In this document: positions 1-64,000 of the stretch, piece by piece
Numbering within the stretch: position 1 is the first letter of the stretch
How the letters are laid out: the number at the start of each line of letters is the position of its first letter
Origin: Verrucomicrobiales bacterium
GTDB taxonomy: Bacteria; Verrucomicrobiota; Verrucomicrobiia; Limisphaerales; UBA11320
Direction of reading: 5' to 3'
Assembly (NCBI GenBank): GCA_016793885.1
Contig: JAEUHE010000179.1
Location: forward strand, 186,001-250,000
Length of the DNA: 64,000 bases
Translations under genes and position numbers: made by a program
Notes under the pieces: model-generated
Database searches by the model: none
What the model was told of the DNA's origin: nothing
The model's input: the letters and a program-made list of their open reading frames with translations, nothing else

Positions 1-1882
1 GGATGTCTGAGTTCGCCTCCACCTTGCGACGCGACTGGCCGCCCTTGACCTGACTCAGGAACAACGGGGCTACCACCTTGAGTGGCAGGGTCAGCAATCG
101 ATCGGCATGGTCGGCTCCCACCTCCCCCGGCAGCGGTGGTCGCACCCAACTGCGCAATTGACGCCAGGTGTACTCGATCTTCCCGAGCTTCAAGGATCGA
201 TCGAGTTCTTCGATCGGCATCTCCAGCTTGATGCCCGGGAGCTGGCATCGGGATATCTCCGTCTTGAGGGTATCAGGCCAGGACTCATCGATCATGGCCA
301 CCGGAACACCCATCACTTGGCCGCTGGGAGCGGCGGCAGGCGCGGTCGCCGCGGGAGCGGGAGTCGCTGCCGCCGCAGCGGTGGGAGCCGGAGTGGCGGC
401 ACTGGCGGAACGAGCCGGCGCAGCCTGGAGCAGAGACGTTCCGGGCAAAGCCGGAGTCTTGGGCACGGCGGGGGCTGCTTCGGTCGCGGCCGGGGCCGTT
501 TCGGAGGCGGCCGTCTTGCCCGCATGAAATAGATCCGGAATGTCCTGGGCGTTAGCTCCGCGGGCAGTGGCCTGTGTGGTCGCCTTGTTGCGGGGACGTG
601 ACAGGAAGGCAGGTGCTACGATGGGCAATGGCAGCTCGACTTCGACGGAGGGCACCGTCGACTGTTTGCCGGCCGCGTCTCCGACCCGGGCGAGCAACTC
701 AGCCCAGGTGTACTTAACCCGCCCTTGTTTCAGAGCCGAGGCAATCTCTTCGGCTGGAATGGCAACCGCAGCATTGTCCAGGCGCCATTGGGTGATCTCG
801 CTGCGAACCGTCTCGGGCCAGCCTCCTGAGAGCTGACCTAGATTAAAGCTCACGAGCTCTGATCCGGCCGAGTTGGAAACTGGGGATGGGGCGGCGGCTG
901 GTTGACTTTTCTGAGCCGCGGCGGACGCGCCGGCTTTGGCCCCGCTCATGGCGGCCATGAGGTTGGGCGCCGCGATAGGCTTCGAGACCGGAGGGGCAGC
1001 CTCCGCAGCGGCGGCGTCGGCACCAGCAGCATTCGCGGGCGCTGCCGGCGTCCCGGCCGAGGCCTGAGGGGGCATCCCGACAGCAGGATTTGCCGCAGCT
1101 GCAGGTTTTGCCGATGCTGTTTGGGTTGTGGGAGGCGGAGTGCCGTTGAAGCCAATGGGGGCTTTAGGCTTGGTCTGGGCCGCGGTCGATGAGGGCGAGG
1201 CCGGGGCGGCGACGGGGGCAGGTGCCTTCACCGCTGCAGCGGGCGCGCTGGGACGATTGATGTGGGATGTCCCACCAGTGGACGAAGACGGACTCTGCCC
1301 ACTCTGAGGGGATTTCGGACCAGGAGCCACCACGTTGCCTCGGGCGGAGAAAAGGCTCGTGACCTCATCCGGTACATGCGTGGTCTTTTGAGAGGACCGG
1401 CGGCCGAAGGAACGGGAGTGCAGTTGCGGCAACAATTCCTGGAGCGGCAACTCCACCAGCTTCTGATCGTGCTCGCTGCCTGCGGAAAAGAAGCCTTCTG
1501 GCGCCAGTTTCCGTATTTCGCTGAAAGGGACACGCACGCAGCCCTGTGGCAGTTGCTCCAGAATGGGACGTTCCGGGAAAGAAAGTTGGACACCGGCAAC
1601 ATCGCCGACAGCGCGCACCGGCTTCAGCTCCGTCGGCAGCAACGAAACGATTCCGAGCAAGCTCACTTGCACAGTGCCGCTGCCCATCGACCCGGCGCCA
1701 TTCGGCCTGGCTGTGGACGAGGGTTGAGCAGTACCAGCGGCTGTTCCGGTCGCCGGAGCGCCGGAACGGGCCGAAACGGGCACCGCCGGGGCTGATGGTT
1801 TAGGGGACGCGGAGGGCTTGGCCCCTCCTGCCTCGTTCCCGTCGTCTTTCCGTCCGAGTAGTTTTTTTACAAATCCGAACAT
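1..1882 (-). CDS. Ala/Pro-rich protein with three copies of an unrecognised domain (partial, 3' end outside window)
   Basis: Reading leftwards from ATG at 1882 the frame stays open to base 1, giving 627 codons without a stop, so the C-terminus lies outside the window. The N-terminus (MFGFVKKLLGRKDD) is basic and amphipathic and is not a signal peptide. I see three related units: residues about 65-165, about 350-445, and one ending near the window edge. Each has a pattern like P-x-x-E-[IL]-x(3)-L-x-x-G-x-[IV]-x-[YV]-x-W/F-x-x-[LI], then an acidic or polar stretch, then a block like LPLxxVxPxFLS. The units are joined by long Ala/Pro/Ser low-complexity linkers. I do not recognise the family. It is divergent from the response-regulator operon starting at 2038, with 155 bases between the two starts, so shared control and function are plausible but unproven. 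The coding call is firm; the function is unknown. Confidence 0.8.
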   Translation of the reverse strand, partial: MFGFVKKLLGRKDDGNEAGGAKPSASPKPSAPAVPVSARSGAPATGTAAGTAQPSSTARPNGAGSMGSGTVQVSLLGIVSLLPTELKPVRAVGDVAGVQLSFPERPILEQLPQGCVRVPFSEIRKLAPEGFFSAGSEHDQKLVELPLQELLPQLHSRSFGRRSSQKTTHVPDEVTSLFSARGNVVAPGPKSPQSGQSPSSSTGGTSHINRPSAPAAAVKAPAPVAAPASPSSTAAQTKPKAPIGFNGTPPPTTQTASAKPAAAANPAVGMPPQASAGTPAAPANAAGADAAAAEAAPPVSKPIAAPNLMAAMSGAKAGASAAAQKSQPAAAPSPVSNSAGSELVSFNLGQLSGGWPETVRSEITQWRLDNAAVAIPAEEIASALKQGRVKYTWAELLARVGDAAGKQSTVPSVEVELPLPIVAPAFLSRPRNKATTQATARGANAQDIPDLFHAGKTAASETAPAATEAAPAVPKTPALPGTSLLQAAPARSASAATPAPTAAAAATPAPAATAPAAAPSGQVMGVPVAMIDESWPDTLKTEISRCQLPGIKLEMPIEELDRSLKLGKIEYTWRQLRSWVRPPLPGEVGADHADRLLTLPLKVVAPLFLSQVKGGQSRRKVEANSDI

Positions 1883-2037
1883 GCCTCGCCCTGGGGCTAG
1901 CAAGGCGTAGGCCAAAGTGCAACGGCAGCTGAGCATTTCTAGAATACCTATTGCCGGGGAAATGGAAATGTCCAGGAACACCTAAAGTGTGAGGGAGGTG
2001 TGTCGATAGACCAATTGGTACAGAGGAATCACTGCCC
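1883..2037. promoter_or_regulatory. Divergent intergenic region between triple-repeat gene and response-regulator operon
   Basis: These 155 bases separate two outward-facing starts and must carry both promoters. An AGAGGA Shine-Dalgarno-like stretch lies about 11 bases before the ATG at 2038. No strong ribosome site is visible before the leftward ATG. No clear operator palindrome was seen. Confidence 0.4.
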
Positions 2038-3111
2038 ATGGCAGGTCAAACCAAAGTTTTAATTCTCGACGACGACGAGGAGTTTGTCGGTCTTTACGAA
2101 AGACTGCTGGCTCAGCACGTGACCACATCAGCCGGAGTGCTCACCGCCACCTCGGGCCATCGGGCGCTCTCGCTGCTCGAATCGGAGCAGGTGGGCTTGA
2201 TGATCGTGGATCTCAACCTGCCCCGGATGGACGGATTGCAGGTCATCTCCATCGTCCGACGCAAATTTCCCCAAACCAGGCTGGTCGTGCTGACCAGTCT
2301 CCATGACGAGCAGTTTCGGGCACGCGCCTACGCTCTCGGGGTGGATCAATACTGGCTCAAACCAGAAACGGACCACGAGACCGGCCTCTTTTTGGAGGCG
2401 ATGGAAGCGCTGATGCGCCGGGATGCCCAAATCGGTTTTCGCGGTGTCCAGAACAAGAGTCTGGCGGACATCATCCAGCTGGAGTGTCTGGCGCAGAGCA
2501 CGTCGGTTCTGCGCATCAACCACGGAATCGTCGAGGGACGAATCTGGCTGCTGCGTGGTGAGATCATTGATGCGGAGACGCAGGGCTTGCAGGGTGAGGC
2601 GGCAGTTCAGCGCATTCTTTCGTGGGCCGAGGGCACTTTTGAATCCCTGCCTGGGGACGCCGAACGAAACCGGACCATCTTTACCTCGATTCAAGGCCTC
2701 CTGCTCAACAGCGCGCAAGCATTCGACGAAGCCGCGTCGCAATCGGCGGCGGATCCCAACGGGGCAGCTCCGGGAGATCATCCTCCCCAGCTCTCCGATC
2801 TTTCCAACTATGTCGGAGTGGAATGCGCGCTCGTGCAGAAAGCAGCATCGGGAACTCCGGAAGATCATTGGGGAGTGCACGATCCCCGGCCCATGAGCGA
2901 GTGGATGCACCACACCATGCATGAGTTTCGGGCGCTCGGAGAAAATCTTAAAGCTGGCGAAGTTCGTAAAATCCTGACTGTCAGCCCCGATCAGAAGTTG
3001 GCCATTTCAGCCCTGGGCGAACGGGATGTCTGCATTGGGTTCCGCGGCACGAGCACTTTAACCGAAGTACGTGATGTCCTTCGCACCATAGTCAACAAAT
3101 GGGCTTCTTAA
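2038..3111 (+). CDS. Response regulator with PATAN/DUF4388 domain and roadblock-like C-terminus
   Basis: A cytoplasmic signalling protein of 357 residues. Residues 5-125 form a receiver domain: acidic pocket DDD at 11-13, phospho-acceptor D58 in VDLNLPRMDG, T86, and K108 in WLKPE. Residues about 140-230 match the DUF4388/PATAN fold (SLADIIQLECL start, then GRIWLLRGEIIDAET), which in other bacteria sits in receiver proteins that control motility. The last 65 residues end in a segment (CIGFRGTSTLTEVRDVLRTI) that resembles the second half of a roadblock/LC7 domain; this part is inference. No DNA-binding domain is present, so output is probably through protein contacts. It is first in a three-gene operon and overlaps the next gene by 13 bases. 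No histidine kinase is adjacent. Confidence 0.85.
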   Translation: MAGQTKVLILDDDEEFVGLYERLLAQHVTTSAGVLTATSGHRALSLLESEQVGLMIVDLNLPRMDGLQVISIVRRKFPQTRLVVLTSLHDEQFRARAYALGVDQYWLKPETDHETGLFLEAMEALMRRDAQIGFRGVQNKSLADIIQLECLAQSTSVLRINHGIVEGRIWLLRGEIIDAETQGLQGEAAVQRILSWAEGTFESLPGDAERNRTIFTSIQGLLLNSAQAFDEAASQSAADPNGAAPGDHPPQLSDLSNYVGVECALVQKAASGTPEDHWGVHDPRPMSEWMHHTMHEFRALGENLKAGEVRKILTVSPDQKLAISALGERDVCIGFRGTSTLTEVRDVLRTIVNKWAS

Positions 3112-3416
3112 GCTTTATTCCCTTTCTCGGTGGCGTCGGAGACGAGGAGAATCTGGGGCGACTGCCCTCCGGGACCTTTACCATGGACCCCAGCGGAGGC
3201 ATTGTGAGTTCCACCCTGCCCCAGAGTTTTCCTCAAGCTCGCATCAAGGAGATCGGCCGTTGCGTCATGCACACCTTCGCCAATGCCAAGAAGGCGCGGA
3301 TCCCGCTCACCGAGATCCATGTCCACTACTCAACCCTGAAGATTACCGCCCGCGAGATGCGCGGGAGCGCGGTCGTGTTTGTGACGCCGCAAACCCTGGA
3401 AGAATCGAGTTACTGA
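3099..3416 (+). CDS. Small roadblock/LC7-like protein
   Basis: A 105-residue protein whose start overlaps the previous gene by 13 bases, suggesting translational coupling. A later in-frame ATG at 3183 is an alternative start. After a short hydrophobic N-terminus (MGFLSFIPFLGG), the segment GTFTMDPSGGIVSSTLPQSF resembles the strand-turn-strand of MglB/roadblock proteins. It is followed by a helix and a strand block (LTEIHVHYSTLKITARE). Roadblock proteins partner with small Ras-like GTPases such as MglA or with sensor modules; no such GTPase is in the window. Together with the roadblock-like tail of the upstream response regulator this may form a heteromeric platform, which is inference. Confidence 0.6.
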   Translation: MGFLSFIPFLGGVGDEENLGRLPSGTFTMDPSGGIVSSTLPQSFPQARIKEIGRCVMHTFANAKKARIPLTEIHVHYSTLKITAREMRGSAVVFVTPQTLEESSY

Positions 3417-3438
3417 GAGCCCCACACTTAGCGATCCT

Positions 3439-3858
3439 ATGAACCGAAAGACCTTGGACCAGACCCTGGCGCGCATGGAGCACCACCTAGAGTGCTGGAA
3501 ACAATTCAACGATTACATGAGCCTGGCGCGCAGCAAGAAGTTCGGGCAGGAAGACGAGACTCAGTTTCTCGAGATCAAGTGCGTCTTGACCCAGGAGTTT
3601 GAGCTGATTCTCGCCCAGCTGGAAAACCTGCCCATCACGCGCGAGGAAGCGCACACGCTCATCGCCGCCGCGCCTTCGATTCGCTATCTGAGCGAGCTCA
3701 ACGAAGCGAACCTGAAGACCCTGGAAAACCAGTGGCACAAAATGTTCATCAACTGGCAGGCCGTGCTGGGCCAGCTCAAGGTGCGTCGGGAAGATCTGGA
3801 ATCCCAAGGCATGTTCCGGTCGCTGTTCGGTAAAAAGGAACGCCCCGTCGACAAATAG
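3439..3858 (+). CDS. Helical protein of unknown function in response-regulator operon
   Basis: A 139-residue, almost wholly helical, soluble protein. It starts 22 bases after the preceding stop, so it is probably co-transcribed. I do not recognise the family. Visible features are several amphipathic helices (for example QFLEIKCVLTQEFELILAQL), a mid-protein segment EEAHTLIAAAPSIRYL, and a basic C-terminus (RSLFGKKERPVDK). It has no cysteine cluster, signal peptide or membrane segment. Its position suggests a structural or adaptor role with the two roadblock-like proteins upstream. Confidence 0.7.
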   Translation: MNRKTLDQTLARMEHHLECWKQFNDYMSLARSKKFGQEDETQFLEIKCVLTQEFELILAQLENLPITREEAHTLIAAAPSIRYLSELNEANLKTLENQWHKMFINWQAVLGQLKVRREDLESQGMFRSLFGKKERPVDK

Positions 3859-3901
3859 CCAAGCCGGGCCCGAAGCCAGGATCGCCGTCAATGGCGCACG
3901 T

Positions 3902-4720
3902 TTAACTCGCCTGGCGAATCAGGCTCTTCGCCCGCCGCACCCAAACCTTGTCGCGCTTGCGCTGAAAGGCCGGCGTATGCGCGTCCTCGGCCGTGACTTC
4001 CTCCAGGAGGGTTCGAGCCCGAGCCTTTTCCCCGCGCTCCAACAGAAGTTCAGCCAGCTGAACCCGGGCCCGAACGTAGGCGTGCTGCTCGTTCACGCGA
4101 TTCCATACCGCAATGGCTCCCTCCCGATCCCCTAAGGCTGAGAGGGTCTCCGCGTAGGCCATTTGGGTGTAGCCATACTCGTGATTCGGATCCTGCCGGC
4201 AAACCCCCTCCAGCCATGGACGGGCCTCGGCCGGCTTGCCACTCAGGGCCAAACACTGCCCCAGGTGCGATCGGGTATCCAGGTCGTCAGGGTCCCGCTC
4301 GAGAGCACTGCGGTAGCTCGCTTCCGCCAACGCCAGCTTACCCATTTGGAAATAGACGTCCCCCAGCTGCGAATGATGGTGGGCCTTGTCCAGGTGATGG
4401 ATTTGCGCCTGCAGCTCCTTAATCCGTCGTCGCTGATTCGCCCCCGGCAACTCAAACCCTCGAACGCTCGTGGGGCTGGCCGCACGGAAAACAAAGAAGT
4501 AATAGAACCACGCGCTCAGGAAAAAGAAGAAGATGAAGGCGGCCCAGAAATATTCCTCGCGTCGAATCGAGTCGACGAACATCCACAGCCAGAAACCGGC
4601 TCCCACCAGCAGCATCAGCCATCCGAAGAAACCGCTAGGTCCCCCGTGTTGCAGAATGAAGGTCGCTTTGTCGACGAGCCACATGCCGCACGGTTTATCG
4701 GGATGTTCCCGAGGAAGCAA
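3902..4720 (-). CDS. Membrane-anchored TPR protein
   Basis: A 272-residue protein. Two hydrophobic segments lie at about residues 33-52 (FGWLMLLVGAGFWLWMFVDS) and 57-78 (FWAAFIFFFFLSAWFYYFFV). This arrangement resembles the PLDc_N two-helix membrane module. The rest is a run of TPR units: one around LGDVYFQMGKLALAEASYRS, the next LGQCLALSGKPAEARPWLEG, then MAYAETLSALGDREGAIAVW and a last LAELLLERGEKARARTLLEE. It is probably a scaffold at the inner membrane. ATG at 4684 (MWLVDKATF) is an alternative start; the start at 4720 overlaps the upstream DUF309 gene by 26 bases. Substrate or partner unknown. Confidence 0.75.
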   Translation of the reverse strand: MLPREHPDKPCGMWLVDKATFILQHGGPSGFFGWLMLLVGAGFWLWMFVDSIRREEYFWAAFIFFFFLSAWFYYFFVFRAASPTSVRGFELPGANQRRRIKELQAQIHHLDKAHHHSQLGDVYFQMGKLALAEASYRSALERDPDDLDTRSHLGQCLALSGKPAEARPWLEGVCRQDPNHEYGYTQMAYAETLSALGDREGAIAVWNRVNEQHAYVRARVQLAELLLERGEKARARTLLEEVTAEDAHTPAFQRKRDKVWVRRAKSLIRQAS

Positions 4721-5144
4721 TCTCCATGTCGCGGGGATACAGGTGCGGAGGGGGGTGGGTAGCCAAAGGATTTATCTGGTCCCCCCCTTGGATCAGCAAT
4801 CCCAGCCAAACATCCGCCAGCCGAATCAATTCGGCCACATCCAGGTGGTGGTAGATGGGCGGGAACCGCGATAGGTAACCTTTGGAAAGACGGAAGAGGG
4901 CGGCCGCCGGGCCTAAACGGTTCTTTTGGAGATGAACAAAAGCGCCGGTAAATTGGATGAGCGCCTTGTAAAAGTCAGACTCGGGAGCCCCGCGTGACTC
5001 CAACCACAGATCTTCCAGCACCTCGTGAGCGAGGTAGAACTCCCCGCGATTCAGGCAAACGAAGTACCCCAGGTATCGGGAGTCCAAAGCCCCCCCCTGC
5101 AGCCCGCTCACCAAGTCCTTAATTCTGGAGCTCTTGTGGGTCAA
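4695..5144 (-). CDS. DUF309 family protein
   Basis: A 149-residue helical protein with the DUF309 hallmark FYLAHEVLEDLW near residues 36-48 and a following FYKALIQFTGAFVHL helix. The family is small and soluble with no agreed function; the conserved His-Glu and Trp mark it well. The frame begins at TTG 5144, only two bases after the stop of a possible 43-residue reading frame (5278-5147), so coupling is possible. It overlaps the TPR gene downstream. The TTG start is uncertain because no clear Shine-Dalgarno sequence is visible. Confidence 0.8.
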   Translation of the reverse strand: MTHKSSRIKDLVSGLQGGALDSRYLGYFVCLNRGEFYLAHEVLEDLWLESRGAPESDFYKALIQFTGAFVHLQKNRLGPAAALFRLSKGYLSRFPPIYHHLDVAELIRLADVWLGLLIQGGDQINPLATHPPPHLYPRDMEIASSGTSR

Positions 5145-5146
5145 GG

Positions 5147-5278
5147 TTAGCTGCCGCTGGTGGGTTTTTCCAGGGCCTGCCTCACGATCCCCTCCAGAGG
5201 ACCGGAGCGAGCACGGCCGTTTGGCGGCAACTCGTAGCCCGGTTCCTCTTCAGCCCTCTGTAGTTTCAGTCTTGGCAT
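5147..5278 (-). CDS. Possible small protein upstream of DUF309 gene
   Basis: A 43-residue frame (MPRLKLQRAEEEPGYELPPN at its start) from ATG 5278, ending two bases before the TTG of the DUF309 gene. It is polar, with a charged N-terminal half, and has no recognised domain. The tight spacing argues for a real or regulatory frame, but it is too short to judge from composition alone. Confidence 0.3.
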   Translation of the reverse strand: MPRLKLQRAEEEPGYELPPNGRARSGPLEGIVRQALEKPTSGS

Positions 5279-5511
5279 AGTGTTCTCGGGTCGTGGTGGC
5301 CATCGAGAACCAGTATTAACATGACTCAGCCCGTTCACCGCTGTCGAGCAGGTTTCTTGCCCCGTTGAGCTTGCTGAGCCCTGGTTGATAGCCCGCTGGT
5401 TCTTCGCCCATCATCAAGCCACTCACCCGAACAAAATCGTGCCTGAAAATCGTTAAAAACCCGCATCGAGTCCGTTTGACAGAAGCGGACATCATCCCCC
5501 AAGCTCTTTCC

Positions 5512-6426
5512 ATGGCAAAGCCAGCCCTCGGCAGAGGTTTGAGTGCACTATTGGGCGGAGTTTCAGCTCCGCCACGAAACGATCCCCCTCCAGGGATCGC
5601 CAACCCCGCGTCTCTACCCTCCTCCTCCGACCAGGTTCTTCGGGTGGATATTCAACGGATCCGACCGTGCCCATTCCAGCCCCGGAAGGATTTTCCTGCC
5701 GAGGCGCTGCAGGAGTTGACGGAATCCATCCGCACGCAGGGAGTGATTCAGCCGCTCATTGTTCGAAAGCTGGGCGATGGATTTGAGATCATCGCCGGCG
5801 AACGTCGCTGGCGCGCCGCCCAGGCGGCCCAGCTGACGGCTCTGCCCGTGATCGTTCGCGAGGCCGATGATCGCCATGTTCTCGAACTCGCCCTGATTGA
5901 AAACCTCCAGCGCGAGGATCTCAACCCCGTGGAAGAGGCGCGCGGCTATGCCGAGCTCATCGAAAAGTTCGCCCTCCGACAGGAGGATGCCGCTGCCCGA
6001 GTGGGCAAAAGCCGCGCTGCGGTCGCCAATGCGTTGCGGCTGCTGAAACTCCCGCCATCCCTGCTGGAGCATCTCAGCGCCGGCCGGTTGTCCACCGGGC
6101 ATGCCAAGGTCATCCTGGGCCTCCCCTCCGTGGAACTTCAGGAGAAGGCAGCCACGCAAATCCTCCATCGCAGCCTGAACGTCCGCCAAACTGAGGAGCT
6201 GGTGAGCGCGTTGCAAAAACCGGCCTCCGCGCCGCTGCCCCATCCCGGGGAGGTTCGCCCTCCGGTCGATGCCAATATCGCGGCCCTCGAAACCCGCCTC
6301 CGTGAGAAACTGGGAACCAAGGTCCACCTGCGCTACCAAAAGGGCAAAGGATCGCTCGATATCCGATTTTTTTCCGATAGCGACCTGCAGCGCGTTCTCG
6401 ACTTACTGGGCGTGCAGATGGACTGA
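5512..6426 (+). CDS. parB: Chromosome partitioning protein ParB
   Basis: A 304-residue ParB. I chose ATG 5512 because it gives the classical N-terminus MAKPALGRGLSALLGG; the frame also opens upstream at TTG 5476. Residues 43-130 hold the ParB/Srx CTPase core with the phosphate-binding motif GERRWRAA at 96-103 and the following ENLQREDLNPVEEA block. A helix-turn-helix lies at about 155-180 (EDAAARVGKSRAAVANALRL). The C-terminus would dimerise. ParB binds parS and loads SMC near the origin. No parA lies next to it in this window and I did not identify a parS copy. It leads a plus-strand run with the PfkB-type kinase gene 14 bases downstream. Confidence 0.92.
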   Translation: MAKPALGRGLSALLGGVSAPPRNDPPPGIANPASLPSSSDQVLRVDIQRIRPCPFQPRKDFPAEALQELTESIRTQGVIQPLIVRKLGDGFEIIAGERRWRAAQAAQLTALPVIVREADDRHVLELALIENLQREDLNPVEEARGYAELIEKFALRQEDAAARVGKSRAAVANALRLLKLPPSLLEHLSAGRLSTGHAKVILGLPSVELQEKAATQILHRSLNVRQTEELVSALQKPASAPLPHPGEVRPPVDANIAALETRLREKLGTKVHLRYQKGKGSLDIRFFSDSDLQRVLDLLGVQMD

Positions 6427-6440
6427 CCCTCCTCCAACCT

Positions 6441-7568
6441 ATGCTCCAACCTTCAGAAATCCGTGAACAGTGCGCCGCCCTGCTCCAGGGTTCGGTGAGC
6501 CGCGCCAGCCGAAGCTCCGCTTTCATCGGACTCGACGGCTTCGTTGATCAAATCATCAGGGTCGTGGACCAGCGTCAGGATGCTGAGCACTACCAGGCCA
6601 TGACTCAAATCAGCGACCTGGGGCGCCGCATCTCCTCCGCCTCGGGGAAAAGCACCAACATCGAACTGGTGGTCGAGCGCACCAAGATCGGCGGCAATGG
6701 GCCCATCATGGCGAACGCGCTGGCTCAGCTGGGCATCAAGGTGACTTACCTCGGCGCCCTTGGCTACCCGAACCTCAACCCCGTGTTCAACGAGTTCGCC
6801 CACCGCGCCGAGGTCTACAGCATTGCCGAACCGGGACATAGTGACGCCCTGGAGTTCCACGACGGGAAGGTGATCCTAGGCAAGCTCGACCAGCTCAAGG
6901 AGATCAACTGGACGAATCTCCAGCTGCGATTCGGCCGAGACCGCTTCATCCAACGGTTCTCGAGCTGCGATCTGGTCGGCTTGGTCAACTGGACCATGAT
7001 CCCCTACATGAGCGATGTCTGGTGCAGCCTCCTCGATGAGGTCTGCTCTCAGCTGGCTCCGCCCCGACGAAAAATCTTCTTCGACCTAGCCGACCCGCAG
7101 AAGCGAACTCCTGAGGACATCCAGCGAGCGCTGGAACTCATCGGCCGCTTCGAGCGCTACTTCGAGGTAATCCTGGGCCTCAACGAGAAGGAAGCCTACG
7201 AAATCGGAGAGGTGCTCGGGTTGGCCCCAGCCCACGAAAGCCGCGACGCCCTCTGCAGCATGGCCTGCGAAATCCAAAAGCGGCTCAACATCGGCACGCT
7301 CGTCGTTCATCCGGTCACCTATGCGGTGGCCGTCAGCCAGGGTGTCCTTTCCACCGCCGAAGGCCCGTTTATCCCGCAGCCGAAGATCACGACCGGGGCC
7401 GGCGACCATTTCAATGCCGGTTTCTGTCTCGGCAAGCTACTCGGTCTGGAAAACACCTACTGCCTGCTCGCCGGCGTCAGCACCAGCGGCTTTTACGTCA
7501 AAGAAGCTCGCAGCCCAGCCATTGACGATTTGGTCAGCCTCCTGAGATACTGGCCGGAAACGAAATGA
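6441..7568 (+). CDS. PfkB-family sugar/nucleoside kinase
   Basis: A 375-residue cytoplasmic kinase. The PfkB signature lies near the C-terminus, TTGAGDHFNAGFC at residues 317-329, with D322 as the likely catalytic base in the anion-hole motif. The N-terminal region has IGLDGFVDQI (29-38) and the substrate-side glycine motif KIGGNGPIMANALAQLG. It is longer than typical ribokinases (about 300) and the substrate is not readable from sequence. It sits 14 bases after parB and overlaps the deformylase gene by four bases (ATGA), so it is probably co-transcribed with both. Confidence 0.85.
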   Translation: MLQPSEIREQCAALLQGSVSRASRSSAFIGLDGFVDQIIRVVDQRQDAEHYQAMTQISDLGRRISSASGKSTNIELVVERTKIGGNGPIMANALAQLGIKVTYLGALGYPNLNPVFNEFAHRAEVYSIAEPGHSDALEFHDGKVILGKLDQLKEINWTNLQLRFGRDRFIQRFSSCDLVGLVNWTMIPYMSDVWCSLLDEVCSQLAPPRRKIFFDLADPQKRTPEDIQRALELIGRFERYFEVILGLNEKEAYEIGEVLGLAPAHESRDALCSMACEIQKRLNIGTLVVHPVTYAVAVSQGVLSTAEGPFIPQPKITTGAGDHFNAGFCLGKLLGLENTYCLLAGVSTSGFYVKEARSPAIDDLVSLLRYWPETK

Positions 7569-8161
7569 TACTGCCCATCGTGAAATACGGCCATCCGGTG
7601 CTCCGCCAGAAAGGAGCACGGATCGAGAAAATAACCCCTGACATCGAACAGCTCATCGATGACATGATGGCGACGATGTACGACGCCGAGGGCGTCGGCC
7701 TGGCCGCACAACAGGTCGGCCACGCCGTCCAGTTGACGGTCATCGATGTGCGCGGGGCGAGCAAGGACCGGCCGTCCACCATGGAGGTGGGCGGACAAAC
7801 GGTAAACCCGGCGGACTACATGCCGTTGGTGCTCCTCAATCCTGAGATCACGCCAGTCGGTGAACCTGCCACCGGTGGGGAGGGCTGCTTAAGTTTCCCA
7901 GAGATTTTTGCCGACATCACCCGTCCGGGCGTAGTCGACGTGGTCGCCATGGACGAGGAGGGACAGACGATCCGTTTTCGCGCAGGCGGACTGCTGGGAC
8001 GCGCGGTTCAGCACGAGACCGATCATTTGCACGGACTCCTGTTCATTGACCGGATGACTTCAGCCAAGAAAAAAGAGCTGCAGCCTGAGCTCGATGATCT
8101 TCAAGCCCAGACCAAGGCGGAACTCGCCCAGGGTCAGTCCAGGAAAACAGCCAGCCGCTAA
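7565..8161 (+). CDS. def: Peptide deformylase
   Basis: A 198-residue metalloenzyme that removes the N-formyl group from new proteins. All three family motifs are present: GVGLAAQQ at 43-50, EGCLSFPE at 106-113 with metal ligand C108, and QHETDH at 149-154 with ligands H150 and H154 and catalytic E151. An insertion at about 64-86 (GASKDRPSTMEVGGQ and on) lengthens the loop between motifs 1 and 2. The start overlaps the PfkB gene stop as ATGA. A polar C-terminal tail of about 25 residues follows the core. Confidence 0.95.
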   Translation: MILPIVKYGHPVLRQKGARIEKITPDIEQLIDDMMATMYDAEGVGLAAQQVGHAVQLTVIDVRGASKDRPSTMEVGGQTVNPADYMPLVLLNPEITPVGEPATGGEGCLSFPEIFADITRPGVVDVVAMDEEGQTIRFRAGGLLGRAVQHETDHLHGLLFIDRMTSAKKKELQPELDDLQAQTKAELAQGQSRKTASR

Positions 8162-8191
8162 CCCCGCGTCACGACCCGGAATAATCCATCC

Positions 8192-8983
8192 ATGCCTGCT
8201 TCCTCGCTTCAAAATAAATGGGTAGTCATCACCGGTGCCTCCAGTGGTTTCGGAGCCGCCGCCGCACGACTCTTCGGAGCCGCCGGCGCACGCCTGCTTC
8301 TGGGTGCCCGCCGCGTCGACAAGCTGAAGGAGGTAGCCGCCGAGGCTTCACGAGCTGGGGCGCCGCTGGCTGTTGTTCACCCGCTCGATGTCTCCCAAAC
8401 CGACAGCGTTAACACGTTTGTCCAGTGGTGCCGTTCTCAAACCGCCCAACTTGATGTGCTCATCAACAACGCGGGCGGAGCGTTGGGCTTGGACACGGTT
8501 GCTCAGGCCAAGGATGAGGATTGGGAGGGGATGATGCAGACGAATGTGCTCGGGGTGTTGCGCATGGTGCGCGCCTCCCTGCCCTTGCTGACCGTCAATC
8601 CAGGGAGCATGATTCTGAATGTCGGATCCATCGCCGGGCATGTTGCCTACGAAGGTGGCGCTGCCTATTGCGCGGCCAAGGCGGGAGAGCTTCAGATCAC
8701 ACGAGCACTCCGCCTGGAGCTGTGTGGCACCGGTGTCCGGGTGGGCACCCTCGATCCGGGGATGGCCGAGACCGAATTCTCCCTTGTCCGCTTCAAGGGT
8801 GACCAGGAGCGTGCCCGGAAGGTTTATGAAGGGGTGACTCCCCTCAGCGCCGAGGATGTCGCCGAAGCGCTGCTCTGGATGGCGAACCGCCCCGCGCATG
8901 TGAACATCGACGAGATGGTGATCAAGTGCACGGACCAGGCAGCGATCCATAAGGTGAATCGTCGCCCCGTCGCTGCGCGATAG
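8192..8983 (+). CDS. Short-chain dehydrogenase/reductase
   Basis: A 263-residue NAD(P)-dependent oxidoreductase of the classical SDR type. It has the cofactor motif TGASSGFG at 14-21, NNAG at 92-95, and the catalytic residues S146, Y159 and K163 (YCAAK). ARRVDKL after strand 2 suggests NADP preference. The closest functional group is the YdfG/serine 3-dehydrogenase-like (3-hydroxy acid dehydrogenase) set, judged only from overall layout and the EDVAEALLWMANRPAHVNID segment. It is 30 bases downstream of def and may be the last gene of the parB run. Substrate unknown. Confidence 0.85.
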   Translation: MPASSLQNKWVVITGASSGFGAAAARLFGAAGARLLLGARRVDKLKEVAAEASRAGAPLAVVHPLDVSQTDSVNTFVQWCRSQTAQLDVLINNAGGALGLDTVAQAKDEDWEGMMQTNVLGVLRMVRASLPLLTVNPGSMILNVGSIAGHVAYEGGAAYCAAKAGELQITRALRLELCGTGVRVGTLDPGMAETEFSLVRFKGDQERARKVYEGVTPLSAEDVAEALLWMANRPAHVNIDEMVIKCTDQAAIHKVNRRPVAAR

Positions 8984-9016
8984 CCGTTCCAGAGCGCTAG
9001 TCTCTTTTGCGCACGA

Positions 9017-10372
9017 TTATTCCCTCCTGATCGACGTTTCCGCACCCGAGCCGAGCAGCGGATATCCCTCCGACCGCGCGACAAACGTCGCCGCCGTGAC
9101 ATCGCCGAGCACATTGACCACCGTTCGACACATGTCCAGGACTCGATCGACCCCCAGGATGATCGCCACCAGCATGGGGTTGATGCCGAGGCTGGTCACG
9201 ACCACCACGATGAACGGGATGGACGCCGAGGGCAGCCCGGCGGTGCCGACACTTCCCAAAATCGCCAACCCGGCCACGCCGAGTTGCTGGGTGATCGTTA
9301 GGTCCATTCCCGCCAACTGGGCCAGAAACAGCACCGTAACCCCCTCATAAAGTGCCGTCCCGTTCTGGTTTGCCGTCGCTCCCACCGTGAGGACAAAGCT
9401 GTTGATATCCTTGGGCACGCCCAGATTCTCCTCCGTCACCCGTAGCGTTGTGGGTAGGGTGGCCACCGAGGACGACGTGGAAAACGCCGTCAGCATGATG
9501 GTGCGCGTGCGACGAAAGAATTCGAACGGGGAGATCTTCGACAGAAAGCGGAGGGCGAGAGAGTAGACTCCAAAGAGGTGCAATCCCAATCCCAAGAGAA
9601 CAGTCAAGATGTACCACATCAAGGCGGAGAGCAGGTCTAGGCCAAAACGTGCTAGGTTGCTAAACACGAGACAGGCCACCGCATACGGCGCCAGCAGCAT
9701 GACCCAATCGATCAGCTTGGCGGACAGCGCGCCCAGTCCGGAAAGTGCCTCCAAAAACGGGGCAACCCGTTCAGCCGGCAGGACCGTGGTCGCCGCCCCC
9801 AACAACAGCGCGAAAAACATCAGATGCAGCAGGTTCGGCGTGTCCGTGGCAATGGCGGCCACGGGATTCGCTGGAACAATGGTCTTGATAATCTGCAGCA
9901 GGGCCGGCTCCGCCGCCTTCGCCTGTGCGGACTCCTGAACCCGTTTGGTTGCGTCCGCCGCATACCGCTCCTGGAGTTGGGCAGCGGTGGCTGCCGAGAT
10001 GCGTCGGCCCGGCTGAATGACATTCACGAGAGTGATTCCAAGCGCCACTGAAATGCCAGAGATCAACAGGCAGTAGCCGAAGGACTTCAAGCCCACTCGA
10101 CCCAGTTTCCGAAAATCCCCGATCCCGGCTACGCCAACCACCAGCGAGCAAAACACCAGCGGCACCACTGTCATCAAAAGGAGCCGCAAAAAGAGTTGTC
10201 CCAAGGGCTCGGCAATCTGGGTAACCACCTTTTGTAGGCCGGGATGTGCCCCCCCGAGGCTGAGGTTGAGTGCCACGCCTGAAATCGCTCCCAAAGCCAG
10301 GCCGAGCAGAATTTTCGAATGCAAAGGCCAGCGGCGGGAGGGAGCGGAAGATGAAGCAGTGTGCACGGACAT
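9017..10372 (-). CDS. Dicarboxylate/amino acid:cation symporter (DAACS/GltP-DctA type)
   Basis: A 451-residue inner-membrane transporter with the fold of glutamate/aspartate and C4-dicarboxylate symporters. The family core is visible: a serine-rich reentrant loop (AFSTSSSVATLPTTL), the motif ATANQNGTALYEG (normally NMDGT, here NQNGT), and GSVGTAGLPSASIPFIV. It is driven by Na+ or H+. An insertion between early helices (about residues 125-160, QERYAADATKRVQESAQAK) is typical of this branch. The gene ends 33 bases from the end of the convergent SDR gene. The Rieske gene lies upstream on the same strand with a gap of about 70 bases. Glutamate versus dicarboxylate specificity cannot be told. Confidence 0.9.
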   Translation of the reverse strand: MSVHTASSSAPSRRWPLHSKILLGLALGAISGVALNLSLGGAHPGLQKVVTQIAEPLGQLFLRLLLMTVVPLVFCSLVVGVAGIGDFRKLGRVGLKSFGYCLLISGISVALGITLVNVIQPGRRISAATAAQLQERYAADATKRVQESAQAKAAEPALLQIIKTIVPANPVAAIATDTPNLLHLMFFALLLGAATTVLPAERVAPFLEALSGLGALSAKLIDWVMLLAPYAVACLVFSNLARFGLDLLSALMWYILTVLLGLGLHLFGVYSLALRFLSKISPFEFFRRTRTIMLTAFSTSSSVATLPTTLRVTEENLGVPKDINSFVLTVGATANQNGTALYEGVTVLFLAQLAGMDLTITQQLGVAGLAILGSVGTAGLPSASIPFIVVVVTSLGINPMLVAIILGVDRVLDMCRTVVNVLGDVTAATFVARSEGYPLLGSGAETSIRRE

Positions 10373-10443
10373 CAGGCGACCATAGACAGCTCAACCCCGG
10401 CTTTCAACGGACAAGTGACGCTACCGCTCCCAACGGGAACGAC

Positions 10444-11205
10444 TCAGCCCAAATCGAGCAGGATCATGCTGACCTCCAGGAACCCGCGTTCGCCAACCGC
10501 GTCGACATAAACGGTGGCGGGTTGATCGTCGCCCAACCAGACCGTTTGATCCAAATCGCCCTCCAAGGTCGTCGCGAAAGGAACTACAACTCCAGGGTCG
10601 CGAAGGTTCGATCGGAACCGGATCTCATAGCTCACGTTGGGCCAGGTCGGAAAACCCAGCGCCATCCGCGAGCCCGCCGGAGTTTTGAGCAATGTCGGTG
10701 TCACCTGATACTCCAAGCCCGGCACTGTGATGGTCAGCTGATCCTGACCATCATAGCTGATCGCATACTGTTTCAAGTTCCGAGTGGACGGACCCCGAAT
10801 GACGCTGCCATCAATGGCGTATAGGGAGTCATGACAAGGGCAGAGCATCCCTTGCTCAAACGGATCATAGGCATCCACGACGCACTGGGCATGAGCGCAG
10901 GCCGTGCTCATCGCGTAATACCGTCCCCCGCCAACATGATTGATCGCCACCGGATAGTGGTGCCCATCCGGATAATGATCACTTCCAATCTGGTTCACGC
11001 TCAGCCGCATGGAACCTAGCTCGTTCCGAAGAACCGGGAAGTCGTTCAAGGAGATTCTCAGCTGTGCAGCCGGCAACGGTTCGTCCGCTGCGACCTCCAA
11101 CAGGAAGGGGCTCTTCCAGGATTTTCCCAAGAGGGATGACGCCGCCATCCCCAGGGCAAAACGCCGTACAAATCTGCGTCGTGAGTGTAGGTCAGTGTGC
11201 ACCAT
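10444..11205 (-). CDS. Tat-exported Rieske [2Fe-2S] protein
   Basis: A 253-residue protein with a twin-arginine-like N-terminus (RRRFVRRFALGMAASSLLG), pointing to export as a folded protein. The Rieske box is complete: C103-A-H105 with C108, then C122-P-C124-H125. C103, H105, C122 and H125 are the cluster ligands and C108/C124 the structural disulfide. The first box is CAHAQC rather than the usual CTHxGC. A C-terminal region of about 90 residues (FPTWPNVSYEIRFRSNLRD and beyond) follows and looks beta-rich. No cytochrome b or bc1 partner is adjacent, so it is probably not a normal bc1 subunit. It could be an electron-transfer protein or part of an exported oxidoreductase. Confidence 0.85.
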   Translation of the reverse strand: MVHTDLHSRRRFVRRFALGMAASSLLGKSWKSPFLLEVAADEPLPAAQLRISLNDFPVLRNELGSMRLSVNQIGSDHYPDGHHYPVAINHVGGGRYYAMSTACAHAQCVVDAYDPFEQGMLCPCHDSLYAIDGSVIRGPSTRNLKQYAISYDGQDQLTITVPGLEYQVTPTLLKTPAGSRMALGFPTWPNVSYEIRFRSNLRDPGVVVPFATTLEGDLDQTVWLGDDQPATVYVDAVGERGFLEVSMILLDLG

Positions 11206-11341
11206 GACGAGACAATCTAACGCATCTTTGAAGAAGTGCAGCCTGAATTTCGCTCACTTCGAATCGCCCCTACCGACTCGTTCTCCCATTTCTGATTGCG
11301 CAGACCGCTCTCGGGAGAGATCTTACCGCCCGTCGGCTGAC
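11206..11341. promoter_or_regulatory. Divergent intergenic region, Rieske gene / kinase-WD40 gene
   Basis: This stretch lies between the outward starts at 11205 (minus) and 11342 (plus). The plus-strand frame is open through it, but that extension overlaps the Rieske gene and lacks domain character, so I treat the stretch as the divergent promoter region. No clear operator was seen. Confidence 0.4.
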
Positions 11342-14300
11342 ATGTCCGGATCCTCCATCAACTCAGTGAGATGTCCGCGCTGCGGGACCGCGAACCCGGG
11401 GCAGGACGCCGGAGTTATGTGTTCCCGATGCCTGCTCAACGCCTTCTTTGCCCCTCCTGGATCGCCATCCCTGGACCCATCGGATCTAGCGGCCGATGCT
11501 CCACAAACCTTTGGCGACTACGAGGAGCTTGAACTCGTGGCTCGGGGAGGCATGGGGATCGTCTATCGGGCGCGACATCGAACGCTGAATCGAATTACCG
11601 CCCTGAAGCTGGTGGGCCTGGGGCATCTTCACCATCCGCCGACCCGTCAACGGTTTCGTTTGGAAGCCGAGGCCGCGGCCAAGCTGGACCATCCCAATAT
11701 CACTCCCGTCTACGAAGTGGGGGAAGAGAACGGGCAGCCCTTCCTCGCGATGAAGTTCTGTGAGGGCGGATCCTTGGCGGAGTTGATTCAGGGTGAACGC
11801 CAGCCAGGTCAGCTTAACGCCCAAAGGGCTGTGCGCATCGTCGCCCAGGTAGCGCGCGCCGTTCACCATGCCCACGAGCGTGGTGTGTTGCATCGAGATC
11901 TCAAGCCCGCCAACATCCTCATGGACTCCGCCGAGGTGCCCATGGTCACCGATTTCGGGTTGGCGCGGCTGCTCGACCAGGACGCTTCAATCACCGCCAC
12001 CGGTTCGGTATTGGGGACTCCGGCGTATATGTCCCCCGAACAGACCGCCGGACGACCGGACCAGGTCACCATCGCCACGGACATCTGGGGGATAGGAACC
12101 ATCCTTTACGAACTTCTGGCGGGAGCGCCTCCCTTTCGGGGTGCGACCACCGCCCAATTGATACGCAGCATTGCCGAGGACGCCCCCCCGCGCCTGCCCA
12201 GTGTCGATCGCGATCTTGAGACGATCTGCCTCAAGTGCTTGGCGAAAGAGGCGAACTGCCGCTATGGCTCGGCGTTGGCGGTCGCAGAAGACTTGGAGCG
12301 CTGGGAGCGAGGTGAGCCCATTCTCGCCCGGCCGGCAGCCTGGGTGGAGCGCGTCGGAAAATGGGTCCGACGGAATCCAGCTCAAGCCGCCCTCATGGCC
12401 TTCTCCTCGCTTTCCGTCGTGGCCTTTATCTCCACGCTGGTCGTGTCACAGGCGAGGCTTCGAACCGCCAATGAGCGCATCCAGGCCCAGTCTGAACAGC
12501 GGCGTCAACAGACGGTCCGATTGAATGTCGCCGCGGGCAATCGCCGGTCCGACGACTTGGACATGGGAAACGCGCTTCTCTGGCTGGCGGAGGGACTTCG
12601 CCATGATCAGGATGGAGGCACCCGCGAGACTGGCCATCGCATTCGCTTCCAAGCCCTGCTCGACCGGCTGCCCACTCTTCGACAATTCTGGTCGCTGCCC
12701 GAGGCCGCCAATGTGGCCGCGATCTCGCGCGACGGCTCTTTCGCTGCCTTAGGATGCGCGGATGGGAAAGTCTACTTCAAACTGTGTGGCACCGGAGAAG
12801 ACCTGAGGAGCCCGATAACGACCCCCGCTTCGGTCTCCCGCCTGTTTCTCTCGGATGATCAACGGTTCATCCTCACTCAGCACAGTCAGTCCCGCTGGGC
12901 TTGTTACTCGGTAGCGTCCGGCGAACGGCTGGATCCCCCTGAGCTGCGAACGCTTCAGGTGCTGTCCTTGGGCCGCGCGAAAAGCATCGCCGCCCTGGGA
13001 AACGCCCGGGGGATCAAAATTGTCAAAATTGGGACTTGGGAGACGGTGGGCTCAGAACTCGCCCTCGGCGGACGTCCTCACCGAGCCTCCTTCTTCTCAG
13101 GCGATACCCGTTTGCTCACCACTGTGGATGGGCTCCGCTACCGAGTGTGGGACGCGGGCGCGGGTGTGCTGCTCAAGGAACTTCGATTGCCGGAGCGGCC
13201 GATCAGCATCAAGGCTGACCCGAGCGGGCGTTGGGTCGTGGCGTTCATGGCCGACAGTCGCCTCCACTGTTGGAACGTCGAAACTGGATCCAAAGCATGG
13301 ACCTCGCAGGAACTGATACTCGCCAACCCTGACTTCATCTTCACGGCCTCCGGTGATCGCGTCATGGGTTGGGGCTCAGCCGGAAATGCCCGACTTCTGG
13401 ATGTGGCTACGGGTCGCCCCGAGACGCTCCCCTTCCCGCCTCATAACGGAGTGGTCTCGATATCCTTCTCCCCCGATGAAGGCTTCCTGGCTACCTCCGG
13501 TTTCGACGGTAATACCATTCTCTGGGACGCTCGGACGGCGCGTCATGCCAGTCCGCCCATTCCTCACGGCCTGTTCGTACTGGGCACCGTCTTCGCGCCA
13601 GATGGACGCAGCCTGCTAACGATTTGCGCTGATGGAACGGTCCGTCTGTGGAATTGGCGCCCTCCTGCTGAAGTGGGCCTCCGACTGAAGCATCCCGGCG
13701 CCGTCACTTCGGCCGAATGGAGCTTGGAGGGTCGACACTTGCTCACCGTCGGCGGAACGGTGGTGCAGGTATGGGACGCCGAGGACGGACGGTCTATTAG
13801 CGGCCCGCTTCAGCATTCTCATGAAGTTCAAGCGGCTACCTTCAGTCCGAACGGGCGGGAACTCGTCAGCGGCTCTCTGGATGGAATGCTGCGCCGGTGG
13901 GACTGGACCTCAGGGACCGAACTGGCTCCTGCTCTGCCTCACGCACATCCCATCAAGCAAGTCCGTTTTGATGCCTCAGGAGATCGCCTGCTGAGCGTGA
14001 CTCGGAGTGCCAGTGCTCAACTCTGGCATCGGCCTACGCTCACCAACCTCCTTAACGCCGGGGAGCGGTCCACTGGATGGGTGGCCGGGCCCTCGTTGGC
14101 CCACGATCGGATGGTGGTTTATGGAGAGTTCGATCCGTCAGGTAAACGAGTTTTGACTGCGGGGGACGATGGGGTCGTCCGGCTTTGGAGCAGCGAATCT
14201 GGAGCCTCGATCGGCGGCCCGCTGAAACACATAGGCCGAGTCTCCGAGGCGCATTTCAGTCAGGATGGGACTCGCATTATTTCGGGAAGCTGGGATGCGA

Positions 14301-14899
14301 CCATCCATGCTCGGGGAGCCTTGGTCTGGGAGGTATCCACCGGCAAACTGCTGGCAGGACCGTTCCTCCTGCGCGACGGCGTCTGGAGTGTGGCCCTTTC
14401 TCCAAACGGCGAGCAACTCGCCGCGGTGGGCGAGGACACCTTCGGCTACCTGTGGCATCTTGGAACCGGGGAACGTCAGGGATTACCCCTTCAGCATCTC
14501 AGCGATATCCGAAAGGTCTGTTACAGCCCCGACTCCATTTTGGTGGGAACCGCCAGCGGCGATGCGAGCGCTCGCATCTGGGAAGCGACAACGGGAGAAC
14601 CCATCACGCCGCCTCTGTGGCATCAGCAACGAGTCAACTGGGTCGGCTTCGACCCGACCTCTACCCGCGTCGCAACGGCCAGCAGCGACGGCACCGCCGC
14701 GATTTTCCAGCTACAGCCCATCCAGATGCCCATCGAGGATGTGATCCACATGGCCGAGCTCATGTCCGCACATGAGCTGGCGCCCAACGGGTCCCGGCGG
14801 CCGCTCTCGCCCAAGGCGCTCCAGGAGCGTTGGTCATCACTGTCGGCGAAGTACCCTGAGCGGTTCGGCAAACTCGCTCATTCCACCAAGATTCGATAA
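11342..14899 (+). CDS. Ser/Thr protein kinase with N-terminal zinc ribbon, one membrane segment and WD40 repeats
   Basis: An 1185-residue protein. I chose ATG 11342 because the protein then begins just before a zinc-ribbon (C11-P-R-C14 and C27-S-R-C30); the frame upstream overlaps the divergent Rieske gene. The Hanks-type kinase domain runs about 60-320: glycine loop ARGGMGIV, K89 in ALK, HRDLKPAN at 184-191, DFG at 204-206 and TPAYMSPEQ. A single hydrophobic helix lies at about 348-368, then a short coiled region (ANERIQAQSEQRRQQ). The remaining 750 residues form WD40 beta-propeller repeats with recurring phrases such as SFSPDEGFLATSGFDGNTIL and FSPNGRELVSGSLDGMLRRW. This architecture is common in Planctomycetes and Verrucomicrobia. 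Target unknown. Its 3' end overlaps the convergent giant gene by 22 bases. Confidence 0.9.
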   Translation: MSGSSINSVRCPRCGTANPGQDAGVMCSRCLLNAFFAPPGSPSLDPSDLAADAPQTFGDYEELELVARGGMGIVYRARHRTLNRITALKLVGLGHLHHPPTRQRFRLEAEAAAKLDHPNITPVYEVGEENGQPFLAMKFCEGGSLAELIQGERQPGQLNAQRAVRIVAQVARAVHHAHERGVLHRDLKPANILMDSAEVPMVTDFGLARLLDQDASITATGSVLGTPAYMSPEQTAGRPDQVTIATDIWGIGTILYELLAGAPPFRGATTAQLIRSIAEDAPPRLPSVDRDLETICLKCLAKEANCRYGSALAVAEDLERWERGEPILARPAAWVERVGKWVRRNPAQAALMAFSSLSVVAFISTLVVSQARLRTANERIQAQSEQRRQQTVRLNVAAGNRRSDDLDMGNALLWLAEGLRHDQDGGTRETGHRIRFQALLDRLPTLRQFWSLPEAANVAAISRDGSFAALGCADGKVYFKLCGTGEDLRSPITTPASVSRLFLSDDQRFILTQHSQSRWACYSVASGERLDPPELRTLQVLSLGRAKSIAALGNARGIKIVKIGTWETVGSELALGGRPHRASFFSGDTRLLTTVDGLRYRVWDAGAGVLLKELRLPERPISIKADPSGRWVVAFMADSRLHCWNVETGSKAWTSQELILANPDFIFTASGDRVMGWGSAGNARLLDVATGRPETLPFPPHNGVVSISFSPDEGFLATSGFDGNTILWDARTARHASPPIPHGLFVLGTVFAPDGRSLLTICADGTVRLWNWRPPAEVGLRLKHPGAVTSAEWSLEGRHLLTVGGTVVQVWDAEDGRSISGPLQHSHEVQAATFSPNGRELVSGSLDGMLRRWDWTSGTELAPALPHAHPIKQVRFDASGDRLLSVTRSASAQLWHRPTLTNLLNAGERSTGWVAGPSLAHDRMVVYGEFDPSGKRVLTAGDDGVVRLWSSESGASIGGPLKHIGRVSEAHFSQDGTRIISGSWDATIHARGALVWEVSTGKLLAGPFLLRDGVWSVALSPNGEQLAAVGEDTFGYLWHLGTGERQGLPLQHLSDIRKVCYSPDSILVGTASGDASARIWEATTGEPITPPLWHQQRVNWVGFDPTSTRVATASSDGTAAIFQLQPIQMPIEDVIHMAELMSAHELAPNGSRRPLSPKALQERWSSLSAKYPERFGKLAHSTKIR

Positions 14900-17800
14900 A
14901 ACCGATAGCTCGCGGCCTCGCCCGGCACATCGTAGAGCGTGATCACACCGTCGGTTCCTTTTCTGAGCAGCGAGCCCGAACTAATTCGCCAAGGGACGCC
15001 CACCAGCTGGTCATTGTTTTCCAGAGTGTAGCGCAGATTCTTGTGGGAGTAAAAGGAGATGGCCGCCAGGTTTCCATCGTAGGAGAAGGAGAGAATCTGC
15101 GCCGGGACCAGGACGCGCAACGCAGCGGATGTGGACGCCGCAACCCCCACCAGGTTGGAAACGACCACCGAGTAGTTCGCCGCGTCGGCGAGGCTGGATC
15201 GGGCGATCACCAGGACGCGGTTCGTAGCTCCCAGAATCGGGATGGCACCGTCCTTGAACCATTGATACCGCAGATCACTCCCTCGGGCTCCCACCTCAAA
15301 GACAGCCTCCTTGCCCTGCTCCACTGCCAGAGACTTGGGAACGACATCGATGAGTGGAGGATCCAAGACAGTCAACGTGACGGGTCGGCTGACAGTCCCT
15401 CCAACTTCATTGGTCACTGTCAGATGATAAATTCCCGAATCCGCCACCGAGACCGCCGGGAACACGAGAGGATTCGTCACGGCGCCCGGGACGGGGTTGG
15501 TAGCCGATAGATACCACTGAAGCTGCCGATCGGGTGCACCTCCAATTTCAGCTCTCAACTCCACCGTCGTTCCGGAGGCAACGGTTTGATCAATGGGTTC
15601 GCTCAGCAGATATGGAGGTTCGAGCACCACCAGGGTTGCTGCCGCACTGCTGACTACCCCAACCTCATTGGCCACTTCGACAAAAAACCTGCCTGAGTCG
15701 CTCAGCTGCGCCGAGGGCAGAATCAGGACCTGCTCAGTCGCCCCAGGGATCGGGATACCCCCCTCGGCATACCACTGGAACGAAAACGGTGCTGATCCGG
15801 CAACTTCCACGTCCAATCGTACCACCGCTCCGGTCGCCACGGTCGCGCTCACCGGAGAGCGAAGTATCACCGGCCGCTCCAAAACGCGGAGCGTGACGGG
15901 ATCGCTAACGAACACGCCTGCCACATTGGATAGAACCACGCTATACCTGCCCGCCATCTCGAGGCTCGTTGTTTCGAAGCGCAGGATATGGTTCGTTTCG
16001 TTCGCCAGCGGCCCGGCACCCTCGCGCAGCCATTGATAGGAAATGGGCAGTGTGCCCCCTGCGAAGACCTGAAACTCGGCGGGTGAGCCCACGGCCACGA
16101 CTTGCGGCAGCGGACGGATCGTCTCAAAGGGAGGCACCCAGACTTCTAAGAGCACCGCCGCAGAATCCACCGTTCCCACCCCATTGGACGCCCGCAGAAA
16201 ATAGGAACCCGCATCCGAAGCGGACACGGCGGCGAACTCCAGTCTGCTCGTCTGGGCACCCGGGACAGGCTGACCGCCCTCGCGATACCACTGCAGAGCC
16301 AACGGTTCCCCACCCTCGACTTCGGCTTCGAAAGCGGCGCTCTGACCCACCACCACCGAAAGGCTGGGGCTAATCCCAAGAATGGAGGGAGCTTCCAGGA
16401 CTTGAAGCTCCGCCTCCTGGCTGGTTACGACTCCAAACTCGTTGGAAACGATGACAGAATACAAACCCGAGTTGGTGAAATCGACGTGCTCCCAGGAGAG
16501 GATCGCATTGGTAGCGTTCGCAACCAGATTGGTGGCCTGGATCAGCCATTGGTAAAAGAGGGGTTCGGATCCCGCCGCCTGAACCTGCATGGCCGCCGCG
16601 CCCCCTTTCGCCGCCAGCAATGGCTGCGGCTGGGACTTGATAACGGGAGCGGACACGACGTCCAGAATAGCCTCGTCGCTGACGATCGATCCTACCGCGT
16701 TGCGAATTTCCACACGATAGGGGCCGGCATCGGTCGCAGACACGGCGGCCAGTTCCAACACCGCCCCGCTCCCACCCGCCACCGGTGACAGATCAGGACC
16801 GATCCACTGGTAGGTTAAGGGCGGCTCGCCTAGAGCGATCACCTCGAAGCGGGCAGCATTGCCTTGAAGGACCCGGAAGGAAAACGGCTGACGAGTGATC
16901 GAGGGGGGTTCCAGGACCGTCAACACCGCCTCCGAACTCGGCACCACACCCGCAGCGTTGGATACCACCACCGAGTAGCCGCCACTCTGATCGAGTCGGA
17001 GATTCTCCAAGCGCAAGCTCGCGTTCGTGGCGTCGGAAATCAGATTGGTCAGCTGGTAAAACCAGGCATAGGAGAGCGGCTCAGTTCCGACAGCAACCAC
17101 CGTGAGCAGGGCCTCGCCGCCGCGCGCCGCCAGGACGTCGCTCGGGGACGTCAGCACCACCGGAGCGACCACCACCGTCAACAGAACCCCGCTGCTGAGA
17201 ACTTCACCCACGATGTTCTGGACGCGCACCGTATACAGCCCTCCCTGTGAAGGCTGCACGGAAGCTAGATTCAACACCGGGAGCACCTCCCCGGGCAAAA
17301 GGACGCCATCCGGCCCAAACCACTGGTATGTCAAGGGCTCCGCTCCGGCTGCAACGACTTCGAAGCGCGCGGAATCACCTTGGTTGACGGTCGCGGGTTG
17401 AGGCGGAGTCGTGATGGCGGGAGGCAACAGCACCGTCAGAAGGGCGACCTCGCTGCGCACCACTCCCGCCCGATTCGAAGCTTCCACGAAGTAGGTTCCG
17501 CTCAGCTCCAGGCCCACCCCTTCCAAAACGAGGACATTGCTGTTGGGCTGCACCGGCAGGCTGCTCTCGCCATAGAACCATTCGAAACGAATCGGCTCGG
17601 TGCCCTCGATCTCCGCCTGGAACCGAACTGTGGATCCCACCGCAACGATCTGATTGGTCAGCGCGCTGAGGAATCGGGGAGGCACCGCGACGCTTAGCAG
17701 GGCCGCATCGCTGGTCACAACGCCCACGGCATTGCTCACCCACACCGAATAGCTTCCGGCCTGGGCGGGAGTCACGGCAGGCAGGGCGAGCACGCGGTCC

Positions 17801-20800
17801 GTGGCGCCAGGGATGGGCTGTGAATCCGGCCCCAGCCACTGATAGCTGAAGGGATCATGGCCAGTCGCCGTGACCTGGAACTCGGCCGATTCTCCCTGGG
17901 CAACCAGCAAGGGTTGCGGCTGAACGACAATCTGAGGGGCAGGAACCACCCGCAACGACATCTCTGCACTGATAGCGCTGCCGGCTAAATTGGTGACGAT
18001 CACCTGGTAAATGCCGGTGTTGGTCTCGGCCAGGTCCGACAGCACCAAGGTTGAGTTGGTGGCATCCGCCAGCAGATTGGTTTGGAAGTACACCCATTGA
18101 TAGAACATGGGTTCTGAACCGGCAGCCACGGCCGTGATGACCGCTTCACCGCCCACGGGAGCCAAGATCTCTTGGGATACCAGTTCGACACTGGGCGGAA
18201 TCACGACCTCCAGGCTCACTCGAGCACTGCTCACGACTCCGACTCGATTGCTCACCTGCACCGAGTAAAGACCGGTGGAGGCCGCGGTGACAGCGGGCAA
18301 CTGCAGCTCCGGCCCATCCGCCCCCGGGATAGCTTGAGCGTCGGGGCCGAACCATTGAAAGCCCAATGGCGCATGCCCTTCCGCGGAGACGGAAAAGCTG
18401 GCGGTAGCCCCCAGGACCACCCGAGTGGGCTGAGGTTGAACGACGATGGTTGGAGGTGCGAAGACGCTGACGGAAGCCACGCGACTCGTCACCGTCCCCG
18501 CGAGATTCGAGGCCACCAAATAATAAAGCCCTCCGGAATCTGAAAGGCTCAGGGGGCCAAGCCGCAGCAGCGCATTGGTGCCGTTTGGAACCGGCGCTGA
18601 ATCGGAGAAGAACCATTGGATGTCCATCGGGATCGATCCGGCCAGCTCCGCGAACAGCTCCGCGATCCCACCCACGGCCGCTTCTACATCCGCCGGCTCA
18701 GCCACCAGCGAAGGGGCTACGATCACCCGAAGCCGAGCGCGCGAACTGACTACGGCCCCCTCATCATTGGAGACTTCGACCGAGTAATCTCCTTCGCTGG
18801 CCACAACGACGTCCGGCAGCTCCAGGGTCGCATTCGTCTGATCCGGCAAGGAGAAGATGCCATTGAACAACCACTGATAGCGCATTGGACTGGGGCTGAG
18901 CGCGTCCACAGCGAAGCTGGCGTCCCCGCCAACGACAACAACCTGATCCGCCGGCTGGCTGAGAAGCAGGGGAACTTCTTTCACGTCGATCAACGCGACT
19001 CGGCTAGTGACGCTGCCGACATCGTTCGTCACCACTACTCGATATCCGCCCTCGTCGGCGCTCGACACATTGGGGATGGTGAGGGTCGCGTTGGTCGCAT
19101 CGACCACGGGACTCCCAGCTTCGAAATACCATTGGTAGCGGAGAGGAGCGCTCCCGCTGGCCTCCACCGCCAGACGCGCAAGCCGTCCCCGCGGCAGGCT
19201 GATATCCTCGGGTTGAGTCAGCAACGCAGGTGGTTCGGCGACTCGGACCCTCACATGCCCCGAGGAGGCCGTCCCGACTGCGTTGGAGACCTGCAACTGG
19301 TAGGTGCCAGCCTGGCTCAACTCCACGGCGGGGATTTCCAGAACACTGCTGTTCTCCCCCTCCAGAACGTGATTAGTGTTGTAGATCCAGTGAAAGCTCA
19401 GAGGATCGGCCCCGGTCACCACGGCCGTGAGCACGAGAGGCTGTCCGACCGCCAGCAGCTGCGGCCGGGGTGGAACGGTGATCACCGGTGCCGCCAACAC
19501 GCTAACGGACACGACATCACTCAACTTGGATCCGGCAGGGTTAGTAACCTGGACCTGATAGCCCTGGGCATCTGAGAATTGAACATCATCCAAAACCAAG
19601 GTCTCGTTGGTTTGCCCTGCCAGCCCCGCTCCCTCACGCAGCCACTGGAACTGGAAGGGGGGCGTGCCCGTCACAACGGCGCGAAGCTCCAAGTGCCCCC
19701 CGAAAGCCACGACCTTGGCGCCCGCGACCTCGTCGATCCGAGGCGGCCGAATCACCTGAACCACGGCAGCCGCAGACCGTACGGCGCCCACCCGGTTGGA
19801 GACCTCAAGTGCATAGAATCCCTCCGCTTCAGCTCCTATCTCCAAGATCCGAAGCGTAGCCTCTTCCGCGCCGATAACGATCTGGTTGTCGTTAAAGATC
19901 CATCGATACACCAGAGGACCCGACCCTTCGGCAGCCCCGGAAAGTTCGAGAGTAGCGCCCAGAATGACCGACTGCGATGTGGGGTCGGTGACGATGAGCG
20001 GAGCTTGCAAGACATCCAGCCTGGCCACTTGGCTCGTAACACTTCCGGCAAAATTCTCTATGACAACGCCGTAGTCCCCTGCACTGTCGAACGTCAATCC
20101 GCTCAGCTCCAAACTTTCGTTAGTCTGGCCCGCCAGCACGTTGGTGGCGTTAAAATACCACTGATAGGCGAGCGGGCTGTCACCCGTCGCAGCGACCTGA
20201 AACACCGCCGCCCCTCCGACGCCAACCTCTTGGGAAATAGGCTGGCCGGTGATAACCACGGGGCTGCCCAATTCAAGCCGAGCGGGCTGACTGGCGACGG
20301 ACCCGACCAGATTGCTGATCACGACATGATAACTCCCGACGTCCGGATCGCTGACTTCGCTCAGGATCAAGCGAGCCTCGGTCTTCCCGAGCAAGGGAGA
20401 GTCCCCGTTGACGAACCATTGGTAAGTAAAGGGGCCCTCTCCGCTGACGGCCACCTCAAAGAACACGCTGGTCCCGGCTACCACCTTCAGCGAACTGGGT
20501 TGCGACGTAATGAGAGGGACGGCCAGGACCTGAATCTGGGCGACGAGACTGGTTGCCATGGAAAGCAGGTTGGAGGCCGTCACCCGGTAACCTCGCGTAT
20601 CTGAAAAGTCGACCGCTGGAAGTTGCAGGTTGGAGTTGGTCGCACCATCGATGATCTCAAAGCCCTCAGGCGTTGAACGATACCACTGATACGCTGGGGC
20701 TGGAACGCCAAGAGCCAGACTCACCAGCTCAACGTTACCATGGAGCGCAATCACCTGGTTGGTAGGCGACACCAAGAACTCGACGGGAAGCAGCACGTCG

Positions 20801-23800
20801 AGCCGGGCCCATCGGCTGCGGACGACACCCGCATGGTTGCTCACGACTAAGGAATAAAAACCGGCATCGGCCAGGGTAACGCCACTGATGAGCAGGCTGG
20901 AGTCGACCGCATCGGGAATCCATTGGGTTTCGTCCTTCACCCAATAAAATGTCAACGGTGGCGTTCCGGCCACTTCGGCACTCATGACTGCGGCCCCCCC
21001 GTTGGTCACTACTAGATCGGAAGGCATTCTGGAAATGCTGGGGGGAAGGATGACGGTCAACCAGGCGTTGCTGCTCGTAGCCTCACCGTAAGGGCTGGAT
21101 ACTTGAACCAAGTAGCTTCCGGCGTCCGCTCCCGAAACGCTGGCCAGGACCAGAGTGGCATTGGTCTCTCCCGCAAGCGGACTCACGCCAAAAAACCATT
21201 GATAGGTCAGCGGACCGGTGCCGGTAGCCGCCACCGAAAAGGAAGCGGAGTCGCCGGCGGACACGGTTCGGTCGGTCGGATGGCTGGTGATTCCCGGCAG
21301 GGTAGCCACCTGCAGAGAGGCAGCGAGACTTTCCACAAATCCATAAGGATTGCTCACACGCACCGAGTAGTTGCCAGCGTCGTCCGGACTCACTGGATCC
21401 AAGAGGAGTTCCGCCCCCACCCTCCCGGGAATGGCCTGCCCGTCCCTGAACCATTCATAGCTCAACGGAGGCGTCCCGGTCACGAGGACGGAGAACGCCG
21501 CTGGCTGACCTTCAACCCGTAGTTGGTCCGCCGGTTGTTGCGTGATCTCCGGCGGCACCAGGCATCGGCCATTGCCTAATTCACAATTCACCAGCCGGAA
21601 GTCCAAGGACCAGCAGACCAGCACGCCGACGTCGTTTTCCGCAATGTCATGAACCTTCAAGCGCCAGTTGCCGTTGGCTTGATCGCCGGATTTTCCACGG
21701 AAAGCTCCCAGAGATTCCTCGGATCGAAAGGTTCCCACATAGGGAGGCGTCGAGCTTCCCAGCCGGGAGTTCGCGGCGTCGGATAGCCGAGTGGGCTGGG
21801 CGCAAGACGTCCCGTAGTCGCTCCCATTGCCGCCTTGGTTCGCGGCGAGCAGAACCGTTGTCCCATCCGGCCCCGTCAGTTCGAGAACCAGGTCAGAGAG
21901 ATAGGTATGAAGGAGGTGCAGCTCCACCTCCACGGTGGCGATCGGTGAAGGAAGCCCATCCACCGCGAGCACCGACACCGTTTCCCCCAAATCCACAATC
22001 GGCTTGGGAACATCGGTGGCCGAGCGGATAACGGCCGGAGAATCCCCCGGGGATTGGGTTTCCAGCTGAAACGGGAAGGTCTGCAGCGGGATGTTGTCGG
22101 CACTCACGTGCAGCTCGAAATGGAGGGGGCGATCACAGCTGGGAAAATCCTTGGTGCTGATCCGGAAAGGAATCGCGTTGCTGCCTAGGGACTGAGGCGC
22201 GAGGTCTGGAAACACCTGGGGGGCTGGATCTATCACGACTTCCACATCCTGGCTTGTCAGGCTGGCCCTCAGCCCGGTTGCCATGCTCCCGGTAGGCGCC
22301 AGTAGATGGCGCAGTTCGAACATCAGCTCACCACACTCGTTCGCGTCCATATGGCCATTGCCATTCTCATCCCGGAGGAAAACGGACTGGAGGGTGATCC
22401 GTGGAGCAGGCTGGCGCACCGAAGCGACCGCGCTCTCCGGCATCACGACTCCGTAACCGGAGCTGGGATCCACCCCTGGTGCCTCGATGTCCAGTGCCGT
22501 GGTCAACATCGCTTCGCGGACCTCCGCGGGCGTCAATGTGGGATTGTAGGACCAGATCAGTGCCGCGATCGCCCCCGCATGCGGGGCGGCTGCGGAGGTG
22601 CCGAAAAAGGGTCGAAAGTCAGGGGTGGCCGTAGCGACGCCGTCGGCGGCGGTGATATCCGGCTTCTGCAGGACCCGACCACCCGTCGAAGACAGATTCC
22701 CGGGGGTAAACGGGTTGCCTGTCGCGTCGTAAAACATCCGGCGGGGACCATCCGATGAAAAAACCTCCACCTGGCTGACCGTCGATGCCGTATAAAGCTT
22801 CGGAACGGCTCCTACCCAGCTGGCCGCCACTGAGAAGGCATTCGTAGCGCTGGCCGCGTTGTGTCCTCGCACATTCCCGCCTGTCGAGACCGCCAGACGC
22901 GCCCGCCCTGTGGAAAGGTGGAGGTATCGCGCCTCTCCACGCTGCTTCACAATGACAATGCGATCGCCGATGTTTAACGAGCTGATGTTCTCATAAGGAT
23001 CATCGTTACCGTCCTGAATGTTGGTAGAACTCGCCACGACCCGTCCCGCACTGTCCAGGACGTAGACGTCGTAATCGTTGGTGGACCGGCCGAGCGGATC
23101 GCTCCAAAACAGGTCGATGCGGCGGAATCCACCGCCGGCCAGCACCGTGTTGAAGGTGTTCGCTCCGAATGAATGCAGACGCCCACCGCGTCCCAGTGTC
23201 GCCGCCCCGCCGTCCACAAAATCACCTTCCCAGGTTCCAGCCGAGCCGTCCCCCTTGTTTCCCGAGTTTCCAGCGGACGAAAAGTACAGCGCCCCAGCAT
23301 CACAGACATCCCGAACAGCCTGGGAAATAATGCCATCCTGGAAAGGCGACTCGTTGAAGTAGGTGATGTCGTCAATGATGATCCGACAACCTGCGGCATG
23401 AAGCGCTCGGATGTTCTGAGCGAAACTAGCTTCTCCACTGAACGCGGTGGCAAAGTACAGCTCCGCTCCAGGTGCCAGGTCGTGAACGATCTCCAACATC
23501 GCCGTGCCTTCGCCACTTCCCAGGCCTTCTTGACCGGGAATGATGTTTACCTCAGGCAGGTCTCCCGATTGCCTTACGTTCGACAAGAAATCCACGCTAT
23601 CGGAGAGCACCCCAACCTTAACTCCCGATCCGCTGACGCGATACTTCTCACGAAACGAGGTCGCCCCGTGTGTCACTCCACCTTCCGATTCGACGCTTCC
23701 AGCGTTGGTGGTGGCCTCGTCAGCAGGTCGCACCCGCCTCACCTCTGGGCGGGCGGCGAGCCGCTCCAGGGCGCTGAGTGACAGGCGAACCCGGAGAGCG

Positions 23801-24264
23801 CGGAGAGAGGCGGCTGAATGGATGACCATTCCGCCCTGTGCCTGAACGAATGCAAGCAGCTCCGGGGTGACGTCCGCCCGAATATCCAAAAGCACCTGAC
23901 CACGTTCCAAGGGCCGCATCCGTGAGCGGTGGTGTGGGTGAATCGAGTTGACCCTTCCAGCGCCTGTCTCGCGGAGGGCATAGACTAGTTGAGAATCTAA
24001 CTTGCGGTGCAGCGGTGACCGGGTGGCCTTTTCCTGCTGCAGCGCCTCAATGGACGCGATGGCTTCGCTACTCAGCTCGCCTTTACCCTTCCCCAAATCC
24101 GCAGCCCAACTGCCTCCCTGCCCCGTTAGGGACAGAGCGAGCAGAATCGCAGCCTGGATAATTCGCAGCCGGGCCAGCCTCCCTGCTAGCCATACCGACT
24201 GCCGATGCCCGGGCCTCCGACCGCGAAGCCCGAGTTTCCCGAGGGACAGAACATTCGACTGCAT
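14878..24264 (-). CDS. Giant secreted protein: sedolisin-like protease, P-domain, 25 Ig-like domains
   Basis: A 3128-residue protein with an AGGAG ribosome site just before ATG 24264. The N-terminus carries a long basic leader and hydrophobic helix (about 34-50) ending near SWAADLG. The peptidase domain (about 210-600) has the S8/S53 fold: D222 in GVLSDSVD, then GEGTAMLEIVHDLAPGA with E252 where subtilisins have His, IIIDDITYF with acidic D298/D299, SSAGNSG, and nucleophile S557 in GTSAAAPHAG. This is the S53-like (sedolisin-type Glu/Asp/Ser) pattern. A proprotein-convertase P-domain follows (SDLVLELTGPDGTTVLL; GNWRLKVHD). Then come 25 Ig-like repeats of about 85 residues, each with a YQW core and D-x-G-x-Y-x-V-x-V-x-N, and a C-terminal domain of about 75 residues ending SYRFYRILVE. 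Likely a cell-surface or secreted adhesive protease. Confidence 0.9.
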   Translation of the reverse strand: MQSNVLSLGKLGLRGRRPGHRQSVWLAGRLARLRIIQAAILLALSLTGQGGSWAADLGKGKGELSSEAIASIEALQQEKATRSPLHRKLDSQLVYALRETGAGRVNSIHPHHRSRMRPLERGQVLLDIRADVTPELLAFVQAQGGMVIHSAASLRALRVRLSLSALERLAARPEVRRVRPADEATTNAGSVESEGGVTHGATSFREKYRVSGSGVKVGVLSDSVDFLSNVRQSGDLPEVNIIPGQEGLGSGEGTAMLEIVHDLAPGAELYFATAFSGEASFAQNIRALHAAGCRIIIDDITYFNESPFQDGIISQAVRDVCDAGALYFSSAGNSGNKGDGSAGTWEGDFVDGGAATLGRGGRLHSFGANTFNTVLAGGGFRRIDLFWSDPLGRSTNDYDVYVLDSAGRVVASSTNIQDGNDDPYENISSLNIGDRIVIVKQRGEARYLHLSTGRARLAVSTGGNVRGHNAASATNAFSVAASWVGAVPKLYTASTVSQVEVFSSDGPRRMFYDATGNPFTPGNLSSTGGRVLQKPDITAADGVATATPDFRPFFGTSAAAPHAGAIAALIWSYNPTLTPAEVREAMLTTALDIEAPGVDPSSGYGVVMPESAVASVRQPAPRITLQSVFLRDENGNGHMDANECGELMFELRHLLAPTGSMATGLRASLTSQDVEVVIDPAPQVFPDLAPQSLGSNAIPFRISTKDFPSCDRPLHFELHVSADNIPLQTFPFQLETQSPGDSPAVIRSATDVPKPIVDLGETVSVLAVDGLPSPIATVEVELHLLHTYLSDLVLELTGPDGTTVLLAANQGGNGSDYGTSCAQPTRLSDAANSRLGSSTPPYVGTFRSEESLGAFRGKSGDQANGNWRLKVHDIAENDVGVLVCWSLDFRLVNCELGNGRCLVPPEITQQPADQLRVEGQPAAFSVLVTGTPPLSYEWFRDGQAIPGRVGAELLLDPVSPDDAGNYSVRVSNPYGFVESLAASLQVATLPGITSHPTDRTVSAGDSASFSVAATGTGPLTYQWFFGVSPLAGETNATLVLASVSGADAGSYLVQVSSPYGEATSSNAWLTVILPPSISRMPSDLVVTNGGAAVMSAEVAGTPPLTFYWVKDETQWIPDAVDSSLLISGVTLADAGFYSLVVSNHAGVVRSRWARLDVLLPVEFLVSPTNQVIALHGNVELVSLALGVPAPAYQWYRSTPEGFEIIDGATNSNLQLPAVDFSDTRGYRVTASNLLSMATSLVAQIQVLAVPLITSQPSSLKVVAGTSVFFEVAVSGEGPFTYQWFVNGDSPLLGKTEARLILSEVSDPDVGSYHVVISNLVGSVASQPARLELGSPVVITGQPISQEVGVGGAAVFQVAATGDSPLAYQWYFNATNVLAGQTNESLELSGLTFDSAGDYGVVIENFAGSVTSQVARLDVLQAPLIVTDPTSQSVILGATLELSGAAEGSGPLVYRWIFNDNQIVIGAEEATLRILEIGAEAEGFYALEVSNRVGAVRSAAAVVQVIRPPRIDEVAGAKVVAFGGHLELRAVVTGTPPFQFQWLREGAGLAGQTNETLVLDDVQFSDAQGYQVQVTNPAGSKLSDVVSVSVLAAPVITVPPRPQLLAVGQPLVLTAVVTGADPLSFHWIYNTNHVLEGENSSVLEIPAVELSQAGTYQLQVSNAVGTASSGHVRVRVAEPPALLTQPEDISLPRGRLARLAVEASGSAPLRYQWYFEAGSPVVDATNATLTIPNVSSADEGGYRVVVTNDVGSVTSRVALIDVKEVPLLLSQPADQVVVVGGDASFAVDALSPSPMRYQWLFNGIFSLPDQTNATLELPDVVVASEGDYSVEVSNDEGAVVSSRARLRVIVAPSLVAEPADVEAAVGGIAELFAELAGSIPMDIQWFFSDSAPVPNGTNALLRLGPLSLSDSGGLYYLVASNLAGTVTSRVASVSVFAPPTIVVQPQPTRVVLGATASFSVSAEGHAPLGFQWFGPDAQAIPGADGPELQLPAVTAASTGLYSVQVSNRVGVVSSARVSLEVVIPPSVELVSQEILAPVGGEAVITAVAAGSEPMFYQWVYFQTNLLADATNSTLVLSDLAETNTGIYQVIVTNLAGSAISAEMSLRVVPAPQIVVQPQPLLVAQGESAEFQVTATGHDPFSYQWLGPDSQPIPGATDRVLALPAVTPAQAGSYSVWVSNAVGVVTSDAALLSVAVPPRFLSALTNQIVAVGSTVRFQAEIEGTEPIRFEWFYGESSLPVQPNSNVLVLEGVGLELSGTYFVEASNRAGVVRSEVALLTVLLPPAITTPPQPATVNQGDSARFEVVAAGAEPLTYQWFGPDGVLLPGEVLPVLNLASVQPSQGGLYTVRVQNIVGEVLSSGVLLTVVVAPVVLTSPSDVLAARGGEALLTVVAVGTEPLSYAWFYQLTNLISDATNASLRLENLRLDQSGGYSVVVSNAAGVVPSSEAVLTVLEPPSITRQPFSFRVLQGNAARFEVIALGEPPLTYQWIGPDLSPVAGGSGAVLELAAVSATDAGPYRVEIRNAVGSIVSDEAILDVVSAPVIKSQPQPLLAAKGGAAAMQVQAAGSEPLFYQWLIQATNLVANATNAILSWEHVDFTNSGLYSVIVSNEFGVVTSQEAELQVLEAPSILGISPSLSVVVGQSAAFEAEVEGGEPLALQWYREGGQPVPGAQTSRLEFAAVSASDAGSYFLRASNGVGTVDSAAVLLEVWVPPFETIRPLPQVVAVGSPAEFQVFAGGTLPISYQWLREGAGPLANETNHILRFETTSLEMAGRYSVVLSNVAGVFVSDPVTLRVLERPVILRSPVSATVATGAVVRLDVEVAGSAPFSFQWYAEGGIPIPGATEQVLILPSAQLSDSGRFFVEVANEVGVVSSAAATLVVLEPPYLLSEPIDQTVASGTTVELRAEIGGAPDRQLQWYLSATNPVPGAVTNPLVFPAVSVADSGIYHLTVTNEVGGTVSRPVTLTVLDPPLIDVVPKSLAVEQGKEAVFEVGARGSDLRYQWFKDGAIPILGATNRVLVIARSSLADAANYSVVVSNLVGVAASTSAALRVLVPAQILSFSYDGNLAAISFYSHKNLRYTLENNDQLVGVPWRISSGSLLRKGTDGVITLYDVPGEAASYRFYRILVE
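16395..18457 (-). repeat. Four tandem A-B pairs of Ig-like domains inside the giant protein
   Basis: Ig domains 13 to 20 alternate between two subtypes. The A type (domains 13, 15, 17, 19) has W-[FLI]-GPD after the core Trp (WFGPDAQAIPG, WLGPDSQPIPG, WFGPDGVLLPG, WIGPDLSPVAG). The B type (14, 18, 20, with 16 diverged) has a longer strand and a TN-L-x-x-x-ATN signature (TNLLADATN, TNLISDATN, TNLVANATN). The duplicated unit is therefore two domains, about 515 bases. Confidence 0.8.
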
Positions 24265-24550
24265 CTTATGCTTCTCCTAATGCACCTAAATAATGACTTC
24301 AGAGTCCGTAGTGAACCCTTTTCAAATATCAGATGAGGGCCAAAAAAGCTAGGCGAAAAGCATCACATGACCAGCGACAGCGGCTGGGGAAGTTCAGGAA
24401 ATGGTTGCCGCATTCTTCTGCGTAACGAAGAGTGCGTTGCACGGTCGAATCAGATTGGGTGCTCTCCGACTTCGATGCGCTTCGGCCCCACTCGCAGCGG
24501 AATAGGGCCACCCACCACCTCAATGACACCGCCTTGGTGGCGTTGACGGA
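24265..24550. other. Intergenic region between tyrS and giant protein gene
   Basis: About 286 bases of leader and spacer. Apart from the AGGAG ribosome site close to the giant gene start I see no gene, RNA or convincing terminator. A 66-residue frame on the minus strand here has no protein-like character and is not called. Confidence 0.4.
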
Positions 24551-25831
24551 TTAGCTGACGGTAATGCAAGTGTAGTTCCGCTTACCCTTGCGCAGTAGAA
24601 GATGTTTGCCGAAGAGCAAATCTTCGGTTTTGACCTGTTTTGCCGTCTCTGGAGTTCTGACATTATTAAGATAAATCCCTCCACCCTCGATGTCTTTGCG
24701 CGCCTGACCTTTGGAACTCGCCAGTCCCGAGTGAACCAACACGTCAGGTAGCGACATCCCCTCACCAGCCAACTTCGACGCCTCGAGGGCTTTGGTGGGG
24801 ACTTCCCCCACAATGTCGTTGAACGTGGACTCGGAAATCCCTTCTAAGCCGCCACCGAACAGGATGTCGCTGGCCCGAATCGCCTCCTGGGTCGCGGCTT
24901 CGCCGTGGATCAAATCCGTAATGGTCTTCGCGAGGGCCTTATGCGCTATGCGTGCTTCCGGACGTTCCACATGCTGCTTCTCGAGGGTGGAGATCTCGTC
25001 GGCCGTCAGGAACGTAAAATACTTGAGGTAACGGATCACGTCCCGGTCGTCGGTCCGAATCCAGAACTGGTAGAAACGATACACGCTCGTGCGGGCCGGA
25101 TCGAGCCAGATGGCTCCTGCCACACTCTTGCCGAACTTGCTGCCATCGGCGTTGGTGATCAGCGGAAGAGTGAGCCCGAAGCAGGTGGCCCCGAGTTTCT
25201 TGCGGCAGAGGTCAGTACCCGCGGTGATGTTCCCCCACTGGTCGCTGCCTCCAATCTGCAACTCGCAGTCCGTCTCTTTGCGGAGATGATAGAAGTCGAA
25301 GGCCTGAAGCAGCATGTAGCTGAACTCGGTGTAGCTGATGCCCGTCTCGCGATCCTCCATGCGCGCCCGCACACTTTCTTTGGCGACCATCATGTTCACC
25401 GAAAAATGCTTTCCGATGTCGCGTAGGAAATCGATGAAGCTGACCGGCGCGGTCCACGACGCATTGTCGAGCAGACGGGCGGGGTTCGCCGCCGTCTCGA
25501 AATCGAGGAGCTTGGCGAGCTGAACTTTGACGCAAGCAATGTTGCGGTTGAGGATCTCGGGGGTCAGCAACTGACGTTCCTGGGTCTTGCCGCTGGGATC
25601 GCCAATCGACCCCGTGGCACCGCCGGCCACCGCGATCGGGCGATGACCCAGGTTTTGAAACCGTCGCAGCGCCAGCAGGGGAACCAGATTGCCCACGTGC
25701 AGGCTTTCCGCCGTCGGGTCGAATCCGCAATACAGCGTGATGGGGCCGGAAGCCAACCGTTTGGTCAACCCCTCCACGTCGGTGCAATCCGCCACCAAGC
25801 CGCGCCACTGCAAGTCCTCAAAGATGCTCAT
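24551..25831 (-). CDS. tyrS: Tyrosyl-tRNA synthetase
   Basis: A 426-residue class I aminoacyl-tRNA synthetase that charges tRNA-Tyr. The Rossmann core has YCGFDPTAESLHVGN with the HIGH-equivalent HVGN at 45-48 and the KMSKS-equivalent KFGKS at 232-236, which is the normal bacterial TyrRS form. SDQWGN (196-201) is also typical. The C-terminus holds an S4 RNA-binding domain (LVHSGLASSKGQARKDIEGG). The length matches bacterial TyrS. It stands alone: the giant gene downstream starts 287 bases away and the intergenic region upstream carries repeat sequence. Confidence 0.97.
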   Translation of the reverse strand: MSIFEDLQWRGLVADCTDVEGLTKRLASGPITLYCGFDPTAESLHVGNLVPLLALRRFQNLGHRPIAVAGGATGSIGDPSGKTQERQLLTPEILNRNIACVKVQLAKLLDFETAANPARLLDNASWTAPVSFIDFLRDIGKHFSVNMMVAKESVRARMEDRETGISYTEFSYMLLQAFDFYHLRKETDCELQIGGSDQWGNITAGTDLCRKKLGATCFGLTLPLITNADGSKFGKSVAGAIWLDPARTSVYRFYQFWIRTDDRDVIRYLKYFTFLTADEISTLEKQHVERPEARIAHKALAKTITDLIHGEAATQEAIRASDILFGGGLEGISESTFNDIVGEVPTKALEASKLAGEGMSLPDVLVHSGLASSKGQARKDIEGGGIYLNNVRTPETAKQVKTEDLLFGKHLLLRKGKRNYTCITVS

Positions 25832-25965
25832 CGGATCCGCAGCATAACCGGTCCCCTTCCCTCCTCCTCAAGGTCAAAGTTGAGGCGATCAGCCGTGGAT
25901 CCCATCCGGCAAGACCCTAACGTGGTAGCAGTCAGGCCGAGCCTTTGCGAAGGGGAAGGAGTTAT

Positions 25966-26017
25966 TGAACCGCCAAGGACGCAAAGGACGCGATGTGAAA
26001 CCCGAAGGAAAATGAAC
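25966..26017. repeat. Intergenic repeat, GACGCAAAGGACGCGATGTG family, copy 1
   Basis: This stretch of about 52 bases matches 31230-31281 at about 45 of 52 positions, including an unbroken GGACGCAAAGGACGCGATGT. Both copies lie in non-coding DNA next to unrelated genes, so this is a dispersed repeat. Confidence 0.75.
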
Positions 26018-26052
26018 GTTGAAACAAGCGATGCATCCGCTCCTTCAGTGTC

Positions 26053-26115
26053 CCGAACCCGAGGGTTCAGAGAGATTAGCCGTGGATCGCAGCGCCGCAA
26101 GATCCACGGGGCCGA
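26053..26115. repeat. Intergenic repeat, GAACCCG-GGGTTCA family, diverged copy
   Basis: The segment contains CCGAACCCGAGGGTTCAGAG followed by GATTAGCCG. It closely resembles the arms of the element at 33925-34221 (CTGAACCCGCGGGGTTCATA then ATTAGCCGG). GTGGATC and GATCCAC flank a GC-rich centre as a small hairpin. Confidence 0.55.
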
Positions 26116-26220
26116 GGAAAGAAAGCATCTCACGACGACGACCCCTGACCCAAGGAAATGTGTCGCTGCGATCCTCACCCGAAAGGTGTCGTCGGGGACT
26201 GAAAGCCCCATATTCTTTCA

Positions 26221-26256
26221 CATCCGTGTCATCCGTGTCATCCGTGTCATCCGAGG
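26221..26256. repeat. Four tandem 9-base units (CATCCGTGT)
   Basis: The sequence reads CATCCGTGT three times, then CATCCGAGG, just past the 3' end of the VOC gene. A related degenerate run occurs at 58067-58093. It is non-coding. Confidence 0.8.
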
Positions 26257-26276
26257 TTAAAACCGCCGTTTGCAGC

Positions 26277-26762
26277 TCATCCACGCCGGGCTGCTTCGAT
26301 CGTGGCTATATCGATCTTCTTCATGCCCATCATCGCCTCGAACGCGCGCTTGGCTTCAGCGCCTCCGGCGGCCATCGCTCGCGTGAGCACTCGCGGGGTG
26401 ATCTGCCAGGACACCCCCCACCGGTCCTTGCACCATCCACAGGCGCTCTCCTGACCACCGTTGCGGACAATGGCATTCCAGTAGCGGTCGGTCTCCTCTT
26501 GAGAGTCGGTGGCCACCTGAAACGAGAAGGCCTCGCTGTGGGCAAAGGCCGGACCGCCATTGAGTCCCAAACAGGGAATGCCGAGCACGGTGAACTCCAC
26601 CGTAAGCACTTGGCCTGCCTTCCCGGCGGGGTAGTCGGAGGGTGCGTGGCACACTCTGCTGACATGGCTGTCTGGGAAGGTGGCTGCGTAGAAACTCGCG
26701 GCCTCCTCAGCGTCGTGATTAAACCAGAGGCAGATGACGTTCTTGGGAACCTGGTCTTTCAT
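26277..26762 (-). CDS. VOC-superfamily (PhnB/3-demethylubiquinone methyltransferase-like) protein
   Basis: A 161-residue glyoxalase/VOC-fold protein of the PhnB-like type, often annotated as 3-demethylubiquinone-9 3-methyltransferase though most members have unknown function. The typical start is NVICLWFNHDAEEAASFYAA. The body has FSFQVATDSQEETDRYWNAI, then CGWCKDRWGVSWQITP, and near the end a helix with AKRAFEAMMGMKKIDIATIE. I chose ATG 26762 (MKDQVPKNV); the frame is open upstream to 26858 but that extension lacks family similarity. It stands alone between repeats and a repeat-bearing spacer. Confidence 0.85.
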   Translation of the reverse strand: MKDQVPKNVICLWFNHDAEEAASFYAATFPDSHVSRVCHAPSDYPAGKAGQVLTVEFTVLGIPCLGLNGGPAFAHSEAFSFQVATDSQEETDRYWNAIVRNGGQESACGWCKDRWGVSWQITPRVLTRAMAAGGAEAKRAFEAMMGMKKIDIATIEAARRG

Positions 26763-26878
26763 CATGTGATTCGGTGTTGCAGTTGAGATGAGGCATCGTG
26801 CGCTGACTTCCCTACTTGGACGAATGAGAAAATCAAATGAGGACACGCCACGAGTCATGATCTCATCGGCGGCCTTAT

Positions 26879-26932
26879 GTCGGGCTGTCAGCCCTGAATG
26901 GGATGAGACGCAGCGTTGGTGCTGGAGCCCGA
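26879..26932. repeat. Partial copy of the GGGCTTTCAGCCC / GGGATGGGACGCAC element
   Basis: The sequence GTCGGGCTGTCAGCCCTGAA, then TGGGATGAGACGCAGCGTTG and GTGCTGGAGCCC, matches the right arm of the element at 35656-35925 read in reverse complement (TGGGATGGGACGCACCGTTG, GTGCTCAAGCCC). It lies in the spacer between the VOC and ABC-transporter genes. Confidence 0.65.
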
Positions 26933-27022
26933 TGCGATACGGACTTTATACTACCGTGCTCCGATTACGAACTCGCACGTTACATCCGCGGCGTTAAGTT
27001 TTCACGGCGGAAAAGCGTGCGG

Positions 27023-28849
27023 TCACGCACCCTCTTCCCCGATTTTGGCGAAGCCTTCTTCGATAAAGGTCGTGTTCTGGATCCGCGCCAGCTTGGCATA
27101 CAGGCCACCTTCGGCCACCAGTTGGTCGTGCGTGCCGCGCTCGACGATCTCCCCTTGCTTCAGAACCAGAATCTGATCGGCCTCCCGAATGGTGCTGAGC
27201 CGATGGGCGATCACAAAGCTCGTCCGGCCTCGCAGCAATCGAGCGAGCGCCTCCTGAATCAGCCGTTCGGTGGCGGTGTCGACGCTCGCCGTCGCTTCGT
27301 CGAGAATCAGAATGGGAGAGTTCTTCAGCAGAGCCCGGGCAATGCTGACTCGCTGCTTCTCACCGACGCTCAGTTTGACTCCCCGCTCCCCGACCCGAGA
27401 ATCGTAGCCATCCGGAAGACGGGTGATAAAGTCGTGGCAGTTGGCCGCCTTGGCCGCCGCCTCCACCTCCTCCGGCGAAGCTTCGAGCCGACCATATAGA
27501 ATGTTCTCACGAACGGTGCCGTTGAACAAGAACGGCTCCTGACTAACTACGCTGATGTGTCTGCGCAGCGAGGACAGCGACACCGAGGCGATATCCTGAC
27601 CATCGATACGAATCCGCCCACCCGTGGCTTCATAGAAACCTGGAAGCAGATTGACCAAGGTCGACTTACCCGCCCCTGTCGGCCCCACGAGGGCAATCAT
27701 TTGTCCCGGTCGAACTTCCAAGGAAACTCCTTTAAGAACGGTCCGATCCGGACCGTAAGAGAACTGGACGTTCTCATACACGATCTCGCCGCGGATCGGC
27801 TCGACCAATTTTGCGGTGCGATCCGCGCGTTCGGTCGGCGCGTCGAAGATGTCGAAAACGCGTTCTCCCGCGGCTCGGGCCGCCTGAAGCATCTGGTTCA
27901 ACCCGTGCAGCTTCCCGATGGGGTCATAGAACAGAGCCAGGTAGAAAACGAATTCCAGCAACTTGCCCATGGTCAAGGTCCCCGCCATCACTTGCCGACC
28001 ACCCACCCAAAGAACCAACCCAGTGCCTAAGGAAGCCGCCAATGCCATGGCGGGAGAGTAGTAGGACCAGGCGCGCATCACTCCAAGGGTCCCCTGGCGC
28101 AGATCGTCCGCCCGGGCGGCAAAACGTGCATCCTCGTGATCTTGCCGGCCGAAGGCCTTGATCTGACGAATGCCCGAGAGGCTGTCCATCAGTAACGCGT
28201 TCATCGCGCTCGAAGCTTGCCGCTGGGCCCGATACCGTTTGTGGGCCGTTAGGGTGTACCACAAGGCACCGGACGCCAATATCGGCAGCGGCACCAGGGC
28301 CATCCAGGCCAGAGATGCGTTGGAGCCGAAAAGCAACGCCAGAACGACCCCGATGCTCAGGAGGGCGACGGTCCCCTGCTCCGTCCCATCGATCAGAACA
28401 CGCTCGACCGAATTCACATCTTCAATCACCCGTGTCATCAGATCCCCCGACGACCGCTGATCGTAGTAACTGACCGGCAGCCGTTGGAGCCGATGATAAA
28501 GATCCCGGCGCATGTCGAAGATCACGTTCTGCTCAAACACATTGTTCACACGAATGCGCAGGCTGTTGAAGACCTCCCGCAGGACGAATGCGCCGAAAAG
28601 CGCCAGAATCACCGGAACGAACAGGTCCTGCCGCGCGTTCGCGATGACATCATCCACGATGATCCGCATCAACCGCGGGTAGGACAGGGCGAAGCCCAGC
28701 GAAAGGATGGCGCACCCGATATTGGCCATCGCCAACCCCCTATAGGGGCGAAGGTAGGGCAGGACCCGCCGGATGACCTCCCATGTGCCGCGGGGCTTGG
28801 CCCCGAGCGTTGGGTCGTTGGTGTTGGACGAGACATGATGACGCGACAC
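27023..28849 (-). CDS. ABC exporter, MsbA/lipid-A or multidrug type (fused TMD-NBD)
   Basis: A 608-residue half-transporter. Six transmembrane helices fill residues about 35-330. The ATPase domain follows with Walker A GPTGAGKS, the Q-loop region SVVSQEPFLFNGTVRENILY, signature LSVGEKQR (normally LSGGQ, here LSVGE), Walker B ILILDEATASVD and the switch IAHRLSTI. It would act as a homodimer in the inner membrane. The overall form is MsbA-like; the substrate is not readable. The frame begins with GTG 28849. It is divergent from the carbonic anhydrase gene. Confidence 0.92.
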   Translation of the reverse strand: MSRHHVSSNTNDPTLGAKPRGTWEVIRRVLPYLRPYRGLAMANIGCAILSLGFALSYPRLMRIIVDDVIANARQDLFVPVILALFGAFVLREVFNSLRIRVNNVFEQNVIFDMRRDLYHRLQRLPVSYYDQRSSGDLMTRVIEDVNSVERVLIDGTEQGTVALLSIGVVLALLFGSNASLAWMALVPLPILASGALWYTLTAHKRYRAQRQASSAMNALLMDSLSGIRQIKAFGRQDHEDARFAARADDLRQGTLGVMRAWSYYSPAMALAASLGTGLVLWVGGRQVMAGTLTMGKLLEFVFYLALFYDPIGKLHGLNQMLQAARAAGERVFDIFDAPTERADRTAKLVEPIRGEIVYENVQFSYGPDRTVLKGVSLEVRPGQMIALVGPTGAGKSTLVNLLPGFYEATGGRIRIDGQDIASVSLSSLRRHISVVSQEPFLFNGTVRENILYGRLEASPEEVEAAAKAANCHDFITRLPDGYDSRVGERGVKLSVGEKQRVSIARALLKNSPILILDEATASVDTATERLIQEALARLLRGRTSFVIAHRLSTIREADQILVLKQGEIVERGTHDQLVAEGGLYAKLARIQNTTFIEEGFAKIGEEGA

Positions 28850-28940
28850 AGCATGGTTAAATCAAAAGCGGGGAGTCTTGAACATACATTTGTGTTCAAT
28901 TTCCTTCGCACGCGACCCAATCTTCACTAGGCTAAGCGCT

Positions 28941-29615
28941 GTGCAAAACTTGATTGAAGGCGTTCACCGGTTTCGGGAGACCGAATTCGGCAAGCACAGA
29001 GAACTGTTTCAGCGGCTGGCTCGAGAAGGCCAGAATCCGCACACGCTCTTCATCACCTGCAGCGATTCCCGCGTGCTGGCGGAATTGATCACCCAGAGCC
29101 AGCCGGGAGACCTGTTCGTCGTGAAGAATGTCGGAAATATTGTCCCGCCCTCGAACACGACCGGCAGCACCAACTCCACGGCTGCGGCCATCGAGTTCGC
29201 CATCGAGTCGCTCGGCGTCAGCGACGTTGTGGTTTGCGGTCATTCCCAATGTGGCGCCGTCCGGGCGCTCATGGATGGCCTACCGCCGGGAGCCAGCCAC
29301 ACGCTGCCGCATCTCGAAGGGTGGCTCTCGGTCGCCAGTTCGGTGCGCGACACGGTCATGAAGAACTATTCCCATCTCAAGCTCCCCGAGGATCGCCTGC
29401 GCGCCGCCGAGGAGGAGAATGTGCTTTTCGCCCTGGAGAACCTGCACACGTACCCCTGCGTCGCCCGCCGGCTGGAGGAGGGAAGACTGCACCTGCACGG
29501 ATGGTTCTTTAAAATCGACAATGCGGAGCTGTTTGCCTACGACCCCAAGCTAGGACAGTTTGACCCGCTCACCCGCGCAGTGCCCATGGCGCAACCCAGT
29601 AGCATACTAGGCTGA
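28941..29615 (+). CDS. Beta-class carbonic anhydrase
   Basis: A 224-residue zinc enzyme interconverting CO2 and bicarbonate. Zinc ligands are C40, H101 and C104 (CSDSRV at 40-45; CGHSQCGAV at 99-107), and D42-R44 form the catalytic dyad. I chose GTG 28941 (VQNLIEGVHRF), which matches the usual start of the family; the frame is open upstream to 28878. Its 3' end overlaps the convergent DASS transporter gene by 47 bases, an unusually long overlap of two real genes. Bicarbonate supply next to a carboxylate or sulfate transporter may be chance. Confidence 0.93.
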   Translation: MQNLIEGVHRFRETEFGKHRELFQRLAREGQNPHTLFITCSDSRVLAELITQSQPGDLFVVKNVGNIVPPSNTTGSTNSTAAAIEFAIESLGVSDVVVCGHSQCGAVRALMDGLPPGASHTLPHLEGWLSVASSVRDTVMKNYSHLKLPEDRLRAAEEENVLFALENLHTYPCVARRLEEGRLHLHGWFFKIDNAELFAYDPKLGQFDPLTRAVPMAQPSSILG

Positions 29616-31131
29616 TGAGGGCAGCGCCCCCCAAATCGACCAACAATCCGTTCCGGGCCATCTGGGGCACGGTCAGGTAGCCGCTGGCAAATACGACGGC
29701 GTTCGGGGGAGTGCCGGCGGGGAGCATGAATCCAAAAGACGCCGCGAGCGTCGCCGCAAACATCAGGCTGCCGGGATGAATGCCCAGTCCCGACGCCATG
29801 GCGGTGACCAGCGGAAGCATGATGCTCACGGTGGCCACGTTGGACGCCACCTCGCTTAACGCGGTGGTCAGGAGACAGACTAAAAAGAGGACCAGCAAGG
29901 GATGGATGGTCGGCAGCTGTTTCAGTCCGCCCGCGATGAGATCCGATAGGCCGCTGCCCTGGATTCCTTCCGCCATGGCAAATCCACCGCCGAGAACCAA
30001 AAGCATGGACCAGGCGATCCCTCGTGCCGACCGGCGGCTCAAGGCAAACTCGACCGGCCGCAGCCGAATCGGCACCAGCATCAGACCAACCCCTATCAGC
30101 AGGGCAATCTGGGATTCAGCCCCGGAGGGAGAAAGGAGTTTCACGACCGGGGCCGGCAGGGTCGCATGGAGATCCCCCAGCACCCCCTTCCAAGTCCATG
30201 GAATCTGCGCGGACCAACCGGGAATGCGCAAAAACCCGAGATCCATTTCCTGACGGAAGGTCCAGAGAAAGGCCGCCAACAGGAAACCACACAGCGACAC
30301 CCATTCGCCCCGCGACATCGCCCCTTGCTGAGAACGAGCTTGGTTGATCGCTTCGCGTCCCCCAGGAAAATCGCGGGCCGAGATGGGTTCCGCGACGCGC
30401 ACCAGATACAACCACACCAAGGGCAGATAGAGGATGACAATCGGCAATCCGATCTTGAGCCAGGTGAGGAACGAGATCTCCCCGAGGTTGGCGGCAGCAT
30501 ACTGTTTGACCAGGATCAGGTTCGGGCCGGTGCCGATCTTGGTCCCGACGCCCCCGATGCTGGCAGCGTAGGCAATCCCGAGCATCAGGGCGGCACCAAA
30601 GCGGCGGATATCTGGATCGTCAGCCCCCCGCTGTTCGGCAAACTTCTGCAAGACTGCAAGCCCGATCGGGTACATGAGCAAGGCCGTGGCGGTGTTGGAG
30701 ATCCAAAGCGTGATGAATCCCGTGGCGAGCATGAAGCCTAGGACAATCCGGCGGGGGCTCACCCCTAGAAAAGAGACGATGCCCAAGGCTAGGCGGCGGT
30801 GCAGGAACCACTGTTCCATGCAGGCGGCAATCAACATGCCTCCTAGAAATAGAAAGTTAACCGGATCGAAATAGGCACCTAGAATCGCTCGAAAGTTCAG
30901 CCCGGCCATGGGAAACAGCAACAGTGGCAGCAGTGCCGTGGCCCACAATGGTATGGGCTGCACGATCCACCAAAATGCCATGAGCAGCACCGTGGCGGCG
31001 GACCAGGCAGCTTTCGTAGTCAGGCCAAGCGCGCCGGCCGCGAAACCCGCCACCACGAACAAGAGCACCCCGCCCACCAGAACCAAAAGGGTCTGCCGAC
31101 TCAGAGTGTTCTCAGTGCTTAGCGAGGACAT
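29569..31131 (-). CDS. DASS/SLC13-family Na+:dicarboxylate or sulfate symporter
   Basis: A 520-residue inner-membrane protein with about 12 hydrophobic segments. The family features are the SNTATALLMYP motif (first Ser-Asn-Thr substrate motif), GGVGTKIGTGPNLI, and the second half repeat EVASNVATVSIMLPLV with LPAGTPPNAVVFASGY. These SNT-like pairs bind carboxylates together with Na+. The N-terminus (residues about 18-60) holds two helices. Its 3' end lies inside the carbonic anhydrase coding end. Confidence 0.9.
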   Translation of the reverse strand: MSSLSTENTLSRQTLLVLVGGVLLFVVAGFAAGALGLTTKAAWSAATVLLMAFWWIVQPIPLWATALLPLLLFPMAGLNFRAILGAYFDPVNFLFLGGMLIAACMEQWFLHRRLALGIVSFLGVSPRRIVLGFMLATGFITLWISNTATALLMYPIGLAVLQKFAEQRGADDPDIRRFGAALMLGIAYAASIGGVGTKIGTGPNLILVKQYAAANLGEISFLTWLKIGLPIVILYLPLVWLYLVRVAEPISARDFPGGREAINQARSQQGAMSRGEWVSLCGFLLAAFLWTFRQEMDLGFLRIPGWSAQIPWTWKGVLGDLHATLPAPVVKLLSPSGAESQIALLIGVGLMLVPIRLRPVEFALSRRSARGIAWSMLLVLGGGFAMAEGIQGSGLSDLIAGGLKQLPTIHPLLVLFLVCLLTTALSEVASNVATVSIMLPLVTAMASGLGIHPGSLMFAATLAASFGFMLPAGTPPNAVVFASGYLTVPQMARNGLLVDLGGAALISLVCYWVAPWALRG

Positions 31132-31531
31132 GCGTCACGTGTGATCCCGTCAACATTGGAAGCCAGCCCAGGCAATGAAAAGAAGATTTGGCGTGTGGAC
31201 CGGCATGGTGGACCGGAAGGATGAGGTTTTGAACCGCAGAGGACGCAAAGGACGCGATGTGGGTCCCGAGGGAAAGTGAACCTTAAATCTGGCTCCGGGT
31301 TTTAACGTGCGACTCCATCTTTTTATCGAGTCCCATTTTTCCGTGTCTGACGTCGCGTCCTTTGGGGTTCATCCGTTCCCCGCTGGGCCTATCTCATCCT
31401 TGGTAAGGATCTGCGTGGGTTGAACGGCCGCCGTTGGAGGAATTCTCGAGATCTGTCCTTCACCCCACGGCGACAGCCACCACAAAAAATGTTTGTCCCC
31501 CGCGCTGTTTCCAGCCAAGCTGCCCATTCAT
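31132..31531. other. 400-base intergenic region with dispersed repeat
   Basis: This divergent region upstream of hom holds no gene. It contains a copy of the GACGCAAAGGACGCGATGTG repeat (31230-31281) and, about 70 bases on, the partly reversed form at 31350-31372 (GTCGCGTCCTTTGGGGTTC), so the two halves make an imperfect inverted repeat. The hom promoter must lie in the right part. Confidence 0.6.
31230..31281. repeat. Intergenic repeat, GACGCAAAGGACGCGATGTG family, copy 2
   Basis: It matches 25966-26017 with about seven differences in 52 bases. A shortened inverted copy follows at 31350-31372. Confidence 0.75.
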
Positions 31532-32848
31532 ATGCGGCGGGTAAATATAGGCCTTATCGGAGCCGGGACAGTGGGCGGAGGGGTGTTCCAAGCACTCCAG
31601 AGAAACCGTTCCCTGCTCGCCAGTCGCCTGGGGGTATCCCTGGAAGTGCGTCGGATCGCCGTGCGCGATGTTAAACGGGCGCGGCGAGTGAAGCTTCCGG
31701 CGCGGCTGCTGACCCAGGACTGGAAAACGGTGGTGAACGATCCAGAGATCGATCTCGTGGTCGAATTGATGGGCGGAACCACCACCGCACGAACCGTGGT
31801 GCTCGAGGCGCTCCGCCGTGGCAAACCGGTCATCACTGCCAACAAGGCCTTACTTTCCGCTCACGGTGAGGAACTGTTCCGGGTCGCCCAAGAGCACGGT
31901 GGCAACCTGTATTACGAGGCGAGTGTTGCTGGCGGGATCCCCATCATCAAAGTTCTCCGGGAGTCCATGATCGGCAATCGCATCGCCCGGCTCTACGGCA
32001 TCGTCAACGGGACCTGCAATTACATCCTCACGCGCATGAAGCGTGAAGGCGCGGACTTTTCAGCCGTTTTGGCGGATGCTCAGCGCTTGGGCTATGCCGA
32101 GGCGGAGCCTTCCCTGGACGTTGATGGACATGACGCGGCGCACAAGGTCGGAATCCTGGCTTCCTTGGCCCATGGGTTTTGGGTCAAGCCGGGCGAGATC
32201 TACACCGAGGGAATTCGAGGAATCACGAAGCTCGATATCGAGTTCGCGGCGAGGCTGGGATACACCATCAAGCTCCTCGGCATCGTCAAAACCGTCGGCA
32301 AACGCACTCCGAGCCGCAATTTGGTTCAAGTCTCGGTCTACCCGGCCCTGGTTCCCGACGGTCATGTCATGGCCAGCGTGAACGACGTGTTTAACGCGGT
32401 GTTCCTGCGTGGAGACATCGTGGGAGATACGCTGTACTACGGACGTGGTGCCGGGCAGGATGCCACGGCTAGCTCGGTGCTCAGCGACATCGGCGACGCC
32501 GCACTGGACCTGAAGCACGGCTCCCCTCGCCGCATCCCGGCCTTCACTCCCTGCGAGGGAGGCGGTCAGGTGCAGCCGATTGATGACGCTGTTTCTCGTT
32601 ACTATCTCCGCCTCGATGTCACTGACCGACCTGGGGTGCTGGCACGCATCGCGGCCATTCTCGGCCAGGCGCGGATCGGCATCTCTTCCGTGATGCAGCC
32701 GGAGGGACACGGGGGACGGAGCGTGCCGCTGATTCTCATGATCCACGACGCCACCAACGCCTCCATGCGACAGGCGCTGCAGGCCATCGGCCGCTTGCCC
32801 GTCATCAAATCCAAGCCCACGATGATCCGAGTCGAAACCTTTGAGTGA
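31532..32848 (+). CDS. hom: Homoserine dehydrogenase
   Basis: A 438-residue enzyme reducing aspartate semialdehyde to homoserine in threonine, methionine and isoleucine synthesis. I chose ATG 31532 ([17 protein letters not shown]), which puts the dinucleotide-binding motif at the very start. Other marks are [44 protein letters not shown] and the catalytic-region [13 protein letters not shown]. The C-terminus carries an ACT regulatory domain ([20 protein letters not shown]), suggesting threonine feedback. It runs directly into thrC (GTGA overlap), forming a hom-thrC operon; no thrB is adjacent. Confidence 0.95.
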
Positions 32849-33927
32849 ATATGTCAGTCTCCTCCTTTACTTCCTGGCCCGGCGTGATTCAACGTTACGC
32901 GCAATATCTCCCCGTCACCTCGGCAACTCCAGTGGTCACGCTTCTGGAAGGCAACACCCCGTTGATCCGTGTCCCAAACTTTGTGGAGGCGATCGGAGGG
33001 AGCTTTGAGCTTTATCTGAAATACGAAGGCTTGAATCCTACCTGCTCGTTTAAGGACCGGGGCATGACCCTCGCTGTGTCCAAGGCCAAGGAGCGGGGAG
33101 CCGAGGTCGTGGTCTGCGCCAGCACCGGCAACACCAGCGCCAGCGCGGCAGCCTACGCAGCGCGCGCCAAGATGAAATGCGTGGTGCTTCTTCCCAACGG
33201 CAAGATCGCGCTGGGCAAGCTGGCGCAGGCGCTGATGTACGGAGCCACCACCATCGCTATCGAGGGCAATTTCGACCAGGCCCTGCAGATCGTCCGGGAG
33301 TTGGGCGAAACTGGCAAGGTCGAGGTGGTGAACAGCATCAATCCGGTTCGCATCGAGGGACAGAAAACCGCGGCGTTTGAAATCTGCGATGCGTTGGGCG
33401 ACGCCCCCGACTTTCATTTCCTGCCCGTCGGCAATGCCGGCAATATCACGGCGTACTGGCGCGGCTATCAGGAATACCAAACCGCCGGTAAGAGCGACAC
33501 ACTACCGCGCATGTTCGGCTGGCAGGCGGCCGGCGCCGCTCCGATTGTGGATGGTCATCCGATCGAAAATCCGCACACCGTGGCCACCGCGATCCGCATC
33601 GGGAATCCCGCCAGTTGGCAGGGGGCCCTGAATGCCGTCCAGCAGAGCGAAGGGCAGATCGACAAGGTGACGGACGAGGAAATTCTGCACGCTTACAAGC
33701 TGCTGGCGCGCACCGAGGGCGTTTTTGTGGAACCCGCCTGTGCTGCGCCGCTCGCCGGCTTGATCAAGGCTGTGCAGCGCAACCAGATTCCTGAGGGAAG
33801 TCTGATCGCCGCCACCATGACCGGGCATGGACTCAAAGATCCCGACACGGCGATCGATACCGCCGGCTTCCAGCCGACCGTGGTCCCGCCCACCCGCGAA
33901 GCCGTGATGAAAGTGATGGGGCTATAG
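32845..33927 (+). CDS. thrC: Threonine synthase
   Basis: A 360-residue pyridoxal-phosphate enzyme converting O-phosphohomoserine to threonine. The PLP lysine lies in [12 protein letters not shown], and the phosphate-binding loop is [14 protein letters not shown]. The [14 protein letters not shown] motif and the late segment [13 protein letters not shown] are typical. It is of the short class. GTG 32845 overlaps the hom stop; ATG 32851 is an equally good start. Its last codons (Gly-Leu-TAG) belong to the inverted repeat at 33925-34221. Confidence 0.95.
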
Positions 33928-34221
33928 CAGCCGGGCGGTAGGGGCCTGAACCCGCGGGGTTCATAGACATTAGCCGGGGGTGCTGTCACCCCCGGACTGT
34001 TAAAATTGCGGAGCATCGCGCAGCGATGCCACGGGCCCTGAGCTTGGCCTCACCCTTTCTCCAGGATCTTGATCCGTTCTTCGGTCCTATCGCCGACTGG
34101 TGGCACCCATGCGAGGGTGCTGTAAATCAGGGGACCGACAGACCGGGGGTGTCGCTGTGCTCCACGCCCCGGCTACTCTCTTTGAACCCTGCGGGTTCAG
34201 GCCCCTACCGCCCGGCTGCTA
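33925..34221. repeat. 297-base palindromic element between thrC and purB
   Basis: The ends are perfect 31-base inverted repeats (33925-33955 and 34191-34221), each beginning TAGCAGCCGGGCGGTAGGGG. Imperfect match continues inward to about 60 bases through GAACCCGC and AGCCGGGG. The first TAG is the stop of thrC, and on the other strand the stop of purB. The preceding codons GGG-CT(A/C) also match, so both proteins end Gly-Leu. Internal hairpins include 33974-33995 (CCGGGGGTG/CACCCCCGG), 34013-34029 (GCATCGC/GCGATGC) and 34104-34119. It may act as a two-way terminator. Confidence 0.85.
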
Positions 34222-35532
34222 GAGCCCGACCTGCTTAAAGCGGGTTTTTACCTGCTTGAAGTGGAAGTCCACCGAGCACAATTTTTGGAGCTCGCCTTTC
34301 GCAAAATGGCGACCCACCTCAGGGTCGGAGAGCAGCTGGGTGAGAAAATCGGCCTTGGCATCCCCCGCATGCTTGGACTGCCAGGTCTGCATGGCGTTCC
34401 GCTGGACCAACTCGTAGGCCTGTTCGCGGGTGAGACCTTTCCGAATCAATGCCAGCAACACCGTCTGTGAGTTCCACATGCCCAGCGAAAGCCCGAGATT
34501 TCGCTTCATGTTCTCAGGATACACAATGAGCCCGTCGATCATGCGGGTCATCAGGGAGAACATGTAATCCAGCAGGGTGCAAGAGTCCGGGAAGATGATT
34601 CTCTCGACCGAGCTATGGCTGATGTCACGCTCGTGCCACAACGCAACGTTCTCCAAGGCAGCTATGGCATTTCCGCGGAGCACTCGGGCCAGGCCGGTGA
34701 GCCGCTCGAAGGTAATCGGGTTTCGCTTATGAGGCATCGCGCTCGAGCCTTTTTGCCCCTTGGCAAAGTACTCCTCAGCCTCGAGCACCTCCGTCCGCTG
34801 CAGGTGACGAAACTCGGTGGCCCATCGCTCCATGCTAGCCCCGATCAGCGCCAGGGCGTTCATAAACTCGGCATGGATGTCACGCTGGACGACCTGGGTG
34901 GCGATCGGGGCTGGTCGCAGTCCGAGGTTCTGACAGATAAACTTTTCCACCCGCGGCGAAAGATGCGCGCTGGTTCCGACCGCACCGCTGATCTTGCCCA
35001 CCGCTACCACTTTCCGGACGCGCTCCAGCCGTTCCAGGGCTCGGCCAAATTCGTCATACATCAGAGCCAGCTTCAGACCAAAGGTGGTGGGTTCCGCATG
35101 AATGCCATGGCTCCGACCAATGCACGGCGTGAACTGGTGTTCCTTGGCGCGTCGCGCAATCACCTGCCGAAGCTGTTTGGCATCCTCGATCAGCAGGTCC
35201 GCGCTTTGCGTCAGCTGGACCGCGAAAGCCGTGTCAACGATGTCGCTGCTGGTAAGCCCGAAATGAAGCCAGCGGCTGGCGGGATCATTGATGTGCTCTG
35301 CCACGCAGGTGGTGAAGGCAATGACATCATGGTTCAGCGTCTTCTCCAGCTCCTTGCATCGCTCCAGCTCGAAGGCGGCGCGACTCTGCATGATCTTGAA
35401 ATCCTTGGCGGGTACAACCCCTTCCTTCACCAGAATCTGACTGGCAAGCAACTCGATCTGCAGCCAGATCTCAAGCTTCCGCTGTTCGGTCCAAATTTCC
35501 CGCATCGCGGGACGAGAGTAGCGATGAATCAT
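34219..35532 (-). CDS. purB: Adenylosuccinate lyase
   Basis: A 437-residue enzyme of the fumarase/aspartase superfamily that acts twice in purine synthesis (SAICAR and adenylosuccinate cleavage). The signature loop GSSAMPHKRNPI is intact, and TSSDIVDTAFAVQL and GRSHGIHAEPTTFG give the other two active-site regions. The start MIHRYSRPAMREIW is typical of the family. It is convergent with thrC across the palindromic element and its final Gly-Leu-stop codons are part of that repeat. Confidence 0.96.
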   Translation of the reverse strand: MIHRYSRPAMREIWTEQRKLEIWLQIELLASQILVKEGVVPAKDFKIMQSRAAFELERCKELEKTLNHDVIAFTTCVAEHINDPASRWLHFGLTSSDIVDTAFAVQLTQSADLLIEDAKQLRQVIARRAKEHQFTPCIGRSHGIHAEPTTFGLKLALMYDEFGRALERLERVRKVVAVGKISGAVGTSAHLSPRVEKFICQNLGLRPAPIATQVVQRDIHAEFMNALALIGASMERWATEFRHLQRTEVLEAEEYFAKGQKGSSAMPHKRNPITFERLTGLARVLRGNAIAALENVALWHERDISHSSVERIIFPDSCTLLDYMFSLMTRMIDGLIVYPENMKRNLGLSLGMWNSQTVLLALIRKGLTREQAYELVQRNAMQTWQSKHAGDAKADFLTQLLSDPEVGRHFAKGELQKLCSVDFHFKQVKTRFKQVGL

Positions 35533-35655
35533 CGCCCGCTAGGAAACAGGAAAACCGCCGCCTCAGCAAAGCAGAAAATGCGGATGGGGAGAAAGCGGGT
35601 GTGATGAGTGAAGAGCGAGATTCAGGTTGAATTCCGCGGTTAGCTTCCCTGCGAT

Positions 35656-35925
35656 GGTGCGGGCCTTCAGCCCTCAGCGGGTGGCTGGTGGAGAAACCTG
35701 GGGTTGTCACCCCAGGCTGAGATGGTGTTGGGCCTGTGGCCCGCGAACTCCAACACTACTGTCCATTCGATTCCAACCTGCGCTCAAAATGGTCTGGGCT
35801 CGGTTTGGTATTGGGTTTAAGGCTCGCTGGGCTTGAGCACCAACGGTGCGTCCCATCCCAGCCTGGGGTCACAACCCCAGGTAACCATCCTCCTTAGGTC
35901 AAGGGCTGAAAGCCCGGCATATATC
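35656..35925. repeat. Palindromic intergenic element upstream of purB
   Basis: The left arm holds GGGCCTTCAGCCC and CCTGGGGTTGTCACCCCAGG (35697-35716). The right arm is its inverted match, with 35853-35881 agreeing at 27 of 29 bases with 35697-35725, then AAGGGCTGAAAGCCCG at 35900-35915. Each arm also forms its own hairpin. It sits between the purB start and the end of flgL, and could end the flagellar transcript. A partial copy is at 26879. Confidence 0.75.
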
Positions 35926-35956
35926 CGCTGAGCCCGTCGATACTTAACGACGTCGT

Positions 35957-36892
35957 TTACCGCAGGTAATCCAGCAGGCTCTGGCTCAGAATCTGGCCGC
36001 CGCTTTGCAAGGCCGCCTGGTAGGCGGTCTGGGTCTGAGTCAGCTGGACGATGGTCTGAGCCAAGTCGGCATCGGCCTCCTGGGAGATGCCCGCTTCCAG
36101 CGCCGCATGATCCCGATTGCTCAGCGTCTTGGCCGCATCCAATTGCGATTGGACCGCTCCATTGATGCCCACGTGGATCAAAATATTCTCCTCATCCGCC
36201 GCCAAGGCAGGATTCACGGTGTTGGCGATCGCGGTTCGGTCGCCGGCCAGCAGGGCGTCCCGGAGCGCAATGAGATGGTTGAAGAGATCGGCCCCGGTGC
36301 GTGAGTCGGTGATCAAACCACGCGGTCCGCTACCAGAGCTGTTGGCTCCTGGCACCGTGGAGGAGGCCGTTATTCCCTGCCCGATTTCGTTCACGGGAAC
36401 CTCGGCGTTGCCCTGATACGTCACGGCGGTAACCAAACCAGAGCTGCTCTCCGTCACCGCGAACGGAGGCTGATCGCTCTTCGTGCCTCCGAGCAGATAA
36501 TCCCCTCGAAACTTGGTGTTCGCCGCCTGGGCTCCCGTCTTGATCAACTGGTTGATCTCCTCGGCGTAAATGTTCAGCTCGGCCTGGGAACGCAATCCCC
36601 CAGCTCGGGTGGATAGCTCTTGCGCGCGATCCAGCAAGCTTTTCAACGACTTCATCGATGCGTAGGAGGCCGACGCCTGATCCTTCATCTGGCCAATGTT
36701 TCGCTGATACTGCCCGAGCGATTTCACATCCTTTTGCATGTCGAGGATGCGATGGACCGCCGACGGATCGTCTTCGGGATTCGTGACGCGTTGCCCGGTG
36801 GCCGCCTGTTGATTCAAGCGGGTCTGACGCAGGGTAAGCTTCGAAAGCTGCTCGGTCAGCGAGTTTGGAAAGGTATTGGCGGTTACGCGCAT
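35957..36892 (-). CDS. flgL: Flagellar hook-associated protein FlgL
   Basis: A 311-residue hook-filament junction protein, flagellin-like at both ends. The N-terminus MRVTANTFPNSLTEQLSKLT and the segment LNQQAATGQRVTNPEDDPSA are classical FlgL/flagellin D0-D1. The C-terminal helix ends YQAALQSGGQILSQSLLDYL. It is last in the flg operon, 28 bases after flgK, with AGGAG before its ATG. It would be exported by the flagellar type III apparatus, with FlgN as chaperone. Confidence 0.92.
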   Translation of the reverse strand: MRVTANTFPNSLTEQLSKLTLRQTRLNQQAATGQRVTNPEDDPSAVHRILDMQKDVKSLGQYQRNIGQMKDQASASYASMKSLKSLLDRAQELSTRAGGLRSQAELNIYAEEINQLIKTGAQAANTKFRGDYLLGGTKSDQPPFAVTESSSGLVTAVTYQGNAEVPVNEIGQGITASSTVPGANSSGSGPRGLITDSRTGADLFNHLIALRDALLAGDRTAIANTVNPALAADEENILIHVGINGAVQSQLDAAKTLSNRDHAALEAGISQEADADLAQTIVQLTQTQTAYQAALQSGGQILSQSLLDYLR

Positions 36893-36920
36893 AGGTGCAG
36901 CTCCTGGTCAGAGATGAAGG

Positions 36921-38357
36921 TTAGCGTTTCAGGTTGATGATCGTCTCCATCATCTCGTCGACGGTGGTAATGATCTTGGCGGAGGCCTGGTAAGCCTTCT
37001 GATACTTGATCAGATCGGTCATCTCCTCGTCGACGGATACTCCCATCAACGAATCGCGCTGGCGCAGGAGCATGCTTTCCACCACTTCCTGAGTCTCTTT
37101 TTGCCCGTTCACGTTGGCCAGGGCCTGGCCCAGGTCGGCCACGATTCCATTAAAGTTCTGGCTGAAAGTCTGTCCCGAGAGCGATGCATGCTTCTTGTCG
37201 GCAATTTGCGCCAGTTGCAGCGCCACCTGATTGTTACCCTGCGCTGAAGCGCTGGAGCTGGCCTGAACGAGCTGAGGATTGCCCATCAACGAGGTGTTGA
37301 CCGCGATGTCCCCGGCATCCGTTCCAGTGAAAAAATTGGCGCCCGTGGTGCCGGTCAGGCTGAACCCGGCAGCGTGAACGGTGTTGATCTCGCTGATCAT
37401 CAGCGTCGCCAGGGAGTTGATGTCCTGCTTTAAGGTGGCGAGAGCTCCATCGCGGGCTTCAATGGTTCCCCCCATCGTGCCCCCGGTGACGTTGAGCGCG
37501 GTGTGCGATCCTGCGGTGCGAACCAGCATCTGACCGCCGCCCGCATCGTAGGTCTCCAAGGTGTCCTGCAGGGTCTTGCCGGAAACCAATGTGGTGGACC
37601 CGACCGCGATGCTGAGCACGCCAGCCGAATCACGGCTGACATTGATATTTACGAACTTGGCCAGCTCCTCAAGTTTTCCCTGACGCTTGTCACGCAGGTC
37701 GTTCGCCGCCCCGGCCGTTCGGTTCTCGGCGTTCTCAATCTCGTCGGTCAGTTGCGCAATTTCGCTCAGCAACAGGTTGGCCTCATCCGCATCCGATGCC
37801 AACGACTGGTTCAGGCTGGTCGTCAGGTTTGCGAGTCGCGTGTCGGTCTGATTGAACTTGCTCGCCAGTGATTTGGCGTTCTCCAGCAGAACAGTCCGTT
37901 CGGTGGCATCGCGCGGGCTGCTCGCGACGCTCTGAAAGCTGTTGAAAAGAGTGCTGATGCCTTCGGCGAGTCCGAACTGGCCGGCCAGGGAGGTGGCCGT
38001 GTCAGCCGCGTTCGCTCCCGAGGCTTGACGATCGATTTGCTGGCCCAGGTTGGCCTGGGCGTACTGCAACGCGCGCTGCTGGCCGGTGAGAGAGCCGCTC
38101 AGACTCGTCTCGGCCGTGATCTGATCGTCGAGCAGCTGATCCCGGAGCTGGCGAATTGCCACCACCGAGGCCCCAGTTCCCTGCGGGCCAATCGGAGTGT
38201 CCACATAGACGGATGTCTCAATCTCAACACGCTGCCGGCTGTAGTTGGGGTTGTTGATATTGGAGAGGTTGTGCCCCGCCACCTCCACGCCCATCTGCTG
38301 CGTCTGCAGCGAGCGGGTCCCCATGTTCAGCGTCGCGATGAGTCCAAGTCCGTTCAT
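36921..38357 (-). CDS. flgK: Flagellar hook-associated protein FlgK
   Basis: A 478-residue hook-filament junction protein. The N-terminus MNGLGLIATLNMGTRSLQTQ with GHNLSNINNPNYSRQRV and the C-terminus KYQKAYQASAKIITTVDEMM are the conserved D0 helices. The middle varies and is shorter than in enteric FlgK (about 550). An AAGGGAGA ribosome site precedes ATG 38357, and flgN ends 11 bases upstream. Confidence 0.94.
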   Translation of the reverse strand: MNGLGLIATLNMGTRSLQTQQMGVEVAGHNLSNINNPNYSRQRVEIETSVYVDTPIGPQGTGASVVAIRQLRDQLLDDQITAETSLSGSLTGQQRALQYAQANLGQQIDRQASGANAADTATSLAGQFGLAEGISTLFNSFQSVASSPRDATERTVLLENAKSLASKFNQTDTRLANLTTSLNQSLASDADEANLLLSEIAQLTDEIENAENRTAGAANDLRDKRQGKLEELAKFVNINVSRDSAGVLSIAVGSTTLVSGKTLQDTLETYDAGGGQMLVRTAGSHTALNVTGGTMGGTIEARDGALATLKQDINSLATLMISEINTVHAAGFSLTGTTGANFFTGTDAGDIAVNTSLMGNPQLVQASSSASAQGNNQVALQLAQIADKKHASLSGQTFSQNFNGIVADLGQALANVNGQKETQEVVESMLLRQRDSLMGVSVDEEMTDLIKYQKAYQASAKIITTVDEMMETIINLKR

Positions 38358-38368
38358 AGTTGTCTCCC

Positions 38369-38869
38369 TTATCCGACCGCTTCATAGAGCGAAAGTCCCG
38401 AAGCTGACGGGCAGGCCACTCCGCCTCCGCCGTCGTAGACCATGGTCTGGTGCTGGGCTCCCATCAACGTGTGAATGAACTGCGTGAGATGATCCAGGGA
38501 GTGCTTGAGCACCAGATGATTCTGTCGAGAGACCTGTTGGAGACGCTTCAGCAATCGGTTATTCTCGTCCATCAGGGCCTGAACCTGTCCGCGGCGTTGC
38601 GCGGGGAGTGCGTCGAGCAGGACTGCAAATCGTCCATCCGGAGGCAAGGACAAGGACTCCGCCAACTCGACGTATCGATGCACGCGCTGCTCCCTGGCCA
38701 TCCGGATCGTGGCTCCTTGGGTCTGCAATTCCGCCGCCGTCGCAAGAATCTGGTCGGTGTCACGCCGAACCAACTCGTCCTGTTGACGCTCGAAGAGCGA
38801 GAGCATCGCCCCATACTGCTGCAGCTCTTCGCGCAGCGCTTCAATCAGATGGTTCAACTTCTCGTTCAT
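38369..38869 (-). CDS. flgN: FlgN-like flagellar export chaperone
   Basis: A 166-residue helical protein of the FlgN type: an N-terminal helix (LNHLIEALREELQQYGAMLS) followed by a long coiled region ending LMDENNRLLKRLQQVSRQNH. FlgN escorts FlgK and FlgL to the export gate, and both lie just downstream. Its start overlaps the flgJ-like stop by four bases. The C-terminal 20 residues are unrelated to the chaperone core. Identification rests on fold and position, so slightly less certain than its neighbours. Confidence 0.8.
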   Translation of the reverse strand: MNEKLNHLIEALREELQQYGAMLSLFERQQDELVRRDTDQILATAAELQTQGATIRMAREQRVHRYVELAESLSLPPDGRFAVLLDALPAQRRGQVQALMDENNRLLKRLQQVSRQNHLVLKHSLDHLTQFIHTLMGAQHQTMVYDGGGGVACPSASGLSLYEAVG

Positions 38870-39237
38870 GCCTTCGTCTCCGTCTTCGCAATTCCCGTGC
38901 CAGAAGGAGGGGTGATCTCGTTGAGATTCTGCCGGGTGAGCTGCTCGCGCAGAACATCTGCCAGCCCAACCTTCTGGGTCCTACTGATACTATCGGCAAG
39001 TTGCTGGTTGATCATATCCGAATGAATGCTGTGCATCTTCGCATCAAGATTGAACTTGGAGTCCACCAACGGCTTGCGGGCCTCCGCAATGAACTGTCGA
39101 AGCAGGTAGGCTTCAAATTGCCGGGACACCTCGGCGATCTTGTCCCGATCTGAGACATCGGGATTTCGAGCCAGGGTCTCCAAATCGACAGGACCAGCAC
39201 CGACCGCAGTACGGGCAGTTAGGGTATTGGTGATCAT
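38866..39237 (-). CDS. flgJ: Rod-binding protein, FlgJ N-terminal domain only
   Basis: A 123-residue protein matching only the rod-binding half of FlgJ: IAEVSRQFEAYLLRQFIAEA followed by DMINQQLADSIS. The peptidoglycan hydrolase (glucosaminidase) half found in enteric FlgJ is absent, as in many non-gamma-proteobacterial flagella, so a separate lytic enzyme must open the cell wall. It lies five bases after flgI and overlaps flgN by four. Confidence 0.88.
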   Translation of the reverse strand: MITNTLTARTAVGAGPVDLETLARNPDVSDRDKIAEVSRQFEAYLLRQFIAEARKPLVDSKFNLDAKMHSIHSDMINQQLADSISRTQKVGLADVLREQLTRQNLNEITPPSGTGIAKTETKA

Positions 39238-39242
39238 GGGGA

Positions 39243-40421
39243 TTAGTTCACTCTGAGTTCCGCCTGAAGAGCTCCGACCTTTTTCATGTGCATCAAAATC
39301 GAAATCATATCCCGGGGGGAAACCCCCAGAGCGTTGAGGGAGGACGCCACCTTCTCGATGGTTGGCATTTCCGGCAAGGTGATCAGGGAACTCTTGGTCT
39401 CGGTCACCGTGGTGTCCGTGCGAGGAGTCACCACTGTCTCCCCGCCCTGACTGAGGGGGCCTGGCTGGGAGACATCCAAGCTGGATGCGATGTTGATGCT
39501 CAGGTTGCCGTGCGAAACCGCGCAGGGTCCAATGCGTATGAGTGAGTTGGCCACAATGGTGCCGGTTCGCTCGTTCACCACCACGCGGGCCACTGTGTCC
39601 GGTGTGACTTCGAGGGCCTCCAGGCGCGACAGAAAATCAATGGGATGCGAGAGGTATTCCTTGGGAATCTTCACCCTCACGGTGGTTGAATCAATGGATT
39701 CGCAGCTGTTTGTAAACGCGGCGTTGATCGCCTCGGTCAGTCGGGCGATGGACGTAAAGTCAGGCTCTTTCAACAAGAGCTCCAGGGACTCATCCTCCAC
39801 GATATTTCCACCCACCTCGCTCACCACTTTGCCCCCGTCAGGAACTATGGCCACTGTCGGATGGTTTTTTTGAACCGACGCTCCCCCACCACCTCCGGTG
39901 CCCGCCGAAAAGCCTCCCAAAACCAGAGGTCCCTGCGCCACCCCATACATTTTGCCATTGCCTGCGAGCAAGGGCGTCTGGAGCAAGATTCCTCCACTCA
40001 GAGACTTCGCGTCCCCCATTGAGGAGACATGAACATCGAGCCGACTGCCAGCCTTGGCGAATCCTGAAATCTCGGCGGTCACCATCACGGCCGCGACATT
40101 CTTCGACTGCACGGCGGTGGCCGGAATAGACATTCCGAACCTCTGCAGCATGTTCGCGAAGGCTTGAACTGTGTAAACGGGATTCTTGTCGCCGTCCCCA
40201 GCCAAGCCAGTGACGAGACCGAATCCGACCAGTTGGCTCTCGTCGGCACCCGCCACCCTGACCAGATCTTTCACTCGCAGCGGACTTCCCGCCCGGGCGC
40301 AGACAGATGCCGCGAGAAGCAGTCCGATCACTTGAATCCAGCGCGCTCCAGGTGCTTTACATCGTGAGATCTCTCTCAGTGGAATAAGGCCAGAGACCGG
40401 GTTCCCCTCAGGTTTAAACAT
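39243..40421 (-). CDS. flgI: Flagellar P-ring protein FlgI
   Basis: A 392-residue periplasmic ring protein, evidence of a Gram-negative envelope. A signal peptide (VIGLLLAASVCARA) precedes the mature start SPLRVKDLVRVAGADESQLV. The family phrases VGFGLVTGLAGDGDK, KNVAAVMVTAEISGFAKAGS and the C-terminal GVSPRDMISILMHMKKVGAL are intact. ATG 40421 is preferred; the frame opens at TTG 40433, which overlaps the flgH stop. Assembly in the periplasm needs FlgA, encoded two genes upstream. Confidence 0.94.
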   Translation of the reverse strand: MFKPEGNPVSGLIPLREISRCKAPGARWIQVIGLLLAASVCARAGSPLRVKDLVRVAGADESQLVGFGLVTGLAGDGDKNPVYTVQAFANMLQRFGMSIPATAVQSKNVAAVMVTAEISGFAKAGSRLDVHVSSMGDAKSLSGGILLQTPLLAGNGKMYGVAQGPLVLGGFSAGTGGGGGASVQKNHPTVAIVPDGGKVVSEVGGNIVEDESLELLLKEPDFTSIARLTEAINAAFTNSCESIDSTTVRVKIPKEYLSHPIDFLSRLEALEVTPDTVARVVVNERTGTIVANSLIRIGPCAVSHGNLSINIASSLDVSQPGPLSQGGETVVTPRTDTTVTETKSSLITLPEMPTIEKVASSLNALGVSPRDMISILMHMKKVGALQAELRVN

Positions 40422-40429
40422 AGGTCGAT

Positions 40430-41119
40430 TCAAAACGGTGCAACCTTATCCCAGATCCGGGTGAACCAGCCCTTCTTGGTGGAGTTGGAGGCGACACCCT
40501 TCGAGACGATGTTGATGGTGGCTTCAGCCACCTGGTAGCTGAACACGGTGTTGTTAGGGGTGACGTCTGCCGGACGAACGATCCCTCGGAGCACCATATC
40601 CTGCGTCTCTCCCGAGTAGGCGGTCTGGCGTTTTCCTTCCACGACGAGGTTGCCGTTGGGGAGCACATCTTTGACCACGACCTGCACCCGCGCCACTAGC
40701 TTCTCGGAGTTATTGATCTTGCCGCTGCCGTCGAAATCGCTCTGAGACGCCAGCTTCAACGCCGGCAAGGCACCGCCCTTGGTCAGAAACTTACTCTGGG
40801 TCGGCGAGAAGAAAAAGCTGTCGATACCTGCATCCACGCTGCTGCTCTTCGCTGTCTTGGTGCTGACATCCTTGGTGGCGGTGCTGGTCTCCTGCACGAT
40901 GACTGAAAGCAGGTCACCCACATGCACCGCCTTGCGGTCGGAGAACATGCCCTTGGCTTGGGTTGCCTCGGTGAAGATGGCGTCGGCAGCGCTCGTCGGA
41001 GTCACCTGGCTCCACAGACTGCAGGCCACCCAGGCAAGTTGAACGACGGGAACCGAAGCGGAGGACCACCCGGCCAAACGCCCGCCACGGCTACATTTGG
41101 ATTTGAACCATTTGATCAT
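40430..41119 (-). CDS. flgH: Flagellar L-ring protein FlgH
   Basis: A 229-residue outer-membrane ring protein. Core phrases are VHVGDLLSVIVQETSTATKD, the segment KLVARVQVVVKDVLPNGNLVVEGKR without its last residue counted, and TVFSYQVAEATINIVSKG. FlgH is usually a lipoprotein. Here the N-terminus has a candidate lipobox WVAC with Trp at -3, which is unusual, and a possible ordinary signal-peptidase site (PTSAADA), so lipidation is in doubt. The start overlaps flgA by 29 bases, with a GGGGGA ribosome site inside flgA. Confidence 0.9.
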   Translation of the reverse strand: MIKWFKSKCSRGGRLAGWSSASVPVVQLAWVACSLWSQVTPTSAADAIFTEATQAKGMFSDRKAVHVGDLLSVIVQETSTATKDVSTKTAKSSSVDAGIDSFFFSPTQSKFLTKGGALPALKLASQSDFDGSGKINNSEKLVARVQVVVKDVLPNGNLVVEGKRQTAYSGETQDMVLRGIVRPADVTPNNTVFSYQVAEATINIVSKGVASNSTKKGWFTRIWDKVAPF

Positions 41120-42110
41120 TGATCACTTTCCCCCGGAGTTCTTTCCGGGATAGGGGGTTTCTAAGCCGGATAAGCTGCCCCGGCACTCCGGGATCCAGCA
41201 CTTCGGCCTTCAGAGAAATCGAGATCTGCCCCTCCTTGAGCATCGCATCCACCATCTGCCCGCGCTGGACGACCGCGCGAAGCTGCAAGGAGCGATGAAG
41301 CACCGGCGACCCGGGGTTGAGGTTCTCCGCCATCTGCCAGCCCCGATTCATGTCCACCTCCTGAGTAAGGGCATCCCGCGTCCGCAGCACATCACGTCGT
41401 TCCAGAACAAAATCGCCCTCCGTGACTGCGTCCCCCCGACGCAACAATTTCTGAGCCACCCAAATGTTGCGATAAAGTCGTGCTTCCAGCCCAATCTGCC
41501 AAGCACCCAGGGTTTCGCGTCCCGCGACCAGCTCGAAACGCAGCTGGAACACCGAGACCAACCCGCTCTGCGGCAGTTCGGAGACGCGGAGAACATAGTT
41601 CTCGTCGGCGATGGTGACGGGATTCCAGAGTCGCAGGAAGCGGATCTCCAATTCGCCATCATCCCTCACTGCGTTCTTGAGCAGGTGGCCATGGAGTGCC
41701 TGCAGGATCTCGGCTTCGGGCAGCTGCCGGGTTCTTCGACTGATTTGAACGGAGGCCGCTCCACTCCATGCCTGGGAGGCCAGATCCGGCAAGACTGCGG
41801 CCACCAAAGCTTGAACCTGCGATCGCGGCAGCGTCATCAGCCGTCCTACGGGTGGGGAATCGCAAAGCCGCACATGCATGACCCCGTTGGTCGAGTTGTT
41901 CGACAGAATCTGATCCAAGAAGACCCCCGTGGAGTCCACCTGGGTCTGCGTGGTCAAGGTCCAGATCTCGGCCTCTGCCGCTTCCGTCGGAAAAAGGGGA
42001 CCCCAGCCCATGAATGCGAGGACCAGAGCCCAAATGGAAACTCCGGGACGACACTTCCGCGAGCAACGCTCGAAGCGGGAAAATATCGACCGGAGTAAGG
42101 TTTGCTTCAT
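41091..42110 (-). CDS. flgA: FlgA-type P-ring assembly chaperone (long form)
   Basis: A 339-residue periplasmic chaperone for FlgI. A signal peptide (WALVLAFMGWGPLFPTEAAE) is followed by an N-terminal region of about 150 residues not present in short FlgA proteins (about 220). The C-terminal SAF-type domain is recognisable: LLRRGDAVTEGDFVLERRDV, then GSPVLHRSLQLRAVVQRGQM, then NPLSRKELRGKVINDQMVQI. It lies 24 bases after flgG and overlaps flgH. Confidence 0.88.
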   Translation of the reverse strand: MKQTLLRSIFSRFERCSRKCRPGVSIWALVLAFMGWGPLFPTEAAEAEIWTLTTQTQVDSTGVFLDQILSNNSTNGVMHVRLCDSPPVGRLMTLPRSQVQALVAAVLPDLASQAWSGAASVQISRRTRQLPEAEILQALHGHLLKNAVRDDGELEIRFLRLWNPVTIADENYVLRVSELPQSGLVSVFQLRFELVAGRETLGAWQIGLEARLYRNIWVAQKLLRRGDAVTEGDFVLERRDVLRTRDALTQEVDMNRGWQMAENLNPGSPVLHRSLQLRAVVQRGQMVDAMLKEGQISISLKAEVLDPGVPGQLIRLRNPLSRKELRGKVINDQMVQIQM

Positions 42111-42134
42111 AGCATTAAGCTGCCGCCACCGAAA

Positions 42135-42914
42135 TTAGCGTTTCAAGTTGTTGCTGATTTGCAGCATCTCATCGGCGGTTTGAACCGCTTTGGAGTTCAC
42201 TTCGTAAGCCCGCTGTGCCACGATCATGTTCACCATTTCCTCCACCACCTTGACGTTGGACATTTCGAGATAGTTCTGTGCCAGAACGCCGAAACCGTCC
42301 GACCCGGGCTGCCCTTGCTGGGCGGCTCCGGAAGCGGGCGTCTCTCGGTAGAGGTTCCGCCCCACGCTCTCGAGGCCAGCGGGGTTCGCGAAACGAACCA
42401 GAGTCATGTTGAAGGTCGACAGTCCATTCGCCGTTCGAGCCGTGACCTCGCCAGTCGGAGCGATGCCAATCTCTGTCGTCCCCGGCGGAATCGTAATCCC
42501 CCCCTGGATGAGCAGGCCGTCACTGGTCACCAGCCGGCCCGTGCTATCCAACTTAAAAGCGCCATCACGCGTGTAGGCGCTCGATCCGTCCGGCATAACC
42601 ACCTCGTAGAACCCATCACCATCAATGGCCACATCCAGCTGCGCACCGGTATGGCTCACGTCGCCATTCGTGAACACCTTGCTGGTCGCCATGACGCGCG
42701 ATCCATGGCCGATCTGAATGCCCGTAGGAATCTGATTCCCGCCTCCCACGTCCGATCCCGGAATCTTCGTGGTCTGATAGATCAGGTCCTGAAACTCAAT
42801 CTTGGACTTCTTGAATCCGGTGGTGTTGACGTTCGCCAAGTTGTTCGAAATGACGTCCAAGTTGGTCTGCTGGGACACCATTCCGGTGGCGGAGGAATAA
42901 AGCGCGCGGATCAT
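42135..42914 (-). CDS. flgG: Flagellar distal rod protein FlgG
   Basis: A 259-residue distal rod protein. The N-terminus MIRALYSSATGMVSQQTNLD with VISNNLANVNTTGFKKSKIE and the C-terminus AQRAYEVNSKAVQTADEMLQ are textbook FlgG. The length equals that of enteric FlgG (260). It sits 20 bases downstream of flgF. Confidence 0.97.
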   Translation of the reverse strand: MIRALYSSATGMVSQQTNLDVISNNLANVNTTGFKKSKIEFQDLIYQTTKIPGSDVGGGNQIPTGIQIGHGSRVMATSKVFTNGDVSHTGAQLDVAIDGDGFYEVVMPDGSSAYTRDGAFKLDSTGRLVTSDGLLIQGGITIPPGTTEIGIAPTGEVTARTANGLSTFNMTLVRFANPAGLESVGRNLYRETPASGAAQQGQPGSDGFGVLAQNYLEMSNVKVVEEMVNMIVAQRAYEVNSKAVQTADEMLQISNNLKR

Positions 42915-42934
42915 GAGTGTGAGCGGAGGTCAAC

Positions 42935-43675
42935 TTAGAGGTTCCCAGCCAACTCGGTGATGGTCTTGCCGAGACGTTCGTCCTGGCTCTGCGCCACCTT
43001 CTGATTCATTTCGAACATGCGCAACGAGCTGATCAACTGGGTCATTTCGGACACTGGATTGGCATTGCCCAACTCCAGGTAACCCTGACGAACCGACGGC
43101 TTGTCAGCATCCCGAGCCTGTAGACCTGGATTCTGTGAAACATATTGCCCACCGCCGATCGGAGTGAGCAGCGAGGGATCATTAAATTCCACAATGCGGA
43201 TTTTGCCGCGCTGGTCCGTCCCCTGGCTAATCTCGCCGGTTGGCGAAATGAAGAGTTTGGCATTGTTGGGATCCAGCTGGATCGGGCCATTGTCGCCCAT
43301 AACGGGGAAGCCCTGCTTGGTTAGCAGCCGGCCGTCCGGGGTCCGACGAAACTCGCCATCGCGGGTGTAGCCCACCTCTCCGGACGGGAGTTGCACCGCA
43401 AAGAAACCCGCCCCGTCGATGGCAACATCCGTCTCCACCTGGGTGCCGCGAAGGCCGGCCTGGCTGAAGTCGGTCTGACTGGATGCCTTGGGCATCACGT
43501 ATCGGGTGTCACCCGTGGTCGGCACCGGAACTAATCCCGCCGCGAAAGGCGCGAACGAGACATCCTGGCGTTTGTATCCGGGGACTTGGCCCGCCGCGAG
43601 GTTCTCGGCGGTGACCTCCTGCCAGCGCATACTCGCGTTCATTCCGGAGGCGGCCTGAAACAGACTCAAATTCAT
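42935..43675 (-). CDS. flgF: Flagellar proximal rod protein FlgF
   Basis: A 246-residue rod protein opening the operon. MNLSLFQAASGMNASMRWQE and AENLAAGQVPGYKRQDVSFA are the rod-family N-terminus, with AIDGAGFFAVQLPSGEVGYT in the middle and a typical C-terminal helix. FlgF-like identity rests on its place directly before flgG and its length; FlgE and FlgG are longer. The promoter of the flg operon should lie in the 153 bases upstream. Confidence 0.88.
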   Translation of the reverse strand: MNLSLFQAASGMNASMRWQEVTAENLAAGQVPGYKRQDVSFAPFAAGLVPVPTTGDTRYVMPKASSQTDFSQAGLRGTQVETDVAIDGAGFFAVQLPSGEVGYTRDGEFRRTPDGRLLTKQGFPVMGDNGPIQLDPNNAKLFISPTGEISQGTDQRGKIRIVEFNDPSLLTPIGGGQYVSQNPGLQARDADKPSVRQGYLELGNANPVSEMTQLISSLRMFEMNQKVAQSQDERLGKTITELAGNL

Positions 43676-43688
43676 TCGCCAACCATCT

Positions 43689-43704
43689 AGCAGCGGATGT
43701 GCCA
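43689..43704 (-). promoter_or_regulatory. Candidate sigma-54-like promoter upstream of flgF
   Basis: On the minus strand the sequence reads TGGCACATCCGCTGCT, close to the sigma-54 consensus TGGCACG-N4-TTGCW, with the GG and GC doublets at the right spacing. Transcription would start only about three bases before the flgF ATG, leaving almost no leader, so this may be chance. Confidence 0.3.
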
Positions 43705-43828
43705 GTGCAAAATTGGCTGCATTTCAACGAAAGACCCCCTGGCTCGGCAAGCGATGCAGGGCGCAATCCGCACCATCCACGTACGTAGGAGTGCAGATTG
43801 TGCCTAATCCCCAAACCGGAACTCACTC

Positions 43829-46800
43829 TCACCAGGTCACATGCACCCGGACGAAAACGCGGCGGGCAACGGACAGGGGCTTGGACGCTCTCCACAAATA
43901 GCGCGCTGTCCCGTCACCCACTGGTTGCCTCGATACCCAGCTGCCGTCCTCCTTCCACTGGGAAAGATCGGCGGATTCCTGGACGTGATACCCGAGGTCG
44001 GAGGCATCCGTGCGTCCTCGGAAGCTGAGGGTGAAGTAGAGTGACTTTTGACCGTCGACTTCCAGTTCCTGGACCTGCGCCTTGGGCTGTTCCGCCGAGG
44101 AGGCCGACAGAGGTTCTCCCAGGAAGGCATACTCCAAAACATTGTTAAGCCCATCGCCGTCCGGATCTCCCAGCGGATCGGTGACACCACCGTGGGCTGC
44201 ACCCCATGCCGCGAAGGTTAGTCCGTCGTCGCCGCCAGGCGTCCCCAGCGCCGCGCTGCTGGGACGCCAGTTTTCGGGGATGGAGTGGTCGGGCCGCGAA
44301 TGAGGCATGATCAGTTCTAAGCTGCGACCGGTGCCATCCGCTTCCGAAGGCCAGGGGGCGGCATCCCTATAGAATACAGACCGGATCGGGGTGTTGCTGC
44401 CATAGGATAGCGTCACCAGCTCTCCAGCGTTCTTGAGATTTCCATCACCATAGTTACCCAGGATGTTCTTTCCCTTGCCGTAGCGCTTCTCGAATGCGGC
44501 CTGATGTTTCACGACCAGGCCATACGATCCCGCCGCGAGGCGAGTGCCTGGAGAAAACTCGAAGTTAACTCCGGAAGTGAATCCCACACTGGTCAGATCG
44601 AGATCCTCAAGCGCCGTATTCTTGATCTCAATGAACTCAAAATCTTCATCGGTGAAGCCGAGAGACAACTCGTCCGGAGAAGCCGCCCGGGGATGATACA
44701 TCAGTTCCGAGATGACGAGGCTCTCCGAGTAAGCCGTCACGTTCGCCGCTGTGCTCACAAACTGGATCGGATTCGACCAGTTGCTCCAGCGCCCATTCGC
44801 GTCCTTGTGACGAACTCGCGCACGATAGGTTTCGCCGGGCACGACTGCCGAGAGCGGAACATGAATCTGGTGCGCGAACGTCGAAATCTCACCGGAGGTC
44901 CAATGCGGTTCCACCTCATACTTCCGTGGCACCCCTGCCACGTAACCTGCCAGTCCCGGAGCGGAGATCCGCCCCAAGCGCCACTGAACTGCAGCGAAGG
45001 TCTTGCCGATGAACTCAGAGCACTCGAACCTCAAATCGTTGGCTGGATAACTGGGAGAACCGATATACTTGATGGAAGGTCGGCTGGGCACGTCGGCCGC
45101 GATGGACTCCTTGGCTTCACTCTTGACGAACTCGTATCCATACCCCAATTGCTCGCCGTTCCCGATCGTCCATGCGCGCGGCCCCGGATAGGTGTCGGTC
45201 ATGTAGTCATTCAGGTAGGTCACAAAATCCTCGAACGCCGCGAACCCGACGTAATTCGTGGCCCTCAGCCAGCGTTTATAGGCTCCGCCGCCGGCGTTGA
45301 AGGTGTGCGGCGAATAATAGAAGTTCCCTTTGTGATTCGAATCGCTGTGAGCGGTGGGTGAACCTGCGGTTCGCGGGTGAAAGTTCCACATCGCCGCATC
45401 GAGGTCTGCCCAGGTCAGGGCCTGCTCAGAGGGATTTACCAGTTGCGCATACTCATCCACCAATTGGCCGATCTGACCCCCGTTCGCAGAACGATCGCTT
45501 AGCAATAGGTCCAAGACCTCACGAGCCCGATTGCGTTTTTCGATCGCCAACGCCGGAACGCTCATGGCGCCATCCTGAGTGATGGCGCCACTCGCACTTT
45601 GGTGAGTGCGGCCTACGAACATCATGTCGAGATCCCAGGGGATAGGCATCCAGTGACCCTCGGGATGGTGGTAGAAGTAGTGGTTCCATCCATTGCGCAG
45701 ATCGACGTTTCCCACAACGCGGCAGGCGATCCGAAAGCTGTAGTAGGTGGGGAGGTGAAGGTTCGTCCGCCACCACCCCTCCTTTTGACTCAAGGCGGAA
45801 GCGCTGGCGAAGGAGTCCCAGTCAGCGTTGTTGACCGGGTGGGTTGGGCCCTGGTTCTTCTTGTTTCCGGATCCGTTTCCACCCCCTTCAATCTTGTAGA
45901 GACTGCCGTCCGGCAGGCCACGCTCGTCCAGGAAGGAGCCGTCCGGCGACTCGGTCACCAAATAGAGTCCCCAAAGGTCCCCCGAATACTGCCCTTTGCC
46001 AGAACCCGGGAAAGTTGCATCGGACACAGTCGCCGTCGGGTCGGCAGACTCGACCGCATTGTCGATGACCCGCAAGCTGACGTAATGGGTCTTCGGAGAT
46101 GGGACGCCCAGCAACTCATACACACGGAAGGAGAGGCATTCCTCGATCCCAGCCATCCCCCGATTGGCGGCGATCCACGGGGCCGACCCCCCGTTCAAGT
46201 TAAAATCATCCCAGGTCTGGGAATACGGCCGACCATAATTGTCCTTGGCCTGGAACTCGTGAGTGTTGTTGACATGGATGCGCCATTTGTTTTTACCCGA
46301 AACATACGTGGAAAACTCCCCTCGATTGTTAAACGTAACATGGTCATACACCCTGCCGTCGTAGACCAAGGTCCCCCACATCGGAACGGTGTCGAATGCA
46401 CTGTCATACTGACTCCTGATCACATCGCTCTGATTTGCGATCAGATGGTAAGCAGGCAGGGAGGCCACCAGGTTGCTGGGAAACACGTTCACGACACCCT
46501 GGGTCCCGGCGTCCCCTGGCTTAAACGCTCCCGCCCAGCCGGGAACACCGTTGTAGACAAAATAGGCGAAGTTAGGTTGCGGATCGTCCGGATAAGGGAC
46601 CTGGATCCCCCGCCCCGTCGTGTCCGTGCAGAGGATCCGATATCGAACCAGCCGGCGATGCACCTGCATTTCCGGTGGCAGGGTGACGGAGTAAACCCCA
46701 TCGTTGGGGAGGGCATCGCCCGCCTGGCCGCCATCATTCATGGCCACTGAGATCCAGTTCGTCACATAGGCTGGATCCGTTTTTCGAAGGTAACTACCGG

Positions 46801-48103
46801 GATCCACCACCTGATAAGACAACACGACAGAGGCGACGCCGTCTGAATCCGTCACTTTGGCGGTGATCAGCTCGGTCACCCCGGCGGTGGGCTGCTCAGG
46901 GACGTGACTCACCTGGCGAATGAGCGGAGGGGCGTTGGCCGCCACGGCACCGTTCGGGGCGCCCGGGGTGGGAGCCGCGTTTTCACCGATCACCTGGCAA
47001 TCAATGGATACCCCGGTTCCGGAGATCGATGAGTTAAACGCGTGGATCGCGATCAGGTTGGTCCCGGCCACCAATCCGGCTGCTTTGGCGGAAATGAAGA
47101 GATTTTCGATGACCGGTTTCCCACCCGAAACCGCCTTGTGAACCGTCGCCCCGAACGGCCGGCCGAGAACGCCCGCATCGAATGGCTTTTCCGCCTTGTC
47201 ACGCATGTGCAGCCGCGGAGTCACCTCGCGCCCGTTGATCCACACGATACAACCGTCTTCGATGGTCACTCGCAGCCGAAGCCGGCTCGGCATCACCCCC
47301 GCAGGAATCGTGAACGGATGCCGCAGATAGAGGGAGATATAGTTCGCTAGCATCGGAACAGGAACGTTCCAGGGCTCCTTCGAGAGATCGGTTTTGTCGT
47401 CATTGTCGCCGAAACCGATAGATGTCTGGGCAGTCTGCCAAGTCTCGTCCTCAAGGAACTCGATCTGACGCCAGGCATTGGTGGGATTTGAGGCCTCGCT
47501 GGTGCCTTTTCGGAAACGCCATTGGCTGTCCTGTGCGCCAATGTAAGTGGTGGATTGGGGAATAAAATTCGTGGAGCCTGAACTTCTCCAAGCTCCTCCC
47601 AGATCATTGTCCAACGAGGCATTGATCAGCTCGATCGAGGAGCCTTCCCCATGAGCGCTCGAAGGCCAGGGAAACCCGGGACGATAGGCGACCTTGTCCA
47701 CGATGGCTCCCGCCCGGTCGCGGAGCTCAATGGTTGCGCCCCCTCGTTTGAGCCGTCCGATCCAAGGTCCCAACGCCTCGCTTCCAAAGGCGGACTGAAA
47801 AGCGACTGGGTTGGCAGCCACGACCACGAAACCATGGGCCGGGAGGAGAGTTGAGTTCGGAAACGTGTATTCAACGGCGTTGGCGAACCGCCAGCCCGAA
47901 AGGTCTACTGGCTGGTCTGCGGCATTTAACAGCTCAATAAACTCGGTGGGCTTCGTCTTGTCGGCTGGAGCATACAAGATCTCGTTGATGACCACCGAGG
48001 CACAGACCGAGGGCAAGCCCGCCAGCCCGGCTAGGAATATCAGACCCAGCCAGAGCTGATTGGCAGCACTCCGAAAGCCATAGGTCTTACGCGTCGTTCC
48101 CAT
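43829..48103 (-). CDS. Secreted CotH-kinase-family protein with lamin-tail domains
   Basis: A 1424-residue exported protein. I chose ATG 48103 (MGTTRKTYGF); the frame also opens at TTG 48115. A signal peptide (LWLGLIFLAGLAGLPSVCAS) leads into a lamin-tail domain (VVINEILYAPADKTKPTEFI). The middle holds a CotH-type atypical kinase region, about residues 560-870, with FNNRGEFSTYVSGKNKWRIH early and IPWDLDMMF late. A fibronectin-like segment and a second lamin-tail domain (LVISELMYHPRAASPDELSL, then IEIKNTALEDLDLTSVGF) follow. The C-terminus has a DPDGDGLNNVLEYAFLGEP calcium-type motif and a small beta-rich end domain. Such proteins are frequent and multicopy in Verrucomicrobia. Spore-coat CotH phosphorylates proteins; the role here is unknown. 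Confidence 0.88.
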   Translation of the reverse strand: MGTTRKTYGFRSAANQLWLGLIFLAGLAGLPSVCASVVINEILYAPADKTKPTEFIELLNAADQPVDLSGWRFANAVEYTFPNSTLLPAHGFVVVAANPVAFQSAFGSEALGPWIGRLKRGGATIELRDRAGAIVDKVAYRPGFPWPSSAHGEGSSIELINASLDNDLGGAWRSSGSTNFIPQSTTYIGAQDSQWRFRKGTSEASNPTNAWRQIEFLEDETWQTAQTSIGFGDNDDKTDLSKEPWNVPVPMLANYISLYLRHPFTIPAGVMPSRLRLRVTIEDGCIVWINGREVTPRLHMRDKAEKPFDAGVLGRPFGATVHKAVSGGKPVIENLFISAKAAGLVAGTNLIAIHAFNSSISGTGVSIDCQVIGENAAPTPGAPNGAVAANAPPLIRQVSHVPEQPTAGVTELITAKVTDSDGVASVVLSYQVVDPGSYLRKTDPAYVTNWISVAMNDGGQAGDALPNDGVYSVTLPPEMQVHRRLVRYRILCTDTTGRGIQVPYPDDPQPNFAYFVYNGVPGWAGAFKPGDAGTQGVVNVFPSNLVASLPAYHLIANQSDVIRSQYDSAFDTVPMWGTLVYDGRVYDHVTFNNRGEFSTYVSGKNKWRIHVNNTHEFQAKDNYGRPYSQTWDDFNLNGGSAPWIAANRGMAGIEECLSFRVYELLGVPSPKTHYVSLRVIDNAVESADPTATVSDATFPGSGKGQYSGDLWGLYLVTESPDGSFLDERGLPDGSLYKIEGGGNGSGNKKNQGPTHPVNNADWDSFASASALSQKEGWWRTNLHLPTYYSFRIACRVVGNVDLRNGWNHYFYHHPEGHWMPIPWDLDMMFVGRTHQSASGAITQDGAMSVPALAIEKRNRAREVLDLLLSDRSANGGQIGQLVDEYAQLVNPSEQALTWADLDAAMWNFHPRTAGSPTAHSDSNHKGNFYYSPHTFNAGGGAYKRWLRATNYVGFAAFEDFVTYLNDYMTDTYPGPRAWTIGNGEQLGYGYEFVKSEAKESIAADVPSRPSIKYIGSPSYPANDLRFECSEFIGKTFAAVQWRLGRISAPGLAGYVAGVPRKYEVEPHWTSGEISTFAHQIHVPLSAVVPGETYRARVRHKDANGRWSNWSNPIQFVSTAANVTAYSESLVISELMYHPRAASPDELSLGFTDEDFEFIEIKNTALEDLDLTSVGFTSGVNFEFSPGTRLAAGSYGLVVKHQAAFEKRYGKGKNILGNYGDGNLKNAGELVTLSYGSNTPIRSVFYRDAAPWPSEADGTGRSLELIMPHSRPDHSIPENWRPSSAALGTPGGDDGLTFAAWGAAHGGVTDPLGDPDGDGLNNVLEYAFLGEPLSASSAEQPKAQVQELEVDGQKSLYFTLSFRGRTDASDLGYHVQESADLSQWKEDGSWVSRQPVGDGTARYLWRASKPLSVARRVFVRVHVTW

Positions 48104-48264
48104 AAAGCAATTCAAGTCGGATAAAGGTCAAGAGCCTCATTCGGGATCAGTTGGAAGGAGGATCTTGGACAGATTACACTCAGGAGAGACTTACCTCCAG
48201 CAGTAAGATGAGTCGTCCAAGCTTGTCCATCGCTGAGGTTGACTTGGCGGCCTAGCCACGTCTA

Positions 48265-48765
48265 ATGGGTCTCATGCGCTTCGTCCTCAAACAAAAGTTC
48301 TGGTCGTTCGGTGACGATTTCAAAATCCAGGATGCGAATGGACAGGACGTTTATTTTGTCGATGGCCGGGCTTTCAGCTGGGGGGATAAACTTAGTTTTC
48401 GGGACAGGCAAGGCAACGAACTCGCCTTCATCCGTCAGAAGCTTCTGTCCTGGGGCCCCACCTACGAGATCGAGCTGCACGGACGCCTGGTCGCCGTCGT
48501 GAAGAAAAAGCTGTTCACCTTGCTGCGATGCAAATTCACGGTCGATGTCCCCGGGCCGGACGACCTGGAGGCCCAGGGCAGTTTCCTTGACCGCGAGTAT
48601 ACCATCGAGCGGCACGGTCGCCGAGTCGCGGAGATCAGCAAGCGCTGGTTCTCCTTCACCGACACCTATGGCGTCGAGATCGAATCCGGAGAGGATCCCG
48701 TCCTGCTGCTTGCCACCGCCGTGGTCATCGACATGGTCTGCCATCAGGAGAGCAAGGAGCGGTGA
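48265..48765 (+). CDS. LURP-one-related (LOR/YxjI-type) protein
   Basis: A 166-residue soluble beta-barrel protein of the LURP-one-related family, a tubby-like fold. It begins MRFVLKQKFWSFGDDFKIQD (ATG 48274 is the family-like start, ATG 48265 the longer one) and shows repeated strand pairs such as KLSFRDRQGNELAFIRQK and YTIERHGRRVAEISKRWF, ending in a hydrophobic helix (PVLLLATAVVIDMVC). The family may bind membrane phospholipids; no enzymatic function is known. It is divergent from the CotH gene. Confidence 0.82.
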   Translation: MGLMRFVLKQKFWSFGDDFKIQDANGQDVYFVDGRAFSWGDKLSFRDRQGNELAFIRQKLLSWGPTYEIELHGRLVAVVKKKLFTLLRCKFTVDVPGPDDLEAQGSFLDREYTIERHGRRVAEISKRWFSFTDTYGVEIESGEDPVLLLATAVVIDMVCHQESKER

Positions 48766-48794
48766 ATCCGCGTCCTATGTGGACGCGTTGGCGG

Positions 48795-50051
48795 TCACGG
48801 CCAAGATCGGTTGTAGAAGCTCTCGTGTTGATCAACGCACGCGGTCGCTTGGATGACTGAGTTCGTGTTCAGGCGAGTGATCGGCTCCACCGATTCATAA
48901 TTGCGCATCCGGCATCCGATCAGGCTCACGGTCAGGCTCTGATTCCCCCGCACCAATAGGAAATCCTGCGATTTTCCCAAAGTGCTCAAAGCAGGGTTGT
49001 GCCCGGAGAATCCCTCTACATTGACTAGCGAGGTGTGTCCCTGCCCCTCGATCACGATCGGGTGAATTTGATCGAGTTGCGCGCCGACGTTCGCAATGAT
49101 GGATCCCTGAGCGATCTGCCAATTCCGATTAAACGTGTTGTCGCCCGCCTTGTGGATGCCAATGGTCACACAGTCCAGGTTAAAACTGGAGAGCTGCCCG
49201 TAGGTGGCGGGGCCGAGGTAAACTCCGCCGTAGACCCCAAAGGTGAACAGGTCCAGCAGGACGGCGTTGTCCGTGTGGTTGATGGCGTAGGAGAACGTCC
49301 GAGCAGCAATCACCGCATCTACCACCGACCTGCTATAGCCGCCTTTGATGAACCTCTGATTCGACGGGTTGACATGACAATGCAGAATCCGAGGGATGTC
49401 GTAGCAGTAGTCGATGCGAATGAATTCGCCGCTCAATGGATAGCCATAGCAGTGCTCAAAGAGGATTTGCTCGCAGGGGTGGGTGCGGGTGGCGTTGAAG
49501 TCCATCGCCAGATACTCTCCGTAGAATGTCAGACTCGAGAGGGTCACGCCTTGAGCCGATCTTTTCTGGGCTACTTGGATCGTCGGAGGATATTTGATCA
49601 CTTTGGCTGGGTCCTCCAACGTCTGCCGAGGATACCAAAACTGGATGCCCCGAAGCTGGGTGGCGCTTTCAACGGTGATGAACGGGAAACTGTCATCCTC
49701 GATTTGAAACACGCTGCCAACAGGCTGAGCCCGATCGGGGTGCCGTGTTCCTCGGCCCACCGGCCCATGGACTCCCACCAGCGACACGTTCATGCGCAGC
49801 AGCAAGCCGGATTCCACCGGATAGGGGCTGTCGCTGGGCTCCACAAACAGAGCAGCACCGCGGGGCGCAGCCCAATCAATCGCGCGCTGGAGGGCCACCT
49901 TGTTGGAGGCCGCCGAGTTGGAAGCCAATACGCCGAACTCGCGTAGGCTCACTCCCAGCGGCATAGCCGTGGCGGCGCCGGCCGCCGAGGCCAGCCCACC
50001 ACAGCTGAGCACCCACGTTCCTAGTCCGGCCACAATCCATGATGTTTTCAT
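48795..50051 (-). CDS. Exported right-handed beta-helix protein, pectate-lyase superfamily type
   Basis: A 418-residue protein with a clear signal peptide (MKTSWIVAGLGTWVLSCGGL, then ASAAGAA). The start of the mature part, VSLREFGVLASNSAASNKVA followed by LQRAIDWAA, is the usual opening of Pectate_lyase_3-type beta-helix proteins, where DGxxxDTxAIQxAI is typical. Here the usual Asp residues are replaced by Asn/Ser (LASNSAASN). Repeating short strands follow. No catalytic residues can be assigned. It might bind or act on polysaccharide. A 52-base palindrome lies just upstream of the start. Confidence 0.7.
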   Translation of the reverse strand: MKTSWIVAGLGTWVLSCGGLASAAGAATAMPLGVSLREFGVLASNSAASNKVALQRAIDWAAPRGAALFVEPSDSPYPVESGLLLRMNVSLVGVHGPVGRGTRHPDRAQPVGSVFQIEDDSFPFITVESATQLRGIQFWYPRQTLEDPAKVIKYPPTIQVAQKRSAQGVTLSSLTFYGEYLAMDFNATRTHPCEQILFEHCYGYPLSGEFIRIDYCYDIPRILHCHVNPSNQRFIKGGYSRSVVDAVIAARTFSYAINHTDNAVLLDLFTFGVYGGVYLGPATYGQLSSFNLDCVTIGIHKAGDNTFNRNWQIAQGSIIANVGAQLDQIHPIVIEGQGHTSLVNVEGFSGHNPALSTLGKSQDFLLVRGNQSLTVSLIGCRMRNYESVEPITRLNTNSVIQATACVDQHESFYNRSWP

Positions 50052-50072
50052 GCGTGGAGCCTATCGGTCACC

Positions 50073-50124
50073 CAGCCGGAGAGCAACGGGCGTGATTCGA
50101 ATCACACCCGTTGCTCTCCAGCTG
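50073..50124. repeat. 52-base near-perfect palindrome between divergent genes
   Basis: Two 25-base arms (50073-50097 and 50100-50124) differ at two positions and meet around ATTCGAAT. The inner part begins GGAGAGCAACGGG and ends CCCGTTGCTCTCC. It lies 21 bases upstream of the beta-helix gene start. It could be an operator or a hairpin in either leader. Confidence 0.85.
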
Positions 50125-50273
50125 AAAACTGCGCATTGCCTTGCGGCCATTTCTTGATAGGTTGCCTGCTCAGCCCCAGGATCAGGTGTATCAGCCTGGG
50201 CGGCAAAAGGCCGAGTAGTGCCATAGCGCAGCTAGAAATCAGGCAGTATCTTGACCAGTCAGAGACCTATCGA

Positions 50274-51665
50274 ATGAAAATCACACTTCACGGTGCCGCC
50301 GGCGATGTCACCGGATCCGCGTATCTCGTCGAAACCGACCGTGCCCGTGTCTTGGTGGACTTCGGGATGTTCCAGGGGGGCTCGCGCCTGGAGGCGAAGA
50401 ATGTGCTGCCTTCCGGGCTGGAATCTACCCGCCTGGATGCGGTGTTGGTCACTCACGCGCACCTGGATCACACCGGACGCCTTCCCCTGCTGGGCAAAAG
50501 CGGGTATGCCGGCCCGCTTTATGCCACCAAAGCGACCATCGCTTTGGCCGGCCTCATCTTGCGAGATTCAGCCAAGGTGCAAGCCACTGACATGGAGCGC
50601 ACCAACCGCAGGCGCGAGCGAGCGGGCGAACCTCCGCTCATGCCGCTCTACGGACTGGAAGACGTCAATCGGGTGCTCGAGCTGTTCCGTGAAGTGCCCT
50701 TCGATGAGTCGTTCGAGGCCGCTCCCGGAATAAGCGCGCGGTATGTGGATGCCGGGCATATGCTGGGGTCAGCCAGCATCGAGTTGACGGTCCAGGAGGA
50801 AGGCAAATCCAAGGTGGTCGTCTTCTCAGGAGACATCGGACCTTCCGGTCTCGCCATCATCCGCGATGCACAGCCGCTCAAGCGCGCGAACCTGGTGTTC
50901 ATGGAATCCACCTATGGAGATCGCGATCACAAGCCGCAGAAGGAAACCCTGGCGGAATTTCGCGCCATCGTGGAGCAGGCTGTCCGCCAAAAATCGCGCA
51001 TTCTCATTCCGGCGTTCGCAGTCGGGCGCACCCAGCAGATCCTCTACCATCTGGACGAGTTGTTTTGCGCCGGCACCGTAAAGCCGTTCCCCGTCTACAT
51101 CGACAGCCCCATGGCGATCGAGGCTTCGAAGATCTATCAAAGCCATCCGGACCTCTTCGATGAGGAAACCCAAGCTCTCCGCGGGGCCTGCGACATCGCC
51201 CATCACCATGCGCACGTCAAGCCGACGCCGACCGCCCAAGATTCCATGGCCCTGAATGAGGCTCCGGGACCTTGTGTGATCATGGCTGGGTCAGGCATGT
51301 GCAACGCGGGACGGATTCTCCATCACCTGCGACACGGACTCTACCGTCCTGAAACCATCGTGATGATTGTCGGCTTCCAAGGACAGGGCACGCTCGGACG
51401 TCAACTGGTCGACGGCGACAAGGACGTCCGCATCTTCGGCGAAACCATCGCGGTGAAGGCACAAATCCGCACCTTGGGCGGTTTCAGTGCTCATGCGGGA
51501 CAAACAGAGCTGCTCAAATGGTTCCGCTTTCTCGCGCCATCCAAGCCTCAAGTGGTCCTGACCCATGGTGAGGCCAAGGGACGTGAGCCCTTGAAGGAAC
51601 TCCTCAAGAAGCACTATGGACTGGAAGCCGAATTGCCCTCCCAGGGCGACATCGTCAGACTCTGA
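50274..51665 (+). CDS. Metallo-beta-lactamase/beta-CASP RNA nuclease
   Basis: A 463-residue enzyme of the CPSF73/RNA-metallo-hydrolase group. I chose ATG 50274 (MKITLHGAAGDVTGSAYLVE), the standard family start; the frame is open upstream to 50136 without family similarity. Zinc motif HAHLDH at 61-66, DAGHMLGSASIEL, and the beta-CASP signatures PAFAVGRTQQILYHL, GSGMCNAGRILHHL and FSAHAGQTELLKW are complete. It probably processes or degrades RNA in the cytoplasm. The downstream hydrolase gene starts 115 bases after its stop. Confidence 0.93.
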   Translation: MKITLHGAAGDVTGSAYLVETDRARVLVDFGMFQGGSRLEAKNVLPSGLESTRLDAVLVTHAHLDHTGRLPLLGKSGYAGPLYATKATIALAGLILRDSAKVQATDMERTNRRRERAGEPPLMPLYGLEDVNRVLELFREVPFDESFEAAPGISARYVDAGHMLGSASIELTVQEEGKSKVVVFSGDIGPSGLAIIRDAQPLKRANLVFMESTYGDRDHKPQKETLAEFRAIVEQAVRQKSRILIPAFAVGRTQQILYHLDELFCAGTVKPFPVYIDSPMAIEASKIYQSHPDLFDEETQALRGACDIAHHHAHVKPTPTAQDSMALNEAPGPCVIMAGSGMCNAGRILHHLRHGLYRPETIVMIVGFQGQGTLGRQLVDGDKDVRIFGETIAVKAQIRTLGGFSAHAGQTELLKWFRFLAPSKPQVVLTHGEAKGREPLKELLKKHYGLEAELPSQGDIVRL

Positions 51666-51780
51666 AGAACGCTCGATCTCGCCCGGGGGCGCTCTGCCGG
51701 TCCGGGAATGCTCACTCCTGCGCGGGCCTGAGCGCGATCGAACGGGCACACCGCCGAGCGTCTCAACCTCCGTGCGGCTG

Positions 51781-52884
51781 ATGCCTCTCATGAGCCGCGG
51801 GCTCCTGGGGCTGGGATCCCTTTTGCTGGTTGCGCTGCTCGGACTATCATCGACCTCGCAAGCTCAACTCAGTCGCGATCGTGTGAGCGAATACCTGAGC
51901 CCCGAGGGGAAGGTGCGCCAAGCCCGCACCGCCGCCGAATGGGAAACGCGACGGACTTCCATTCACGTCTCGATGCAGGCCATCATGGGGGCCTTCCCCG
52001 GACACAGCAACCGCTGCCCACTAGAAATCATTCAGGAAGCCGAGACCCATTTAGGGACCTACGTACGACGTCAGATCAGCTATCAGATCCTGCCCGGCGT
52101 CCGAGTGCCCGCCTACCTGCTGGTTCCCAAGTCCGTGCTGACGGACGGGCGAAAGACCCAAGGCGTTCTGACGCTGCATCAAACGCATCCCGAAGGGCGG
52201 AAAGTCGTGGTTGGCTTGGGAAACAGCCCGGATGATGAATACGCGGTCGAACTCGTCAAACGCGGCTATGTGTGCCTGGCCCCGCCCTACCCCATGCTGG
52301 CTGACTATTGGCCTGATGTCAAAAAGCTCGGTTTTGACAGTGGCACCATGATGGCCATCTGGATCAATAGCCGAGGCCTGGATCTCCTCTGCACGCTTCC
52401 GTTCGTCGAGACCAACCGATTCGGTTGCATTGGACACTCCCTGGGCGGACACAACGGAATCTACACAGCAGCGTTCGATTCTCGTATCGCAGCGGTGGTA
52501 TCCAGTTGTGGCCTGGATAGCTACCGCGATTACTATGACGGCGATCCTGCGAACTGGCAGCCGGAACGAGGGTGGTGTCAAACCCGGTACATGCCACGGC
52601 TAGCCGGTTATCATGGCCGGTTGCACGAGCTCCCCTTCGATTTTCCAGAGGTGCTGGCGGCGATCGCGCCGCGACGGATCTTTATCAACGCACCAACCGG
52701 AGATTCGAACTTTCGGTGGCGAAGCGTGGATCGCGTCGTAAAGTCCGCCAATGAAGTCTTCGCTCTCTTCCCGGGAGCGGTCCCGATCCGAGTCGAACAT
52801 CCTGACTCACCCCATCGATTTCCTCCCGAGGTGCGCGAGGAGGCCTATAGAGTCCTGGATCTAGTCTTGCGACCGTCGCGTTAA
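51781..52884 (+). CDS. Exported alpha/beta hydrolase (acetyl-xylan-esterase/dienelactone-hydrolase-like)
   Basis: A 367-residue secreted or periplasmic hydrolase. I chose ATG 51781, which begins a signal peptide (LGLGSLLLVALLGLSSTSQA); ATG 51790 is also possible. The nucleophile elbow is GHSLGG within NRFGCIGHSLGGHNGIYTAA, the oxyanion region LTLHQTHPEGRK, and the probable catalytic His HPDSPHRFPPEV near the end. The N-terminal segment SIHVSMQAIMGAFP resembles the opening of verrucomicrobial and planctomycetal acyl-esterase homologues. Substrate unknown. It converges on the FG-GAP gene with a four-base overlap of ends. Confidence 0.82.
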   Translation: MPLMSRGLLGLGSLLLVALLGLSSTSQAQLSRDRVSEYLSPEGKVRQARTAAEWETRRTSIHVSMQAIMGAFPGHSNRCPLEIIQEAETHLGTYVRRQISYQILPGVRVPAYLLVPKSVLTDGRKTQGVLTLHQTHPEGRKVVVGLGNSPDDEYAVELVKRGYVCLAPPYPMLADYWPDVKKLGFDSGTMMAIWINSRGLDLLCTLPFVETNRFGCIGHSLGGHNGIYTAAFDSRIAAVVSSCGLDSYRDYYDGDPANWQPERGWCQTRYMPRLAGYHGRLHELPFDFPEVLAAIAPRRIFINAPTGDSNFRWRSVDRVVKSANEVFALFPGAVPIRVEHPDSPHRFPPEVREEAYRVLDLVLRPSR

Positions 52885-55800
52885 CGGACCACTTTGACAC
52901 TTCCCCGAGAATCCACCACAACTTCGTCAGCAGCGGAGGGGATCATCACATCCTGTGCCGGCTTTCCAGGCCACCGCACCCGGAGTCCGGTCAGCGGTTC
53001 TGGCCCCGGACGAGCCAGCACGAGGACCGAACTATCCATCGACCGGAATCCCGACCCGGCACACAGCTCTCGGATGGGGCCGAGCCGCTCTCCATAGCGC
53101 GGTCGGACCGAGCATCCAAAGCCCAGAGGATTGTCTTGGTTTCCCTCCAAACGAACCCGCAGCCCGGGCTTTCCGGCGCGATTCCGGAACAGCCTGGCCG
53201 GCGCGTTGTTCTGGCCAACAGCCAAATCGAGACGCCCATCCGCGTCATAGTCCGAAATGGCAGCGCCGCGCTGCTCCCCGTCCACGCGGATCCCGCTGAC
53301 GCTCGAGGTAAGTGCGGAGAAACCTCCAGACCCATTGCCTTTGAGAATGAGCCCCCGCCCCCCGTCGTAGCGCGCCACGGTGCTTTCCACACCGAAGAAG
53401 TTCTGCGCTAAAAACAGGTCATCGTTTCCATCCCCATCAAAGTCAGCGGCACAAATTCCAAAGGCCGGAGCGGTCTGCGCCTCCCAGGGCAACCGGACCG
53501 CTTCGAAATGATCTCCCCGATTGAGGAAAACCGTCGAGTCGAGCCAAGTCACCCCAACCTTCGGGGCCCGCGCCAATCCTTCACCCGCGATCTCTGCCAG
53601 GGTCGCTTGAGCAAAGGCCTCGGCCGACGCAAACCGTTCCTGCAACCAGGGCATCACACGAAAGAGCGTTTTGCGATCTCGCCATGGCATCAGCGTGTTG
53701 CGCGCCGGATCGGTGATCGACTCCCAGGACTCGAACCCTCCACGGCCCGAAATGTCCCCGTAAAAAACCTGGATCCCTGAACTCACAAACGGTTGATAAG
53801 GGGTATTGCGTCCCCAGTTAGAAGCCGCCAGGTCCAGCCGTCCGTCTCCATCAAAGTCTGCGGTCGTCACACCATTCCACCACCCCGCATAACGATCGAG
53901 TCCCCATTGCTGAGTTCGCTGGACGAGATGCCCCCCCTCGTTCATCCACACCTGGATGGTTCCCCACTCCACTGCCAGCACGAGATCGGGGTCTCCGTCG
54001 CCATCGAGATCTCCGAACACGGCACCGTTGACAATCCCCACCGGTCTTGAGCCCGCAACCGAGTTCGTGTCGGCACGCCAGCTCGCTCCATCGCGGAACA
54101 TCAAACGAGAAGTGACCGCGCGTGGATACTCCGCGGGTATTGCGCCCCCGCCGACGAAAAGATCCAGTTGACCGTCGCCATTGACATCAGCCATCGCCAT
54201 CGGTCCCGGCGCAGCGGCATCGCCGTTAGGGACTGCCTCCAGGGTGCTTCGTTTGGGATTGAACTGGAACAGATGACTCGGGGCGTTGCTGCTTCGTTCG
54301 TAGGGTGAGAGGCCGAGCAAGAGGCAACCCGCCGGATCGCTGGGGCGCCACCCCACTAAACCCGTCTGGTCGGTGCCCCCCGCGAGACTGGTAGCCGCCT
54401 GAGTGAGTGCCACAAAGCCAGCCTGCCCTTTATTGTGCAGCAGGCCGGGAGCGCCCCCCCCAGCACCGGCGATCCACAGGTCATCCCACCCATCGCCATC
54501 CCAATCAATCCAGCTTACACCGGGACCAGACGTATCCAAACGCCGCGAGAGCACCGGTTGGCGTGCCAGGTCATCGAACGCATTCTCGTGATGGGAATGG
54601 TTCAACAGGCTGGAAGTATCCGCGAACCAGGGCTCTGGATTCGGAGGCGCACTGAGAGGACGCTCCTTTTGTTTAACCACCAAGGCCTCCTGAATCTCAT
54701 AGACGTGATTCCCGCGCAACCCCTCCGTCACGCTCACTGCTCCGTCTGGCCAACGGATTTCCAACCTGAACTGATTCGATGAGGCTCCTGCGGCGAATAC
54801 TCGGAGCCCATCATCAGACGACAGATAACGTCCTCCGCAAATCACCGTCTGACTCTGGGGTATATTGCCTCCCCTGAGCGTGAGCTTCGCGCCCACACCC
54901 TGGGTGTTGGGCGCGCTGCCCCGGAGCCGCACTCCCACCCGGGAGCCCGAGGCGCGGTTCCGATAGAGGCCAGCCGGGGCGTTGAGATGATTGATCACCA
55001 CATCCAAGTCTCCGTCGTGATCCAAATCAGCCAGTGCCAAGCCATGCGAGACCCCGACCGTGTCAAACCCCCACCGAGAGCCTACTTCCTCAAAGGTGCG
55101 ATCTCCCCGGTTTCTGAAGGCCACATTCGGCACATTCAGCCGAGGGGCGACCAGCAACCGCTCCGCCAGAGGTCGTCGAGGTGCAGCAGCCATCCGCAAG
55201 CCAATATCGTCGTCGAGCATGTCGAATAGATGACCGTTCGTGATCAGCAGATCCTCGTATCCGTCCAGGTCGACATCCAGAAACGCTGCGCCCCACGACC
55301 ATCCCGACGCCTGTAAACCGGCCTGTTGAGCCACTTCCGCATAGGTGCCGTCGCCCCGATTCCAGAACAAAGTATTGCGTTCGATCTGCGGCCGAGAGTC
55401 GATTTTGTAGGGATCGTTGGCGGTAAGGCCCAGTGCCGCGCGTTGCCGGGCTCGCTGCCGTGGATCGATGCTCAGCATATCCAACACGAGGAAATCATCC
55501 CGTCCGTCGCGATCGATGTCGGCCACATCAATCCCCATGGAGTAATTGCTCGTGTGACGGAGCATCAAGCGCGGAGCCGCCCGAAACCTCCCTGTGCCGT
55601 CATTCAACCAGAGTCGATCCGGACTCCAAAAGTCGTTGCACACGTACAAATCCGGTGTGCCATCCTCGTCAAAGTCATGGATAAAGGCCGACAGGCCCCA
55701 GTCCCGTGGCGGGGCCGCCAACGCCCGTCCATCCTCATCCACGAACCGTCCATCCGTCCACGAAACCAGCTCGAAGTTCCCCTGGCCATCGTTCAGATAG

Positions 55801-56546
55801 AAGGCATCCGGTTCTCCATTTTCCAAGAGTCTCCCCTCGGGCGACACTTCATATTGACCTCGGTATTCGGGTCGAATCTGCCCCTTGCCACTTACGATCA
55901 TACTGAAACCCGTACTGCGAATGGTATTGGTGCGATAATTGACCACATACAGATCGAGATCCGAATCGCCGTCTAGATCCCCGATTGCCGCTGACATGCT
56001 GCCCGAAGGACGACGCATGACAGGCGGGGACTTCTCGGTAAAGCTTCCCTTGCCGTTGTTGAAGAAGAGCCGGGTGCCTTGCTCGATGCTGTTGACCAGG
56101 AGATCGAGGTCGCCGTCGCCGTCGAAGTCCGCGAATGCGGCGCCTGTGGAATACTGTCCCAGGCACTCCACTCCGGATTCATGAGTGATGTCGGCGAATC
56201 GCCAGTCGCTCAAGTTGCGGAAAAGCCGGTTGGGCGACTCCAAACCGCACAGGTAGACATCACACCAGCCATCACCATCGATATCGCCCAAGGCAACCCC
56301 GGACCCATTCATTCGAACTTGGTTGTAGCCTGCGGACAGATCAGCCAATCGATTCGTGAAGTTCACCCCCGTGCGATCAGAGCCAAGCACCTCGAACCCT
56401 GGAACGCCGGGCTGGTCGGGAGTCACTGAAACCCGGCGCACTGCTCCGTCCACCACCCAGGCGGGGGACTGGGCGGCGACCATCGGACCAGCAAGCGCCA
56501 TCAACAAGAGCCAGCCTACGGAGCAGTAGTGAGGGAGTCCGGGCAT
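52881..56546 (-). CDS. Secreted FG-GAP/VCBS repeat protein with two ASPIC/UnbV domains
   Basis: A 1221-residue exported protein. I chose ATG 56546 (MPGLPHYCSVGWLLLMALAG), which starts a signal peptide. About 13 DxDxDG calcium-type motifs mark FG-GAP/VCBS blades, such as DIDGDGWCDVYLCG, DFDGDGDLDLLVN, DVNGDGQLDLFVGG and DFDGDGNDDLFLAQN. Two ASPIC/UnbV domains are present: one mid-protein (SRVGVRLRGSAPNTQGVGAK, then EIRWPDGAVSVTEG) and one at the C-terminus (GLRVRLEGNQDNPLGFGCSV, then RVRWPGKPAQD). The layout is thus two head-to-tail propeller-plus-ASPIC modules, the second starting at DWDGDGWDDLWIAG. Proteins of this CRTAC1-like type are multicopy in Verrucomicrobia; role unknown. Confidence 0.88.
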   Translation of the reverse strand: MPGLPHYCSVGWLLLMALAGPMVAAQSPAWVVDGAVRRVSVTPDQPGVPGFEVLGSDRTGVNFTNRLADLSAGYNQVRMNGSGVALGDIDGDGWCDVYLCGLESPNRLFRNLSDWRFADITHESGVECLGQYSTGAAFADFDGDGDLDLLVNSIEQGTRLFFNNGKGSFTEKSPPVMRRPSGSMSAAIGDLDGDSDLDLYVVNYRTNTIRSTGFSMIVSGKGQIRPEYRGQYEVSPEGRLLENGEPDAFYLNDGQGNFELVSWTDGRFVDEDGRALAAPPRDWGLSAFIHDFDEDGTPDLYVCNDFWSPDRLWLNDGTGRFRAAPRLMLRHTSNYSMGIDVADIDRDGRDDFLVLDMLSIDPRQRARQRAALGLTANDPYKIDSRPQIERNTLFWNRGDGTYAEVAQQAGLQASGWSWGAAFLDVDLDGYEDLLITNGHLFDMLDDDIGLRMAAAPRRPLAERLLVAPRLNVPNVAFRNRGDRTFEEVGSRWGFDTVGVSHGLALADLDHDGDLDVVINHLNAPAGLYRNRASGSRVGVRLRGSAPNTQGVGAKLTLRGGNIPQSQTVICGGRYLSSDDGLRVFAAGASSNQFRLEIRWPDGAVSVTEGLRGNHVYEIQEALVVKQKERPLSAPPNPEPWFADTSSLLNHSHHENAFDDLARQPVLSRRLDTSGPGVSWIDWDGDGWDDLWIAGAGGGAPGLLHNKGQAGFVALTQAATSLAGGTDQTGLVGWRPSDPAGCLLLGLSPYERSSNAPSHLFQFNPKRSTLEAVPNGDAAAPGPMAMADVNGDGQLDLFVGGGAIPAEYPRAVTSRLMFRDGASWRADTNSVAGSRPVGIVNGAVFGDLDGDGDPDLVLAVEWGTIQVWMNEGGHLVQRTQQWGLDRYAGWWNGVTTADFDGDGRLDLAASNWGRNTPYQPFVSSGIQVFYGDISGRGGFESWESITDPARNTLMPWRDRKTLFRVMPWLQERFASAEAFAQATLAEIAGEGLARAPKVGVTWLDSTVFLNRGDHFEAVRLPWEAQTAPAFGICAADFDGDGNDDLFLAQNFFGVESTVARYDGGRGLILKGNGSGGFSALTSSVSGIRVDGEQRGAAISDYDADGRLDLAVGQNNAPARLFRNRAGKPGLRVRLEGNQDNPLGFGCSVRPRYGERLGPIRELCAGSGFRSMDSSVLVLARPGPEPLTGLRVRWPGKPAQDVMIPSAADEVVVDSRGSVKVVR

Positions 56547-56838
56547 AAGGGTGGACGTTGCAACAATCGACCGAACTTGAGAAGCGGAAATCGAGATCAA
56601 GGAGACGACTGCATGGATTGGGCTTTAGGCGGAGGGGGTACCGACGTGACCTTGCGCGCGGAGACCTGCTGAAGCAGGAACTCCATACCCCGGAGCGATC
56701 ATGCGCCCAGCAGTCAGTGGGGCCAGGGTCAGATCGCTCCCCGCCTCACCCGGTAATACTCATACCCACTTCCAACTTGCACCGGGTGCAGGAGAGGTAA
56801 TAGTTGCTTTCAACCGAGTCATTCCACTCCACCTTTCT

Positions 56839-56994
56839 ATGCTCCGCTACGCTTTGGTGTTCTTGCTGGTCGCGATCGTGGCGGGTGTACTGGGCTTCGG
56901 AGGAATCGCAGGCACGGCAGCCTGGATTGCGAAGCTTTGCTTCCTCGTTTTCCTCGTCTTCGCCATCCTCGCGTTCCTCAAGAAAGCTACATGA
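56839..56994 (+). CDS. DUF1328 small membrane protein
   Basis: A 51-residue protein ([20 protein letters not shown] at its start) with two hydrophobic helices around a [14 protein letters not shown] turn. This is the DUF1328/YtjA pattern, including the conserved GF-GIAG-AA-IAK block. These peptides sit in the inner membrane and are often stress-linked, with no known mechanism. Its stop overlaps the next start as ATGA, so the two are translated together. Confidence 0.88.
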
Positions 56995-57929
56995 CGCTGC
57001 AACAAACCGCGCAAGCCACTCGGCGCTACCGGAAGGCGTGTCCCGTCACGCGGAGACATGTCTGTCGACTGGTTAAAGACGCCGGTCCCTTGCTCGTGTT
57101 GAGTCTGATCAGCGTCGCCGAGATTCCCCTACTCAAGAACGTGATGCGCTGGATCGAAGGAAATCAGCCTTATTCGGCCGCCCGCATTCTGCTTGAAATA
57201 GGAGGACTGTGGATCGGGCTCACGCTGTGGCTGACGTTCCTGATCTGGATAATCAACCGTTTTTCCAAACCCACGTTGGAATCAGATGGGGACGGGTTCC
57301 GGCTCTTAAATCGGAGGGGACAAGTTGTGCCATGGCGACAGCTCTCTCGAGTGATCTTGGAACCCGTTTCACCGGACGAGAGCTTGGTTAAAGTCTGGCT
57401 TCATGGTCGTCTGGACAGTCAGGGCAAACCATTGTTTAAGCCTTGGATCATCATTCTGGAAAAGGACACGCAGTTGGAACCTTGGCTGCGCGAACTAAGG
57501 GATCGACACCTGGCCACTCCGACCTTCACCGTGCGAGCTCTTCGAGAGCCGATCCCTCCGCGCGACGATTCCGGGACGAACAGGCGCTCGGCCTATGTTT
57601 TTCTCCTCGGCGCTTGGTTGTTTCTCCACGGTCTACCCCTGGTCGTGGTGGGGTTGTCCAAGAGCGAAACGGAGCTCCATCGACCTCGCTCCGTGGGTCC
57701 CCCGCCCGAAGCGTTCGCACATTTCATTCTGGAGCATTTTAACTCCGTGAAGCAGTTCCGTCGGTTCTTAGTGGATATCGGTGCCGGGCTCAGCATCGCC
57801 GGGGTGGCGTGCTTGGCTGTCGGATCGCGCGGGATGAAGCTTCAGGAAGAGAAGGCAGCCCTCGAAGCCCGCAACGAGCGAGCGCGGATCGAAGCCGCTC
57901 CTGGGATCAATCTCCTGACCGAAGCCTGA
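56991..57929 (+). CDS. Membrane protein of unknown function coupled to DUF1328 gene
   Basis: A 312-residue protein starting at ATG 56991, overlapping the DUF1328 stop by four bases. Hydrophobic segments lie at about 33-48 ([15 protein letters not shown]) and 72-90 ([20 protein letters not shown]), with a further one near 205-222 ([20 protein letters not shown]) and a last one near 265-285. Between the second and third is a soluble region of about 100 residues ([20 protein letters not shown]) that looks like a small beta domain, possibly PH-like; this is a guess. Family not recognised. Confidence 0.7.
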
Positions 57930-58066
57930 CCTAATCGAGCAGGGCTAACGGCTCTCCACGAACCGGGCCTCGTTTCCTAGAATCGGGATGTAGGGGACGA
58001 CGTAAGGAGTCCTCGGGGCCGCCTAACAGTAACTTCAATCGGTTCGGCTTGAGCAAATGACTCCTC

Positions 58067-58093
58067 ACGTCCGTGTGGTCCGCGTCGTCCGTG
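58067..58093. repeat. Degenerate 9-base tandem repeat (related to 26221-26256)
   Basis: Three units read ACGTCCGTG, TGGTCCGCG and TCGTCCGTG, matching the CATCCGTGT period-9 run at 26221-26256 in form. The stretch is non-coding. Confidence 0.5.
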
Positions 58094-58153
58094 GGCAAGA
58101 TGTCCCTGTTCCTGTTTCCGACGGCCCGTTCTGGAGTTTTAGTGGGCAAGAGA

Positions 58154-58187
58154 AACCCTCTATCCGCACTCGGGCAGATAGAGGGTT
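58154..58187 (-). terminator. Probable terminator downstream of the TIM-barrel gene
   Basis: AACCCTCTATC and GATAGAGGGTT form a perfect 11-base stem with a 12-base loop. On the minus strand it is followed by TCTCTTGCCC, only moderately T-rich, so termination strength is uncertain. It lies 33 bases past the stop of the gene at 58220-59254. Confidence 0.6.
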
Positions 58188-58219
58188 GAGATTAACGAAA
58201 AAGTCGGGAAGGCCTCGGA

Positions 58220-59254
58220 TTAGGCCCCCATGCCGTCTTCGAACGAACCAGCAGCTACGGGGAAGCACAGGTGATCGCGGACGTATTGGATACCGTTGGC
58301 GCTGGTGGCGTCCAGATCGCGATAGGCGCTTTCCGCTTCAACGATCAACGGAGCCGATTTCTTGCCGTTGATCTGGCAATAGCGCTGCGGATAGCCGACA
58401 TCGATCAGCATCTCGACATAGCGAACCATGTTGAGATCGCCGCTCGGAATGTCCACAAACTGCATTGCCCGCTTCGGCCAGCTGGGTTCCATGGCGCGCA
58501 GCGGCACTCCTTTGCGGATGACGAAATTCTTCACGTGACACGCGTAGATTCGGTCCGCCACCTTGCGGAAGCGGGTTTCCCAATCTTCACCCTCCCAGCA
58601 ATGTGACGGATCGGCGTTCACACCCAGGCACTTGTCGCCATCGCACGCGCGAACGAGCGAGTTGAAGTCATCGGCGCACATCGCGGCAGTTCCCGGGTGA
58701 ATCTCATGAGCCAGATAGATTCCGAGAGAGTTGGCATGGCGACGCAGCTTGGCGGTCTTTTTGACGAACCGGTCATTGCCCTCCTGAACCAGATCATAAC
58801 CCGGCCCGGCGAAGAAACCCCAGGGATACCCCGTGGCAGTCTCCCATCCGTGAGCCACGCCCCAAAACATCGGGACGATTTTGACACCAAGCTCCGCGCA
58901 CAGATCGAGCAGCCGCAGAGTGTAGTCCTCAGCCCAGGACTCAATGGCTTCGGGCGATTTTTTGGCGACATCTGCCGGGATGAACGGGCGGATGGTGGGA
59001 GAGCCAGTCCAGGCCGTCGTATGGACCCAGAATGCGCAGTGGGCCGAAACACCGTCCAAGCTCAGCTTGGCCTTGGCAAAGGCGTTACGGATCTCTTTCG
59101 CCGACTGAAAGCCCCCCTTGGGGCTCTGGAGCATGTAGTTCGAGGGCTGGGCCCCCGCGGCTCCGGATTTCTTCGCGTAAGCGAGAAAGTCAGCAAGACT
59201 CTTGGCGCCGTGTTGAGCGCCTTCCACACTGGGATGAAAAATGGTTTGGGCCAT
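58220..59254 (-). CDS. Sugar phosphate isomerase/epimerase-like TIM barrel protein
   Basis: A 344-residue soluble protein of the xylose-isomerase-like AP endonuclease 2 superfamily. Metal-site segments visible are LAHEIHPGTAAM (Glu), LGVNADPSHCWEGED (Asp/His), YACHVKNFV (His) and a late APLIVEAESAYRD (Glu). The start MAQTIFHPSVEGAQHG fits bacterial isomerase/epimerase homologues common in this phylum. No signal peptide. The substrate is unknown; inositol- or sugar-related reactions are likely. It stands alone between a terminator hairpin and the desaturase gene. Confidence 0.85.
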   Translation of the reverse strand: MAQTIFHPSVEGAQHGAKSLADFLAYAKKSGAAGAQPSNYMLQSPKGGFQSAKEIRNAFAKAKLSLDGVSAHCAFWVHTTAWTGSPTIRPFIPADVAKKSPEAIESWAEDYTLRLLDLCAELGVKIVPMFWGVAHGWETATGYPWGFFAGPGYDLVQEGNDRFVKKTAKLRRHANSLGIYLAHEIHPGTAAMCADDFNSLVRACDGDKCLGVNADPSHCWEGEDWETRFRKVADRIYACHVKNFVIRKGVPLRAMEPSWPKRAMQFVDIPSGDLNMVRYVEMLIDVGYPQRYCQINGKKSAPLIVEAESAYRDLDATSANGIQYVRDHLCFPVAAGSFEDGMGA

Positions 59255-59412
59255 ACAGTTTCAGTTAATGATGTAAGGCCGAGACCAATACCCGAGTGAG
59301 ACCGCTGAATGCAATCCGAAAACCTGCGTCATTCTTTGGCACAAATGACGCTCAAAGCCGGACCCATGTCCGGTGGGGGGCAAGTCCGACAGGCTGCTAG
59401 AGGCGCACAAAG

Positions 59413-60573
59413 CTACACCAAAGCTGCCTGAGCCAACCGGTGCTCTTCCTGCCAATGCTCGATGGCGGTTCGAAGGCGTTCGCTGGCCAGCTCCATCTCT
59501 TGCTTCAGCGCCGCCACCTTCTGCCGTGACTCCTCCCACTTTTGCTCCATACAACGGGTGTATTCCGTCTTCTTCTGTTCCCAGATTTCCACCGCGTGAT
59601 GCAATTGCTGCTGCGCGGTTTGCAGTCGAACACCCCACTGTGCCGGCAGGGTGAATTTACCCTCGGCCAGACGCTGATCCATCTGACGTTGCTTCTCCGC
59701 GATTTCCGCCAGCATGATGCGCTCGGTCGGAACGCGCCTCAACTGCGCTGCCAGGCCCACTTTCTCCAGGAGCCAGATGCTCCACTTGGTGGGATCGAAT
59801 TGCCAGGGTTTGACCCCGTTGCGGTAGTCGTATTGGAACTCGTGATGGAAATTGTGATATCCCTCACCGAACGTAAACACGGCCATCAGGGCGCTGTCGC
59901 GGGCGGTGCAACGACTGGAATAGGGCCTGTTTCCCAGGGTGTGACACAGCGAGTTGATGAAAAAGGTCATGTGTTGCACAAAGACAACCCGAGCCACGCC
60001 CGCGATGAGGAGGGACCCAAGCGCCACCTGCCAGCCGCCCCAGGCGTAACCGATCAAGGCGGGTAACAAGAAGCTGACTCCCACCGCAATGCTCACATAG
60101 TTATTGTGCTGCCACATCACCAATCGATCGCGCAACAAATCAGGCACGTTTTCGACGGTGGCGGTGCGAACCTTGAACATGATCCAACCCATGTGGGCAT
60201 GGAAGAAGCCCTTGTTGATGTTGTAGGGATCACCCTCGTCGTCCACAAATTTATGATGCCGACGATGGTCGGCCGACCAGGACAAAGCCGAGTTCTCAAA
60301 CGCGGCCGCTCCGAAGAGCAGAGTGAATAGCTTCACCGGCCAGGACGCACGAAAACTGAAGTGGGAGAACAACCGATGATAGCCCAACGTGATGCTCAAA
60401 CCAGTGGCAATGAAGAACAGCAAAAACAGGATGCCCTGAAACCAGCTCAATCCGAAGCGCCAGAGATACCAGGGCACCGCGGTGAGGGTTAACACTAGGG
60501 TGGAAATTAGAAAGGTGCTGTTGGTCCAACAGACGTCTTTCCAAGGAATCCGGGGAAACATTCGCGTTATCAC
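59413..60573 (-). CDS. Membrane acyl-CoA delta-9-type fatty acid desaturase with C-terminal coiled coil
   Basis: A 386-residue di-iron membrane enzyme introducing a double bond into acyl chains. The three histidine boxes are HRLFSH (about 66-71), HRRHH (about 103-107) and HNFHH, separated by hydrophobic pairs of helices. I chose GTG 60573, which has GAGG eight bases upstream; ATG 60561 is close and the frame also opens at TTG 60591. After the enzyme core about 100 residues of charged coiled coil follow (about 285-386, for example AEIAEKQRQMDQRLAEG and AALKQEMELASERLRTAIEH), unusual for this family. Confidence 0.9.
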   Translation of the reverse strand: MITRMFPRIPWKDVCWTNSTFLISTLVLTLTAVPWYLWRFGLSWFQGILFLLFFIATGLSITLGYHRLFSHFSFRASWPVKLFTLLFGAAAFENSALSWSADHRRHHKFVDDEGDPYNINKGFFHAHMGWIMFKVRTATVENVPDLLRDRLVMWQHNNYVSIAVGVSFLLPALIGYAWGGWQVALGSLLIAGVARVVFVQHMTFFINSLCHTLGNRPYSSRCTARDSALMAVFTFGEGYHNFHHEFQYDYRNGVKPWQFDPTKWSIWLLEKVGLAAQLRRVPTERIMLAEIAEKQRQMDQRLAEGKFTLPAQWGVRLQTAQQQLHHAVEIWEQKKTEYTRCMEQKWEESRQKVAALKQEMELASERLRTAIEHWQEEHRLAQAALV

Positions 60574-60591
60574 TCTATTTTCCTCAATCAA

Positions 60592-60948
60592 TGATTTGTC
60601 TACACCATTCGACGAACCCCGAACATCGGGATTCGATTTCTCTCTGAACTCTCATTCAGCAACTGGATTGTCTTCGTGCACTGTCGGCCAGCTGACTCTT
60701 GAAACAGAGGCGCTCACTCACTTACCCAAATGGGAGCCAGCCGCGAAGGCGGTCTGACTCCCCAAAAACTCGCAGAAAGCTGCTGAATAACAAGAGCTTT
60801 TTGTGACGCAGCTCCCCCACCTGGATAGAGCGGCATATTTTGCCGGTGCTAGAGCGCCAACTTCTCACGAAGAAAGTTTCAGGCCACGTTTCACCCGGCA
60901 ACATGCCTTGCCAGGCACCCGACGTCCGGCTAGGTTGGCCTGCGATTC
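60592..60948. other. Intergenic region between desaturase and GcvH-like genes
   Basis: About 357 bases with no gene that I can support. Apart from the inverted repeat at 60613-60635 I see no repeat, RNA or terminator. It must carry the two divergent promoters. Confidence 0.5.
60613..60635. promoter_or_regulatory. Inverted repeat upstream of desaturase gene
   Basis: CGAACCCCGA and TCGGGATTCG form a 10-base inverted repeat with one mismatch and a 3-base centre, about 40 bases before the GTG start. It could be a regulator site for fatty-acid control; there is no independent support. Confidence 0.35.
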
Positions 60949-61422
60949 ATGGAACAGCATAGGCCCGCCACCCTTTTTTACAAGAAGTCGCATTTTGTGG
61001 CCCATTTGCCAATAGACTACCAGTATACGCCGTCGCACGCCTGGATTTCGCGGCAGCCAGGCGGCATTCTGCGGGTTGGGTTGACTAAGTTCGCCACCCG
61101 CATGCTCGGCGAACTGGTGGATCATGGATTCGAACCCGGGGTTAATTCCCCGGTGACGAGTGGTCAGATCATCGGGTGGGTGGAAGGGTTCAAAGCCATC
61201 TCCGACCTCTACTGCACGGCCGATGGAGCCTTCCGCGGCGGTAACCCCCAACTCAAGGATGATCTTGAGCTGTTGGGGAGGGACCCCTTCGCTCAGGGGT
61301 GGCTTTACGAAGTCCAAGGAACTCCCGACCCTCGGTGCTTCGATGTTCACGCCTACGTGGCCCTGTTGGACAAGACCATCGATAAAATACTCGAAAAACA
61401 GTCGGGGGAGGAAATTGTATGA
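60949..61422 (+). CDS. GcvH-like lipoyl carrier protein
   Basis: A 157-residue protein of the glycine-cleavage H-protein family. The lipoylation lysine is K82 in EGFKAISDLY, where GcvH has ESVKAASDLY. YTPSHAW (26-32) and the VGLTKFATRMLGELV strand-helix match the H-protein core. The C-terminal part (DPFAQGWLYEVQ) is also H-like. The N-terminal 20 residues are extra; GTG 60997 is an alternative start. No gcvT, gcvP or lipoate-protein ligase is adjacent; instead its stop overlaps the start of a G3E GTPase gene (ATGA). It may therefore serve a different reaction, using lipoate as a swinging arm or sulfur carrier. Confidence 0.85.
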   Translation: MEQHRPATLFYKKSHFVAHLPIDYQYTPSHAWISRQPGGILRVGLTKFATRMLGELVDHGFEPGVNSPVTSGQIIGWVEGFKAISDLYCTADGAFRGGNPQLKDDLELLGRDPFAQGWLYEVQGTPDPRCFDVHAYVALLDKTIDKILEKQSGEEIV

Positions 61423-62564
61423 GTTCATCCAGGATCACCGCGCCACCGCCCTCCGCAGCCATCAAAGCCCGTTACATCATGATCGGAGGCTTTCTGGGGG
61501 CCGGGAAAACCACCGCAGTCCTCCGCCTCGCTCGGCACTTGCACGGGCAACGCCTCAGGGTTGGCCTCATCACCAACGATCAGGGGTCTCATCTGGTGGA
61601 CACGAATCTCCTGACCTCCCATGGCTTTCCGGTGGAAGAAATCGCCGGCGGATGCTTCTGCTGCCGGTTCAACAGCTTAACCGACGCCGCCCGAAACCTA
61701 TCCCAGCACCATCGACCCGATGTCTTCATCGCGGAGCCAGTGGGCAGTTGCACGGACTTGGTGGCCACGGTGACATACCCCCTCCGACGCCTTTACGGCG
61801 ACAATTTTTCCATCGCCCCGCTCACCGTGCTGTTGGATCCGGTGCGGGCGCTGCGGCTGTTTGGCAAGGAACCCGGAGGCCGTTTCTCAGAGAAGGTCGC
61901 CTACATCTATCGAAAGCAGCTTGAGGAGGCGGACCTACTCGCCATCAACAAAATCGACCTGCTCACTCCTGAACGGCGGGAGGTTCTACTGACCGAACTC
62001 GGTGCGAACTATCCCGAGAAACGCGTTCTGTGCCTGTCGGCCCGTACCGGCGAGGGAGTTGATGCCTGGTTCTCCGAGCTGACCTCGGAGACACAGAAAC
62101 CCAGGCCCCGCCTGTCGATCGATTATGACATTTACGCGGAGGGTGAGGCACTGCTGGGCTGGCTGAACGCGACGCTCCACCTCTCGGCCGCCGAGCCCTT
62201 TGACGGCAACGAATTTCTGAGGAGCTACACCTCGGCCTTACAGGCCCAGCTAGCCAGACAGGGAGCCGAGATCGCTCACCTGAAAATGACGCTGGATGCG
62301 GTCGGTGGTCTTGGCGACATCGCGGTCGTCAACTTGGTCCGAAATGACTTCGTCCCCGAGCTGTCCCAGCAGGCAGCCGATCCCATGGAGGCGGCCGAGG
62401 TCATTCTGAATCTACGCGCTGAGGGCAGTCCCGAGTTGCTCCAGAGCGCAGTGCAGGCCGCCTTGGACGAGGTCCGCGACTCCCATCCCAAGCTGCAGGT
62501 CACTACGGATCACCTGGAGCATTTCCGCCCTGGGCGTCCTGTGCCTACGCATCGGAACGGGTAG
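61419..62564 (+). CDS. G3E-family GTPase (CobW/UreG/HypB-like, COG0523)
   Basis: A 381-residue P-loop GTPase. Walker A GGFLGAGKTT at 23-32, the metal-linked CxCC motif in GGCFCC (77-82), an EPVGSCTDL segment at 106-114 in place of the usual E-x-S-G, and NKID at 177-180 are visible. The last 170 residues (GEALLGWLNATLHLSAAEPF and on) do not look like the ordinary CobW_C domain. Family members insert or deliver metal to enzymes. It overlaps the GcvH-like gene by four bases, so the two are co-translated. Confidence 0.85.
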   Translation: MSSSRITAPPPSAAIKARYIMIGGFLGAGKTTAVLRLARHLHGQRLRVGLITNDQGSHLVDTNLLTSHGFPVEEIAGGCFCCRFNSLTDAARNLSQHHRPDVFIAEPVGSCTDLVATVTYPLRRLYGDNFSIAPLTVLLDPVRALRLFGKEPGGRFSEKVAYIYRKQLEEADLLAINKIDLLTPERREVLLTELGANYPEKRVLCLSARTGEGVDAWFSELTSETQKPRPRLSIDYDIYAEGEALLGWLNATLHLSAAEPFDGNEFLRSYTSALQAQLARQGAEIAHLKMTLDAVGGLGDIAVVNLVRNDFVPELSQQAADPMEAAEVILNLRAEGSPELLQSAVQAALDEVRDSHPKLQVTTDHLEHFRPGRPVPTHRNG

Positions 62565-62583
62565 CCCGGGCCGTCAGAACACC

Positions 62584-64000
62584 TCATGGCTTCTCTACAA
62601 AGCCATGGTACAGGCCCATGTAGTATGGCAGCAGAAATACGGTGCCTGATGCGAGTTCACGTCCATCGCCACCGTAGTCCAATGTCCAGGGATCGGTGTT
62701 CCAATGGTTGAAGTGGCGATTCTCTACGGGCAACACCTTGCCATTCACGCGATGACCTCGCTGGCGGCGGTCCTTCGAGTAGAGGTCCGTTCCTTGTTGA
62801 GGGCCCAACACGACCAAGTCCAAGCGATGACTGTTGCGATGGGCCCATCCCAGCCGATCCAAAGGAAACCCTTGGAGCGTGGCCATCGAGTCCGTGTCCC
62901 AGCCTTTCCACGGATCGATGGAGTAGGTGCCAAACGGGTTGGTGGTGGTGTGGCCCATTCCATGGGCGGCGTAGGCATAGTTGAAGAACGGATTCAGCTC
63001 CGGAGCCTCATTGGCCCAGTAACGAAAGAAGGAATACCGAATCTGACGCTTGAGAGGTTCATTCTTGGAATAGCGCAAGAGCATGTAATAGCCCATGACC
63101 GCCATCTCATCGTCGGACTGGTTCCCAGATCCGGGACCATGTTGAACCTTGGCGTACATCGCATTGTGGGCATATCCATGTCGATCCACCAATTCCTGGA
63201 TCGCCGCCCCGTAGCGCGCTTCCCCAGTGACATATTCCGCCACGGTCAAATAAGCGAGCATGCTCAAGCTGTTCAACCCGCGCTCCGGCCACCAAAAAGG
63301 ATCTCGGTTGAGATACTGAGGTCCGTAGATGCCCCAGCGGGTCGGTTTTCCGTCATGCTCCATGAGCAGGTACTGATGCTGCATGAGATGGTCCGTGATC
63401 CCACGAACGACATCGCGAACCCGTTCCTTCTCGGTCTCATCCTCCGCACAAAATTCGTAATACAGCGGGTAGAAGAAAAAGTGCCCATCCAGCTCATCGG
63501 AACTCGTGTCGCTCTTCCAGTACCACTTGCCATCCGCGCTCTTCGGCCACCGGGGCTCATAGGACTTCCACAGGCTGTCGTTCTTCTGCTCGCGCAGATC
63601 TCCTTCGAGCCGGCCGATGTTGGGATCGGGCAAGTCGACGGAACGAATGGTTCGGGCGATGTATCCCGGCGGCGGTGCGTGCGCCCCACCTTGTGTCACT
63701 TTCTGAAGAAAACGCAGCGCCTCGAATGCCTGTTTGGCCCGCTGTTTCAGCTCCGGCTCCCGCGTTGCGGCATAGCCGAAGCATTCCCCAGCACCATACA
63801 TCGATGTCCAGAGGCCGTCGTTGTCGCTGTCATCCAGGCGCGCCGTTGACTTATCCGCCGGATTGGGCAGCGAGGCCTCCGATACATATCCGAACGGGGT
63901 TCGCTTGATGAAATCCTGGATCTCCTGCTCGTAGATCTTCGCCTTGGCATGCAGAGTCATCGGCCGCCTTTCGATTCCTCCCACCCCAGCAGCCGTCGCA
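62584..64000 (-). CDS. Conserved hypothetical protein, probably exported (partial, 5' end outside window)
   Basis: The minus-strand frame runs from the right window edge to a stop at 62584. It opens with GTG 63984 (VGGIERRPMTLHAKAKIYEQ), but the residues before it (ATAAG) read on without a stop and resemble the end of a signal peptide, so the true start is probably beyond the window. About 470 residues are present. It is rich in Trp and Tyr, with helix-pair segments such as AGECFGYAATREPELKQRAK and PERGLNSLSMLAYLTVAEY, suggesting an alpha/alpha-toroid like that of glycoside hydrolases or lyases. No catalytic motif is recognised. Confidence 0.75.
   Translation of the reverse strand, partial: ATAAGVGGIERRPMTLHAKAKIYEQEIQDFIKRTPFGYVSEASLPNPADKSTARLDDSDNDGLWTSMYGAGECFGYAATREPELKQRAKQAFEALRFLQKVTQGGAHAPPPGYIARTIRSVDLPDPNIGRLEGDLREQKNDSLWKSYEPRWPKSADGKWYWKSDTSSDELDGHFFFYPLYYEFCAEDETEKERVRDVVRGITDHLMQHQYLLMEHDGKPTRWGIYGPQYLNRDPFWWPERGLNSLSMLAYLTVAEYVTGEARYGAAIQELVDRHGYAHNAMYAKVQHGPGSGNQSDDEMAVMGYYMLLRYSKNEPLKRQIRYSFFRYWANEAPELNPFFNYAYAAHGMGHTTTNPFGTYSIDPWKGWDTDSMATLQGFPLDRLGWAHRNSHRLDLVVLGPQQGTDLYSKDRRQRGHRVNGKVLPVENRHFNHWNTDPWTLDYGGDGRELASGTVFLLPYYMGLYHGFVEKP

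Follow-up and report, generated by a model that had tools for sequence, protein, structure and literature searches.

A GcvH-fold lipoyl-carrier-like protein and a G3E GTPase encoded in a conserved Verrucomicrobiota gene set with terpenoid enzymes

The window, the whole 64,000-nucleotide stretch of Verrucomicrobiales DNA analysed here, contains two overlapping genes that encode a GcvH-fold lipoyl-carrier-like protein, hereafter H, and a metal-chaperone-type G3E GTPase, hereafter G. It is well supported that both belong to a larger gene set conserved in Verrucomicrobiota, and the genes of this cassette very probably act together. The components belong to known families; on genomic evidence the system itself is new and previously unnamed, since the features tested set H apart from GcvH and bacterial LbpA and, among the open-access papers searched, none was found that brings H, G, desulfurase and terpenoid enzymes together.

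The H and G proteins

The two genes and the motifs of their products are located as follows.

60949 to 61422, plus strand: H, GcvH-fold lipoyl-carrier-like protein, 157 aa; Pfam GCV_H, 9e-18
61192 to 61194, plus strand: K82 codon; the lysine, within EGFKA, is the predicted site of lipoylation and is invariant across 31 aligned orthologs, with EGFKA in 54/54 distinct orthologs
61419 to 62564, plus strand: G, G3E/COG0523-type GTPase, 381 aa; Pfam cobW, 7.7e-24, above cut-off, and AF2 alignment
61485 to 61514, plus strand: Walker A of G, GGFLGAGKTT; invariant or nearly so in 50 orthologs
61647 to 61664, plus strand: GGCFCC of G, the CXCC putative metal-binding motif of COG0523; 97/97 distinct orthologs
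61734 to 61751, plus strand: EPVGSC of G, occupying the Walker B position and containing the G3E glutamate; EPVGSCTD in 97/97 distinct orthologs
61947 to 61958, plus strand: NKID of G, guanine specificity; read from the sequence, K178 invariant
62154 to 62528, plus strand: C-terminal domain of G, modelled confidently by AF2 as strand-helix-strand-strand...helix-strand
62544 to 62555, plus strand: PTHR tail motif of G; 93/97 orthologs

Both reading frames lie where an earlier note on this DNA had placed them. The start of G overlaps the stop of H by 4 bases (ATGA), a spacing that is also the family median (-4), and the Pfam match of each protein lies well above its cut-off. Relative to the nearest same-genus copy, substitutions per site at the three codon positions amount to 0.24/0.19/0.59 for H and 0.23/0.18/0.59 for G, and thus fall mostly at the third position. 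Judging by these substitutions, purifying selection acts on both H and G; they are real genes and no chance frames.

The predicted lipoylation lysine of H is embedded in the sequence WVEGFKAISDLY, and the lipoylation context claimed for K82 in the earlier note is confirmed by its retention in every distinct ortholog. Identity among H orthologs ranges from 46 to 71%, none of the cysteines is invariant in the 31 aligned H sequences, and the C-terminal part of the protein differs from the GcvH C-terminus. On the NCBIfam GcvH equivalog model H reaches 64.4 bits, below the cut-off of 115.85. Because the same genome carries a normal GcvH, at 158.1 bits on that model, H is a paralog distinct from it. 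The phylogeny likewise places H apart from GcvH: a tree of 53 H-like sequences and 21 GcvH sequences of the phylum, among them that of this genome, unites the former in a single clade (support 0.86) whose stem is long, at about 2.2 substitutions per site.

Neither gcvP nor gcvT was recognised among the conserved neighbours of H, and a gcv-operon context is ruled out by the conserved neighbourhoods. The position of H outside a glycine-cleavage operon, as the earlier note had it, is correct. Taken alone it is a weak argument, because the genome's ordinary gcvH (contig C162) also stands outside a gcv operon, next to EF-Ts and a helicase gene.

The AF2 model of G aligns with UreG (Z 17.8), HypB (Z 17.6) and MeaB (Z 15.8) over residues 14-231. 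Walker A, GGCFCC and NKID are all intact in G, as previously read, with CXCC as defined for COG0523 (PMC2770081); the full NKx[DE] motif is kept in only 60/97 members of the G family. The EPVGSC segment had been called atypical. It is present, but it is no oddity of this G alone: since EPVGSCTD is invariant among the 97 distinct orthologs, it is a trait of the G family. The C-terminal domain has no Pfam match (CobW_C included), and G stays below every NCBIfam cut-off. A link to the CobW_rel_Se and GcvH_rel_desulf families, to which NCBIfam hits had pointed, was considered and rejected, with scores far below the NCBIfam cut-off; the other G3E paralogs of the window's genome score the same as G against these models.

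The association of the two genes is conserved. H lies on the strand of G and at most 400 bp away in 46 of the 49 loci that hold both, and in 28 of those 46 the genes overlap or touch, with a median spacing of -4 as in the window. A scan for promoters and terminators gave results at chance level. On the other side of H, a divergent gene (59413 to 60591, minus strand) encodes a fatty-acid desaturase whose C-terminus carries a long, charged extension; this arrangement is kept in a same-genus genome (L021, 73% identity) and was not seen elsewhere. Downstream of G, a convergent frame (62584 to 63984, minus strand) covers 466 aa of a protein that has 757 aa in the full contig. The frame has no Pfam match within the window, and the full protein gives weak Reg_prop repeats only.

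A conserved cassette

In related genomes, a NifS-like cysteine desulfurase (AT5) is divergent from a series comprising H, G, an HdrA-N-like protein, a ferredoxin, a radical-SAM protein, a fusion of DUF116 with a polyprenyl synthase, a toroid with prenyltransferase-type repeats, and a squalene-hopene-type cyclase. Order and strand are kept, and the median spacings between neighbours, -4 to 48 bp, are typical of a single operon. Complete or nearly complete cassettes were found at L030/L079, L031, L081, L133 and L142, as well as in a MAG labelled Acidobacteria (L146), where the desulfurase is more distant. In a Tepidisphaeraceae-labelled MAG (L099) the cassette is partial and interrupted by a contig end.

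Relatives of G in named genomes occupy at least 576 loci. The best 80 of these are nearly all labelled Verrucomicrobiota and include the isolate Chthoniobacter flavus Ellin428; among these 80, H is found in 35, the HdrA-N-like gene in 29, the desulfurase in 22 and the fusion in 20. Neighbour analysis shows that the H-G pair and a wider cassette recur in many Verrucomicrobiota. The earlier note had proposed a distinct lipoyl-carrier system with a G3E GTPase. This holds in that the pair is conserved and its homologues were not found in gcv operons, but the rest of the system had been missed, namely the HdrA-N-like protein, the ferredoxin, the radical-SAM protein, the DUF116-polyprenyl synthase, the toroid and the squalene-hopene-type cyclase.

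In the window's genome all cassette parts are present but scattered, with the parts other than H and G spanning five contigs.

C179: H and G
C212: HdrA-N-like protein, ferredoxin and radical-SAM protein, together
C32: DUF116-synthase fusion (G000:C32:122038-123735, L049)
C145: cyclase
C76: desulfurase ortholog
C256: toroid

No IscU/NifU-type scaffold was seen recurring among the cassette neighbours, and the cassette has no dedicated lipoate ligase. About 9 kb from the DUF116-synthase gene of the window's genome lies a gene with a lipoate/biotin-ligase fold (G000:C32:112409-112714, L244), which could be the ligase for H or could be there by chance. A CysJ-like NADPH flavoprotein gene (L218:10661-11842) lies about 250 bases after the HdrA-N-like, ferredoxin and radical-SAM genes of the same genome.

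Partner proteins

The desulfurase is NifS/IscS-like (1.2e-71 to 1ecx) and keeps the catalytic cysteine of the GSAC loop in 31/32 sequences (GSAC.S). It divergently adjoins H in 29 of the 32 loci holding both. The earlier note had also raised metal or sulfur delivery; because a dedicated NifS-type desulfurase so consistently faces H, the sulfur link has moved beyond a guess. The terpenoid link had gone unnoticed.

The terpenoid enzymes look catalytically competent, because their catalytic motifs are kept. For the cyclase, DxDD is found in 13/13 sequences and Pfam SQHop_cyclase_C matches at 2.1e-34, and the polyprenyl synthase has HDD[IV]ED in 40/40 and the second aspartate-rich motif in 38/40. 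DxDD is absent from the toroid. In all 40 distinct copies the polyprenyl diphosphate synthase is fused to DUF116, a region with conserved cysteines. The DUF116 region has no match in the PDB, a search of plasmids for the fusion gave no match, and no published function of DUF116 was found.

The radical-SAM protein scores below every NCBIfam cut-off. The small protein of about 130 aa that precedes the ferredoxin shares a CxC...C...A[AS]CxP...NxR pattern with HdrA N-terminal domains. Searched with its AF2 model (pLDDT 90), HdrA chains take ranks 1, 2, 4 and 6 with Z of 7.1, 6.4, 6.3 and 6.1, in a range where Z of about 7 can arise by chance. HHalign against the HdrA profile gives a probability of 30%, with unrelated families nearly as high, and neither a sequence search of the PDB nor Foldseek alone (E<0.001) returned a match. 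Considering the model and the cysteine pattern together, the small protein is likely HdrA-N-like.

In distant genomes the HdrA-N-like protein is fused to the ferredoxin. Some distant cassettes (L175, L173, L180, L169 and L182) adjoin a NapH/NosR-like membrane polyferredoxin and a Tat-type 4Fe-4S ferredoxin, together with an NHL-repeat protein and PQQ-type beta-propeller proteins. This module possibly serves membrane electron transfer for the cassette product.

Co-occurrence of the cassette genes

We analyzed gene content in two samples, 58 relatives (31 with and 27 without G) and 240 genomes across the phylum. Among the relatives, the fusion is present in 31/31 genomes with G vs 5/27 without (Fisher p 1.4e-11), H in 29/31 vs 1/27 (p 4e-13) and the desulfurase ortholog in 26/31 vs 3/27 (p 1.7e-8); these p-values ignore shared descent, and the statistics are inflated, the H-carrying genomes of the phylum sample representing only three families.

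The 240 phylum genomes include 47 with the fusion, 33 with the HdrA-N-like gene, 17 with G and 10 with H, and these sets are nested. The fusion accompanies G (17/17), the HdrA-N-like gene (33/33) and H (10/10) without exception, and the H set lies inside the G set. In this sample the genomes with H are precisely those that combine G with the HdrA-N-like gene, and all 7 genomes that have G without H also lack the HdrA-N-like gene. An informative natural variant of the system occurs in some distant clades (L167, L182 and L169), where the ferredoxin is without the HdrA-N-like part, G is present and H is absent. Many genomes have the core, from ferredoxin to cyclase, without H and G; the core reaction therefore does not require the pair in every genome.

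Proposed function and alternatives

Our preferred reading, which we put forward tentatively, is a sulfur-carrier mechanism in which H serves as a lipoyl carrier for sulfur from the dedicated desulfurase and works with the GTPase in an Fe-S/radical-SAM terpenoid pathway. H would be lipoylated on K82 and so become a mobile carrier, and the desulfurase would load sulfane sulfur onto its dihydrolipoyl arm. G would give GTP-driven help, as a metal-dependent chaperone or insertase, while H presents the sulfur. The recipient would be the Fe-S part of the cassette, comprising the HdrA-N-like protein, the ferredoxin, the radical-SAM protein and DUF116; this part may in turn modify an isoprenoid that the fused polyprenyl synthase produces and the squalene-hopene-type cyclase cyclises.

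We prefer sulfur because the sole dedicated enzyme facing H is a cysteine desulfurase, because no recurring Fe-S scaffold was seen, and because dihydrolipoate accepts sulfane sulfur in known systems, where LbpA works with Hdr-like proteins (PMC6067878). Against this mechanism, the desulfurase ortholog is missing from 5 of the 31 relatives with G and present in 3 genomes without it. In its most novel form the proposal is rather unlikely to be right: a lipoyl carrier, loaded by its own desulfurase and gated by a G3E GTPase, would feed sulfur to a radical-SAM/Fe-S machine whose product is a cyclic isoprenoid containing sulfur, common in Verrucomicrobiota as a lipid or redox cofactor.

The main rival of the sulfur reading is metallocofactor assembly, in which G, H and the desulfurase build or repair a metal centre, Fe-S or otherwise, on the radical-SAM protein, the ferredoxin or the DUF116 protein, and the terpenoid is sulfur-free. 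We consider this somewhat unlikely. G is a G3E GTPase with a CXCC motif, and G3E members assist metallocentre assembly (PMC2770081); building the H-cluster of [FeFe]-hydrogenase involves a GTPase, radical-SAM enzymes and a lipoyl-H-protein (PMC11736057). The many genomes with the core but without H and G are also as expected of an accessory factor. Such assembly fits less well with the lack of any scaffold protein seen recurring in the cassette, and it gives the lipoyl motif of H no obvious role in plain cluster assembly.

The restriction of H, in the 240-genome sample, to genomes with the HdrA-N-like protein is compatible with a redox relay, in which dihydrolipoamide dehydrogenase would reduce lipoyl-H and electrons would pass through the HdrA-N-like protein and ferredoxin to a radical-SAM or prenyl-reduction step. 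The polyferredoxin and Tat-type ferredoxin beside distant cassettes that lack H could then be an alternative electron source, but the membrane module also adjoins a cassette whose genome carries both G and H (L176). Since a relay leaves both the GTPase and the cysteine desulfurase unexplained, we judge it distinctly unlikely.

A role of H as a one-carbon/aminomethyl carrier, taking up an aminomethyl group in the manner of GcvH and handing it to the pathway, is very improbable. Such a role would draw on the GcvH fold and lysine and has a precedent in dithiomethylamine synthesis for the H-cluster (PMC11736057), but H scores far outside the GcvH family, a normal GcvH is also present, no T- or P-protein gene was seen recurring in the cassette, and the cysteine desulfurase fits sulfur better. 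That H is an ordinary spare gcvH beside a GTPase gene by chance, as its fold and the scattered genes of this genome might allow, is barely credible and already contradicted by the conservation of pair and cassette across many genera, the distinct clade and the strong co-occurrence.

The cassette is widespread in Verrucomicrobiota and predicts an undescribed isoprenoid product. It also provides the uncharacterised DUF116, fused to a polyprenyl synthase, with a testable pathway.

Comparison with known systems

Outside central metabolism, lipoate has a role in sulfur oxidation (LbpA) and has been linked to H-cluster maturation and macrodomain operons. The cassette appears to match none of these known uses, which suggests a new use of lipoate outside central metabolism. 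GcvH-L is a lipoyl-domain protein outside glycine cleavage, encoded in macrodomain/sirtuin operons with LplA2. H resembles it in domain type and in standing outside glycine cleavage. Among the annotated genes of the neighbourhoods examined, none for a macrodomain, a sirtuin or LplA2 was seen to recur.

GcvH itself shares the fold and the lysine position with H. The motif differs (EGFKAISDLY in H, ESVKxASDxY in GcvH), as does the C-terminus. H falls outside GcvH by its score of 64 against a cut-off of 115.85, and no gcvP or gcvT was recognised nearby.

The LbpA/sHdr system of sulfur oxidation also combines a GcvH-fold lipoyl carrier outside glycine cleavage with Hdr-like proteins and sulfur chemistry (PMC6067878). 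Bacterial LbpA conserves two cysteines, one close to the N-terminus and one close to the C-terminus (PMC6067878), and H lacks both. LbpA is encoded with Hdr-like genes and an LplA-like ligase of its own, whereas the H cassette has only an HdrA-N-like domain and ferredoxin; HdrB/HdrC, LplA-like ligase, DsrE and TusA were not recognised among its conserved neighbours. It has instead a cysteine desulfurase, a G3E GTPase, a radical-SAM protein and terpenoid enzymes. On these cysteine and gene-set differences, membership of H in LbpA was rejected.

With the COG0523/G3E GTPases (CobW, YjiA, HypB, UreG and MeaB), G shares Walker A, CXCC, the Walker-B glutamate and the GTPase fold. It differs in its EPVGSC segment, the lack of a CobW_C Pfam match, its PTHR tail and its scores below the NCBIfam cut-offs. 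A text search of PMC2770081, the survey of the COG0523 family, gave no hit for GcvH, lipoyl or glycine cleavage.

Maturation of [FeFe]-hydrogenase, by HydE, HydG and HydF with a lipoyl-H-protein (PMC11736057), resembles the cassette in joining a GTPase, radical-SAM proteins and a lipoyl-H-protein. The GTPase and radical-SAM proteins of the cassette belong to other families, no hydrogenase genes were recognised, and the cassette includes terpenoid enzymes. Terpene clusters are the commonest type in Verrucomicrobiota according to the portion of PMC8692599 consulted, and the terpene/hopanoid clusters described there share a polyprenyl synthase and a squalene-hopene-type cyclase with the cassette. 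That portion mentions no lipoyl protein, GTPase or desulfurase for these clusters, and the polyprenyl synthase of the cassette differs in being fused to DUF116.
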